Origin: Frankiales bacterium
GTDB taxonomy: Bacteria; Actinomycetota; Actinomycetes; JAFAQI01
Direction of reading: 5' to 3'
Assembly (NCBI GenBank): GCA_025980465.1
Contig: JAICXJ010000024.1
Location: forward strand, 1 to 45,089
Length of the DNA: 45,089 bases
The notes under the pieces are model-generated. The model was not told the origin of the DNA. It ran no database searches and saw only the letters and a list, made by a program, of their open reading frames with translations. Positions 1-45,089 of this stretch are shown here, piece after piece. Both the position numbers and the translations under genes were made by a program. Position 1 is the stretch's first letter; the number at the start of each line of letters is the position of its first letter.

Positions 1-169
1 AATTAGGCCGTCGCTGTGGATAATCTAGTCCCCGCCGGGACTGGCGAATCCTTCTCGGGCAGATGCCGGCTCCGTGGTCGCGGGTCGGACCGACAGCCCT
101 CCGATTCGGTCGATTCACTGTGCTGTTGGTCGGCGTGCTTCAGGGCAGGAGTGGGTCAAAGCGCGACCT
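1..169. other. Left-edge non-coding stretch downstream of the ECF operon
   Basis: No convincing gene is seen here. The only recognisable word is TGTGGATAA at 15-23, whose complement TTATCCACA is a perfect DnaA-box 9-mer. It stands alone, so no origin is claimed. The stretch lies just past the stop codon of the leftward S-component gene. It may hold that operon's terminator or the spacer to a further gene outside the window, but no stem followed by a T-run is evident. Confidence 0.4.
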
Positions 170-1036
170 TCAGCCGCGTGTAGGGATCGTCGCCGCCCGC
201 CGTTGTCGAGTCGGTTCTCGGCGCCCTGGGTCACCGGCCGGATGTGAGTCGAAGTGCACCGGCGCCGCGAACGACGCCCGCCGCGCAGCGCGGCGGAAGG
301 TGCGAAGCGCGGCCGGACCCACGACCAGGATCGCGACGAAGTTGGTGACCGCCCGGCCGGTGTCCCAGCCCAGCGAGGTGGTCACGTCGAACACCAGGTA
401 GTGATGCAGCTGCGTGGCGAGCGAGGCGCCGGGGGAGTAGGCGATCGAGCTGCCGGGATCGAGCGAGAACGGCCAGAACGACAGGTTGGACATGAAGCCA
501 TAGAAGTAACCGGCGACCGCGCCGTAGATCGCGAGCATCGCGATCTCCCACCGGCCGCGAAGCTGCGGCAGGCAGCCGGCAAACAGTCCGACCCAGGCGC
601 AGCCGAACATCTGGTACGGCAGCCACGGCCCGACCCCGGCGGTGATCAGGGCCGAGCCGAACAGCGTCGTACAGCCGAGCGCGAATCCGAAGCCCGGGCC
701 GAAGACCCGCGCCGCGAGCACCAGCGTGAAAAAGACGAACTCGACCCCGGCGGTGCCGGCACCGAGCGGCCGCAAGGCGGCGCCGACCGCCGACAGCACG
801 CCGAGCATCGCGATCGCCTTCGCGTCGATCCCGCCGCTGGCCAGCTCGGCGAACAGCACTGCGAGGACGAGCAGCAGCAGCACGCCGAACATCAGCGGCG
901 GCGTGTACGAGCTTGCGAAGTGGTCAGGCGCCACCACAAACGGCCAGAAGAACGCGACGAAGCCGATGAAGGTTGCCATCACCACGACGATCGTGGCGCG
1001 GCCCTTCAACTCGATTGCGGCAATCGGGCGGCTCAT
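170..1036 (-). CDS. ECF transporter S component (predicted corrinoid-specific)
   Basis: This is the predicted substrate-binding membrane subunit of an energy-coupling-factor importer, 288 aa. Several hydrophobic segments span roughly residues 10-245: a first helix near residue 15, a pair around 45-85, and further helices to about 245. A charged Arg-rich cytoplasmic tail follows. The start ATG overlaps the stop of the upstream ATPase gene by one base (TGATG), which implies translational coupling. S components diverge in sequence, so cargo cannot be read from the protein alone. The cobalamin riboswitch ahead of the operon makes B12 or a related corrinoid the best guess, as in CbrT-type systems. 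The family call rests on hydrophobicity, size and position next to T and A subunits; the cargo is inferred. Confidence 0.8.
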   Translation of the reverse strand: MSRPIAAIELKGRATIVVVMATFIGFVAFFWPFVVAPDHFASSYTPPLMFGVLLLLVLAVLFAELASGGIDAKAIAMLGVLSAVGAALRPLGAGTAGVEFVFFTLVLAARVFGPGFGFALGCTTLFGSALITAGVGPWLPYQMFGCAWVGLFAGCLPQLRGRWEIAMLAIYGAVAGYFYGFMSNLSFWPFSLDPGSSIAYSPGASLATQLHHYLVFDVTTSLGWDTGRAVTNFVAILVVGPAALRTFRRAARRASFAAPVHFDSHPAGDPGRREPTRQRRAATIPTRG

Positions 1037-2664
1037 CAGCTCGCCTGCCGGTCAAGGGCAGCGGAGACCTGCGCGACGGTGAGGTACTCCAGCGGCGCCA
1101 GAATCTTCGCCACCTGTGGCGCGAATGCCGGTGAGGCCACTATTACGTCGCGGGTCGCCCCGTCGGCGACGATTTCGCCGTCGGCAATCACCACGACCCG
1201 CTCGGCCGCCGCGGCGACGAACTCGACGTCATGAGTCGCGATCACGACGGCATGGCCGCGGTTGGCGAGCTCGTCGATCACCGTGATCAGGGCGTGCTTG
1301 GCGCGGTAGTCCAGGCCACGTGTCGGCTCATCGAGAAGGACGACTCGTGGCTCGGCCCGCAACTGGATCGCGAGCACGAGGGCCAGCCGCTGCCCCTCGG
1401 AAAGGTCACGAGGATGGGTCTCACCGGCGATGCCTGGTGCGAGCCGGTCCAGCAGTTGCCGGGCGGTCGCTCGACCGGCCTGCGACTCCCGGTCGGCCTG
1501 GGCCAGCTCGGCATCGACGGTGTCGAGGTACAGCAGATCGGCCGGCGTCTGTGGCACCAGCCCGACCAACCGTCGCGCTGCGCCCGGCGACAGCTGCTTC
1601 GGGTCGGCCGCTGCTGTCGTGCCGTCCCCGCCGACGTTCACCGAGCCGGCCTGACGGCGACCACTGCCCTGCAGTGCCCACAGCAGCGAGGACTTGCCGG
1701 ATCCATTGCGTCCCATCAGCGCCACGACTTCGCCGGCTCGGATGTCGCACGAGATCCCGCGCACCGCCAGCACCTCGCCGTACCGCACGACGATGCCGCG
1801 CCCGCGCAGCGCGATCTCGCCCGCCGAATCCGGCCGACGCGGCGCGGGTACGTCGGCGAGCGCATCACGCAGGCCGCCGGCACTTCGTCGGGCATCGCGT
1901 ACCGACAACGGCAGCGGCGTCCACTCCATCAGGCGGCCGAGCTCCACCACCGGAGGCGCGACCGATGTGATGGCGAACATGTCGGCCGGTGAGCCGTCGG
2001 CGACCGTTCCGTCGCCCGCGAGGTGAATGACCCGGTCGGCGTACTGCACCACCCGCTCGAGCCGATGCTCGGCGAGGACCACCGTGATGCCGAGGTCATG
2101 CACCAATCGGGTCAGCGCCGCGAGGACCTCCTCGGCCGCGGTGGGATCCAGCGCGGACGTTGGCTCGTCGAGCACCAGGACGCGGGGATGGGCGGTGAGG
2201 ACCGAGCCGATGGCGACCCGCTGCTGCTGACCGCCGGACAGGTCGTGAAGCGGCCGGCGGCGGAGCTCGGCGAGCCCGAGCAGATCAAGGGTCTCCTCGA
2301 CCCGCTTGCGCATCACAGCCGGTGCGATGCCGAGCTGCTCCATCGTGTAGGCCAGCTCGTCCTCGACGATGTCGGTGACGAACCCCGAGAGCGGATCCTG
2401 CCCCACGACACCGACCAGGTCGGCCAGCTCCCGGGGCGGATTCTCGCGGGTACTGCGGCCGTTCACCCGCACCTCGCCGGCGAGCGTTCCGCCGGTGAAG
2501 TGAGGCACCAGACCGTTGATCGCCCCGAGCAGTGTCGACTTCCCGGCGCCGGTGCAGCCGACCACCAGGCACATCTCGCCTTCGTCGATGTGCAGCGTGA
2601 CGTTGCGTAGCACGGGCGCCGGCGCGTCCGGATAGGTCACGGTGACCCGGTCGAATTCGATCAT
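1036..2664 (-). CDS. ECF transporter double ATP-binding protein (fused EcfA-EcfA')
   Basis: A 542-aa cytoplasmic ATPase with two ABC domains in one chain supplies energy to the ECF importer. Domain 1 has Walker A GCTGAGKST, signature LSGGQQQR and Walker B VLVLDEPTSALD. Domain 2, after a linker, has Walker A GRNGSGKSS, a slightly altered signature LSEGQR and Walker B VVLLDEPTRGLD. The start at 2664 (ATG, overlapping the T-component stop as ATGA) begins MIEFDRVTVTYPDAP, a typical ABC N-terminus. The reading frame stays open much further upstream, but that extension lies antisense-like inside the T-component gene and is not needed. Fusion of the two ATPases is common in actinobacterial ECF systems. 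The degenerate second signature suggests the two ATP sites may be unequal. Confidence 0.93.
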   Translation of the reverse strand: MIEFDRVTVTYPDAPAPVLRNVTLHIDEGEMCLVVGCTGAGKSTLLGAINGLVPHFTGGTLAGEVRVNGRSTRENPPRELADLVGVVGQDPLSGFVTDIVEDELAYTMEQLGIAPAVMRKRVEETLDLLGLAELRRRPLHDLSGGQQQRVAIGSVLTAHPRVLVLDEPTSALDPTAAEEVLAALTRLVHDLGITVVLAEHRLERVVQYADRVIHLAGDGTVADGSPADMFAITSVAPPVVELGRLMEWTPLPLSVRDARRSAGGLRDALADVPAPRRPDSAGEIALRGRGIVVRYGEVLAVRGISCDIRAGEVVALMGRNGSGKSSLLWALQGSGRRQAGSVNVGGDGTTAAADPKQLSPGAARRLVGLVPQTPADLLYLDTVDAELAQADRESQAGRATARQLLDRLAPGIAGETHPRDLSEGQRLALVLAIQLRAEPRVVLLDEPTRGLDYRAKHALITVIDELANRGHAVVIATHDVEFVAAAAERVVVIADGEIVADGATRDVIVASPAFAPQVAKILAPLEYLTVAQVSAALDRQAS

Positions 2665-3881
2665 GCTGCTGCGCCGGTGGCGATCCGGCTGCCGACCGCT
2701 GCGAGCGGTTCGGTTGCCGGCGGAGGCGGTGCCGCGACTCCCGCAACCGCGGCCACAACGATCGCGAGTGTCGGCAGCAGTGGCAGTGACGGCCAATGCA
2801 ATGGACTGAACGACGGCGTCAGCGCCGCGACGTGATGGCCGGCGGCGAGCAGCAGGACGGCGGCCGCAACTGCGCCGGAGCCGGCCACGATCCACTCGGG
2901 CAGCTCCCACGGGTCGGGCCGGTATCGCGTCGTCGTCACCCGTCGACTTCCGACCCCGAGGCCGGCGCAACACAGCGACGCTCCCGCGATCAGCGTCGGC
3001 ATCCCGAGCAACCGCGGCGTTGTCGTGTCGAGCAGTCCGTAGACACCGGCAGTCAGGCCGGCCATCCCGGACAGCAGCAGACCAGCGGTGAGCCGGCGGT
3101 TCGCCGATCCAGTGCTCGCGGTGCGTCCGTACCCTCGCGAGTCCATCGCCGCTGCCAGTCGAAGCGAGCGGTCGAAGGCGTCCTCGACGACCGGGACGGC
3201 AATCGTGCGGAATCCGCGAAGGCCCCGTCGATGCCCGGCGCGCAGCCGCCGCGCCCGCCGTACCCTGATGCCGCTCTCGACGAGTTGCGGCGCGACGCTC
3301 ATGCACACGATGACGGCAACGCCGAGTTCGTACAGCGCGCCGGGCAGCACCCGGAGCGCTCGACGCGGGTTGGCGAGGGCGTTCGCGGCACCGATGCAAC
3401 ACAGCAGTACGCCGAGCCGCATCCCGTCGGCGGCGGCGTTCATCGTGGTCTCCAGCGACACCGGTCCGCCCAGCTGTACGTTCGCCGCCCAGTGCGGCAG
3501 TGGGATCTGCGGCAGCCGGAACAGCACGTGATCAGCGCCACCCACAGCGCCGCCGAAGACCGATCGGAACACGACCCTGATCACGATGACCGAGAGCGCG
3601 AGGAACAGGTAGTACTTCAGCGCCCTCGCCCACGGCGCATCCGTACGACGGGCGGTGACGACGTAACCGATGACAGCGAGTGCGATCAGCAGCAGCAGCG
3701 GGTTGTCGGTCTGGCTGATCGCGACGGCGAGGCCAATCGCCCATGCCCACCAGGCAACTGGGTGCAGGGCACGGGCAACCGGGTGCAGGGCACGGGCAAC
3801 CGGGTGCAGGGCACGGGCAACCGGTTGCGCGGCACGGAACGCCGATCGGCCGTCGGCGGCGGCATCACGTTGGAGCAGCAC
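2661..3881 (-). CDS. ECF transporter transmembrane T component
   Basis: A 406-aa integral membrane scaffold protein (EcfT/CbiQ family) couples the S component to the ATPases. Membrane helices are visible around residues 45-75 and 90-110, with more in the middle and C-terminal thirds. The region near residues 225-250 (AAAMDSRGYGR) matches the conserved Ala-Arg-Gly motif of EcfT proteins (family consensus A-x-x-x-R-G) that contacts the ATPases. The start is GTG at 3881, preceded by GAGG five to six bases upstream. The N-terminus carries a heptapeptide VARALHP repeated three times, encoded by a 21-bp tandem repeat just before the first helix. Domain content and the 1-4 base overlaps downstream make this the first gene of the ECF operon. 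Confidence 0.88.
   Translation of the reverse strand: MLLQRDAAADGRSAFRAAQPVARALHPVARALHPVARALHPVAWWAWAIGLAVAISQTDNPLLLLIALAVIGYVVTARRTDAPWARALKYYLFLALSVIVIRVVFRSVFGGAVGGADHVLFRLPQIPLPHWAANVQLGGPVSLETTMNAAADGMRLGVLLCCIGAANALANPRRALRVLPGALYELGVAVIVCMSVAPQLVESGIRVRRARRLRAGHRRGLRGFRTIAVPVVEDAFDRSLRLAAAMDSRGYGRTASTGSANRRLTAGLLLSGMAGLTAGVYGLLDTTTPRLLGMPTLIAGASLCCAGLGVGSRRVTTTRYRPDPWELPEWIVAGSGAVAAAVLLLAAGHHVAALTPSFSPLHWPSLPLLPTLAIVVAAVAGVAAPPPPATEPLAAVGSRIATGAAA
3755..3838. repeat. 21-bp tandem repeat, four units, inside the T-component gene
   Basis: Four consecutive 21-bp units start at 3755, 3776, 3797 and 3818. Units 2 and 3 are identical, unit 1 differs by one base, and unit 4 is degenerate. 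The period is a multiple of three, so copy number can change without breaking the frame. On the minus strand it encodes repeated VARALHP heptads in the N-terminal cytoplasmic segment of the EcfT-like protein. Confidence 0.95.
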
Positions 3882-3915
3882 CCGGTCCTCGCGACCTCGA
3901 CGAGACTCAGCGGAC

Positions 3916-4012
3916 GGTCCTGATCAGGTACTCCGGCTCATCTCGCCGGTGGGCGGGACTCACGGTTGCGGGTCAGCGCCGGGTTCGCACCGGCTTCCCC
4001 TGGGTCAGGACC
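3916..4012 (-). promoter_or_regulatory. Cobalamin (vitamin B12) riboswitch
   Basis: Read on the minus strand, this leader contains the B12-box block GGGGAAGCCGGTGCGAACCC (near 4002-3983), continued by GGCGCTGACCCGCAACCGTGAG. This is the hallmark core of cobalamin riboswitches. A GAGCCGGAGTACC stretch matches the usual 3' conserved element. An 8-bp closing helix is visible: GGTCCTGA at 4012-4005 pairs with TCAGGACC at 3923-3916. The element lies 35 nt ahead of the GTG start of the ECF T component and is absent from the divergent MFS gene's transcript. It therefore most likely represses the ECF importer when cobalamin is plentiful. The class is directly recognisable; exact ends and the regulatory mechanism are inferred. 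Confidence 0.88.
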
Positions 4013-4096
4013 CTGATTCCTGGAGGCTACCGGTCCAGGCCGCTGGGCAGCGCGCGTCAGGGTGTGAACGTCGCCCCGATAGCCAACACTGTCGGT

Positions 4097-5584
4097 GTGA
4101 CGACCACGCCCCAGGTCAGGGGCACCGAGCCGGATCCTCCGAAGCCGCGGGTCGCGGCGCGGGTGGCCCGGGCGGGCAGTCGTCGGCTGGTGAAGGCCTT
4201 CGGCGGGCCGGCGCGGGCGCGGGTGGTGCTGGTCTTCGGCGGCGTCCTGGCGTTGGCGAGTGCCGACACCGCGACAGTGGGCGCCTCCGCCACTCCGCTG
4301 CGCCACGCTCTGCACATCTCGAACGCCGACCTCGGGTTGCTGGTTGCGGTCAACTGCGTCGTCGCAGCGATCGCGAGCGTGCCGTTCGGGGTCTTCGCGG
4401 ATCGACTACGCCGTACCCAGACACTCGGCTGGTCGATCGTGCTCTGGGGCGCCAGCATGGTGTGGAGCGCGACGGTCAGCACGTTCGGCATGCTGATCAT
4501 CACCCGGCTGGCGCTCGGTGTCGCCACCGCGTCGGCGGGGCCGGTCATCGCTTCGATGCTCGGCGACTGGTTCCCGAGCGCCGAGCGGGGGCGGATCTAC
4601 AGCTACGTGCTGACCGGTGAGCTGCTCGGCGGAGGAGTCGGCTTCGCGATCACCGGCGACGTCTCCGCGCTGTCCTGGCGTGCCTCATTCGTGTTACTGG
4701 CGATCCCGGCGTTCTTTCTCGCCCGGCAGGTGTTGCGACTGCCGGAGCCGGTACGCGGTGGGCGGGGCCCGATCCCGCTGGGCGCCAACGAGATTCCCGA
4801 AGCGCCGACGGTCGAGCCCCGCGACGTACCCGCGACCGAGCAGGAGCCGGAGAACGTCGCACATCGGGTCTCGCGGAAAAAGGGCGTCCGGCCCAACACC
4901 GGAGCGATTCTCACGGTCGACCCGCAGCACATGGGGCTGTGGGCGGCGACCCGCTACATCCTGTCGATCCGCACCAACGTGTTCATGATCGTGGCGAGCG
5001 CGTGCGCCTACTTCTACCTCACCGGAGTCCAGACCTTCGGCGCCGAGCTGGTCCATCAGCAGTACGGCATCAGCCAGGCCGTCGCCAACCTGCTGATCCT
5101 GGTGCTCGGTCTCGGGGCTGTCCTCGGGGTTCTCCTCGGCGGCCGCATCGGCGACGGACTGCTACGGCGACACTTCCTCAACGGCCGGGTGTTCGTCGCG
5201 GCGGTCGCGTCGGCCGGAGCGGCCGCGGCATTCGTCCCGGCGTTGCTGACGCATCATGCGATGTCCGCCCTGCCGTACCTCGTCCTCGCAGCGTTCGGCC
5301 TGTCAGCGCAGAACCCTCCGGTCAGTGCGGCCCGGCTCGACATCATGCCGCCGGCATTGTGGGGACGGGCCGAAGGAATCCGGACGTTCCTGCGTACGGC
5401 GGCGCAGGCACTAGCGCCGGTGGCGTTCGGCGCGATGTCGGACACCGTGTTCGGTAACCACCATGACTCACTGCAGCGGACCTTCCTCGTGATGCTGGTG
5501 CCGCTCGGGGTGAGCGCGCTGCTGCTGTTCCGCGCGATGGGCAGCTATCCGAGAGATGTCGCGACGGCCGCCGCGGCTCAGTAG
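4097..5584 (+). CDS. MFS transporter
   Basis: A major facilitator superfamily membrane transporter of about 495 aa; its substrate is not identifiable. The N-terminal half shows a run of helices with the loop 2-3 signature region FGVFADRLRRTQTL (family form G-x-x-x-D-R-x-G-R-R). A long charged central loop (PLGANEIPEAPTVEPRDVPATEQEPENVAHRVSRKKG) separates it from a second set of helices. The start is uncertain: GTG at 4097 (VTTTPQVRG) was chosen because the longer frame back to 3743 would run through the riboswitch. GTG at 4064 is an alternative, and neither has a strong Shine-Dalgarno, so a leaderless transcript is possible. It is divergent from the B12 ECF operon; whether it shares its regulation is unknown. 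Confidence 0.88.
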   Translation: MTTTPQVRGTEPDPPKPRVAARVARAGSRRLVKAFGGPARARVVLVFGGVLALASADTATVGASATPLRHALHISNADLGLLVAVNCVVAAIASVPFGVFADRLRRTQTLGWSIVLWGASMVWSATVSTFGMLIITRLALGVATASAGPVIASMLGDWFPSAERGRIYSYVLTGELLGGGVGFAITGDVSALSWRASFVLLAIPAFFLARQVLRLPEPVRGGRGPIPLGANEIPEAPTVEPRDVPATEQEPENVAHRVSRKKGVRPNTGAILTVDPQHMGLWAATRYILSIRTNVFMIVASACAYFYLTGVQTFGAELVHQQYGISQAVANLLILVLGLGAVLGVLLGGRIGDGLLRRHFLNGRVFVAAVASAGAAAAFVPALLTHHAMSALPYLVLAAFGLSAQNPPVSAARLDIMPPALWGRAEGIRTFLRTAAQALAPVAFGAMSDTVFGNHHDSLQRTFLVMLVPLGVSALLLFRAMGSYPRDVATAAAAQ

Positions 5585-5593
5585 CGTGGCGGC

Positions 5594-5827
5594 ATGTGCC
5601 GAAGCATCAAGACGCTCCGCCCGCCGTACACCGAGGATGCCTCCGCCGAGGACATGCAGGCTGCGGCGCTTCAGTACGTCCGCAAGGTGGCCGGAATGCG
5701 CGCGCCGTCATCGCTCAACCAACCGGCCTTTGATCTCGCCGTGGCCCAGGTGACTGCCGCGACGGAGACCCTGCTCGCCAGCATCGCGGTACGCGGGTCG
5801 TCCGCGGCGGCTCGGGCATCAGGCTAG
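5594..5827 (+). CDS. DUF2277 family protein
   Basis: A 77-aa small protein beginning MCRSIKTLRPPYTEDASAEDMQAAALQYVRKVAGMRAPS. This closely follows the DUF2277 pattern: an M-C-R-x-I-K/R-x-L start, an A-A-L-Q-Y-V-R-K centre, then a second helix. The family is widespread in actinobacteria and has no assigned function; the conserved Cys at residue 2 and the Arg/Lys residues are family hallmarks. It starts nine bases after the MFS stop and is probably cotranscribed with it. Its stop overlaps the stop of the convergent DMT-family gene by four bases. Confidence 0.9.
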   Translation: MCRSIKTLRPPYTEDASAEDMQAAALQYVRKVAGMRAPSSLNQPAFDLAVAQVTAATETLLASIAVRGSSAAARASG

Positions 5828-6759
5828 GGAGTCGCGGCGCCCGGTGTCGTGAGCCGGGCGGTCGACTCGGTGACGTCCGTCTGAGCGGCCCGCACCAGTG
5901 GTGAGGTGTCGAGCAGCGCTATCCCGAGCGTGACCGCGGCCGCGGACAGCGCGACACCGACGGCAGTCCCGGAGCCGAGATCCAGCCGTTCGTGCAGGAC
6001 GACGACCGCCAGTACCGAGGCGACCAACGGCTCACCGATGTCGATGAGGGGGAGCGACACCGACAGCGGCGCGATGCGGAATGCGGTCTGCGCGAGCAGC
6101 AGCCCGGTGATCGCGAAGATCGCCAGCAGATACGGCTGAACGTGAGCGAGGGTCGCCAGCTTCTCGTGCTCGAACTGGTGACCCACGACCTTGGTGAAGA
6201 CCGACAACAGGCCGAAGCAGGCGCTTGCGGCGAGCGCCAGCCCGCTGGCTCGCGCCATCGGCCGGTGCGCGAGTGACTCGGCGAACGCGATGAGGACGAG
6301 CAGAGCGACCGCGCTGACCGCCGTCATCAGGAATAGCGCGGTGGTGGTCATGTGGGTGCGCTCTCCCGACGGAGCACCCACGACGAGAAACGACGTGATT
6401 CCGCCGGCGACGAACAATGTTCCGGTCCACTCCCGGATCCCGAGCCGGCGTCCCGCCCAGTGCGCCGCGAGGGGCAGCGCGAACAGCAGCTCGGTGACGA
6501 TCAGCGGTTGCACCAGCACCACCGGAGCCAGGAAGAGTGCCACGGCCTGCAACCCGTAGCCGCCGACCGAGGTGGCGAAGCCCCAGAGCCACTGGCGGTC
6601 GCGGATCAGCCGCCTCATCAGCGTCGTACTCAGCTCGGACGGCGCCTCGGCGCGGCGAGCGGCGCGCATCTGCTCGACATTGGCCACCGCGAAGCATGCC
6701 GCCGCTCCGAGTGCGCACGGCACCGCGATTGCGACGCCCGTCCCGCTGGCCATCAGCAT
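5824..6759 (-). CDS. DMT-family (EamA-like) membrane transporter
   Basis: A 311-aa polytopic membrane protein with about nine to ten hydrophobic segments in two similar halves. The second half ends in LIDIGEPLVASVLAVVVLHERLDLGSGTAVGVALSAAAVTLGIALL, which resembles the C-terminal EamA motif with the conserved E/G/R pattern before the last helices. This is the drug/metabolite transporter superfamily; cargo is unknown. The N-terminus (MLMASGTGVAIAVPCALGAAACFAVANVEQMRAARR) is a typical first helix. It is divergent from the ETF gene with about 40 bases between starts, so the two promoters are adjacent or overlapping. Confidence 0.82.
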   Translation of the reverse strand: MLMASGTGVAIAVPCALGAAACFAVANVEQMRAARRAEAPSELSTTLMRRLIRDRQWLWGFATSVGGYGLQAVALFLAPVVLVQPLIVTELLFALPLAAHWAGRRLGIREWTGTLFVAGGITSFLVVGAPSGERTHMTTTALFLMTAVSAVALLVLIAFAESLAHRPMARASGLALAASACFGLLSVFTKVVGHQFEHEKLATLAHVQPYLLAIFAITGLLLAQTAFRIAPLSVSLPLIDIGEPLVASVLAVVVLHERLDLGSGTAVGVALSAAAVTLGIALLDTSPLVRAAQTDVTESTARLTTPGAATP

Positions 6760-6798
6760 CGATTTTAGGTTCCATCGCCGTCTCGTAGCCTCGGGCGG

Positions 6799-8580
6799 GT
6801 GCGCGTCGCCGTTCTCGTCAAGCAGGTTCCGAAAGGCGAGGCGCTGGCGCTGGACGCGGCGGGTCGGTTACGGCGCGACGGCGTGGAGCTGGAGCTCAAT
6901 GCATTCTGCCGGCGCGCTATCAGCAAGGGCGTCGAGCTCGCCGCCGGGCACGGCGGCGAATGCATCGTCCTCAGCATGGGTCCGCCGAGCGCGGCCGACG
7001 CGCTTCGAGAGGCGCTGGCCGGTGGCGCAGACCGCGCCATCTTGATCTGCGATCCGGCACTCGCCGGCTCCGACACACTCGCTACGTCACGGGCCTTGGT
7101 GTCCGCGCTGCGGCTCATCGGCGAGGTCGACCTGATCGTCACAGGGCGCAACTCGGTTGACGCCGACACCGGTCAGGTTGGCCCGGAGGTTGCCGAGCTG
7201 CTCGATCTGCCGTTCGCCGGCGGTGTCCGGACCCTCGAGTTGGTCGAGGGCGGGCTGCGGGTGCGTTGCGAGCACGATGACGGTTGGACCGACGCCGAGT
7301 TGTCGTTGCCGGCAGTGATTTCTTGCGCGGAGCGGCTGTGCGAACCAACCAAGGTGAAGCCGCAGATCTGGAGTGAGATCCCGCTCGATGCCGTCGAGCG
7401 GCTCACCGCCGCGGATCTCGGACCGGGTCCTTGGGGCCAGGCCGGTAGCCCCACCACCGTCGGTGCCGTCCGCACGTTTCAGATCGAGCGCACACCCGAA
7501 CGCTGGACCGGGCCAGTTGCTGACCAGGTGAGGAGTGCGGTGTCGCGCCTGATCGCTCGCGACGCGCTCGAGCGCAACCCGGTGCCCACCTCGCTCGGGC
7601 CGCCGGTGCCGGCACGTCGCCCGATCGGCGGCCCGGTGGTCGCGGTGATTGCCGCCCCCGCCCGCAACCTGTTGACCCGTGAGCTGACCGGCACCGCGGC
7701 GAGGCTCGCTGGCGAGATCAGCGGGAGCGTCGTCGTCCTCGACACCGCGGGCATCGACCCGATGACGCTGTCATCGATGGGCGCGGACGAGATCGTGAGC
7801 GTGACCGGTGGAACGACCGAAGCAGCGGTCGCGGCGACGCTCGCCACCTGGTGTGAGCTGCGCTCGCCATGGGCGCTTCTCGCGCCGGCGACGATGTGGG
7901 GCCGCGAGGTCGCCGGCCGGATCGCGGCGCGACTTGGTGCCGGGCTGACCGGCGACGCGATGGACCTCTCGGTCCAGGCCGGTCGGTTGCTCTGCTGGAA
8001 GCCGGCGTTCGCGGGCCGACTGGTGGCGGCGATCCACACCGCGAGTCCGGTGCAGCTCGCAACGGTGCGCGCGGGCGCGCTTGCGGTCCCGCCGGCGCGT
8101 GCACCGTGCGAGGTGTCTCGCAGCGAGATCGTTGCTGTCGACGACGGGCGGATTCGAATCGCTCAGCGTGGCCGCGACGATGACATCGACGTACTTCCCG
8201 GCGCGACGGCGGTAATCGGTGTCGGCCAGGGCGTCGATGCCGACGAGTATCCGCTTCTCGAGCCGCTGCGACTGGTCCTGGGTGCTGAGCTCGCCGCCAC
8301 TCGCAAGGTCACCGACCGTGGCTGGTTGCCGCATGCTCGCCAGCTCGGACTGACCGGGCGGGCGATCGCCCCCCGGCTGTACGTCGCGATAGGAGTGTCG
8401 GGCAAGTTCAACCACATGGTGGGCGTCGGCGGGGCAGGGACCGTCCTCGCGATCAACAACGATCCGAAGGCACCGGTCTTCCAGCAGGCGGACATCGGGA
8501 TCGTCGGCGACTGGCGGGAGGTCGTGCCGCTGCTCGCCACCGCGGTCGACGCGGTCAACGCGGTCAACGCGGCAGAGTAG
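6799..8580 (+). CDS. Electron transfer flavoprotein, fused beta-alpha polypeptide
   Basis: A 593-aa single chain combining both ETF subunits, which carry electrons from acyl-CoA dehydrogenases to ETF-quinone oxidoreductase. Residues about 1-250 are ETF-beta-like: MRVAVLVKQVPKGE start, then GRNSVDADTGQVGPEVAELL and LPAVISCAERLCEPTKVKP. Residues about 275-593 are ETF-alpha-like and end with the FAD-binding block LYVAIGVSGKFNHMVGV, AINNDPKAPVFQQADIGIVGDW. The alpha part lacks no obvious core motif. Start is GTG at 6799, directly after a short spacer. ETF subunits are usually separate genes (etfB/fixA, etfA/fixB); here no stop or frameshift separates them. Likely partners are the acyl-CoA dehydrogenases encoded further right. 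The family call is firm; the electron partner is inferred. Confidence 0.92.
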   Translation: MRVAVLVKQVPKGEALALDAAGRLRRDGVELELNAFCRRAISKGVELAAGHGGECIVLSMGPPSAADALREALAGGADRAILICDPALAGSDTLATSRALVSALRLIGEVDLIVTGRNSVDADTGQVGPEVAELLDLPFAGGVRTLELVEGGLRVRCEHDDGWTDAELSLPAVISCAERLCEPTKVKPQIWSEIPLDAVERLTAADLGPGPWGQAGSPTTVGAVRTFQIERTPERWTGPVADQVRSAVSRLIARDALERNPVPTSLGPPVPARRPIGGPVVAVIAAPARNLLTRELTGTAARLAGEISGSVVVLDTAGIDPMTLSSMGADEIVSVTGGTTEAAVAATLATWCELRSPWALLAPATMWGREVAGRIAARLGAGLTGDAMDLSVQAGRLLCWKPAFAGRLVAAIHTASPVQLATVRAGALAVPPARAPCEVSRSEIVAVDDGRIRIAQRGRDDDIDVLPGATAVIGVGQGVDADEYPLLEPLRLVLGAELAATRKVTDRGWLPHARQLGLTGRAIAPRLYVAIGVSGKFNHMVGVGGAGTVLAINNDPKAPVFQQADIGIVGDWREVVPLLATAVDAVNAVNAAE

Positions 8581-8598
8581 GTGCGGCGCAGTAGCGGG

Positions 8599-9381
8599 TC
8601 AGGAGAACCGGTCGCGTGCCTTGTCCCACTCTCCGGAGTTCATCAGCCCGGTCACGATGATCCGGTCGACATGACGCTGTGCGGTCCGGTCCATGTCGGC
8701 GTACATATCGATCGCCAGCTTGGTCACGCCGAGGACCTCCGGCGAGATCGTGGTGAGCCGACCGCAGAACTCGTACACCTGGTCCATGAAGGTCTCGGCC
8801 TCGAAGATGTCGTGCACGAGCCCGATCGACAGTGCCCGGTCGGCGCTCACCCTCATCCCGGCCATCGCGATGTACTTCGCCCATGCCGGCCCGACGATGC
8901 GGGTCAGCCGGCTGGTGCCGCCGCTGCCCGCCATCACGCCGAGGTTGACCTCCGGCACCCCGAACTCGGCCTGCGGCGTGCAGAATCGGAAGTCGCAGGA
9001 GGCTGCCATCTCGACGCCGGCACCGAGAGCGATGCCCTGCGCCGCGATGATGATCGGCTTCTCGACGGTTTCCATCTCGTCGTACAGCAGGTGGTGAAGG
9101 CGGTAGTTGCGTCGTAGCTTCCAGCCGGCATGGCTGGAGGCGGCGAGCTCCTCCGGCGAAACCGCGCCGACCGGATCCTTCAGGTCGATGCCGGCGGTGA
9201 AGTACTTGCCGGTCCCAGTGATCACCAGGCATCGCAGATCGTCGCGGGCCGAGAGCATCCGCACCGCTTCCCACAGCTGCTCGGTCATGTCCGCGGAGAT
9301 TGCGTTGAGCTTGTCCTCTCGCGTGAAGGTGACGGTGAGAATGCCGTCGCGTTCGGTGATCGGTGCGTGCTCTATCGGCAT
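8599..9381 (-). CDS. Enoyl-CoA hydratase/isomerase family protein
   Basis: A crotonase-fold enzyme of 260 aa that probably hydrates or isomerises an enoyl-CoA. Visible motifs are the oxyanion-hole region FTAGIDLKD, the block GAGVEMAASCDFRF with the first catalytic Glu, and FGVPEVNLGVMAGSGGTSRL with the second catalytic Glu. Both acidic residues typical of active hydratases are therefore present. The start ATG at 9381 gives the usual family length. It lies 20 bases downstream of the leftward TetR gene and is probably in the same transcript, which suggests the regulator controls a beta-oxidation function. Its stop faces the ETF gene stop. The natural substrate cannot be told. Confidence 0.92.
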   Translation of the reverse strand: MPIEHAPITERDGILTVTFTREDKLNAISADMTEQLWEAVRMLSARDDLRCLVITGTGKYFTAGIDLKDPVGAVSPEELAASSHAGWKLRRNYRLHHLLYDEMETVEKPIIIAAQGIALGAGVEMAASCDFRFCTPQAEFGVPEVNLGVMAGSGGTSRLTRIVGPAWAKYIAMAGMRVSADRALSIGLVHDIFEAETFMDQVYEFCGRLTTISPEVLGVTKLAIDMYADMDRTAQRHVDRIIVTGLMNSGEWDKARDRFS

Positions 9382-9401
9382 TGCCGGATCGTAGCGATCC
9401 G

Positions 9402-10016
9402 CTACCGAAGCACCGGTGCGGTCGGGTGCAGCATCTTCATCGCCATCGTGGCAAGGGCGTCGGCGACCGCATCCAGATCGATCTCGATGCTCCAGGTGCG
9501 CACCTGATGAGCCAACCGTTCAGTCATCGCGATCATCGCGATCGCCGCCATCGAGGGATTCAAACCCTCGACGCCACCCTCGGTGAATCGTTCGCCGAGG
9601 ATGTCGGCGAACCGGGCCGTCATCGCCACGGCGCGAAAACGCGCAACGGCGTCCTTGTCGCGAGGCCGGATCACCTCGTCAACCAGAGTTCCCCATCGCT
9701 CGGTGATCGCGATGAGCTCGGCGATCCAGGTACGCAAGGTGGCGCGCCCGGCGGCATCCGGTGTGACCGCGCCGGCGTGCTCCGCCGCCGCGATCACCTC
9801 AGTCGACATCAGGTCGACCAATGCGTCGAAGACGCCGTCCTTGCCGTCGAAATAGCGGTAGAACGTCGCGCGCGAGATCCCCGCCGCGGCGCTGATGTCA
9901 TCGACGCGGCTGGCAGCGAAACCCTTTCTCGAGAACACGGTGAGCGCGTTTTCGAGGATCTGGTCGCGTCGCTTCTGTGATGGTGGGGCTGAGATGACCT
10001 GGTCAGCGACGGACAT
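9402..10016 (-). CDS. TetR family transcriptional regulator
   Basis: A 204-aa one-component repressor. Residues about 15-65 form the DNA-binding domain: RRDQILENALTVFSRKGFAASRVDDISAAAGISRATFYRYFDGKDGVFDAL, with the helix-turn-helix at VDDISAAAGISRATFYRYF. The remainder is a helical ligand-binding domain with no recognised signature. It precedes the enoyl-CoA hydratase gene and probably regulates it together with itself. Only 34 bases separate its start from the divergent second TetR gene, so their promoters must overlap. Confidence 0.93.
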   Translation of the reverse strand: MSVADQVISAPPSQKRRDQILENALTVFSRKGFAASRVDDISAAAGISRATFYRYFDGKDGVFDALVDLMSTEVIAAAEHAGAVTPDAAGRATLRTWIAELIAITERWGTLVDEVIRPRDKDAVARFRAVAMTARFADILGERFTEGGVEGLNPSMAAIAMIAMTERLAHQVRTWSIEIDLDAVADALATMAMKMLHPTAPVLR

Positions 10017-10050
10017 CGCGCCGCCGGGAGTTCGTGGCTAACCTGTCGGC

Positions 10051-10674
10051 ATGCCGGAGGGGCCCGCCTGGATTCCGCGACCTGGTAGTCCAACAGCCGG
10101 GTCGGCGAAGGGCGTACGTGGGCGCGAGGACACGGTCCAAAGAATCGTGGAGGCCGGTCGCGTCTGTTTTCGTAACTATGGCTACTCCGGCGCCCGGGTC
10201 GATGACATCGTCGAGATGGCCGGCATCTCCCACGGGGCCTTCTACCTGTACTTCCGCAACAAAGAGGACCTGCTGCACCGGATGGCTGTCGACTGCGCGG
10301 AGCGACTCAGGTCGCTGACTGAGGCGCTGATCGCCCTGCGGCGACCGGTCGATCGCGACGAGCTGCAGGCGTGGGTGGCACAGTTCGTCGCGGCCTACCA
10401 CGATGACGGCCCGGTGATCCGAGTCTGGCTCGACAACCGCGACCCCGATCCGTTGATGCAGGCGCTCGCCAATGACTCGCTCGGGCCGCTCGTGCGGGCG
10501 CTGGCCGGCCTGGTCGACCGGGACCTCGCCGCTGCGGTCGATGACCGGCTCACCGGCTTGGGTCTGCTGTCGTTGCTGGAACGACTCAGCTCCTACCTTC
10601 GTGACGTCCCCCAAGATCTGGCGGCGGCGACAGCGACTCAGCTGATGTTCGCGACCACGGTTCGATCCGGATAG
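10051..10674 (+). CDS. TetR family transcriptional regulator
   Basis: A 207-aa regulator with a 25-residue extension before the DNA-binding domain (DTVQRIVEAGRVCFRNYGYSGARVDDIVEMAGISHGAFYLYFRNKEDLL). The helix-turn-helix is VDDIVEMAGISHGAFYLYF. The C-terminal two thirds are helical and unassigned. The start is ATG at 10051; a GGAGGGG run lies inside the first codons, not upstream, so the start is supported only by length and a leaderless transcript is plausible. It is convergent with the binding-protein gene (20 bases between stops) and divergent from the other TetR gene. Confidence 0.9.
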   Translation: MPEGPAWIPRPGSPTAGSAKGVRGREDTVQRIVEAGRVCFRNYGYSGARVDDIVEMAGISHGAFYLYFRNKEDLLHRMAVDCAERLRSLTEALIALRRPVDRDELQAWVAQFVAAYHDDGPVIRVWLDNRDPDPLMQALANDSLGPLVRALAGLVDRDLAAAVDDRLTGLGLLSLLERLSSYLRDVPQDLAAATATQLMFATTVRSG

Positions 10675-10693
10675 CGGCGGCGGCGCGGCGCGG

Positions 10694-12331
10694 TTATGTC
10701 GGCGCGGTGAGCGCAAAGCTGTAGGCACGCGCGTTGTAGCAGTTGCTCGACGGGGTTGCTCGAGTGATCCAACGGTTCGCCGAGTTCGACCACTGCGCCG
10801 CAGAGACGCATTGTCGCGTCGTGCCGTGGTAGTACTGCGACGTTCCGAGATTGAAGCCGACGTCGGGTACGAACAGCCCGTGCGCTGAATACGCCGTCGG
10901 GCGGTTCATGAACTTCTCCACGCAGGCGCGGGTCAGGTTCGCCCCGCAGGTCTTGGCGGCATCGGTGAACCACATCGCACCGATCCAGCCTTCAAGCGCG
11001 AACTGGTGGTTGTGCGGGAGGTCGCCCGGGAAGTACTTGCGCATCGCGGCCTGGAACTGCGCGATCTGCGGACTCGAGCTGTCCTGGAAGTTCAACGAGT
11101 AGGCGTCACTCCAGCTCTTGTCCGCGCACTTCGGCGTCGCCCTGAAGTCGCTGCCGACGCTCGCGCCCCAGCCGGCAAGTGTGGTGAGCTTGATCTTCAT
11201 CTGGGACTCGAATGCGGAGTTCTGCTCGATCGCCTCGCACAGCTTCTGGCTGCCGTTCTGGTCGAGCGCGTCAGCAACCAGGTCGACCCCCGCCGCCTTC
11301 ATCTGCGCGACAGCGGATGCGAAGTTCGGCAGGCCGAGGTTGACCTGGTAGAGCGAGACCGGCACGCCTGCGGTCTTGAAACCATCGGCGAGGGTGTTCG
11401 CGCCGTACTGCGACGAGGCCTGGTCGTAGTAGATGACGCCGACGTGCTTGATGTGCTGTGCCTGCTTGAAGTACAGCGCCTCTTCGTCGGTGCGCCAGGA
11501 CTTGCCGTTCAGTCCGAGCGTCTTGCCATTGCGCGGCTGATGATCGCCGTCGATGGAATAGAGGTGCTTGTAGAGGTAGTACGCCGTCGAGATCGGCTGG
11601 CTGCCGATGTCGGGGACGTCCTGACTGTCGGCATACGCCGCGCCGGCGTACTGGTAGATGTTGTTGGCGACGAAGGCGAACGCCTTGTTCTGGTCGATGC
11701 AGGTGTGGACCTGGCTCAGGTTGCCGCTGTCGGAGCCGTCGTCGGGATGCGAGATGAAGTTGACCTTGCGGCCGTGGATCCCGCCCGCCGCATTCAGCGC
11801 CGCGAAGTACGCGGCGGCGCCGTAGTAGCTCGGCGTGAACTGGTAAGGCCCGAACGGCCCGCCCTGGGTGACGACGTTGCAGACCGTGATCGAGGTCGCG
11901 GTCACGCCGCGATCCGACGCGGTGTTCCCCGCGGCGCCGCCGGCGCCCGTTCCGGTTCCGGTGCCCGTCGGGGCGCCGCTGCCCTTGCCCGTTCCGGTAC
12001 CCGTGCCGGTGCCGGTACCCGTGCCGGTGCCGGTACCCGTACCGGTGCCGGTTCCGGTTCCGGTGCCCGTGCCGGTTCCGGTGCCCGCACCGGCTCCCAG
12101 GCCGGTCCCGGTCCCCGTTCCAGTGCCCGCGCCTGGTGTGCTCGGCGTGCCCAGTCCCGGCGCGCCCCCGCCGCCGGCTGGTCCGCCGGTGGTCGGGCTG
12201 GTTGCGCCGGTCGACGGGTTGACGATGAACGGCGCGAATGCGGAGTCCGGAAGGCGGGTCCCGCAGCCGGCCAGGACCAGGATTGCGGTGACCGCGCCGA
12301 GCCGGCGGAAGGTGTCGCGAGAGGCCCTCAT
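10694..12331 (-). CDS. ABC transporter substrate-binding lipoprotein, branched-chain amino acid type
   Basis: A 545-aa extracellular lipoprotein. The N-terminus has charged residues, a hydrophobic core and the lipobox LVLAGC with lipidated Cys at residue 23. Residues about 60-132 are a low-complexity linker dominated by alternating Thr-Gly. From about residue 142 (GVTATSITVCNVVTQGGPFGPYQ) a type 1 periplasmic-binding-protein fold follows, with LNAAGGIHGRKVNFI and VGVIYYDQASSQYGANTLADGFKTAGV typical of LivK-like receptors. The AGGT sequence seven bases before ATG serves as ribosome site. It is divergent from the LivHM-G-F operon, which lacks its own receptor, so the two units probably form one importer. 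Cargo is unknown; in such actinobacterial systems it need not be an amino acid. Confidence 0.9.
   Translation of the reverse strand: MRASRDTFRRLGAVTAILVLAGCGTRLPDSAFAPFIVNPSTGATSPTTGGPAGGGGAPGLGTPSTPGAGTGTGTGTGLGAGAGTGTGTGTGTGTGTGTGTGTGTGTGTGTGTGTGKGSGAPTGTGTGTGAGGAAGNTASDRGVTATSITVCNVVTQGGPFGPYQFTPSYYGAAAYFAALNAAGGIHGRKVNFISHPDDGSDSGNLSQVHTCIDQNKAFAFVANNIYQYAGAAYADSQDVPDIGSQPISTAYYLYKHLYSIDGDHQPRNGKTLGLNGKSWRTDEEALYFKQAQHIKHVGVIYYDQASSQYGANTLADGFKTAGVPVSLYQVNLGLPNFASAVAQMKAAGVDLVADALDQNGSQKLCEAIEQNSAFESQMKIKLTTLAGWGASVGSDFRATPKCADKSWSDAYSLNFQDSSSPQIAQFQAAMRKYFPGDLPHNHQFALEGWIGAMWFTDAAKTCGANLTRACVEKFMNRPTAYSAHGLFVPDVGFNLGTSQYYHGTTRQCVSAAQWSNSANRWITRATPSSNCYNARAYSFALTAPT
11942..12130. repeat. 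Low-complexity hexanucleotide tract encoding a Thr-Gly linker
   Basis: Near-repeats of 6 bp (variants of CCGGTG, CCGGTA, CCGGTT, CCCGTG) extend over about 190 bp within the binding-protein gene. On the coding strand they read as alternating Gly and Thr codons, giving a (TG)n stretch of some 60 residues interrupted by LGAGAG and KGSGAP. Synonymous codon variation shows it has been held as peptide sequence and is not a fresh slippage product. Confidence 0.93.
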
Positions 12332-12543
12332 GCGACACCTGCGTCAGTCGTCACGCTGATGGGGTCCGGACCGGGAGCGCCGCTTCCTGATGGGGCGGAA
12401 TGAACCGAGGCTCGGCTGGTGGCGCTCGACTTAGACATTGGTGTCATAGCGGGCATGATCGGCTATTGTGAGCCTCGTCACACCCGCAAGTCCAGCAAAA
12501 CCGGCACCGAAATCCGATCTGAGTGGCGCTGCTGAAGGGGGCC
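12332..12543. other. Divergent intergenic region between receptor gene and importer operon
   Basis: About 210 bases carry the two divergent promoters of the importer locus. A GACATTGGTGTC inverted repeat (arms GACA/TGTC, 12434-12445) is the best operator candidate. A TATTGT hexamer near 12463 could be a rightward -10 element. No RNA gene or ORF is supported here. The importance of the inverted repeat is inference only. Confidence 0.35.
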
Positions 12544-14121
12544 ATGGGTCTCGACCGCCAGGGTCACGGTTCCACCCGTCGAACTGACCTGCTGCCGACG
12601 CTTCTCGTCGCGACCCGGCGACGCGGGAGGCTCCTGTGCTGGGTCGGCGCGCTGGGACTGGCGGTCGCCGGCACGGTCGGCGCCGGAGCGGCGAATGCCG
12701 TCAACACCGCCGCCCCCCAGACGAGCGCCTCACCGACCTACACCTACTCGACGAACGCGACCGCGATCGGGGTTCAGGTGCAGCTGGCACAGCGGCCGGA
12801 ACCCACCTCGGTGCCCGACCTGTTCGACGTCCAGACGCCGTCGAGCGATGCCCACCTCGACAGCTTCGGCACCTCGGATTCCTCCGGCCACGTCGGCAAT
12901 CTCAACGGGCTCGGCCAGCTCCCGTCGCTGATCTGCCTGGCGGCAGGTGGTGGCTGCAACAAGATCCCGATCAGTCTGCTCTCCGGCGGGCTGATCAAGT
13001 CCTTCCCGCCACCGGATCCGTTGGACGCGCACGCGACGTATCCCGCGAACCAGACCGCCGTCGCACCATTGATCGGCACCAAGGCGGCACAGGTTCAGGT
13101 GAACTCGAAGGGTCTGTCGCTCGGCGCGGGTACGGCGTCGGCGACCGCACACGCGCTGTCGACATCGACGGAGGCGGTCGACGGTCATCTCATGCTCGCC
13201 GGCGCGATCTCGATCGGATCGGCGCGCACCTCGACCTCGCAGGTCGCGACCGGAGCTGAGCTGACGACGACCGCGACCAGCGACGTGTCTAGCATCGACA
13301 TCGGTGCCGGCAAGCTCCTCCACATCGGGTCGGTGAACTCGACGGTCACGGTTCACTCCCGGCCGGGGCAGAAGCCGACCGACACGGCGAGCACCCGGGT
13401 CAGCGGCGTCAAGGTGCTCGGTCTGGCCGCCACGATCGACGCGAACGGCATCCACGTCCAGAAGGCGCCTGCCCTTCCAGCCGCGGTGAGTACCGCGGTC
13501 CAGAACGCGATCGAGGAGCTGCTGAAGGCCGCCGGGATAGCGCTGAAGATGGGGTCTGTCCAGCGCAGCGACAACCACACCGGCCACAACGTCTCGATCG
13601 CCGGGCTCGCGCTGGTCTTCAAGCACACCGTGAAGGGAACGCCACCGATCACGCTCGGCCTGCCGCCTGGGATCCCCTGCCCGATCGAACCGATCACCTC
13701 CAAGCTGCCGCTCGACCCCTGCGCCGGCCTCGCGCTGAGCGTGAACGCGAACTACACCGGCACGATCGGGCTCGGTGAGATCGGGGTGGTGAGCCTGGCG
13801 TCACCGGGCGGCTCCGGCGGTGGCGTTCCGGGCGGCGGTCTGCCCGGCGGTACGACAGGTCAGGGCGCGGGGTCCGTGCCGGGCGGCTCCACCGGCCCCG
13901 GCGCCATCCCGGGTGGCCCGTCCGGCACGCCGGGTGGCTCGACCAGCAGCGGACCGAGTCCGAGCGGTGCCCAGCCCGCGGTCGCGGGACAGTCGCGTAC
14001 GTTGGCGGACCAACTTGCCGGTGCGAGCCGACGAATGCTTTGGTTCTTCCCGCTGATCATGCTCGGGTTGCTGGCGATCGGCGGCCGCTTCCGGGTCCCG
14101 GCCAGGTTGCCTCGGAAGTAA
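12544..14121 (+). CDS. Secreted, C-terminally membrane-anchored protein of unknown function
   Basis: A 525-aa exported protein. An Arg-rich N-terminus and hydrophobic stretch (LLCWVGALGLAVAGTVGAGAANA) form a signal peptide with likely cleavage after ANA. The Ser/Thr/Ala-rich extracellular body (about residues 55-415) contains conserved-looking segments such as ATAIGVQVQLAQRPEPTSVP and CLAAGGGCNKIPIS. A Gly/Pro/Ser-rich flexible linker follows, then a C-terminal hydrophobic helix (MLWFFPLIMLGLLAIGG) and a basic tail, which is a membrane anchor without an LPXTG signal. GAAGG five bases before ATG 12544 decides the start over the in-frame GTG at 12523. It is the first gene of the importer operon, so it may act at the cell surface with the transporter. 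The family was not recognised with certainty. Confidence 0.75.
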   Translation: MGLDRQGHGSTRRTDLLPTLLVATRRRGRLLCWVGALGLAVAGTVGAGAANAVNTAAPQTSASPTYTYSTNATAIGVQVQLAQRPEPTSVPDLFDVQTPSSDAHLDSFGTSDSSGHVGNLNGLGQLPSLICLAAGGGCNKIPISLLSGGLIKSFPPPDPLDAHATYPANQTAVAPLIGTKAAQVQVNSKGLSLGAGTASATAHALSTSTEAVDGHLMLAGAISIGSARTSTSQVATGAELTTTATSDVSSIDIGAGKLLHIGSVNSTVTVHSRPGQKPTDTASTRVSGVKVLGLAATIDANGIHVQKAPALPAAVSTAVQNAIEELLKAAGIALKMGSVQRSDNHTGHNVSIAGLALVFKHTVKGTPPITLGLPPGIPCPIEPITSKLPLDPCAGLALSVNANYTGTIGLGEIGVVSLASPGGSGGGVPGGGLPGGTTGQGAGSVPGGSTGPGAIPGGPSGTPGGSTSSGPSPSGAQPAVAGQSRTLADQLAGASRRMLWFFPLIMLGLLAIGGRFRVPARLPRK

Positions 14122-14164
14122 CGAACAGAAGGGACATTGACGACGATGCGTACCGGGTACCGCC

Positions 14165-14776
14165 ATGGCTAGGGTCGCCAACGGCAGCGGGGCCACCGAC
14201 CTCGCTGTCGCCGAACCTGTGACGGCGGCAGCGGCGCCTGACAACGGCAACGGTCAGCATCCGAACTCCGAGCCGGTGGAGGTCACTCCGGCTGTCGGTT
14301 GGGCCTGGGTGATGGAGGGGGCCCGGCCCTACCTCGGCTACATCTTCATCGCCGCCGGTCTGCTGGCGGTCTTTCTCGGGTGGTACGGCGCCTCCGGCGA
14401 GGCGCTGGTTGCCAAGCAAATTCCGTACCTCGCGAGCGACGGTGTCCTCGCCGTCGTCCTGATCGCGATCGGGAATCGGATCTTCCTGATCAACGACCTG
14501 CGCCGGGACTCCGGGCGGCTCGACCGCCTGGAGCAGATGATCGCCGAGCTGCACGCGGTGCTCCTGGCACGCACCGATGTGATTCCGGAGCCGTCCGCTG
14601 GGCGGGTGGCGGCCGGATCGAAGCAGTTCCGCGCCGTACCGAAGGGCACCAGCTACCACCTTCCGGACTGCGCCATGGTCGCCTCGAAGGAAGCGATCAG
14701 TCTCAGTCGTGGCGAGGTCGTGAGCCGGCGGCTGCGGCCGTGCCGGATGTGCAGCCCCGAGACCGTCAAGGGATGA
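14165..14776 (+). CDS. Small membrane protein with Cys/His-rich C-terminal motif
   Basis: A 203-aa protein of unknown function. After a hydrophilic N-terminus of about 45 residues come two membrane helices (GYIFIAAGLLAVFLGWYGA and LASDGVLAVVLIAIGNRIFLI). A short coiled-coil-like stretch follows (RRDSGRLDRLEQMIAELHAVLLAR), then a C-terminal domain with the pattern Y-H-L-P-D-C ... R-P-C-R-M-C. That H-x3-C ... C-x2-C spacing resembles small zinc-binding modules appended to other proteins, but metal binding is inferred. Its stop overlaps the permease start as ATGA, so it is translationally coupled to the importer. No strong ribosome site is seen at the ATG. It might be an accessory factor of this transporter. 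Confidence 0.7.
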   Translation: MARVANGSGATDLAVAEPVTAAAAPDNGNGQHPNSEPVEVTPAVGWAWVMEGARPYLGYIFIAAGLLAVFLGWYGASGEALVAKQIPYLASDGVLAVVLIAIGNRIFLINDLRRDSGRLDRLEQMIAELHAVLLARTDVIPEPSAGRVAAGSKQFRAVPKGTSYHLPDCAMVASKEAISLSRGEVVSRRLRPCRMCSPETVKG

Positions 14777-17013
14777 CCTCCCCCTCGCAGCCGGGGGGGC
14801 TCGATCCGCGTTTCGGAGCGGCCCGTCGAGGCCGCGCCGCATCGATGGTCGACACCGTTCCGGCGCCGTTGCGCAACTGGGGTGTGCTCGCCGCGGCGCT
14901 GTTCGTGCTGTGGGTGCTTGCGGCGGCGCCGGGAGACTGGAGCAACATCGGCTCGCAGTTCGTTGCGGGGCTGCAGATCGGCGCGATCGCGGCACTCGGC
15001 GGCACCGGCCTCGTCGTCGCCTATCGCGCGACCGGAGTGTTCAACTTCGCCTTCGCCGGGATCGCCACGATCGCGGCGTTCATCATGTACGAGCTCACCA
15101 CCAAGAACTCGCTTCCCGAGTGGCTCGGACTGGTGATCGTCGTGGGCGGCGTGGCGCCGGTGATCGGCGGACTGATGGACGTCGTCGTGTTCCGCTCTCT
15201 CGAGCGGCGGTCAGCGGGTACGGCGGAGAAGCTCGTCGCGAATCTCGGCGTTCTGATTCTCCTGCTCGGTATCGGTGGCGTGATCTACCAGGAGACCGCC
15301 TACCAGCCGAACTTCGTGTTCTCCAGCAAGCAGGCATTCAGCATCGGAAGCGGCTCGAGCGCCGTGTCTGTGTCCTGGGGTGTCGTCGGCAACGTTGCCA
15401 TGATCGTGGGCGCGGCCGGCCTGCTGATCCTCGTGTTCCGTTTCACGCCGTTGGGCCGACAGGTGAGGGCGGTCGTCGACCGGCGGGGACTGGCGGAGCT
15501 CAATGTCGTCAACGCCAACCGCATCTCGATGCTCTCCTGGGCGATCGGCGCGATGTTCGCGGCGCTCGCCGGCGTGCTCGACGCTCCGGTCGTCGGGCTG
15601 CAGAACGGCGCGCTGGCGTTGCAGGTGTTGCAGATCATCGGGGTTGCCGTCATCGCGAAGCTGCGGAACATCGGCGCCGCGGTCGCCGCCGGCTTCGGCC
15701 TGGGAGTCGTGGGCAGCCTCTCGGCGCTGATCGAGACTCCGCACTACCCGCACTGGTTGCACTGGGTGCACTTGCCGAGCCTCAACCAGGACATCGTCGT
15801 ACAGCTCCCGGTGCTCAGCACGTTGGCCTTCTTGCTGATCTACCGCACTCTCGACGAGTCCGACGGCGGCGGGACCGGCGGGATCGTGACGGCGTCATTC
15901 AGCCGGGCCCGGCGGCGGACCGCGGCCGCCACCGTGCAGGGCGCGTTGGGTGTGCTTGCGGTCGTGATCATCGTGCCGGCGGTCATTACCGGCAAGAATC
16001 TGGTCACTGCGCAGTCGGTGGTCGCCTATGCCGTCTGCTTCCTGTCGATTGTGGCGATCACTGGTTACAGCGGCCACATCTCGTTGGCGACCGCAGCCTT
16101 CGCCGGACTCGGTGGCTACGTGACGGTGCGCCTCAGCAATGGGCTGTGGCCGTTGCCAACCACCGCGACGTTGCCGCATGTGCCGCAGATCGTCGCGATG
16201 ATCATCGGTGGAATCGTCGTGATCCCGCTCGGGGTGCTCATCGGCTACCCGGCGCTGCGACGACGCGGCTTGATCCTCGGCTTGATCACCTTGGCGTTCG
16301 CACAGATCATCGAGCAGTTCGTGTTCCAGAAGCCGAGTTGGAGCAGCGCCGGTCGCACCATCACCCGCCCCGGCTTGTTCGGGTTCTCGCTGTCCGGAGA
16401 CCGGACCTTCCTCTACTACGAACTCGTCGTGCTTGGGCTGATCCTGTTGCTCGTCCGCAACCTGCGAAGTGGTGCGCTCGGGCGGATCCTCGGCGCAATG
16501 CGCGACAGCGAGAAGGGGGCGGTCAGCGTCGGCATCTCGCTGCGGCGCTACAAGCTGCTGATCTTCGGCGCCAGCTCATTCATCGCCGCGATCGGCGGCA
16601 GCCTGCTGGTCCAGCAGCAGGGGACGCTCAACCTCAACCAGGATGGCCCGTTCTCACCGTTGGCCGGGCTGTACTGGTTCGGCGCTGTCGTGGTGTTCGG
16701 ACTGTCGTATCGAAGCGGCGCGATCCTGGCCGCTGTCCTCTATGTGTCGGTCGATGTCGCCACCGGGCGAACCAACTCGAGCCTGATCGTGATCGGTGCG
16801 GTCGCGCTGTTCATCGGCTATCTGCCGGGTGGTGTCATCGGCAGCGGATTGCGGGTGTTCAGCGGCGACGGCATCGACGACGTGTCCCCGGCGCAGCGTT
16901 CGCTTGCCCGCTTCGCGGCCGAACGGCGACGACGTGAGACTGCCCCGCCCCCAGGCACCGGGCTGAAGCCCTCGGCGTTTGCCGAGAAGCTGCTGGTCGG
17001 GGGTGGGGAATGA
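14773..17013 (+). CDS. Branched-chain amino acid-type ABC permease, LivH-LivM fusion
   Basis: A 746-aa integral membrane protein in which both permease halves are one chain. Residues about 45-345 are LivH-like (GLQIGAIAALGGTGLVVAYRATGVFNFAFAGIATIAAF), with the ATPase-contact region VNANRISMLSWAIGAMFAALAG. Residues about 375-700 are LivM-like (VAYAVCFLSIVAITGYSGHISLATAAFAGLGGYV), with the second contact region ISLRRYKLLIFGASSFIAAIGGSLL. A charged tail rich in Arg and Pro ends the protein. The start at 14773 overlaps the previous stop (ATGA), and its own stop overlaps the LivG start in the same way. Fused LivHM proteins exist in actinobacteria, though separate subunits are the textbook case. 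Substrate is unknown. Confidence 0.92.
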   Translation: MTSPSQPGGLDPRFGAARRGRAASMVDTVPAPLRNWGVLAAALFVLWVLAAAPGDWSNIGSQFVAGLQIGAIAALGGTGLVVAYRATGVFNFAFAGIATIAAFIMYELTTKNSLPEWLGLVIVVGGVAPVIGGLMDVVVFRSLERRSAGTAEKLVANLGVLILLLGIGGVIYQETAYQPNFVFSSKQAFSIGSGSSAVSVSWGVVGNVAMIVGAAGLLILVFRFTPLGRQVRAVVDRRGLAELNVVNANRISMLSWAIGAMFAALAGVLDAPVVGLQNGALALQVLQIIGVAVIAKLRNIGAAVAAGFGLGVVGSLSALIETPHYPHWLHWVHLPSLNQDIVVQLPVLSTLAFLLIYRTLDESDGGGTGGIVTASFSRARRRTAAATVQGALGVLAVVIIVPAVITGKNLVTAQSVVAYAVCFLSIVAITGYSGHISLATAAFAGLGGYVTVRLSNGLWPLPTTATLPHVPQIVAMIIGGIVVIPLGVLIGYPALRRRGLILGLITLAFAQIIEQFVFQKPSWSSAGRTITRPGLFGFSLSGDRTFLYYELVVLGLILLLVRNLRSGALGRILGAMRDSEKGAVSVGISLRRYKLLIFGASSFIAAIGGSLLVQQQGTLNLNQDGPFSPLAGLYWFGAVVVFGLSYRSGAILAAVLYVSVDVATGRTNSSLIVIGAVALFIGYLPGGVIGSGLRVFSGDGIDDVSPAQRSLARFAAERRRRETAPPPGTGLKPSAFAEKLLVGGGE

Positions 17014-17813
17014 CCGTCGCCGCCGCGCCGGTACGGCTGCGTGGCGCCCGGCTCGAGGTCCGCGATCTGACCAAGAGCTTCGGCGGCTTTGTCGCGGTCC
17101 GCGACGCGAGCCTGGTAGCGGAGCCCGGTCAGGTCACCTCCCTGATCGGGCCGAACGGTGCCGGCAAGACGACCCTGTTCCACTGTGTGAGCGGCATCGA
17201 GCCGCCCGACGCCGGTCACACCATCCTCGACGGTCAGAGCTTGCGGGGGATGACCCCCGATCGGCGAGCCCGGGCCGGGATGGCCCGCACCTTCCAGATC
17301 CTCGAGCTGTTCGGCGGCTTGACCGTCGCCGAGAACTTGCAGGTCGCGGTCGAGGGGCGATCGGTGAGCCGGATCTGGCGCGACCTGTTCTCCCTGCGCC
17401 ACCCCGACAATCCGGAGGTCGAGGCGCAGGTGCAGCAAGCGCTCGACCTGGTCGGGATCGGGCACCTCGCACACCGACCCGCGGGATCCTTGCCGACCGG
17501 ACTGTCACGCCTCGTGGAGTTGGCCCGGGCGTTGTGCACCGAGCCTCGGGTGCTGTTGCTGGACGAACCGGCCAGCGGCCTGTCGACCGCGGAAACCGAC
17601 CGGCTGCACCGGGTGTTGTCGTCGCTGGCCGACCTTGGGCTGACGATCCTGCTCGTCGAGCACGACATCGAACTGGTGATGGCACTGTCGAAGACGATCT
17701 ACGTTCTCGACTTCGGTGTGGTGATCGCCGCCGGGACGCCGGCCGAGGTGCGGGCGAACCCGGACGTTCGCGCGGCGTACCTCGGTGCGGACCCGGATGA
17801 GGTCGAGTCGTGA
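17010..17813 (+). CDS. ABC transporter ATP-binding protein, LivG type
   Basis: A 267-aa cytoplasmic ATPase of the importer. It shows Walker A IGPNGAGKTTLF, the LivG-typical stretch GMARTFQILELFGGLTVAENLQVA, an unusual C-loop region LPTGLSRLVELARAL in place of LSGGQ, Walker B RVLLLDEPASGL and switch histidine LLVEHDIELVM. C-loop departure from LSGGQ is common in LivG proteins. ATGA and GTGA overlaps with the flanking genes imply balanced, coupled synthesis with LivHM and LivF. Confidence 0.93.
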   Translation: MTVAAAPVRLRGARLEVRDLTKSFGGFVAVRDASLVAEPGQVTSLIGPNGAGKTTLFHCVSGIEPPDAGHTILDGQSLRGMTPDRRARAGMARTFQILELFGGLTVAENLQVAVEGRSVSRIWRDLFSLRHPDNPEVEAQVQQALDLVGIGHLAHRPAGSLPTGLSRLVELARALCTEPRVLLLDEPASGLSTAETDRLHRVLSSLADLGLTILLVEHDIELVMALSKTIYVLDFGVVIAAGTPAEVRANPDVRAAYLGADPDEVES

Positions 17814-18520
17814 CCGCTGCGCTTACCGTCGAGAACCTGTACGCCGGCTACGGCAAGGCGACCGTGATCCGCGACCTCAGCCTCACGGTGCCGGAAGGCT
17901 CGACGGTCGCACTGCTCGGTCCTAACGGCGCCGGGAAGACCAGCACGCTCGGGGCGCTGACCGGCATGGTCAAGGTCACGTCCGGACGGGTGCGGCTGGG
18001 CCGGCTCCGGCTCGACGGACTGACGACCTACCAGCGCGCCGCGTCCGGGTTGACCCTCATCCCCGAGGGTCGCGGGATCTTCCCCGGCCTGACCGTTTCG
18101 GAGAACTTGACCCTCGCTGCTGACTCCGCGCGCGGCGTCGACAGGGCGTGGCGCACGCGACAGATGCGCCGAGTCGAGGAGATGTTCCCCGCACTCGGCG
18201 GGCGCTCGCGGCAACGGGCCGGAACGTTGTCCGGCGGCGAGCAACAGATGCTCGCGGTCAGCCGGGCCTTCCTGGCCCACCCGCGGGTGCTGATGATGGA
18301 CGAGATCTCGGCCGGGTTGGCGCCGCTGATCGTCGAGCAGCTCTACAAGGCGGTCGAGGAGCTGAAGAACGACGGCGTCACGATCGTGCTCGTCGAGCAG
18401 TACGTCACCTACGCGCTGAAGCTCGCCGACATCTGTTACGTGCTGGGGCGCGGCAGCGTGCGATTCGTCGGCGAGCCGGCCGAGCTGCGGGCCGGCGGCG
18501 CCGGCTTCAGCTACCTGTAG
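17810..18520 (+). CDS. ABC transporter ATP-binding protein, LivF type
   Basis: A 236-aa cytoplasmic ATPase, the second nucleotide-binding subunit of the importer. It has Walker A LLGPNGAGKTSTL, the stretch GLTLIPEGRGIFPGLTVSENL typical of LivF, signature LSGGEQQM, Walker B RVLMMDEISAGLAP and switch histidine replaced by Gln in VLVEQYV, as is usual in LivF. The GTG start overlaps the LivG stop. The luciferase-like gene starts two bases after its stop, so that enzyme is probably made from the same transcript. Confidence 0.93.
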   Translation: MTAALTVENLYAGYGKATVIRDLSLTVPEGSTVALLGPNGAGKTSTLGALTGMVKVTSGRVRLGRLRLDGLTTYQRAASGLTLIPEGRGIFPGLTVSENLTLAADSARGVDRAWRTRQMRRVEEMFPALGGRSRQRAGTLSGGEQQMLAVSRAFLAHPRVLMMDEISAGLAPLIVEQLYKAVEELKNDGVTIVLVEQYVTYALKLADICYVLGRGSVRFVGEPAELRAGGAGFSYL

Positions 18521-18522
18521 AC

Positions 18523-19539
18523 GTGTCGGCCACACCTTCCCTGCCGCTTGCGGTGCTCGACTTCGTCGGGATCGAGTACGGCGAGAGTCCGGCATCGGCA
18601 ATCGCTGGGGCCGTGCAGGTCGCCCAGACGCTGGACGACTCGGGATACCGGCGGTACTGGGTCTCCGAACACCACAACATGACCAGCCTCGCGTGCAGCG
18701 CGCCCGAGTTGTTGATCGCGCACATCGGCGCGAAGACCTCGCGGATCCGGATCGGCGCCGCCGGAATCATGCTGCCGAACCACTCGTCGCTGAAGGTCGC
18801 AGAGATGTTCCGGACCTTGTTGGCGATGTACCCGGGCCGGATCGACCTGGCGTTGGGTCGGGCGCCCGGCACCGATCCGCTCACTGCGCACGTTCTTCGG
18901 CGCGGAATGGTGTCCGACCCGGCGGTCGAGTTCCCCGGTCAGGTCGGCCAGCTGCTCGCCTTCCTCGGCGAGGGCTTCCCGGACGACCATCCCTACCGCC
19001 AGCTCGTCGCGGCTCCGGTCGTCGATGAGCGACCGGAGCTGTTCGTCCTCGGGTCGAGCGCCTACGGCCCGATGTTCGCCGCGGCCAACGGCTTGAGCGC
19101 GGTCTTCGCCCATCACATGAGCCCGGACATTGCCTTCGATGTGCTCACGTCGTACCGACGCGACTTCACACCGAGGTTCGAGGGTCAGCAGCCGTACTCG
19201 GCGATGTCAGTGTTGGCGTTTGCAAGCGATGATGAGGCCTCGGTCCGCGATTTCGAGGCGGCCTGGACGCTGACCATCCGAAACATCAGGCAAGGCAAGC
19301 GCGAGCCGCTGCCGCCTGAACGGGTGGCGGAGTTCGCCGCGTCGGCGGAGTTCGCCGCCACCCGAAACGTCGACGGCCGGATGGTCACCGGCTCGCCCGG
19401 CCAGGTGGTGCGGAAGCTGCAGGAGATGAAGGAGCACGCGCAGGCGGACGAGATCGTGGTGGTGACGCCCAGCCTGGACCGCGACCGCCGCCGCTCGAGC
19501 TTCGCCGCGATCGCGGCAGCATGGCGTTCCGCCAGCTAG
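18523..19539 (+). CDS. Luciferase-like (LLM class) flavin-dependent oxidoreductase
   Basis: A 338-aa TIM-barrel oxidoreductase that would use FMN or F420. The start SATPSLPLAVLDFVGIEYGESPASAI and the segments YWVSEHHNMTSLACSAPELLI and LALGRAPGTDP fit the 'group 1' luciferase-family oxidoreductases (family pattern Y-W-x-A-E-H-H-N-x-P). The GTG at 18523 follows the LivF stop by two bases and yields the family length. The frame is open further upstream inside livF but that part is out of family. Operon position suggests it may act on the imported compound; cofactor and substrate are unresolved. Confidence 0.88.
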   Translation: MSATPSLPLAVLDFVGIEYGESPASAIAGAVQVAQTLDDSGYRRYWVSEHHNMTSLACSAPELLIAHIGAKTSRIRIGAAGIMLPNHSSLKVAEMFRTLLAMYPGRIDLALGRAPGTDPLTAHVLRRGMVSDPAVEFPGQVGQLLAFLGEGFPDDHPYRQLVAAPVVDERPELFVLGSSAYGPMFAAANGLSAVFAHHMSPDIAFDVLTSYRRDFTPRFEGQQPYSAMSVLAFASDDEASVRDFEAAWTLTIRNIRQGKREPLPPERVAEFAASAEFAATRNVDGRMVTGSPGQVVRKLQEMKEHAQADEIVVVTPSLDRDRRRSSFAAIAAAWRSAS

Positions 19540-19545
19540 CGCGCT

Positions 19546-19677
19546 AAGCAATGTGGCATTGCTTGAGCAATGTGGTCGGTTACCGCCATTTTTGCCAAGC
19601 AATGCCACATTGCTCCGGTCGCGGGCCAAGCAATGCCACATTGCTTCGGTCGCGGGCCAAGCAATGCCACATTGCTT
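19546..19677. repeat. Hairpin repeat cluster A (core AGCAATG-TGG-CATTGCT)
   Basis: Four inverted-repeat copies with 7-8 bp arms and a 3-base loop lie at 19546-19564, 19598-19614, 19628-19646 and 19659-19677. There is also a half copy at 19566-19575. The first copy has loop TGG and the other three have CCA, so the first is in opposite orientation. Copies 2-4 recur every 31 bp, with the 12-bp linkers nearly identical too. The cluster lies exactly between the stops of two convergent genes (LLM oxidoreductase and Rieske oxygenase). The same family appears at 29866-29992. Confidence 0.95.
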
Positions 19678-19697
19678 CGTGCGGGCGCGGCTGGTGG

Positions 19698-20879
19698 TCA
19701 GTTTCGGTGTGCGGATTCTTCCAAGGCTTCGGTGAGGACGGCGGCACGGTGCTGTACGCCGGGCTCGTTGCGACCGAAGACCAGGAATTCGGACAGGCCG
19801 GTCTCGAGGTTGCGTTGAAGCTTCGTCGCAAGTGCGTAGTCCTCGTCCCGCACGGTGTGGTGGGCGTAGTCGAAGACCGCCTCGGCGCCGGCTCGCGCCT
19901 CATCGCTGGTGAGTGGCTGCCGCCAGGCGTTCTGGTGAAACGTGACTGACGTACCGGGCCGCTCCCCGGGGTAGATCCGGAAGATCTCACCGTTTCCCGA
20001 CGTGACCGACAGCACGATGTTCGGCCACAGTGCGTAGATGACGACCAGCCGATCGAGTGGCCGCCACTGCGTCTCGGGTACGCCGGCTGCCTCCTCGATC
20101 GCTCGCAACGGGAACGCCAGCCGGTGGTGTCGACCGTAGCTGTCGAACACGGTGCAGTTCGACAACGCGACGGTCGCGAACGTCGTCCTGTGCACGGTCG
20201 CGAAGTGGTAGTTCTCGGCGAACGTGTCCAGCGCCAGCTTCCAGTTGATGTCGGCATCGAGGCGCTTCTCGCCGACCGGCGACCAACCGCCGATGTCCCA
20301 GGCGCGGAGTTCCGGTCCGAGTTCGCCGAGATGGGATTCGACGTCGAGCTGCGTGCCGGGACGAAGCCCGACCCAGAGGAAGCCGGCGTACTCCTGCGCC
20401 GGCAGTTCGGTCAGCCGGGGTGACGCCGCCCGAGTCTGCTCGAACCCCTCCTCGCCGGGTACGCCGGTGAGGTTGCCCTCGAGGTCGTAGGTCCAGGCGT
20501 GGTACGGGCAGGCGAGCCGTTTCGCGACGCCGCAGCCGTCGACGACGGGTGCCTGCCGGTGGCGGCAGATGTTGATGAACGCCCGCAGGCGTCCGTCGGA
20601 CGCGCGGGTGAGCAGCAGCGGGACCCCCATCGCCTCCTTGGTGACGAAGCTGCCGGGCCTGGGCAGCTCCGAGGCATAGCCGACGAGCTGCGGGCAGTGC
20701 CTCAGCAGAGCCCGTTCGGCCTGGAACCGCTCCGGGTCGACGTAGTGAGCCGCCGGCTCGTGCCGCTCGGTGAGCGCTAGGTCGGTCGTGCGCTGCTCGA
20801 CGAGCTTCAATGCCCGGCGCATCGCACCGTCGAGATCAACCGGGCTCAGATCGAGGTCTCCCACCGCCGCTCCCTTCAT
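19698..20879 (-). CDS. Rieske non-heme iron oxygenase, alpha subunit
   Basis: A 393-aa aromatic-ring-hydroxylating-dioxygenase-type oxygenase. The Rieske [2Fe-2S] motif is complete: CRH (in FINICRHRQAP) and CPYH about 17 residues on. The mononuclear iron site is visible as DTFAENYHFATVHR, with the Asn/His/His arrangement of the family. Enzymes of this fold insert oxygen into aromatic, steroid or alkyl-amine substrates and need an electron-donating reductase or ferredoxin; none is encoded in the window. GTG at 20864, preceded by AAGGGAG at good spacing, is a likely alternative start five codons downstream. It is the last gene of the leftward ligase-P450 operon, nine bases after the thiolase-like stop. 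Confidence 0.92.
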   Translation of the reverse strand: MKGAAVGDLDLSPVDLDGAMRRALKLVEQRTTDLALTERHEPAAHYVDPERFQAERALLRHCPQLVGYASELPRPGSFVTKEAMGVPLLLTRASDGRLRAFINICRHRQAPVVDGCGVAKRLACPYHAWTYDLEGNLTGVPGEEGFEQTRAASPRLTELPAQEYAGFLWVGLRPGTQLDVESHLGELGPELRAWDIGGWSPVGEKRLDADINWKLALDTFAENYHFATVHRTTFATVALSNCTVFDSYGRHHRLAFPLRAIEEAAGVPETQWRPLDRLVVIYALWPNIVLSVTSGNGEIFRIYPGERPGTSVTFHQNAWRQPLTSDEARAGAEAVFDYAHHTVRDEDYALATKLQRNLETGLSEFLVFGRNEPGVQHRAAVLTEALEESAHRN

Positions 20880-20888
20880 CCACTGTCG

Positions 20889-22346
20889 TCACCACGTGGC
20901 GGTGTTCGTCGTGCCGTTAGTGGCAACCCTCACCTTCTGGCCGACCAGTTCACGCTGCTCGGCGTCGGCGAGCAGATCGGGCTCGCGGAAGCGCGCGAGA
21001 GTCCGCCCGTTCGGAATGTCGAGTACGACGAGGCCGACCTGCGGTCCTTCCCGGTCGTGGGCGACGGTGTACGCCGCCACTGTCGCGGGTCCGTCGTAGC
21101 AGTCGACCAACGGACGCCGAGCCTGGCGTCCGTCGACCTCCGCCTGCACGTCGCCGGGCAGCTGCAGTCCGGGGGACATCGAGTAGATCGCGGCGACGTG
21201 CTTGTGCATGTGCATGCCGATCCCGGTAACCATCGCGGCGCCGCCCTGCTCACGGAGCATCTCCACCGACATCGCGATCGAATGGAGCATGTAGCCGCTG
21301 CCGGGACCGCCGTGGAACGGCAGGCCGCCGGTTACGGTGTAGCCGCGCCAGTCGTCGGCGGCGAGCCCGAGCGCATCGCAGGCAAGGTTGATCGCGGACG
21401 GGAAACATGAGTAGAGGTCGACGTGGCGAAGATCGTCGAGCTCGAGCCCGGCCCCCCGAAGCGCGGCGTCACCGGTCACTGCCATCGCCGCGGAGGCGCC
21501 CAAGTCGGCCCGTTCGGCGATGCCGGCGGGGTCCTCCGCGTAGCAACTGCTGTTGAGGTAGGCGCGGCGGTCAGCCGGGATGCCGAGGGCATCCGCCTTC
21601 GCCTCCGTCGTGACGAGGAGGGCGGCGGCCATGTCGACGTCCATCACCGACACCTCCGCTTTGGTGTACGGCCACCCGACGTACCGGTTGTGGGGACCGG
21701 GAGTCTCGATGTCGGCGACCGACAGCGTGTGCGGACTCCAGGAATGCGGGTTCGCCGCGGCGACCGGTGTCATCGCCGACATCACCTCGGCCATCGACCG
21801 CGCGTAGTCCTCGAGTGAGATGCCGAGGGCGGCTCGCCTGGCGGTGTCCCACAGCGGAAAGGTCTCCCAGGCCTGGAACACCTCGTGGTTTCCCTCGACC
21901 GCCGGCGGCGGCGTCCACGGGAACGGAGTGCGCTCGGTCTCCCGATGCGACCACTCGAGCTTCTCGCCTGCCCGCTTCGCCGCCTTCTTGGTGGCAAGTG
22001 CTTCCGCGCCGACGATCAGCGCCGAGTCCAGCTCACCTCGGTGCATCGCCGCTGCGGTATCGGCCACCAGCACCTGCGGGATCGTGCCGCCGATCCCGGA
22101 GTAGATCCGGTGTCGCGGGGTGGCTTCGAGCCGTTCGGCAAGCCGGCCTACCGGATCGTCGTACGACCAGCTCTGGCAGTACACGACCTGGATCGAGTCG
22201 AGATCGTTGACGAGTCCGGGCACGCCGGCGTCGGAGGCGGCGAGGCGAGCCACCAGCTCCCAGCTGTCCAGCGGCTCCGGCGCGGGGCCGGGCGGCGGCG
22301 TGGTGCGTTGGGCGACACCGATCACACAGAGGTCGCGCTGGCTCAT
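20889..22346 (-). CDS. Thiolase-like protein lacking the thiolase cysteines
   Basis: A 485-aa protein of the acetyl-CoA acetyltransferase-like (thiolase superfamily) group. It carries DSIQVVYCQSWSYDDPVGRLAERL near the N-terminus, VDLYSCFPSAINLACDALGL, and TGGLPFHGGPGSGYMLHSIAMSVEMLRE in the C-terminal half. A C-terminal extension of about 100 residues (from VQAEVDGRQARRPLVDCYDGPATVAAYTVAHDREGP) resembles an extra C-terminal domain of some thiolase-like proteins. The nucleophilic Cys normally near residue 90 is absent (SGIGGTIPQVLV), and the second CxG motif reads VTGIGMHMHKH. A classical thiolytic reaction is therefore doubtful. The start overlaps the P450 stop (ATGA). The fold call is firm; the reaction is unknown. 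Confidence 0.82.
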   Translation of the reverse strand: MSQRDLCVIGVAQRTTPPPGPAPEPLDSWELVARLAASDAGVPGLVNDLDSIQVVYCQSWSYDDPVGRLAERLEATPRHRIYSGIGGTIPQVLVADTAAAMHRGELDSALIVGAEALATKKAAKRAGEKLEWSHRETERTPFPWTPPPAVEGNHEVFQAWETFPLWDTARRAALGISLEDYARSMAEVMSAMTPVAAANPHSWSPHTLSVADIETPGPHNRYVGWPYTKAEVSVMDVDMAAALLVTTEAKADALGIPADRRAYLNSSCYAEDPAGIAERADLGASAAMAVTGDAALRGAGLELDDLRHVDLYSCFPSAINLACDALGLAADDWRGYTVTGGLPFHGGPGSGYMLHSIAMSVEMLREQGGAAMVTGIGMHMHKHVAAIYSMSPGLQLPGDVQAEVDGRQARRPLVDCYDGPATVAAYTVAHDREGPQVGLVVLDIPNGRTLARFREPDLLADAEQRELVGQKVRVATNGTTNTATW

Positions 22347-23554
22347 CCGTTGTCCTTCGTGCTGCAGGGCAGTGACTTGATGCCATGGAAGAAGGCTGAC
22401 CGTAGCCGGATCGGCTCGTCGACGACGGACAGGTCCGGCACCCGCGAGTACAGCGCCTCGACCATCACCCTGATCTCGAGCTTGGCGAGTTGGGCACCAA
22501 GGCAGAAGTGGGTGCCGAGGCCACCGAACGCGACGTGACCCTCGCCGGTCCGAGCCAGGTCGAAGCGCTCCGGCTCGGTGAACACCGACTCGTCTCGGTT
22601 GGCCGACAGATAGTGCATGACCACCCAGTCGCCGGCCGCGATCCGGGCCGTGCCGATCGTGGTGTCGACAGTGGCGGTACGCCGGAAATGAAGCACCGGG
22701 GTGGACCAGCGCAGCAGCTCATCAATCGCCTCGTTCGGCAGCGGCCCGGCCGCTGCCACCGCGCGTTGGGCCGGGTGGTCGGACAGCGCCTTGATCGAAT
22801 GACTGAGGGTGTTGCGGGTGGTCTCGTTGCCGGCGACGGCGAGCAGCAGGAAGAACTCGTTCAGCTGACTGTCGGACAGCCGGTTTCCGTCGATCTCCGC
22901 AGCCAGCAGCGCGGAGAGGATGTCGTCGCGCGGTGACTCGGCACGCCGCTCGGCGACCAGGTCTGTGAAGTAACCGAACATCGCCGCGCCGGCATCGCCC
23001 AGCGCCTCGGGCGTTGGTGCATAGTCGGGGTCCTCGATTCCAAGGCTGCCGATCGCGTTGCTCCACTCGAAGATCTTCAGCCGGTCCTCGGTGGGGACGC
23101 CGAGCACCTCCGCGATGACCTGCAGCGACATCTCGGCGCTGATCTCGGGCACCGCGTCGAACTGACCGAGGTCCAGGACCCGATCGACGATGCCGGTGGC
23201 GATTTCCCGCAGCCTGGCCTCGAGGCGGCTCACGTTGCGGGCCGTGAAGGCCTGGTTGATCAGGCGCCGGATTGCGGTGTGGCGGGGAGGGTCCAGGCTC
23301 GGCAGCATCGCCGAGTCGGGGGCCACCGGCACCTCGACGAAGGTGTTGCCGGTGATCGAGCTGAACGTCGCGTCGTCGCGGCTGACCCGGATGACATCGG
23401 CGTGCCGAGTCAACAGCCAGATCGGCGGAAGAGCCGGTAGCTCCACGCGCTGCACCGGCGCATCCCGGCGCAGCCGGGCAAGGGCGTCGTACGGCGCGCC
23501 CGCTCTGAACACGTCGGGATCGAAGACTGCGAGCGCGTCGCCCTGCACCGGCAT
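22343..23554 (-). CDS. Cytochrome P450
   Basis: A 403-aa soluble bacterial P450 monooxygenase. Helix I has AVAGNETTRNTLSHSIKAL (AGNETT in place of the common AGxDTT), the ExxR motif lies in IDELLRWSTPVLHFRRTA, and the heme loop is FGGLGTHFCLGAQLAKLEIR with the axial Cys. The AGNETTRN variant and FRRTAT region recall actinobacterial P450s that oxidise sterol or alkyl side chains (CYP124/125/142 group); this resemblance is suggestive only. The start at 23554 (MPVQGDALAVFDPDVF) overlaps the previous stop as TGATG; the longer open frame upstream is not homologous. It lies between a CoA ligase/phosphotransferase pair and oxygenase genes, which fits hydroxylation of a hydrophobic substrate. Confidence 0.94.
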   Translation of the reverse strand: MPVQGDALAVFDPDVFRAGAPYDALARLRRDAPVQRVELPALPPIWLLTRHADVIRVSRDDATFSSITGNTFVEVPVAPDSAMLPSLDPPRHTAIRRLINQAFTARNVSRLEARLREIATGIVDRVLDLGQFDAVPEISAEMSLQVIAEVLGVPTEDRLKIFEWSNAIGSLGIEDPDYAPTPEALGDAGAAMFGYFTDLVAERRAESPRDDILSALLAAEIDGNRLSDSQLNEFFLLLAVAGNETTRNTLSHSIKALSDHPAQRAVAAAGPLPNEAIDELLRWSTPVLHFRRTATVDTTIGTARIAAGDWVVMHYLSANRDESVFTEPERFDLARTGEGHVAFGGLGTHFCLGAQLAKLEIRVMVEALYSRVPDLSVVDEPIRLRSAFFHGIKSLPCSTKDNG

Positions 23555-24567
23555 CAGGCGCCGGATCCGATCAGTCGTGCGAGGTGGCGATGCTGCGGGA
23601 CCTGCGCGGTCCATGCCGGCGAGTGCCCGGCCGCCGCCATGACCGCGCCGATCCGCAGCACGATCGCCCCACTTCGAATGTTGGCGAGGACCTCGTACCA
23701 GTGCAGGTCGGCCAACTCGCGACCAAGCTTGTCGGCGTACGACGCGACGACCGCCTCCCGTCCGGGCCATCCCGGCAGGTCGGCACCCGCGGTCTCGACC
23801 GCGTGCTCGTGCAGCACCAGAAACCACGAGAGATCGACCTCCGCCGGTCCGAATGCTGCCATCTCCCAGTCGAGCACCGCGGCGATCCCGCCGCCGTCGT
23901 CGAGCACGAGGTTGACCAGTTGTGGGTCACCCCAGAGCAGCCCAGCAGGCGGCGACCGCGGACAGTTCTCGCGACACCACTGCAAGGCGCGCCGGTAGAT
24001 GGCGGTCGCCTCGGGATCCCCCGACGCCCAGTCCAGATAGCGCCCCCAGAACTCCAGCATTCCCAGCAGCTCCGGTCCGCCGCCAGAGACCTCGCCGAGG
24101 TCGTGGTCGCTCGGGTCGAGCCGGTGAATCGCGGCGAGCACGTCGAGGAACTCCTCGATCAGCGCGGCCTGGGTCTCGTTGTCGGCCTCGGCGAGCCAAC
24201 CGTCGGTGAGATAGGGCGGCGCAGTGGTGAGGGTGTTCCCGGCGACCTTCGGCATCAGCAGGAAGGGCGCGCCGACCCACGACTCGTCGGTCTCGTAGGC
24301 GAGCGAGGGTGCGACCGGGATCGGGGTCGCGGCGAGCGCCCGCTGCACCCGGTGTTGGCGGGCCAGGTCGTAATCGGGGAACAGCCCGCCGCCGACTGGA
24401 GGCAGCCTCGCGACGAACTGCTCGCCGTCGTTGACCGTGACGATCACGGTGTCGCTGGACAGCCCGGGCTGCGGGCGCTCGACCGTGACCAGTGGAGGTG
24501 CGCAGCCATCCCGGGCGCCGAACCAGTTGGCGAAACCATCGGCGAGTGCGGCGCGGCTGCGGCTCAC
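23554..24567 (-). CDS. Phosphotransferase-family (APH-like) protein
   Basis: A 337-aa protein of the aminoglycoside phosphotransferase/choline-kinase-like fold. Visible features are the N-lobe SDTVIVTVNDGEQFVARLPP, the catalytic loop LLWGDPQLVNLVLDDGGG and the metal site VLDWEMAAFGPAEVDLSWF. The usual His of the HGD motif is Trp, but catalytic Asp and the following Asn are kept. Homologues commonly lie beside acyl-CoA dehydrogenases and CoA ligases and are thought to phosphorylate a hydroxyl of a pathway intermediate (compare the ACAD10/11 kinase domains). Start is GTG at 24567, overlapping the ligase stop (GTGA). An antibiotic-resistance role is unlikely here because of the operon context. 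Confidence 0.85.
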   Translation of the reverse strand: MSRSRAALADGFANWFGARDGCAPPLVTVERPQPGLSSDTVIVTVNDGEQFVARLPPVGGGLFPDYDLARQHRVQRALAATPIPVAPSLAYETDESWVGAPFLLMPKVAGNTLTTAPPYLTDGWLAEADNETQAALIEEFLDVLAAIHRLDPSDHDLGEVSGGGPELLGMLEFWGRYLDWASGDPEATAIYRRALQWCRENCPRSPPAGLLWGDPQLVNLVLDDGGGIAAVLDWEMAAFGPAEVDLSWFLVLHEHAVETAGADLPGWPGREAVVASYADKLGRELADLHWYEVLANIRSGAIVLRIGAVMAAAGHSPAWTAQVPQHRHLARLIGSGA

Positions 24568-26162
24568 GTCGAGGTTCCGGGGAGCAGGGCGCTGCGGGCG
24601 TTCGCAACGAACTCTGCCCGCATCGCGTCGCGGTCGGAATCGGTGAGGATCTGATAGCCGGTGTCTCGGGTCGGCTTCCACCAGACGACGTCGCTGGTGT
24701 CCCAGCCGTCGCAGCGGATCTGCCGGCGGTCGACCTTGTCGAGCGCGAGCGTCGGTAGCGCGTCGGTCACCCGGATGAACGTCGGCGTCCATTTGGTGCC
24801 GAGGTCGGGCTGCTCGGCGAGCCAGCGGGCGAACTCGTCCGGGTCGAACCGCGCTGCTTCGATTACCGCGAGCACCTGGTCGCCGCTGTGGGGATCGGCG
24901 ACTCCGACGACCGCCACCGCCCTCACCTGCGGGTGGCGGCCGATGATCCGCTCGATCGGCGCGGCGGCGAAGTTCTCCGAGTCGACCCGCAGCCAGTCGC
25001 CGGCGCGGCCGGCGAAGAAGAAGACGCCGTCGGCGTCGCGATACGCCAGGTCGCCGGACCAGAACCAGCCGTCGTGCCCGCGGTCGCGGTCGGCCCCTTC
25101 GTTACGCCAGTAACCCTCGAACGCTCCGAGCGAGTCCTTGCGTACCAGCTCGCCGATCGCCTCCTCGGGATTCAGCAGCCGGCCGTGCTCGTCGAACTCG
25201 GCGATCGCCTTGTCCTGATGGGTCTCGGGATCGACCACCGCGATCTGCGCCCCCTCCGGCGCCCGGCCAAGAGCACCGACCCGCCGGCTGGGCAACAGGG
25301 TGATGCCGCCCTCGCTCGAGCCGTAGCCGGTGATTACGGTGCAGCCGAACCGCTCGGTGAAGGCGGCGGCGTCCGCCGGCGTCGACTCCGGCGCCAGCAC
25401 GATGCGCAGCTGGTGGTCCTTGTCGTTGGGTGAGGGCGGGGTCGCCAGGATGTACGACAGCGCCCGACCGACGGTCGAGGTGAACGTCACGCCGTGGCTG
25501 CGAACATCGTCGAGCCATCCGGACGCCGAGAAGCGGTCCCGCAGCACGATGCGAGACCCGCCTGCCAGCCCGGGGAACAGCACACCGAACAGCGCGTTGC
25601 CGTGGAACAACGGCATCGACACGTAGACCGTGTCGCTCTTGGTGAAGCCAATGCGTGCCGCCGCGGCGATCCGCCCCGAGGAGCGACGTACCGCCTTCGG
25701 CGCAGACGTCGAGCCCGACGTGAAGATCAGCAGCAGCAGGGAGCTCGGCTCGGGCAGCTTGCTCGGTACGGCGGCACCGGCGTACCCCGCCCACGGCGCG
25801 GACTCGACCGCGATGGTGCCGGGCAGCAGGTCGGCATGAGCGGCGTCGGCGAGAACGAGCTGGCAGTCGGTGTGGTCGACGTCGCGCTGCAACTCCGCGC
25901 CGCGCCGGGTCGAGTTGATGCCGACGACGGTGGCGCCGGCAAGGGCGGCGCCGAACAGCGTGAACACGAAGTCCGCGGTGTTGTCGAGGAGCACACCGAC
26001 ATTGGGCGGCCGGGCCGGATCGAGGGTGCCGGTGAGCCACCCGGCGCGGGAGGCGGACTCGGCGACGACCTCCCGCCAGGTCCATTCGCGACCGCCGGCG
26101 AGCAGGCCGGACGAGGTGTCATCGGCGCGGTCCGCGACCAACTCGGCGACCCCGACATCCAC
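24564..26162 (-). CDS. AMP-dependent acyl-CoA synthetase (FadD-like ligase)
   Basis: A 532-aa adenylate-forming ligase that would activate a carboxylic acid to its CoA thioester. It has the P-loop LLIFTSGSTSAPKAV, YGSSEGG, the hinge-side motif WFWSGDLAYRD and a C-terminal catalytic-Lys region LPTLALDKVDRRQ. The Ser-Ala replacement of the usual Thr-Gly in the P-loop (GSTSAPK) recalls the FadD17/FadD1-type ligases of mycobacteria; this is tentative. The start is GTG 26162, six bases after a TAGAGT -10 element, so the transcript is probably leaderless. It is the first gene of a five-gene leftward operon and is preceded by an 18-bp operator-like inverted repeat. Confidence 0.92.
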   Translation of the reverse strand: MDVGVAELVADRADDTSSGLLAGGREWTWREVVAESASRAGWLTGTLDPARPPNVGVLLDNTADFVFTLFGAALAGATVVGINSTRRGAELQRDVDHTDCQLVLADAAHADLLPGTIAVESAPWAGYAGAAVPSKLPEPSSLLLLIFTSGSTSAPKAVRRSSGRIAAAARIGFTKSDTVYVSMPLFHGNALFGVLFPGLAGGSRIVLRDRFSASGWLDDVRSHGVTFTSTVGRALSYILATPPSPNDKDHQLRIVLAPESTPADAAAFTERFGCTVITGYGSSEGGITLLPSRRVGALGRAPEGAQIAVVDPETHQDKAIAEFDEHGRLLNPEEAIGELVRKDSLGAFEGYWRNEGADRDRGHDGWFWSGDLAYRDADGVFFFAGRAGDWLRVDSENFAAAPIERIIGRHPQVRAVAVVGVADPHSGDQVLAVIEAARFDPDEFARWLAEQPDLGTKWTPTFIRVTDALPTLALDKVDRRQIRCDGWDTSDVVWWKPTRDTGYQILTDSDRDAMRAEFVANARSALLPGTST

Positions 26163-26168
26163 AGCCGA

Positions 26169-26211
26169 ACTCTAGTGGGATGGCCGCGCCGTTCCTGACG
26201 TGCGTGTCAGG
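26169..26211 (-). promoter_or_regulatory. Promoter with operator-like 18-bp inverted repeat for the ligase-P450 operon
   Basis: The 18-mer at 26194-26211 reads CCTGACACGCACGTCAGG on the minus strand, with perfect 6-bp arms CCTGAC/GTCAGG around six bases. A TAGAGT -10 hexamer follows at 26174-26169, and the GTG start of the ligase is six bases further, as expected for a leaderless promoter. The 18-mer therefore spans the -35 zone, where a repressor would block RNA polymerase. A copy with one difference lies at 40356-40373. Regulator identity is unknown. Confidence 0.65.
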
Positions 26212-26235
26212 GACCTCACCAGCGACAATCGGTCG

Positions 26236-26880
26236 GTGACGTCGTCCGACGATGTTCTTGCGGCGCAGCTGCAGTACTACCGGCAACGTGCTGCTGAGTA
26301 TGACGTGACCAGCTTCGGGGTCCGCGCCGGAGAGCGGATCGCGGTCCCGATCGTGGCCGACCGGCTCGCCATCTCCGGTGACGTCCTCGAGCTCGCATGC
26401 GGTACCGGCATGTGGACCGCCGAGCTGGCCCGGTACGCCGCGTCGCTGACCGCGCTCGACGGCGCGCCCGAGATGCTGGAGCTTGCGCGCCAGCGGGTCT
26501 CACCCGGTGACGTCAGGTTCGTCGCGGCCGATGTTTTCGGGTGGGCGCCGGCGTCGTCGTACGACATCGTGTTCTCGGCGTTTTTCCTCTCCCATGTTCC
26601 ACCCGACCGGTTCGGCGACTTCTGGTCGCTGGTGGGGAAGGCACTGCGGCCCGGCGGACGAGCGTTGATGATCGACGAGCTTGCGGTACGGGCGGGTCTG
26701 GAGCAAGTGCATGACGGCCTTCTGGCCACCCGGACACTGTCCGATGGGTCGCAGCACCAGATCATCAAGGTGTTCTACGAAGCCGATGAGCTGGCGGCGC
26801 GGCTTGCGGAGCTGGGCTGGGCCGCGACGGTCACCGCAATCGACCATGGCTGGTTTCTCGCCGAGGCGACGCGGGCGTAG
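26236..26880 (+). CDS. Class I SAM-dependent methyltransferase
   Basis: A methyltransferase of about 214 aa. Motif I is VLELACGTGMWTAELA, followed by ALDGAPEMLELARQRV, the VRFVAADVFGW acidic motif and YDIVFSAFFLSHVPPDRF. It matches the Rossmann-fold small-molecule methyltransferases (Methyltransf_25-type), but the acceptor is unknown. Start choice: GTG at 26236 (VTSSDDVLAAQLQYYRQRAAEYD) is preferred because the earlier in-frame GTG at 26200 falls inside the operator-like repeat of the divergent ligase promoter. The end is certain. It is divergent from the ligase operon and may share that control region. Confidence 0.85.
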   Translation: MTSSDDVLAAQLQYYRQRAAEYDVTSFGVRAGERIAVPIVADRLAISGDVLELACGTGMWTAELARYAASLTALDGAPEMLELARQRVSPGDVRFVAADVFGWAPASSYDIVFSAFFLSHVPPDRFGDFWSLVGKALRPGGRALMIDELAVRAGLEQVHDGLLATRTLSDGSQHQIIKVFYEADELAARLAELGWAATVTAIDHGWFLAEATRA

Positions 26881-26906
26881 CTGATCCGGTCTGCGAGGCT
26901 CTAGCG

Positions 26907-27299
26907 GTGGCCGACGACCGCAATGTCCTCGGTGAGCCGCTAGAGCCGTGCGGGCTCGACCCGGTCACCGGCTTCTACCGCGATGGGTGCTGCACCACCG
27001 GCCCCGACGATGTCGGAAGTCACACGGTTTGTGCCGTGATGACGAGGGAGTTCCTCGCCCATCAGGTCGCGATGGGCAATGACCTCGTCACGGCGCGGCC
27101 GGACTGGAGCTTCCCCGGGTTGGCGCCGGGAGACCGGTGGTGCGTCGTCGCCGCGCGATGGCTGCAGGCGCATCTCGACGGCGTCGCGCCGCCCGTCGTA
27201 CTCGCATCAACCCACGAGCGCGCACTTGATCTTGTCGGCCTCGACGTGTTGAAGTCCTACGCCGCCGACGTGCCGAGCGATCCGAGCGAACTGATCTGA
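26907..27299 (+). CDS. DUF2237 family protein
   Basis: A 130-aa protein with the characteristic pattern NVLGEPLEPCGLDPVTGFYRDGCCTTGPDDVGSHTVCAVMTREFL and WCVVAARWLQAHLDGVAPPVVLASTHERAL. This matches the conserved Cys/Gly-rich DUF2237 family found in many bacteria; its function is unassigned. Four Cys residues in the first 50 positions are conserved-looking. The start is GTG at 26907, 26 bases after the methyltransferase stop, so cotranscription is likely. Its stop is seven bases from the stop of the convergent VOC gene. Confidence 0.92.
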   Translation: MADDRNVLGEPLEPCGLDPVTGFYRDGCCTTGPDDVGSHTVCAVMTREFLAHQVAMGNDLVTARPDWSFPGLAPGDRWCVVAARWLQAHLDGVAPPVVLASTHERALDLVGLDVLKSYAADVPSDPSELI

Positions 27300-27306
27300 C
27301 CTGTCG

Positions 27307-27690
27307 CTACTGCACGACCATCAGGACGTTGCCCTCGGGGTCGCGCAGCCAGAACATCGGCGGGACCGGGTCGCCCATCCGGCTGACCTGCTCGTCGACG
27401 TCGACGCCGTCGGCCTTCAACTGGCCGTGGAGTGCGTCGATGTCGTCGGTCTGCAGGCTGATGCCCGTCTCGCGATTGCCGACCGGCGCGCCGTCCGGCG
27501 GCGGTGCGATCGCGATCGTCGTCGACTCCTCGCCGAGGCCCAGCTCGATCCATCGCATGCCGTTGCCGAACGGAACGTCGACCCGGGTCTGGAAACCGAG
27601 CTTGGCGTAGAACTCGACCGCCGCATCCTGGTTGGCGGTCGGAACGATCACGGTCGCGATCTTGTTGGGTCGGGTCTTGGTGGTGCTCAT
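27307..27690 (-). CDS. VOC (glyoxalase/bleomycin-resistance-like) family protein
   Basis: A 127-aa single-domain vicinal-oxygen-chelate protein. It begins IATVIVPTANQDAAVEFYAKLGFQTRVDVPFGNGMRWIELGL and ends MFWLRDPEGNVLMVVQ, the standard paired beta-alpha-beta-beta-beta pattern. The N-terminal metal ligand position is not His, so it may not be a metalloenzyme. The start at 27690 is decided by a strong GGAGG six to eight bases upstream; the frame open beyond that is rejected. It stands alone between convergent and tandem neighbours. Its function cannot be narrowed further. Confidence 0.9.
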   Translation of the reverse strand: MSTTKTRPNKIATVIVPTANQDAAVEFYAKLGFQTRVDVPFGNGMRWIELGLGEESTTIAIAPPPDGAPVGNRETGISLQTDDIDALHGQLKADGVDVDEQVSRMGDPVPPMFWLRDPEGNVLMVVQ

Positions 27691-27783
27691 CTCGTCCTCC
27701 GAAAAGTCTGGCTGGAGCCTGTCGCAGGAACAGACGCTCGACAAGTGCCAAACTCATCGGTCGCGGCGACAGTTCACCCGACG

Positions 27784-29256
27784 CTAGCTGCGCCAGGGCC
27801 TTGCTGGTGCCGCGAGCTCCGGAGGTGGGTCGAAGGCCGGGGCGTGTTCGAGATCGAGGAGCTCCCAGGGCGCTTCGGCATGCGCATCGCGCTCGGTCAG
27901 CGGCGGGAGGTTCCACTTCTCCTCGATCAGCTTGAGCGCGGAGGTGTGGTCGAACAGCGTCGAGGAGACGTGGTCGGGACGGGCGTGGGCGGCGACGAGG
28001 ACGGCCGGCACCCGAAAGCCGTACCGGTCGTAGCGGTCGTCGGAGGCGCCGGCGTCGTCGTGTTCGGCGGCGCGCCACATCTTGGTGTGACGAAGCGCCC
28101 ACCGCATCGGCCCACGGGTGTCGAGGAGGCTGTGCGGCGAGACGCGATCGGGTTCGGGTGCAGGTGGCGGTACGACGTGGTCGTAGTAGCCGCCGTGCTC
28201 GTCGTAGAACCAGATCAGCACGGTGTTGCGCCACGCTGGACCGTGCATGATCGCGTTGATCACAGCCGCTGCGAACCCTTCGCCGACCTGGACGTCCTGC
28301 GGATTCTCCTCAGACCCCTCATCGAAGTCGGGATCGACGATGCTCACCGCGGGTAACGTGCCGGCGGAAGCGTCGCGGAACAGCCGCGAGATCGACCGCA
28401 GATGCCGCAGGCTCCGCAAGGCGGGCAGCGGGTAGAGGTTCGTGGTGCATTCGATCCTGCCTCGCACCAGCTCACCGGTGCCGAGGCCGTGTGCAGTCAG
28501 CCGGCCGGCACGAAACGCCTTCCGGGCCGCACCGCCGGTGAAACGGGGAGCCAGCAGGCGATGCGGCGGGACGTGGTGGTAGTTCGCCCAGCTGATGCCG
28601 TGGACGTCGAGCAGGTCAAAGATCGTGCCGGTGTCCGGATAGTCGATGACAGATGCCATCGCGTCGTCGACGAGGCCGTTCGCTGTCGCGGCCATGAGGA
28701 AGCGCCGGTTGGGGAACGTCGGGCCAAGACATGAGCTGAACCACCGGTCGGCAACTGGGAAGGTTCGTGCCAGCGAGGCGTAAAAGGGCAGGTGCTTCGC
28801 TGTCCAGTGTCCCATCGCCACGCTCGGATCGGCGGTCGGTGCAACTCGCTCGGCCGAGGTCACGAAGCCATCGTTGCCGCCGTCGGCGAACTGGGCGTGG
28901 GTCTCGTGCCAGCTCTGTGACGGGACGCCGATGCATTGCCCGGTCGAGGTCATCGGGTGGGCAGCGATGTCCCTGCCGTCACGAGCCCGGTTGGTCGGCG
29001 CCGGCTCGGGCAGACCATCGCCGCGTCCCAGCGAGCCGAGATAGTTGTCGAAGCTGTGGTTCTCCATCATCAGCAGGACGACGTGATGGATCTCGGGCAC
29101 CAGATCGGTCCCAGGCGGCAGGTCTGGGTTCGGCAGCCGATGCCGGTCGACCTCCGGGTCGCGGCGTCGCAGCCGTCGCCGCGCCGTTGCTCGCTCCAAC
29201 CAAAGCACCCGCCGTCGCCTCCTCGCCTCGGGGGGAGCACTTCCCGGATTCGTCAC
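27784..29256 (-). CDS. Phosphoesterase-family protein (phospholipase C / acid phosphatase type)
   Basis: A 490-aa protein of the alkaline-phosphatase-fold phosphoesterase family. The metal-site signature HHVVLLMMENHSFDNYLGSL lies near residue 60, and the second site DEHGGYYDHVVPP is present near residue 350. GPTFPNRRFLMAATANG in between is typical of bacterial phospholipases C. Phospholipases C of this group usually carry a Tat signal. This protein begins with a very Arg-rich, non-hydrophobic segment (EARRRRRVLWLERATARRRLRRRDPEVDRHR), so it may be cytoplasmic or its start may be mis-set. The start is GTG at 29256. Enzyme class is firm; substrate is unknown. Confidence 0.87.
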   Translation of the reverse strand: MTNPGSAPPEARRRRRVLWLERATARRRLRRRDPEVDRHRLPNPDLPPGTDLVPEIHHVVLLMMENHSFDNYLGSLGRGDGLPEPAPTNRARDGRDIAAHPMTSTGQCIGVPSQSWHETHAQFADGGNDGFVTSAERVAPTADPSVAMGHWTAKHLPFYASLARTFPVADRWFSSCLGPTFPNRRFLMAATANGLVDDAMASVIDYPDTGTIFDLLDVHGISWANYHHVPPHRLLAPRFTGGAARKAFRAGRLTAHGLGTGELVRGRIECTTNLYPLPALRSLRHLRSISRLFRDASAGTLPAVSIVDPDFDEGSEENPQDVQVGEGFAAAVINAIMHGPAWRNTVLIWFYDEHGGYYDHVVPPPAPEPDRVSPHSLLDTRGPMRWALRHTKMWRAAEHDDAGASDDRYDRYGFRVPAVLVAAHARPDHVSSTLFDHTSALKLIEEKWNLPPLTERDAHAEAPWELLDLEHAPAFDPPPELAAPARPWRS

Positions 29257-29350
29257 GCGCTACCGCCCCGGCGTACGCGAGGTGCTTCACTGCTCGACAC
29301 GATGGGTGAGTGGGCCTTCCAGTGTCCCGGCGCAGTGGTTCGATCGGGTC

Positions 29351-29812
29351 ATGAGTGACGCGCAAACTCGGGTCGTCAGTGCTAGCAGGGAGATTGCAGC
29401 GCCCGCGGAGCGGATCTTCGAACTGATCGCGGATCCGGCACAGCAACCGCGATGGGACGGGAACGACAACCTCAGACACGCCGAGGCTGGACAGCGGGTC
29501 CGGGCTGTCGGCGCCGTGTTCACGATGACACTGCGTCGCGGCGGCATTCGGGAGAACACGATCGTCGAGTTTGACGAGGGTCGTCGCATCGCATGGCGGC
29601 CAAACGTGCCCGGTCGGCCGCAGCCCGGACACCTGTGGCGGTGGGAACTCGAGCCGATCGCTGGCGCGCGGACCCAAGTCACGCACACCTACGACTGGAC
29701 CGAGTTGACCGATAGGAGCCGGTATCCGGCTGCCCGGGCGACTACCGCTGAGCGGCTCGCGGCCTCCCTCGAGCGCCTTGCAGGACTCGCCGAGAACAAC
29801 GAGGCCAGCTGA
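29351..29812 (+). CDS. SRPBCC family protein (polyketide cyclase/dehydrase-like)
   Basis: A 153-aa START/Bet v1-like fold protein. It opens with VVSASREIAAPAERIFELIADPAQQPRWDGNDNL, the usual N-terminal SRPBCC pattern. It ends with ARTQVTHTYDWTELTDRSRYPAARATTAERLAASLERLAGL, the final ligand-pocket helix. Such proteins bind small hydrophobic ligands; nothing fixes this one. ATG at 29351 starts the conserved domain; earlier in-frame starts add unrelated residues. It is divergent from the phosphoesterase gene and its stop lies 53 bases before hairpin repeat cluster B. Confidence 0.9.
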   Translation: MSDAQTRVVSASREIAAPAERIFELIADPAQQPRWDGNDNLRHAEAGQRVRAVGAVFTMTLRRGGIRENTIVEFDEGRRIAWRPNVPGRPQPGHLWRWELEPIAGARTQVTHTYDWTELTDRSRYPAARATTAERLAASLERLAGLAENNEAS

Positions 29813-29865
29813 CAGCCCGATCAGCCAGATGTAAGGGCACCCAGGTTCGTTGGCGGTTTTCCCAT

Positions 29866-29992
29866 AGCAATGTGGCATTGCTTGAGCGATGTGACCTGCC
29901 GGTGGGTTTTTCCCATAGCAATGTGGCATTGCTTGAGCGATGTGACCTGCCGAGGGTGTATTTGCCATAGCAATGTGGCATTGCTATGGCAA
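29866..29992. repeat. Hairpin repeat cluster B (core AGCAATG-TGG-CATTGCT)
   Basis: Three copies of the 17-bp core lie at 29866-29882, 29917-29933 and 29969-29985, all in the same orientation (loop TGG). The first two belong to a 51-bp direct repeat that shares GAGCGATGTGACCTGCCG on the right. The third is extended to a perfect 14-bp stem (arm TTGCCATAGCAATG) over 29962-29992 with the 3-base loop. The cluster lies between the convergent SRPBCC and MmcQ/YjbR genes. The family is the one at 19546-19677. The window contains no further copy. Confidence 0.95.
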
Positions 29993-30023
29993 GCAAGGGG
30001 CACGCACCTGGCCCGCGAGCCGA

Positions 30024-30377
30024 CTATCGAGCGCTGGTGGTGTCGCGGCGCATCTGCCAGGCATCGGTGATGAGTTCCGCGAGCCGGTCGCGGTCGACCT
30101 CGTCCAGCCGGAGCATTACGAGTGGCCAGCCGTCGTACCCGGGCGTGGTGAAGAACCTGTCGGGCTCGCCCTTCACCAATGCTTGCTTCTCCGCCTCGTC
30201 ACCCACGTAGAGGACCGCTATGTCGGTACGGATCACCCGCGGCTTGCCGGCCTCGCGTTGCGGATATGACCAGACGAAGCCTTTGCCTGCGACCCGGAAG
30301 TCGAAGCCGTCACTGTCGATCTCGACGACGCCGTCCAGCGCGGCCGCAATCTCGCGGACATCGTGGTCGTCAGCCAC
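30024..30377 (-). CDS. MmcQ/YjbR family protein
   Basis: A 117-aa small protein of the MmcQ/YjbR (DUF419) family, a CyaY-like fold with reported DNA-binding members. Typical features are FDFRVAGKGFVWSYPQREAGKP, AVLYVGDEAEKQALVKGEPDRFFTTPGYDGWPLVMLRLDEVDRDRLAELITDAWQMR. The conserved F-F-T-x-P-x-Y ... W motif is complete. The start is GTG at 30377 (VADDHDVREIAAAL). It lies just downstream of the enoyl-CoA hydratase gene on the same strand and its stop faces hairpin cluster B. Its cellular role is unknown. Confidence 0.9.
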   Translation of the reverse strand: MADDHDVREIAAALDGVVEIDSDGFDFRVAGKGFVWSYPQREAGKPRVIRTDIAVLYVGDEAEKQALVKGEPDRFFTTPGYDGWPLVMLRLDEVDRDRLAELITDAWQMRRDTTSAR

Positions 30378-30382
30378 CCGGC

Positions 30383-30448
30383 TCAGCCGATCTTGAGCAT
30401 TCGCGTCAGCAGCATGGACGGGCGGTAGCGAGGAGATCCTTGGGTCAT
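30383..30448 (-). CDS. Possible 21-residue small ORF between two leftward genes
   Basis: ATG at 30448 overlaps the stop of the enoyl-CoA hydratase gene as TGATG, and the frame encodes MTQGSPRYRPSMLLTRMLKIG before a TGA at 30383. The coupling geometry is the same as at several real gene junctions of this window. No ribosome site other than coupling, no homology and no codon-level evidence support it, so it may be a chance frame or the remnant of a deleted gene. Confidence 0.25.
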   Translation of the reverse strand: MTQGSPRYRPSMLLTRMLKIG

Positions 30449-31269
30449 CAGCGACCTTGCCACTGGGGGGCGCGCTTCTCGGCGAACGCTTTCGGACCTT
30501 CCTTCGCGTCGTCGGTCGCGAAGATCTCCTGTGCGATCGTCGCCTCGAGCCGGTAGGCCTCGCGCATGTCGAGCTTGAGGCCCTCGATCACACTGCGCTT
30601 CGTGGCCTGCACAGCGAGCGGAGCGTTCTTGGTGATCCGCGCTGCAAACGCGAACGCCGCGTCGAGCAACTCGTCCTCACCGACGACCTGGTTGATCAGC
30701 CCCATCTCGTAGGCACGCGCGGCGTCGATCTGGTCGGCGCAGAGCAGGAACTCCTGGGCCAGGGCGAACGGCAGTTGGCGCGGCAGCCGCACCGTCGTGC
30801 CGCCGCCGGCGAACAGGCCACGCGCCGGCTCGAGCACCCCGAACGTCGCATTCTCGGTGGCGATGCGGATGTCGACGCCGCCGAGCATCTCCATCCCGCC
30901 CGCAACGCAGGGTCCGTTGATCGCCGCGATAATCGGCTTGTAGATCTTGCTGCCCCGCAGCACTGCGTCGGTGCCGTCCCGCAGCGAGTAGCCACCGATC
31001 GAGTCGGTCTCACCCGCGTTGATCTTCTCGGCCAGCTTGGTGACTTCGGGGATGTATGTCTTCAGGTCCGCGCCGGACATGAAGTTGCGCCCGACACCGG
31101 TGACTATTGCGACCCATGCCGCGTCATCGCCGTCGAAGCGCTTCCATGCATTGGCGAGCTGGTGGAAGTGCTCGAGGTCGCACGAGTTCTTCGCCTCGGG
31201 ACGGTCGATCGTGATGAGTGCGACGTGCTCGGCACCGTCGCGCACGTCGACCTCGTAGTGGATGGGCAC
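30448..31269 (-). CDS. Enoyl-CoA hydratase-related protein
   Basis: A crotonase-superfamily enzyme of 273 aa. The oxyanion-hole segment RNFMSGADLKTYIPE and both catalytic-Glu motifs, GGMEMLGGVDIRI and FGVLEPARGLFAGGGTTVRLPRQLPF, are intact, so it is probably an active hydratase of (2E)-enoyl-CoA. Start GTG at 31269 is preceded by AAGGAG with seven bases spacing. It follows the MaoC-like dehydratase gene by 18 bases and belongs to the leftward ligase-dehydratase-hydratase unit. Co-occurrence with a MaoC-like hydratase suggests two steps of a side-chain or ring degradation; order and substrate are unknown. Confidence 0.92.
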   Translation of the reverse strand: MPIHYEVDVRDGAEHVALITIDRPEAKNSCDLEHFHQLANAWKRFDGDDAAWVAIVTGVGRNFMSGADLKTYIPEVTKLAEKINAGETDSIGGYSLRDGTDAVLRGSKIYKPIIAAINGPCVAGGMEMLGGVDIRIATENATFGVLEPARGLFAGGGTTVRLPRQLPFALAQEFLLCADQIDAARAYEMGLINQVVGEDELLDAAFAFAARITKNAPLAVQATKRSVIEGLKLDMREAYRLEATIAQEIFATDDAKEGPKAFAEKRAPQWQGR

Positions 31270-31287
31270 TCGGTTTCTCCTTCGTAC

Positions 31288-32469
31288 CTATTCGAGTGGC
31301 AGCTGGACCGAGACAGTGCCCTTGGCCTGGACGCCGCCGTCCTGATTGACGATCTCGACCTCGACGTCCGCGACGTGAACTCGGCGGCGCTCCTCGCGCG
31401 TGCCGGTGACGGTGCCGGTGATCAAGCTTGCGTCGCCCGTCAGCGCCGGATTGCGGTACTTCACGTCCGCGTGCGTGATGTGACCCCACTCACCGGCCCA
31501 CGCCGCGACGTAGTCGAGCACCCATGCACCCATCGAGGCGCCGTACCCGTAACCACGGGCCATTCCGATCTTGGTCGCCCACTGAGGTTGCAGGTGGCCA
31601 CGCGACGGACCGTAGTAGGCCCCATCGGTGCGTTCCGGGTTGGTGCGCTCGAGGTTGCGGTCGCCCTCGTGCCCGGCGAAGTCCTTGGTGTAGCCGAGTT
31701 CCTCGCCGCGCACCGACGTGGGGCCCTTCGCCATCGCGCCCCAGGTGGTCATCGGGTAGGCACGCCACTCCGTAGTGAACGACGCAAGGCTGTGCGGCCC
31801 GAGCACGTTGCGCGGCAGCTTCTCCCCGGCGGCGACGGAGGAGAGCACCCGCTTGTCGTGACCGAGGGTCTGTACGGCGTCGATGAACTCAGCCTTGATG
31901 TCGTCGAGGTCGCGCAGCTTGTCCTCGGACCACTCCGGTTCACCTGCCGCGGGATCGAAACGCTTGCGTTCGGCGGCGGTGCGGGGCTTGTAGCGGATTG
32001 CGGTCGAGCGTTGAAGTGCAACCCGCTGTCCGTTGTCGTTGATGTAGAGCGTGTCGCCGCGCTGGAAACAGGTCGGACCGGCGAACGACGTGTTGGTGAC
32101 CTTGTAGTCAAACGGCATCCGGTGACACAGCAGCTTGTCGCCCGGCGCGATGCGTGCCTCGAAGAACCACCACTCGTCGCCGCCGAACACCAGATGGGAG
32201 TCGGGGATCCGACCGACCTGAGCGGGCGCGCACCCGTGGCTGGTGTCGGTCGCCACTGTGAACGACTGCGGCGCGATGATCTGACCCCAGCGGCTGTCGA
32301 CGGCGTACTTCTCGTCGTAATGCAGCGGGTTGGGGTAGTGCATCGCCTGCACCCAGCGCCGGATGTCGCTGACCGCGACTGGTTCCTTCAACTCGCCCGG
32401 CATGATCGGCACGCCCATGTGCCGGGCCAGATCGCTTACGTCCAGCTCGGGTTCGTCCTGGTCCGTCAT
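31288..32469 (-). CDS. MaoC-like double hot-dog dehydratase (FAS1-like)
   Basis: A 393-aa protein with two hot-dog domains in one chain. The N-terminal half carries MHYPNPLHYDEKYAVDSRWGQIIAPQSF, the FAS1-like dehydratase pattern with the conserved N-P-x-H-x-D. The C-terminal half carries YGYGASMGAWVLDYVAAWAGEWGHITHADVKYRNPALTGDASLITGTVTG, a second hot-dog with the usual basic strand. Such enzymes hydrate or dehydrate bulky CoA thioesters, and heteromeric homologues act on steroid side chains in mycobacteria. The start overlaps the ligase stop (ATGA). Family is firm; the substrate is inferred to be bulky. Confidence 0.9.
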   Translation of the reverse strand: MTDQDEPELDVSDLARHMGVPIMPGELKEPVAVSDIRRWVQAMHYPNPLHYDEKYAVDSRWGQIIAPQSFTVATDTSHGCAPAQVGRIPDSHLVFGGDEWWFFEARIAPGDKLLCHRMPFDYKVTNTSFAGPTCFQRGDTLYINDNGQRVALQRSTAIRYKPRTAAERKRFDPAAGEPEWSEDKLRDLDDIKAEFIDAVQTLGHDKRVLSSVAAGEKLPRNVLGPHSLASFTTEWRAYPMTTWGAMAKGPTSVRGEELGYTKDFAGHEGDRNLERTNPERTDGAYYGPSRGHLQPQWATKIGMARGYGYGASMGAWVLDYVAAWAGEWGHITHADVKYRNPALTGDASLITGTVTGTREERRRVHVADVEVEIVNQDGGVQAKGTVSVQLPLE

Positions 32470-34160
32470 GACGCTCCATCGGGGTTGGACCCAACATTGA
32501 GTTTGGCGGACACGAGCGTCCGTAGTTCATCATCGCGGACCTTGGTAGCGCTCGCAGTCAGCGGGATCTGGCCGGAGTCGAAGAACACCACCTTCTTCGG
32601 CACTTTGTACGCCGCCACCCGCTCGCGCAGGAAGCCGAGGATCTCGTCGGCTCCCTCAGTCGCGCCGTCGCGTAGTTCGACGCACAGCACCGGGATCTGA
32701 TCGAGCCGTTCGTCCGGCATCGCGATCACCCGAGCCAGCGTCACGGGGGGATAGGCGCGAAGCGCCACCTCGATCTCAGCCGGTGACACCATTGCACCGC
32801 CGGTGCGGATCACCTCGTTGCGCCGGCCGGACCAGTGCACCCCACCCGTGTCGTCGACGTGACCGACGTCGCCGGTGTGAAACCAGCCGTCGGCGTCGAA
32901 GCACTCCTCGCGCGACTTACCGAGGTAGCCGATCATCATCGTCGGTCCCTTCACGAGGAACTCGCCGTCATCGGTCGCGGTCTTCGGTTTGCCGGTGTCC
33001 GGGTCGACGACTCTCAGCTGGTTGCCCGGCAACAGCTTGCCGAGGCTCGACTTCATCGTCTCCCGTGAGCTGCTCGACGGAAACGCCGAAATGAACGCGC
33101 AGGTTTCCGACATTCCCCAGCCGACCGGCATCTGCCAATTCGGGTCCCCGGTCACGGTCGGGTGCCTCGCGAAGACCGCTTTCCCGTAGACGCAGCGCAG
33201 GCTGGACAGGTCGGTCGTGGGCCACGCCGGATGGTCAGCGAGCGTGCGCGCCTGATGCGGCAGCGGGTAGGGCTCGGTGACTCGTTCCCGCTCCATCAAC
33301 GCGAGCGCGACGCCGGCGTCGAAGCCCTCCTGCATCACCCAGCAGCCTCCCGCCGCGAGCGTCGCGCCCATCGCGGTGTTCATCCCCGCGGTCCAGAACA
33401 TCGGCAGCGCCGTCCACATCCGGGTCTGCTCGTGGCGACCGAACAGTTCTGACTGCACCCAGAACTGCAGTGTCGGGGCCTGCTGGTTGTGGATCACGCC
33501 CTTCGGCGTGTCCGTGGTGCCGGAGCTGAAGAGGATCAGCGCCGTGTCCTCGGGGCGGGTCGCGGCGATGATGCCATCGATGACGGGGTCTGCCACCGCC
33601 GCACCGCGGTCGGCGAACTCCTCCCAGCCGGTGAGGCCACAGCGGTCCGCCTCGGGCCCGACGACCACCGCCGGGATGGCGGCGGCGGCCAGGTCCGAGG
33701 CGAAGTCGCGTTTGCCCATGGAGGTCTGCGCCAACACGATCGCCGGCGTGCAGGCGGCGAGCAGCGTGCTGAGCTCCGGGGTCGTCGCGAAGGTCGACAG
33801 CGGGACGATGACCGCACTGGCGAGGGCCGCCCCGAAGTACGCCGCGACCGCCTCGGGCCGGTTTGCCATCACGGTGGCGACCCGGTCGCCGCGCTTGATG
33901 CCGCTGGCGATCAGAGCCCGGGCGACGGCGCGTGACTCACGTTCCAGGTCGGCGTAGGACCAGCGGACCGTCGCGCCACCACGCAACGGATCGTCGAAGA
34001 CGAGTGCCTCGTTGCCGGCATGACGGCGGCAGACCTCGAGCAGGAAGCCGCCGATCGTCAGCGGCCGTCCTGAAGCGAGGTACTCCGCGAGATCGAGAGC
34101 CGGGCCGCTAAGGACAGCAGGCTGCGCGGTTCTCGTCTCTCGCACCGGCCGCCTTTCCAT
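32466..34160 (-). CDS. AMP-dependent acyl-CoA synthetase
   Basis: An adenylate-forming ligase of about 564 aa. It has the P-loop ALILFSSGTTDTPKGVIHN, GWGMSETCAFISAF, the D-G-W-F-H-T-G-D-V-G hinge motif and a C-terminal catalytic Lys in LTASATKVRDDEL. It would convert a free acid to its CoA ester, feeding the dehydratase and hydratase encoded next. The start used is ATG at 34160 (MERRPVRETRTAQP); an upstream ATG at 34250 would extend into the divergent hyuB gene and is unlikely. An inverted repeat GGAGA-N7-TCTCC (34178-34194) in the divergent gap is a possible operator. Substrate specificity is unknown. Confidence 0.92.
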   Translation of the reverse strand: MERRPVRETRTAQPAVLSGPALDLAEYLASGRPLTIGGFLLEVCRRHAGNEALVFDDPLRGGATVRWSYADLERESRAVARALIASGIKRGDRVATVMANRPEAVAAYFGAALASAVIVPLSTFATTPELSTLLAACTPAIVLAQTSMGKRDFASDLAAAAIPAVVVGPEADRCGLTGWEEFADRGAAVADPVIDGIIAATRPEDTALILFSSGTTDTPKGVIHNQQAPTLQFWVQSELFGRHEQTRMWTALPMFWTAGMNTAMGATLAAGGCWVMQEGFDAGVALALMERERVTEPYPLPHQARTLADHPAWPTTDLSSLRCVYGKAVFARHPTVTGDPNWQMPVGWGMSETCAFISAFPSSSSRETMKSSLGKLLPGNQLRVVDPDTGKPKTATDDGEFLVKGPTMMIGYLGKSREECFDADGWFHTGDVGHVDDTGGVHWSGRRNEVIRTGGAMVSPAEIEVALRAYPPVTLARVIAMPDERLDQIPVLCVELRDGATEGADEILGFLRERVAAYKVPKKVVFFDSGQIPLTASATKVRDDELRTLVSAKLNVGSNPDGAS

Positions 34161-34237
34161 GAGACACTCGACACCAGGGAGAGCATCATTCTCCGATAGT
34201 GCTGTGCAAGTTCTCAACCGGGTCGCGAGGTCAGGAC

Positions 34238-36013
34238 GTGACGACGACACAACCAGCTCCCGCCAGCGCCGAGGTCGGCGTCGATGCCATCACGGCCACG
34301 GTCATCAAGTCGGCGATGGAGACCATCTGCTTCGAGATGGCGACCTACGTCTCGCGCACCGCGACCACGCCGATCCTCAACCAGTCGAACGAGCGCAACG
34401 CGACGATCCTCAAGGCGGACGGCAAGCTCGCCGCGCTGTCCGTCGGCATCCCGCAGTTCATGCTCTCCTCGACGCTTCCGGTGCGGTTCGCGAGTGAGTT
34501 CTTCGCAGGCGAGCTCTACCCCGGAGACGTCCTGATCGCGAACGACCCGTTCCACGGCGGCGGCCACCTGCCGGATGTGAACGTCTTCGCTCCGGTGTTC
34601 GACCCGCAGGGCAACCTCTGCCTGTTCGCCTCGATCCAGTGCCACCACGGCGACACGGGTGGGGCGATGGCCGGCGGCTACAACGTGTTCGCGAAAGACA
34701 TCTGGAGCGAGGGTGTCCGCTACCCGGTGCTCAAGCTGGTCGAGGCCGGCAAGGAGCGCCGCGACGTCGTGCTGATGATGCGCGCCAACAGCCGGCTTCC
34801 CGGGTTCATCGGCGACCTGCGCTCCCAGGTCGGCGCCGCCCAGCTCGGCGCCCGGCGGCTGACCGACATCATCACCTCCTACGGCGCGGACGCCGTCAAC
34901 GGAGCGGTCGAGTGGTCGATCGCCGACGCCACCCGGCGGTTCTCCGAGGAGATCGCACAGTGGCCTGACGGGACCTACACCGCCGACGTCTACGTCGACC
35001 ACGACCCGGTGGGCAACACCGATATCCACGTGCACTGCGCAATCACCGTCGATGGTGACCGGCTGATCATCGACTTCGACGGCAGCGACACCCGTCCCAA
35101 CATCCACGCCTGGTCGACCTTCGGCAACACCCGAGGCAACGTGATCGCCCAGCTTGCCAGCCTCGTCGACCCTTCGATCCCGAAGAACGAAGGCTTCTTC
35201 AACTGCATCGATCTGCGGGTGCCGGAAGGCTGCTGCCTGAACCCGGCAGAGGGAAAGCCGGTCTCGAGCGGTACCCATCACCCTGGTGTCGAGGTCGGTG
35301 ACGCGATCGCGATCGCAATGAGCAAGATCATCCCGGACCGCTGCTGCCCGCAGAGCTACAAGTTCGGCAGCCCGCGGCAGATGTGGGGTGATCTCGACCC
35401 GCGCACCGGCAAGCCGTTCTTCGACCACGGTGGCGAGGTGTCGGCGGGCTGGGTCAGCGCGGTGAAGGGCACCGACGGTTGGGGTGCGCTGGCCGCATCG
35501 ATGGGCAACCTGATCAAGGCAAGCGCCGAAATCAATGAGCAGTTGTTCCCCCACATCCTGCGTGGCCGCAACTTCATCACCGACTCCGGCGGGCCCGGCC
35601 AGTGGCGGGGCGGCTGCGGCAGCCGGTTCATCAAAGAGGTGCGGACTCCCACCTTCGTCAACCAGTACGTCGTGAACCAGCGCCACACCCATCCCGGGAT
35701 CGCCGGCGGCCACGACGGATCGCCCGACAAGTGCTGGGTGGGCAACAGGTTCGTCGAGACCGCGGTGTCGCAAGAGCCGCTGGACACCGGTGAATGCCTC
35801 GACTACCACTTCGGCGGCGGCGGCGGCTGGGGCGATCCGCTGCTGCGCGACCCGCAGGCAGTGCTGGATGACGTCTGGGATGAGTACGTGTCGATCGACG
35901 GAGCGCTTCGTGACTACGGCGTCGTCGTCACCGGCTCGGTCGAGGAGATGACGTTGGCGCTCGACGAGGAGGCGACGGCCCGCGAGCGCGCCAGTCGAAG
36001 TGGCGCTGCGTGA
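34238..36013 (+). CDS. Hydantoinase B / oxoprolinase family protein (HyuB type)
   Basis: A 591-aa protein of the HyuB family, the partner subunit of HyuA in N-methylhydantoinases, 5-oxoprolinases and acetone or acetophenone carboxylases. Recognisable segments are LYPGDVLIANDPFHGGGHLPDVNVFAPVF, IQCHHGDTGGAMAGGYNVFAKDIWSEGVRYP, and CFP-type terminal features GGGGGWGDPLLRDPQAVLDDVWDEYVS. The GTG at 34238 (VTTTQPAPASAEVGVDAITATVIKSAMETI) is chosen for an upstream GAGG; an earlier ATG at 34199 lies in the promoter gap. Its stop overlaps the hyuA start (GTGA). In this catabolic setting carboxylation or amide hydrolysis are both possible. Confidence 0.92.
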   Translation: MTTTQPAPASAEVGVDAITATVIKSAMETICFEMATYVSRTATTPILNQSNERNATILKADGKLAALSVGIPQFMLSSTLPVRFASEFFAGELYPGDVLIANDPFHGGGHLPDVNVFAPVFDPQGNLCLFASIQCHHGDTGGAMAGGYNVFAKDIWSEGVRYPVLKLVEAGKERRDVVLMMRANSRLPGFIGDLRSQVGAAQLGARRLTDIITSYGADAVNGAVEWSIADATRRFSEEIAQWPDGTYTADVYVDHDPVGNTDIHVHCAITVDGDRLIIDFDGSDTRPNIHAWSTFGNTRGNVIAQLASLVDPSIPKNEGFFNCIDLRVPEGCCLNPAEGKPVSSGTHHPGVEVGDAIAIAMSKIIPDRCCPQSYKFGSPRQMWGDLDPRTGKPFFDHGGEVSAGWVSAVKGTDGWGALAASMGNLIKASAEINEQLFPHILRGRNFITDSGGPGQWRGGCGSRFIKEVRTPTFVNQYVVNQRHTHPGIAGGHDGSPDKCWVGNRFVETAVSQEPLDTGECLDYHFGGGGGWGDPLLRDPQAVLDDVWDEYVSIDGALRDYGVVVTGSVEEMTLALDEEATARERASRSGAA

Positions 36014-38058
36014 GCGCTGAATACCGCATCGGTGTCGACGTCGGCGGCACCTTCACCGACTGCGTCTTGCTGCGTCCCGACGGCAGCGTCGTCCTGGAGA
36101 AGGCGCCGACCACTCCCGGCGACCAGAGCGACGGGGTCATCGCGGCGCTGACCCAGGTCGCGGCGGCGGAAGGGCTCAGCCTCGAGGAGCTGCTGAGGCA
36201 GACACTGACGATCGTCCATGGCACGACCACCGGCGACAACACGATGATCCAGATGACCGGAGCGCCGACCGGACTTCTGGTGACCAGCGGTTTCCGCGAC
36301 GAGATCGAGTTCCGGCGGTGCTACAAGGAGGACATCTGGGATCCGACGCTGCCCGCGCCGTACCCGATCGCGCGGCGGCGGGTGCGGCTGGAGATCGACG
36401 AGCGGATGACCGCCGAGGGGGAGGTCGACATCCCGCTCGACGAGGAGGGGGTCCGAAAGGCGACTGCACGGTTGCGCGCGTTCGGTGTCACCTCGATCGC
36501 GATCAGCTTCCTGCACTCCTATCTCAACAACACCCACGAGCTCCGGGCGCGCGAGATCGTGCTCGACGAGTACCCGGACGTCGAGATGGTCTCGCTGTCA
36601 CACGAGGTGCTCCCCAAGCCGCCGGAGTTCGAGCGGACCTCGACCACCTTGGTCAACGCCTACGTCGGCCCTCCGATCGCCCGTTACCTCGGCCGCTTGA
36701 CCGAACGGCTGGCCGCAGCCGGCTACTCGCACGAACTGCTGGTCGCGACGTCCTCGGGTGGCGTTGCCACAGCGGCGGCGGCCGCGCGGCGGGCGGTCGC
36801 GACGATCGGATCCGGCCCGACCGGCGGGGTCACCGCAGCCGCCAAGGTGGCTGCGACCGCCGATCTCGGCGACGTGGTGTCGGTCGACATGGGCGGCACG
36901 TCGTACGACGTCTGCCTGATCCGCGACGGTCGGCCCGAGATCAAGATGGACTGGAACTGGTTCCATCGCTACTGCATCGGTATCCCGATGATCGACATTC
37001 CCTCGATCGGTGCCGGCGGCGGCTCGATCATCTGGGAAGAGGGCGGCGTGCTGCACGTCGGGCCGCAGTCGGCGCAGAGCGACCCCGGTCCGGTCTGCTA
37101 CGGGCGCGGCGGCGTCGAACCCACCGTCTCCGACGCCGACCTCGTGCTCGGCCGGCTGGACCCAGACGGGTTCGCCGGCGGGCGGATGACCCTCGACCTG
37201 GACGCGGCTCGGGCGGCCCTGGGTGAGGTCGGTCAGCGGGTCGGACTCGATGTCCAAGGTGTCGCGGCCGCCGCCGTGCGGTTGGTCGACGCGAACATGA
37301 CTGATGCGATCCGGCGCGTGCTCTCACTCGCCGGCGCTGATCCGCGCAAGCTCAACCTGGTCGCCTTCGGCGGGATGGGTGGCGTCCATGCCGCGACGCA
37401 GGCCAGGGCATTGGGAATGTCGAAGGTCGTCGTACCGCGCGCCGCTGCTGGACTATCGGCGCTAGGGCTGCTGTCGGCGAACCACGTGGTCGACGACTCG
37501 CGCGGCTACATCTCGCCGATGGCCGAGGTCGACCTGACCCACCTGGGCGCTCTCGCTGCTGACCTCGAGGCGGCGGCGCGCGCCGAGCTGAAGGTGGCGA
37601 ACGTCGCCGAGGACAACGTCAAGCTCGAGTGGTCGCTGCTGCTGGTCTACCCGGGTCAGACCTTCGACGTGTCGATCCCGGTTGAGCATCCGGCGGATGT
37701 CGATGCCGCAGTCAACGAGTTCCACCGCCGCAACGCCGAAGCGCGGTTGATCGAGGCACGGGCACAGGAGCCGATCCTTCGCGGTGTTCGGCTCACCGCG
37801 ATCGGCGAGGTCGACCAGCCGGCTGATGCGACGCTCGAGTCGGTGAAGCAGATTGAGCCACGCAGCCACCGCAGGATGTGGGTAGGCGACCAGTGGCACG
37901 AGGCGGTGCCGGTGTACGACGTCGCAGCTGCGAACCCCGGTGTAGCAATCGCTGGACCGGCGGCGATCGTCGGACCATTCACCACCGTGATCGTCGGCGA
38001 GCAGGAGACCGCCACCGCGACGAGGAACGGCGACATCGTCATCCACCTGGGTCAGTAG
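36010..38058 (+). CDS. Hydantoinase A / oxoprolinase family protein (HyuA type)
   Basis: A 682-aa ATP-binding partner subunit. The N-terminal actin-fold phosphate motif YRIGVDVGGTFTDCVLL, the second motif VVSVDMGGTSYDVCLIRDG and GAGGGSIIWEEGGVLHVGPQSAQSDPGPVCYGRGGVEPTVSDADLVLGRL are all present. This matches the HyuA/oxoprolinase family closely. The complex is likely formed with HyuB, as start and stop overlap. Homologues include N-methylhydantoinase, 5-oxoprolinase, and acetone or acetophenone carboxylase; the sequence alone does not discriminate. The VOC gene begins only two bases after its stop. Confidence 0.93.
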   Translation: MSAEYRIGVDVGGTFTDCVLLRPDGSVVLEKAPTTPGDQSDGVIAALTQVAAAEGLSLEELLRQTLTIVHGTTTGDNTMIQMTGAPTGLLVTSGFRDEIEFRRCYKEDIWDPTLPAPYPIARRRVRLEIDERMTAEGEVDIPLDEEGVRKATARLRAFGVTSIAISFLHSYLNNTHELRAREIVLDEYPDVEMVSLSHEVLPKPPEFERTSTTLVNAYVGPPIARYLGRLTERLAAAGYSHELLVATSSGGVATAAAAARRAVATIGSGPTGGVTAAAKVAATADLGDVVSVDMGGTSYDVCLIRDGRPEIKMDWNWFHRYCIGIPMIDIPSIGAGGGSIIWEEGGVLHVGPQSAQSDPGPVCYGRGGVEPTVSDADLVLGRLDPDGFAGGRMTLDLDAARAALGEVGQRVGLDVQGVAAAAVRLVDANMTDAIRRVLSLAGADPRKLNLVAFGGMGGVHAATQARALGMSKVVVPRAAAGLSALGLLSANHVVDDSRGYISPMAEVDLTHLGALAADLEAAARAELKVANVAEDNVKLEWSLLLVYPGQTFDVSIPVEHPADVDAAVNEFHRRNAEARLIEARAQEPILRGVRLTAIGEVDQPADATLESVKQIEPRSHRRMWVGDQWHEAVPVYDVAAANPGVAIAGPAAIVGPFTTVIVGEQETATATRNGDIVIHLGQ

Positions 38059-38060
38059 CG

Positions 38061-38504
38061 GTGCCGCCACTGGACCACGCCGGGATCTACCCGGCCGACT
38101 TCGAAGCGTCGCTGCGGTTCTATCGCGACGGTCTCGGGTTGCAGGTGCTGTTCGACGTCGTCCTCGACACCGACGTCGAGCCGCTGCTCGGAGTCGTGAC
38201 GCACCACCTGCGCACGCTCTTCCTCGGCAACCCCGACGACCCGACCACAGGGCGGATCGAGCTGCTCGATCTCGGTACCGGCGGCGTCGCCCACGAACTG
38301 GCACCGGTCGGGCTGCCGCGTCGTGGCCTGTTCCTGATCTCCTTCGTGGTTCCGGTCGAGCCAACCTTGGCCCGGCTCGCCGAGATGGGGTTGGGAGGGC
38401 CCCCTCGAAAGACCCCGACCGGCCGCGACACGTGGGCCGCCACCGTCGTCGACCCCGACGGCACCGTGGTCGAGCTCCTGGACCGCCCGGTCTCCTTCGG
38501 CTAG
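38061..38504 (+). CDS. VOC family protein
   Basis: A 147-aa vicinal-oxygen-chelate protein starting LDHAGIYPADFEASLRFYRDGLGLQVLFD, with the N-terminal metal-ligand His present, and ending WAATVVDPDGTVVELLDRP with the C-terminal Glu ligand. Unlike the VOC protein at 27307-27690, both canonical ligands are there, so a metal-dependent lyase, dioxygenase or isomerase role is plausible. GTG at 38061 follows the hyuA stop by two bases; an in-frame extension upstream overlaps hyuA and lacks homology. It probably belongs to the HyuBA operon. Confidence 0.9.
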   Translation: MPPLDHAGIYPADFEASLRFYRDGLGLQVLFDVVLDTDVEPLLGVVTHHLRTLFLGNPDDPTTGRIELLDLGTGGVAHELAPVGLPRRGLFLISFVVPVEPTLARLAEMGLGGPPRKTPTGRDTWAATVVDPDGTVVELLDRPVSFG

Positions 38505-38562
38505 TGGCCGGTCGCTCCGCGCAAGAAATTCCGGCGCGAGCGGCGCGATACCTTCGGGCTCG

Positions 38563-39102
38563 ATGAAGGTCGTCCTAGACATTCTTGGCTCCGCCCTGGG
38601 CGCCTGGTCGCTGTCGGCTCACGACTTTCCACACCTGGACGAGCCCTCAGCGACGATCCTCGGTGGGTCCGCCAACCTCCACCAGGACCCGGAGCGTGAG
38701 GCGGATGGCAGCATCCGGCTGGTCTTCGGTGGCGGCCGACCGACGCCGTACGCCGACCGGATCCTCGTCCCCGACACCGAGTCGCTGTGGGTCTATCTCT
38801 ACCGGCCGAGCGACGTCGAGGAGATGCTCCGCCTCGAGGAGCGAATCGAACCGAGGTACGCCGACTACTACGCCGGCGTTGCGGCGTACTACGCCGGCGT
38901 TTTCCAGGTGAGCGGGCTGGGCGAGGGCTACCTCGGCGAGTTCATGTCGTTTCGGCGCCCGATCGGTGCGGCGCGCGAGTTCACCCGCAGCCACGAGCCG
39001 CCACCCGACATCGTGACGATCGAGGACGAGTGCCGATCGGTGCAGGGCAGCGATGCCGCGCGCCACATCCTGTGGCTGAGCCGGCCCGGCAGCGATGGCT
39101 GA
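38563..39102 (+). CDS. Hypothetical protein (no recognised family)
   Basis: A 179-aa protein that I do not recognise. It is hydrophilic with no signal peptide or membrane helix and is rich in Tyr and acidic residues. Residues 102-113 contain a duplication, YYAGV-AA-YYAGV, encoded by a 21-bp-period repeat (38866-38901). Its end overlaps the start of the OYE-like gene by eight bases, so it is expressed with it. The start ATG at 38563 follows the VOC stop by 58 bases. It could be a substrate-binding or accessory protein of the cluster; this is a guess from position only. Confidence 0.65.
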   Translation: MKVVLDILGSALGAWSLSAHDFPHLDEPSATILGGSANLHQDPEREADGSIRLVFGGGRPTPYADRILVPDTESLWVYLYRPSDVEEMLRLEERIEPRYADYYAGVAAYYAGVFQVSGLGEGYLGEFMSFRRPIGAAREFTRSHEPPPDIVTIEDECRSVQGSDAARHILWLSRPGSDG

Positions 39103-40360
39103 GCGACTTCGGCAGCCGCTGCGGCTCGGCAGCGCCACGATTCGAAACCGGCTCTACCGCGCTCCGGTGCTGGAGGGTGCCGGCGACGGTGACGACGCGG
39201 TGCAGACCTACACCAGGGCGTTTGTTGACAACGCGGTCCACGGCGTCGGTCTGATCATCCAGGGCTCGTCATGCATCCTGCCCGAGGGCCGGACCTCACC
39301 CGGCATGACGTGCGTCGACAGCAGGGCGAAGGTGATGCGGCTCGCGCCGATGGTCCGGGCGGTGAAAGCCGAAGGTGCGTCGATCTTCATCCAGCTGGGT
39401 CACGGCGGCATCTACGCGATGGAAGGCTGGCACGAGCCATACGCCACCAACCGGTCCGGACCGGTCCTCGCCTCCTCGCCGCTGCCGTGGTTCCTCCGGT
39501 CATCGTTTCGGGGAGTGCCGGTGCACGTCATGACCAGCGACGAGGTCCGCGCGATGGCGGCGAGGTACGGCGAGGTCGCTGGCTGGGCCCGAGAAGCGGG
39601 TTACGACGGGGTGCAGCTCGGGTCAGCGAACGCCAAGCTGCTCGACCAGTTCCTCTCGCCGTTCTACAACCGTCGCAGCGACGAGTTCGGGGGGTCGGTC
39701 GAGAACCGCGCCAGGGTGTTGCTGCTGATCCGGGAGGCGGTCGCGGAGCGCGCCGGCGAGGACTATCCGTGCACCGTCAAGGTGCCCGCCGAGGTAGCCC
39801 CGGCCGGATTCCCGCGCGCTCGCCGTGACGATGCGCTGGAGGTGGCGCGGCTCGCGCAGGAGTGGGGCTTCGATGCGGTGACGCCGGTCACCGTGTCGGT
39901 CTTCCCGGACACCACGCTGTCCCGTGGGTCGGCGCCGGACAACCTGCGCACGAACAAGGCGATGGCCCAACGGCTGCGACGCGCGGCGCCGACCCGCCTC
40001 CGCCGCGGCACCATCAAGGCCGGTTACTGGTGGGGCGCGAGACGCGCGCCGTTCGCGCCGATCTGGAACCGCGAGCTGTTCGCCGCTGTGTCGCAGCGAT
40101 TGTCCATTCCAGTCTTTGCCGTCGGTGGGATCCGAACAGCCGCCGACGTCCGATCGATCCTCGACTTAGGTGAGGCCGAGATGGTCGGGATCGGTCGACC
40201 GTTCTACGCCGAGCCCGATCTCGCCGAGCGAATCCTCGCGGGCGACTCCGGCCCTCGGCTGTGCCGCAACTCCAATCGATGCGTTCCGGCACAGATGCTC
40301 GGAATGCCCGGCGTCTGTTACAACCCCGAAGTGCACAAGGTCGCTCGCGCGGCGACCTGA
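39095..40360 (+). CDS. Old-yellow-enzyme-like NADH:flavin oxidoreductase with altered motifs
   Basis: A 421-aa FMN TIM-barrel oxidoreductase. It begins LRQPLRLGSATIRNRLYRAP and holds ASIFIQLGHGG, LLDQFLSPFYNRRSDEFGGSVENRAR and VGGIRTAADVRSILDLGEAEMVGIGRPF, all typical of 2,4-dienoyl-CoA reductase/OYE proteins. The substrate-anchoring pair normally read as H-G-A-H is G-S-A-N here (DGVQLGSANAKLLDQF). The C-terminal Cys cluster is CRNSNRC...C in place of C-x2-C-x3-C, with a Ser in the second position. It may therefore have changed or reduced activity. It overlaps the upstream hypothetical gene by eight bases. Confidence 0.88.
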   Translation: MAERLRQPLRLGSATIRNRLYRAPVLEGAGDGDDAVQTYTRAFVDNAVHGVGLIIQGSSCILPEGRTSPGMTCVDSRAKVMRLAPMVRAVKAEGASIFIQLGHGGIYAMEGWHEPYATNRSGPVLASSPLPWFLRSSFRGVPVHVMTSDEVRAMAARYGEVAGWAREAGYDGVQLGSANAKLLDQFLSPFYNRRSDEFGGSVENRARVLLLIREAVAERAGEDYPCTVKVPAEVAPAGFPRARRDDALEVARLAQEWGFDAVTPVTVSVFPDTTLSRGSAPDNLRTNKAMAQRLRRAAPTRLRRGTIKAGYWWGARRAPFAPIWNRELFAAVSQRLSIPVFAVGGIRTAADVRSILDLGEAEMVGIGRPFYAEPDLAERILAGDSGPRLCRNSNRCVPAQMLGMPGVCYNPEVHKVARAAT

Positions 40361-40390
40361 CACGCCCGTCAGGGTGATCCTTCATAAGAT
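40356..40390 (+). promoter_or_regulatory. Promoter with operator-like 18-bp inverted repeat ahead of the SDR/acyl-CoA dehydrogenase operon
   Basis: CCTGACACGCCCGTCAGG at 40356-40373 matches the element at 26194-26211 in 17 of 18 positions and has perfect arms CCTGAC/GTCAGG. It overlaps the stop codon of the OYE-like gene. A TAAGAT -10 hexamer lies at 40385-40390, eight bases before ATG 40399, consistent with a leaderless transcript. It suggests a separate, regulated promoter for the genes from 40399 rightwards. Confidence 0.65.
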
Positions 40391-40398
40391 GAGCCGCG

Positions 40399-40967
40399 AT
40401 GAGAGCGCTTGTCACCGGCGGGAAGTCCGGCATCGGTGCGGCCGTTGCGGCGCGGTTGGCCGACGCCGGGCACGAGGTCGTGATCTGGGAGCTGGCTGAC
40501 GGCGCCGACAGCGTGGTCGAGGTCAGCGACCCCGCGCAGGTCGACGCCGTGATGAAGCCGGGTCGGGCGGCTCGATCGTGGTCGTGACCAGCATCAGCGG
40601 GACGGTGGTCGACCGGATGATGGCGGCGTACTGCGTCTCGAAGGCGGGCGCCGACATGCTGGTCAAGGTTGCGGCCGCGGAGCTGGGAGTGAACGGCATC
40701 CGGGTCAACGGAGTCGGTCCCGGTGCGACGAGGACGCCGCTGTTGTCGCAAGCAGAACTTCTCCCGGGCTGGGTCGACGGGCTGACCGAACGTGCGGCGC
40801 TGGGCCGGCTCGGCGAGCCCGACGACATCGCTGCCGCGATCGTCGACTTGCTCGACCTCGAGTGGGTGACCGGGCAGGTACTGTTCGCCGCTGACGGTCT
40901 GGCGCTACACAGCCGGCTCGACGCGTTCGGCCAGATGCAGCGCGTCTACGGGAAGCCCAATGACTGA
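40399..40967 (+). pseudogene. Short-chain dehydrogenase/reductase gene with internal deletion and frameshift
   Basis: The N-terminal frame encodes MRALVTGGKSGIGAAVAARLADAGHEVVIWE, a complete TGxxxGIG cofactor motif, then stops about 60 residues in (PGRAARSWS). In another frame, GGSIVVVTSISGTVVDRMMAAYCVSKAGADML follows at once, with the catalytic Ser and the Y-x3-K motif, and continues to the natural C-terminus. The 80 or so residues that normally lie between, including the N-N-A-G motif, are missing. The total is 189 codons in place of about 245. This is a broken gene or a compound sequencing error; a functional enzyme is unlikely. Its end overlaps the next gene by eight bases. Confidence 0.85.
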
Positions 40968-42150
40968 CCCACCGCCGACCGACTCGGAGCCGCCGATCGA
41001 CTACGACTTCGGCGCCGCCGCAGCCGAGCTACGGCTGCGGTTGCGCGCGCTGATTCGAGAACACCTCCCGGCGGGATTCCTCGGCGCCTTCAGCGACAAC
41101 CCGGCTGACCTCGCACTGACCCAGGAGTTCTGCAAGGTGCTCGCCGACGAGGGCCTGCTCTGCCTGTCCTGGCCCACCGAGTACGGCGGTGGGGGCGGCT
41201 CGGTGTGGGAGCAGACCACGGTTCGCGAGGAGATGTGGGCCCACCACGAACCCCGCGGTGCGCAGTACATGGGGGTCAACTGGGTCGGCCCGGCCCTGAT
41301 GCGACACGGCACCGAGGAGCAGCGGGCGATGCATCTCCCGCCCATCGCTGCCGGTGAGGTGATCTGGTGCCAGGGGTTCAGCGAGCCGGAGGCCGGGACC
41401 GACCTCGCCTCGCTGCGGACGCGAGCGGAGCCCGACGGCGACGGCTGGTTGATCACCGGGCAGAAGGTCTGGACCTCCTACGCGCAGATGGCGCAGTGGT
41501 GCGTGCTGGCGGCGACCACCGACCCGCAGTTGCCGAGCGCCGAGCGCCTCACCCTGTTCCTGGTGCCGATGGACCGCGATGGGATCGAGGTCCGGCCGAT
41601 CGCCTCGATGCTCGGCCCGCACCACCTCAACGAGGTGTTCCTGGACAAGGTCCGAGTCGGCCCACAGGACGTGCTCGGCAAGGTGGGCAGTGGCTGGGCG
41701 GTGATGCGGGACGCGCTCGCCTACGAGCGGGTCGGCATCGCGCGCTACGCCCGGTGTGAATCGCTGCTCGCCCGGATGCTCGCCGTACTCGACAGCGACG
41801 ACTCCTGGGACCGGCTCGCGCCGGCCTTGCACACCCGATGGGTGCGGGCGCTGGTGGACCTTCGGATCGCGCGGCTGCTGGCGTACCGCGCTGTCGGCGA
41901 GCAGATCGACGGTATCGACCCGGCGAACGCGGCGGCAGCAAGGATCGTGACGACGACCTGCGACCAGAGCGTCGCGGAGATCCTGATGGAAGCAGCCGGC
42001 GCCGCCGCACTCGACGCCGGCCCGACCGGACCGCTCGCGGGAGCGGTCGACGATCACTGGCGCTACGCGCAGGCGGCCACGGTCGCGTCCGGCACGATCG
42101 AGGTGCAGCGGATTCTTGTCGCCCGTTCAGTGCTGGGGGCCTCGCGGTGA
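40960..42150 (+). CDS. Acyl-CoA dehydrogenase, larger subunit of a pair
   Basis: A 396-aa FAD enzyme. It shows LSWPTEYGGGGGSVWEQTTVREEM, the FAD/substrate block IWCQGFSEPEAGTDLASLRTRAEPDGDGWLITGQKVWTSYAQMAQWCVLAATT and C-terminal ASGTIEVQRILVARSVLGASR. It is followed without a gap by a second, shorter acyl-CoA dehydrogenase gene (GTGA overlap). Adjacent pairs of this kind form alpha2-beta2 heterotetramers in steroid-degrading actinobacteria, each heterodimer sharing FAD. It would introduce an alpha-beta double bond into a bulky acyl-CoA and pass electrons to ETF. Confidence 0.94.
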   Translation: MTDPPPTDSEPPIDYDFGAAAAELRLRLRALIREHLPAGFLGAFSDNPADLALTQEFCKVLADEGLLCLSWPTEYGGGGGSVWEQTTVREEMWAHHEPRGAQYMGVNWVGPALMRHGTEEQRAMHLPPIAAGEVIWCQGFSEPEAGTDLASLRTRAEPDGDGWLITGQKVWTSYAQMAQWCVLAATTDPQLPSAERLTLFLVPMDRDGIEVRPIASMLGPHHLNEVFLDKVRVGPQDVLGKVGSGWAVMRDALAYERVGIARYARCESLLARMLAVLDSDDSWDRLAPALHTRWVRALVDLRIARLLAYRAVGEQIDGIDPANAAAARIVTTTCDQSVAEILMEAAGAAALDAGPTGPLAGAVDDHWRYAQAATVASGTIEVQRILVARSVLGASR

Positions 42151-43088
42151 GGACCACCTTGCCCGCCGACGTCGTGTCGTACGGCGACGCTGCGCGAAGC
42201 CGGTTGTCGCGACTCGGCGGCGCCGAGTTCGCCTTGCGGTGCGAGACCGATCGCCCGCTTCGTGACGGCGCTGGCGAGGCGCTGTCCGACCTGGGAGCGA
42301 GTGACCTCGATGTGCGGTCGGACCTGAACCAGTTCCTCGCCGCGGCGCAACTGTGCCGGGTCGCCGGATCGGTCGCGTTGCCCTGGCCGCTGGTCGAGGA
42401 GCTGCTTGCGATCGATGGTGCGCGGCTGGCACTCCTAGACCCGATGACCCCACGTATCGACCACGGTGACCTCGCCGGATCCTGGGTCGGCAGCGACCTC
42501 GACGGGCACGCCGTCGCCGTCCGCCCCGGCCCGCCGCGAACGGCAAAGCTCGGGCCGTTCGTGGTTCTCGCCGAGCTCGGTGAGACGGCAGCGCGGATCT
42601 CGGCGGCTGACGTCGCCCGGCACCAGGTGCTGGCGAGCTGGCGCATCCTCGGCACCCTCGAGGCAGCGTTCGGACAGGTGGTCGAGCACGTGAGGGCGCG
42701 GACCCAGTTCGGTCAGCCGCTCGCCGAGTTCCAGGCGGTGCGATTTGCGATCGCCGATGCAAACGTTGCGCTTCGGGGACTGGAGGAGCTGGCGAAGTTC
42801 ACCAGCTGGCGCCTCGCGGCTGCGCCCGGTCCGCGCGCAGCGGTTGACGCGACGGTGCTGCGGCTGTCGGCGGTCGACTCGGCGGTCCGGGTCCTTCGGA
42901 CCTGCCATCAGATGCTCGGCGCCGTCGGCTTCTGCAACGAGCACGATGTGTCGGTCCTCGACCGGCATCTGCAGCCACTCCTACGGCTGCCGGTGTCTGC
43001 CGAGGTGCTCGCCGCCCGGCTGGTCCCTGCGGTGAAGTCCGGCGACTTCGAGACGTTGTTCTCCGATGCCGGCGGAGTTGCGCACTGA
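42147..43088 (+). CDS. Acyl-CoA dehydrogenase, smaller partner subunit
   Basis: A 313-aa protein, shorter than a classical acyl-CoA dehydrogenase (about 380-400 aa). The N-terminal part is divergent and lacks the usual middle FAD-binding block. The C-terminal part is clear: AAFGQVVEHVRARTQFGQPLAEFQAVRFAIADANVALRGLEELAKF and LRTCHQMLGAVGFCNEHDVSVLDRHL. This asymmetry relative to the preceding gene is what is seen in heteromeric acyl-CoA dehydrogenases of the FadE/ChsE type. GTG at 42147 overlaps the previous stop; its own stop overlaps the ligase ATG (TGATG). Confidence 0.9.
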   Translation: MRTTLPADVVSYGDAARSRLSRLGGAEFALRCETDRPLRDGAGEALSDLGASDLDVRSDLNQFLAAAQLCRVAGSVALPWPLVEELLAIDGARLALLDPMTPRIDHGDLAGSWVGSDLDGHAVAVRPGPPRTAKLGPFVVLAELGETAARISAADVARHQVLASWRILGTLEAAFGQVVEHVRARTQFGQPLAEFQAVRFAIADANVALRGLEELAKFTSWRLAAAPGPRAAVDATVLRLSAVDSAVRVLRTCHQMLGAVGFCNEHDVSVLDRHLQPLLRLPVSAEVLAARLVPAVKSGDFETLFSDAGGVAH

Positions 43089-44578
43089 TGCGACCCGGAA
43101 TCAGCGGGGTGCTCGACCCACCGCTACGCGCCCGTCCGGACGCCACGGCCGTGATCGGTCGTTCCGGGGAGCTCACGTACGCCGAGCTCGATGCCATGGC
43201 TGACCGGTCCGCCGCCGCGCTGTGGCAGATGGGGATGCGACCGGGCGACCGAATCGCGGCGACGCTGCCCAACGACCTCGACGCCGTCATTGCATTCCAC
43301 GGCGCGATGCGGATCGGCGCGATCTGGGTCGGTATCGGCCAGGCGCTCGCCGCCGCCGAGAAGCAGCAACTGCTTGACGCCTGCGACCCGCGGCTGTATC
43401 TCGCCGCCGACGACGTCATGGAGGAGTGGCGCTCGACCATGACGAGCGCAAGTCCGGCGCCGGAGGTCGAGATCGACGTCCATGCTCCGGCCGGGATCGC
43501 GTTCACCAGCGGCACGACGGGGCTGCCGAAAGGCATCGTGCACTCCCAGCACAACCTGCTGCTGCCGGGTGAGGTGCTGGTTGCGAGTCGGGGGTGGGAC
43601 TCCTCGTTGCGTAAGGGTGATTGTCTGCCCTTGACGATCCTCAACATGATGGTCCTCACCACGTTGCTGACGGCCCAGGCGCAGGGCTGCTGCATCCTCA
43701 TGGACCGGCGAGACGCCGACGGGGTCGCCGAGTGGGTCGAGAAGAGCCAGATCACCGTCTTCAACGGAGTACCGGCACAGTTCCACGATCTGGTGACCAC
43801 GAAGCAGGTCGATCCGGCTCGCTTGGCGTCGCTGCGCGAGGTGTGGAGCGGCGGCGGTGACTGCCCGGAGTCGCTGCGAAGCCGGTTCGCAGAGATCTAC
43901 GGGCTTCCGGTGCGCACCACCTATGGGCTGACCGAGGCGCCGACGGTGGTGTCGATCGACCCGATCGGTGGTGAGCGCCGGCAGGGAGCGAGTGGTCGGG
44001 TGCTCGGCCACCTGCTGGTCCGGACCCGCGGGAAGGACGGCGTGCTGCTGCCGCCCGATGTGGAGGGCGAGCTGTGTCTTGGGCCCCGAACCGAGGGCCC
44101 ATACGCCGGGCGATACACGCCGTACCTCGGTTTGTGGAAGGACGGCGCCGTCACGTCACCGCCGTCGCTCCCGGTGCCGACCGGAGATGTCGGGATCGTG
44201 GACCCGGACGGCTGGCTGTACGTGCTTGACCGGCTGAAGGTCCTCATCGTGCGAGGCGGTGCGAACGTGTACCCGGCCGAGATCGAGCGAGTGCTGCTCA
44301 CGGTGTCCGGTGTGGCGGGCGTCGTCGTCTTCGGCGTCCCGGATGAACGCCTCGGTGAACGGGTCGCGGCCTTGATCGAGCCGGCAGAAGGCGCGCAGGT
44401 CTCACTCGACGAGCTCCGCTCCGCCTGCGCGGAGCAACTTGCTGATTACAAGGTGCCGGAACGCTGGGGGAGGCTCGACGCCCTGCCCCGCAACGCTATG
44501 GGCAAGGTGGTGCGGCTCGGCCTCGTCGACCTGCTGGAGACCGCAGCCACACCCTTGGAGGGATCACAAAGTGAGTGA
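43088..44578 (+). CDS. AMP-dependent acyl-CoA synthetase
   Basis: A 496-aa adenylate-forming ligase. It has the P-loop AFTSGTTGLPKGIVHS, TYGLTEAPTVV, the VPTGDVGIVDPDGWLYVLDRLKVLIVRGGANVYPAEIE hinge region and LPRNAMGKVVR with the catalytic Lys. It would make the acyl-CoA that the flanking dehydrogenase pair oxidises. It is shorter than the other two ligases of the window, and its middle holds no unusual insertion. The start overlaps the previous stop by one base; the following SDR start lies inside its last codons. Confidence 0.93.
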   Translation: MRPGISGVLDPPLRARPDATAVIGRSGELTYAELDAMADRSAAALWQMGMRPGDRIAATLPNDLDAVIAFHGAMRIGAIWVGIGQALAAAEKQQLLDACDPRLYLAADDVMEEWRSTMTSASPAPEVEIDVHAPAGIAFTSGTTGLPKGIVHSQHNLLLPGEVLVASRGWDSSLRKGDCLPLTILNMMVLTTLLTAQAQGCCILMDRRDADGVAEWVEKSQITVFNGVPAQFHDLVTTKQVDPARLASLREVWSGGGDCPESLRSRFAEIYGLPVRTTYGLTEAPTVVSIDPIGGERRQGASGRVLGHLLVRTRGKDGVLLPPDVEGELCLGPRTEGPYAGRYTPYLGLWKDGAVTSPPSLPVPTGDVGIVDPDGWLYVLDRLKVLIVRGGANVYPAEIERVLLTVSGVAGVVVFGVPDERLGERVAALIEPAEGAQVSLDELRSACAEQLADYKVPERWGRLDALPRNAMGKVVRLGLVDLLETAATPLEGSQSE

Positions 44579-45089
44579 AGGCGGCACGGTCCGTCGTACC
44601 GCACTGATCACCGGTGGAAGCGCCGGGATCGGTCTCGCGTGCGGCGAGGCACTCATCGAGCGGGGGTACGAGGTGGTGCTGACCGCCCGAGGGGAGGACC
44701 GGCTGCGGGCCGCGGCTGAGCAGATCGGTGCCCGGTGGGTCGCCGGCGACGCTGCCGAGCCAGAGCAGATGACGGCCGTCGTGGCCGGATGTGAGCGGAT
44801 CGACCTGTTGGTGCACTCGGCGGGAATCCTGCGCGGCACGTTCGTGCGCAAGGAGACCGTCGAGGACTTCGATGCGGTGATCCGGGGCAACCTGCGTTCG
44901 GCGTACGTCACTACGCATGCGGTGCTGCCGAAGATGGGTGTTGGCGGTCGGATCATCTTCCTGTCCTCCTCATCGAGCCTGGAGCCGATGAAGGCCAGGT
45001 CGGCGTACTCCGCCTCCAAGGCAGGTCTCAATGCCTTCGCTAAGGCGCTCGCCCGCGAGGTATCTCGCGATGGGATCAACGTCAACCTG
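44571..45089 (+). CDS. SDR family oxidoreductase (3' end beyond the window)
   Basis: The first 173 codons of a short-chain dehydrogenase. The start GTG (VSEGGTVRRTALITGGSAGIGLACGEALIERG) has the TGGSxGIG cofactor motif and is preceded by GGAGG nine to ten bases upstream. LLVHSAGIL corresponds to the N-x-A-G motif, with Ser-Ala-Gly here. The catalytic Ser (IIFLSSSSS) and Y-S-A-S-K (YxxxK) are present, so the active site is complete. It overlaps the ligase gene by eight bases. It probably oxidises a hydroxyacyl intermediate and may supply what the broken SDR at 40399 has lost. It is cut by the window end. Confidence 0.9.
   Translation, partial: MSEGGTVRRTALITGGSAGIGLACGEALIERGYEVVLTARGEDRLRAAAEQIGARWVAGDAAEPEQMTAVVAGCERIDLLVHSAGILRGTFVRKETVEDFDAVIRGNLRSAYVTTHAVLPKMGVGGRIIFLSSSSSLEPMKARSAYSASKAGLNAFAKALAREVSRDGINVNL

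Follow-up and report, generated by a model that had tools for sequence, protein, structure and literature searches.

A Liv-type importer is regarded as a machine of five parts, and the question raised by the operon at 10694-18520 of the window (the whole 45,089-nucleotide stretch of DNA that was analysed, part of contig C54 of a 3.45 Mb assembly) is whether two further proteins encoded there, referred to below as SEC and TM2, belong to the machine or are neighbours of some other kind. The reading that we favour, with a probability of about 0.6, is that a Liv/HAAT-type ABC importer of Actinomycetota has two dedicated accessory subunits. As judged by sequence comparison, the genes are tightly packed, have kept their place among Liv genes while operons were rearranged and duplicated, and are co-inherited with the permease. 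SEC and TM2 occur in many soil actinobacteria, and since they stay beside Liv through such rearrangements, both probably take part in the work of the importer in a role that has so far gone unrecognised. An earlier note on this DNA had proposed an undescribed uptake system, a proposal that stands at the level of gene association but not in what it said of a constant gene position and of the tail of TM2.

The operon and its place among Liv-type importers

The gene content and arrangement described in the earlier note, with SEC, TM2, LivHM, LivG and LivF present and the receptor divergent, were confirmed:

10694..12331, minus strand: REC, Liv-type receptor (Peripla_BP_6, E=3.3e-39; lipobox LVLAGC), divergent
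12523..14121, plus strand: SEC, secreted beta-rich protein of 532 aa with a C-terminal membrane anchor
14165..14776, plus strand: TM2, two-helix membrane protein with the hairpin motif G-W...Q-x-P-Y-L-x-S-x-G and an H-C-C-C tail
14657..14758, plus strand: Ada-like tail of TM2, H-x3-C...C-x2-C-x-P, residues 165-198
14773..17013, plus strand: LivHM, fused permease with two BPD_transp_2 stretches (PF02653, E=3.1e-37)
17010..17813, plus strand: LivG ATPase (PF00005 and BCA_ABC_TP_C)
17810..18520, plus strand: LivF ATPase (PF00005)

The divergent starts of REC and SEC lie 191 nt apart, a gap of 43 nt separates SEC from TM2, and overlaps of 4 nt join TM2 to LivHM, LivHM to LivG and LivG to LivF. A receptor adjoins most relatives of the operon; in the window (10694-12331) its lipobox is followed by a long, near-perfect Gly/Thr repeat linker. 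A luciferase-like monooxygenase gene (18523-19539) directly follows LivF, with no match listed in 20 regions from relatives, and is not conserved there. The flanks of the window encode CoA ligases, acyl-CoA dehydrogenases, enoyl-CoA hydratases, a P450, a ring-hydroxylating oxygenase and ETF. An ECF-type importer is encoded at 170-3881, consisting of an S component-like protein, a fused double ATPase and a CbiQ-like protein, with S component and CbiQ matches below the Pfam cut-off.

The system belongs to the Liv/HAAT type in that it has, in common with the LivJ-LivHMGF importer, a Peripla_BP_6 receptor, two permease domains (the BPD_transp_2 stretches) and two LivG/LivF-type ATPases, but it differs from LivJ-LivHMGF in the fusion of its permease domains in one chain and in its two extra conserved partners. 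No window protein scores above the curated cut-off for LivH, LivM, LivG, LivF or Urt, and the best NCBIfam matches of the ATPases, LivG and UrtE/LivF, are below the equivalog cut-offs. The statement of the earlier note that neither accessory is a known importer part held in the literature that our search covered (PMC8399759 and PMC7593942 included, most subscription papers and preprints being outside it), where no report of SEC or TM2 in such a role was found. CamABCD of Rhodococcus jostii RHA1, which takes up steroid metabolites (PMC8399759), may be likened to the window system as an actinobacterial ABC importer, not as an established Liv type, and the passages on it in the literature covered mention no accessory proteins.

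Association of SEC and TM2 with Liv genes

Matches to TM2 were found in 30 of 99 relatives searched, and all 40 regions around such matches in relatives of the same class carry adjoining Liv genes. A genome-contig collection (84,980 species) gave no match to the single TM2 sequence and 73 loci when scanned with a profile of 21 TM2 proteins, about ten of these loci being the same places as regions from the class relatives. All 73 are titled as actinobacteria except one, a MAG contig titled Acidobacteria (L136/L193) that carries the system; the genome to which it probably belongs is grouped with the window's phylum, and the title looks wrong. A Liv gene lies within 3 kb of TM2 in 69 of the 73 loci (within 600 bp in 46), and in the other four TM2 is 8-615 bp from a contig end. 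Since 250 permease-domain matches were found in about 50 Mb of sequence from 15 genomes, about 3% of random positions would be expected within 3 kb of such a match, and the linkage of TM2 to Liv is therefore beyond chance. The receptor intervenes in five loci where TM2 and Liv are ~3 kb apart (L147-L150, L200).

In a phylum-wide sample of 396 genomes, 47 gave a TM2-profile match at 1e-6, in many cases to the tail only, and 12 gave a match to SEC at 1e-10; the best nine (TM2) and best four (SEC) candidates per genome were scored, so that per-genome counts are lower bounds. Of 40 regions drawn across the phylum that have the TM core, 38 contain Liv genes, the two misses (L144, L158) being near contig ends. 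Liv genes are also present in six of nine SEC-match regions with no listed TM2 (L204-L207, L210, L212), the other three (L208, L209, L211) being short contigs. The earlier note had held that finding the partners often without Liv would speak against it; this situation was sought and did not turn up for the TM2 core or strong SEC matches, contig ends aside. Four Liv operons (L213, L214, L216, L217) have neither partner, though the same genomes carry partners elsewhere. The first two (C85 and C11 near 144 kb) are in the window's genome, which has 17 permease-domain matches, and strong SEC and TM2 in four operons (C54, C11, C52, C98). Liv thus commonly occurs without the partners, and the only partners found without Liv were on truncated contigs.

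The two partners do not follow Liv in the same manner. In 55 of the 73 named loci SEC is found no more than 400 bp from TM2, and in the other 18 it is not (L130 being scored a miss since distance was taken from a second TM2 copy); because of these absences, of several SEC-Liv loci in which TM2 was undetected and of TM2 copies that lack the tail, neither part is universal. Among 165 clusters (7 partial, some loci counted twice, and sampled mainly through TM2), SEC accompanies 97 of 115 with fused LivHM as compared to 8 of 43 with split LivH/LivM. The co-occurrence with fused LivHM that the earlier note proposed checking is thus mostly seen for SEC but is not exclusive for TM2, which also lies beside split LivH/LivM; TM2 is the more general Liv partner and SEC mostly goes with fused LivHM. 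A stricter rule, under which split clusters would always lack SEC, agreed with the 73 named loci and failed in the wider sample.

Linkage of this kind would be expected of partners in one pathway or in an envelope role no less than of members of one complex, and SEC and TM2 might constitute an envelope module of their own, e.g., a wall-surface structure or a transport sensor, that serves the same pathway from outside the importer complex. The usual proximity of the two (the 55 loci above) and their position as a pair downstream of LivF in many loci are in keeping with this explanation, which we nevertheless consider rather improbable, given that the pair is split in several loci of family f14, with TM2 copies upstream of LivHM and SEC downstream of LivF, that TM2 without SEC and SEC without detectable TM2 each still stand beside Liv, and that TM2 often overlaps or abuts LivHM. 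In the 58 operons with TM2 upstream of LivHM, 55 TM2 stops lie no more than 25 nt from a potential start of LivHM and 24 of these overlap it by 4 or 1 nt, a favourable count because the nearest possible start was chosen.

The TM2 and SEC proteins

The two-helix protein with a tail that the earlier note had recognised in TM2 is borne out by a structure model with helices at 46-77 and 86-136, a small tail domain after these long helices, and the tail residues H165-x3-C169...C193-x2-C196. An alignment of 50 TM2 rows, chosen to reach the tail, has G65, Q85, P87, Y88, L89, S91 and G93 invariant in or near the hairpin and H165, C169, C193 and C196 invariant in the tail. Fold searches with TM2 returned helix-pair matches only. 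The window TM2 has no Pfam or NCBIfam match besides DUF6233 (PF19746; E=0.094, 13.3 bits, short of the 27.6-bit cut-off), which weakly matches 25 of the 50 rows (best E=7.6e-5).

The zinc-binding domain of Ada has four Cys ligands, the first of which is the methyl-acceptor Cys. The TM2 tail has similar ligand spacing and the same C-x2-C-x-P end as this domain (1adn; PF02805), but His replaces the first Cys in 50 of 50 rows and the tail is joined to a membrane hairpin. With His at the first ligand and matches this weak (profile E=0.17 to 0.39 across four PDB sequences; PF02805 matches in 3 of 50 rows at E<=0.1), the tail does not qualify as an Ada zinc domain. It was also rejected as a diagnostic feature, 19 of 20 tail-led regions fetched being without a Liv permease (the twentieth, L183, has the TM core and Liv); the proteins in these regions include nucleases, surface proteins and two-helix proteins lacking the Q-x-P-Y-L motif. 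The tail is not special to the system and caps unrelated proteins with no Liv nearby. Six loci (L164, L165, L166, L170, L171, L173) represent a separate two-helix group with the same tail, no Q-x-P-Y-L and no Liv nearby.

A role for TM2 as a cytoplasmic sensor of metal or redox state that would switch the importer off, the tail doing the sensing, seems improbable to us. The invariance of H, C, C and C (in rows chosen to reach the tail) and the resemblance to the Ada zinc domain are what such a sensor would predict, but some TM2 copies have no tail, including ones that are the sole copy detected (L157, L163), so the hairpin can work without it, and the presence of the same tail on many unrelated proteins fits a generic structural domain.

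SEC has a hydrophobic segment at its N-terminus, a Gly/Pro/Ser linker, a C-terminal hydrophobic helix and a basic end. Its earlier description as a secreted protein anchored by a C-terminal helix agrees with the predicted structure, in which a beta core (~73-430; pLDDT mostly at least 90, weaker near 130-200 and 380-400) is followed by a disordered linker and a helix at 495-521. For the window SEC, neither Pfam nor NCBIfam gives a match at E<=1, and nothing among PDB sequences comes below E=0.5. On profile evidence, SEC is a distant relative of the choice-of-anchor P proteins (NF040603): some match to this model occurs in 25 of 56 SEC rows at E<=0.1, and three of ten proteins scanned singly (from L113, L120 and L134) pass its 27-bit cut-off, which the window SEC, itself without a match, does not reach. 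The model spans 185 positions as compared to the 532 aa of SEC, and a literature search on its name found no paper. SEC was also considered as a porin, an ApoB-like protein or a lipid tube; these candidates were rejected, the Foldseek and VIA matches being only middling and within the common range (the best fold match is ApoB-100, Z 8.6, rmsd 3.8 over 125 residues, with porins at Z near 7). In a test for alternating-hydrophobic (amphipathic) strands, 105 of 2000 shuffles reached the observed value.

Gene order, co-inheritance and a possible role

Four gene orders recur. The first, that of the window, is SEC-TM2-LivHM-G-F with a divergent receptor, and the second is receptor-LivHM-G-F-SEC-TM2. 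In the third, tandem TM2 copies are followed by LivHM-G-F and SEC either precedes or follows; in the fourth, LivH and LivM are split, TM2 is at the end or opposite, and SEC is usually missing. When mapped on a FastTree tree built from 102 distinct fused LivHM proteins, the side of TM2 needs a minimum of three changes, the side of SEC four and the presence of SEC six. The constant position claimed earlier therefore gives way to at least three (TM2) and at least four (SEC) switches of side around LivHM, with Liv linkage kept. Tree distances across 67 operons correlate between LivHM and TM2 (r=0.70), LivHM and SEC (r=0.75) and LivHM and REC (r=0.86). The correlations fall when partners are exchanged between paralogues within a genome, and in the four pairs tested none of 1000 such shuffles reached the observed value; of the 67 operons, 31 lie in multi-copy genomes. 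An explanation by frozen gene order, in which SEC and TM2 are unrelated to Liv and have only travelled with it through common descent or transfer, is hardly credible, even with many loci coming from related MAGs and some being the same place in two collections, in view of those side changes, the separate movement of SEC and TM2, and a Liv linkage that extends to families across the phylum.

If SEC and TM2 are importer subunits, TM2 would be an integral one that packs on LivHM through its hairpin, where the invariant Q-x-P-Y-L-x-S-x-G motif marks the outer end of helix 2. Basic residues after helix 2 suggest that the tail is cytoplasmic, which would place a metal-binding H-C-C-C domain near the ATPases, where it may act in assembly or in control of the ATPase cycle. 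The beta-rich domain of SEC would stand outside the membrane on its long linker, as the receptor does, and could catch or hand over substrate at the cell wall. These mechanistic details are doubtful. The gene neighbourhoods suggest that the substrate is probably a catabolic compound entering CoA pathways (acid, lipid-like or aromatic) and not necessarily a branched-chain amino acid: CoA-pathway genes are present in 26 of 61 TM2 loci of at least 9 kb, as compared to 1 of 10 and 1 of 19 comparison loci, a crude comparison with small and imperfect comparison sets (2 of 29 together). A broader view, which we offer tentatively, is that of a distinct class of actinobacterial ABC importers in which TM2, with its metal domain, stands in the Liv translocator, SEC on the wall side offers the receptor substrates that are bulky or dissolve poorly, and many copies in some soil lineages feed CoA-based catabolism. 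Were SEC and TM2 subunits, many actinobacterial "branched-chain amino acid transporters" would be a separate type with control and substrate-delivery parts of its own, and there would be a handle on what the multiplied importer copies of soil actinobacteria take up.

Multiplication is evident in f14, where each of five genomes has 16-31 TM2 matches and Liv genes are present in 12 of 12 regions examined (L051-L062); TM2 is often tandem-duplicated in this family, the tail being confined to the second copy. Two loci, L215:6724-10527 (minus strand; C11 near 168.7-172.5 kb in the window's genome) and L218:7611-11468 (plus strand), have single frames of 1268 and 1286 residues that fuse both Liv permease domains and both ATPases, and a membrane-anchored receptor and a SEC-like protein adjoin them.
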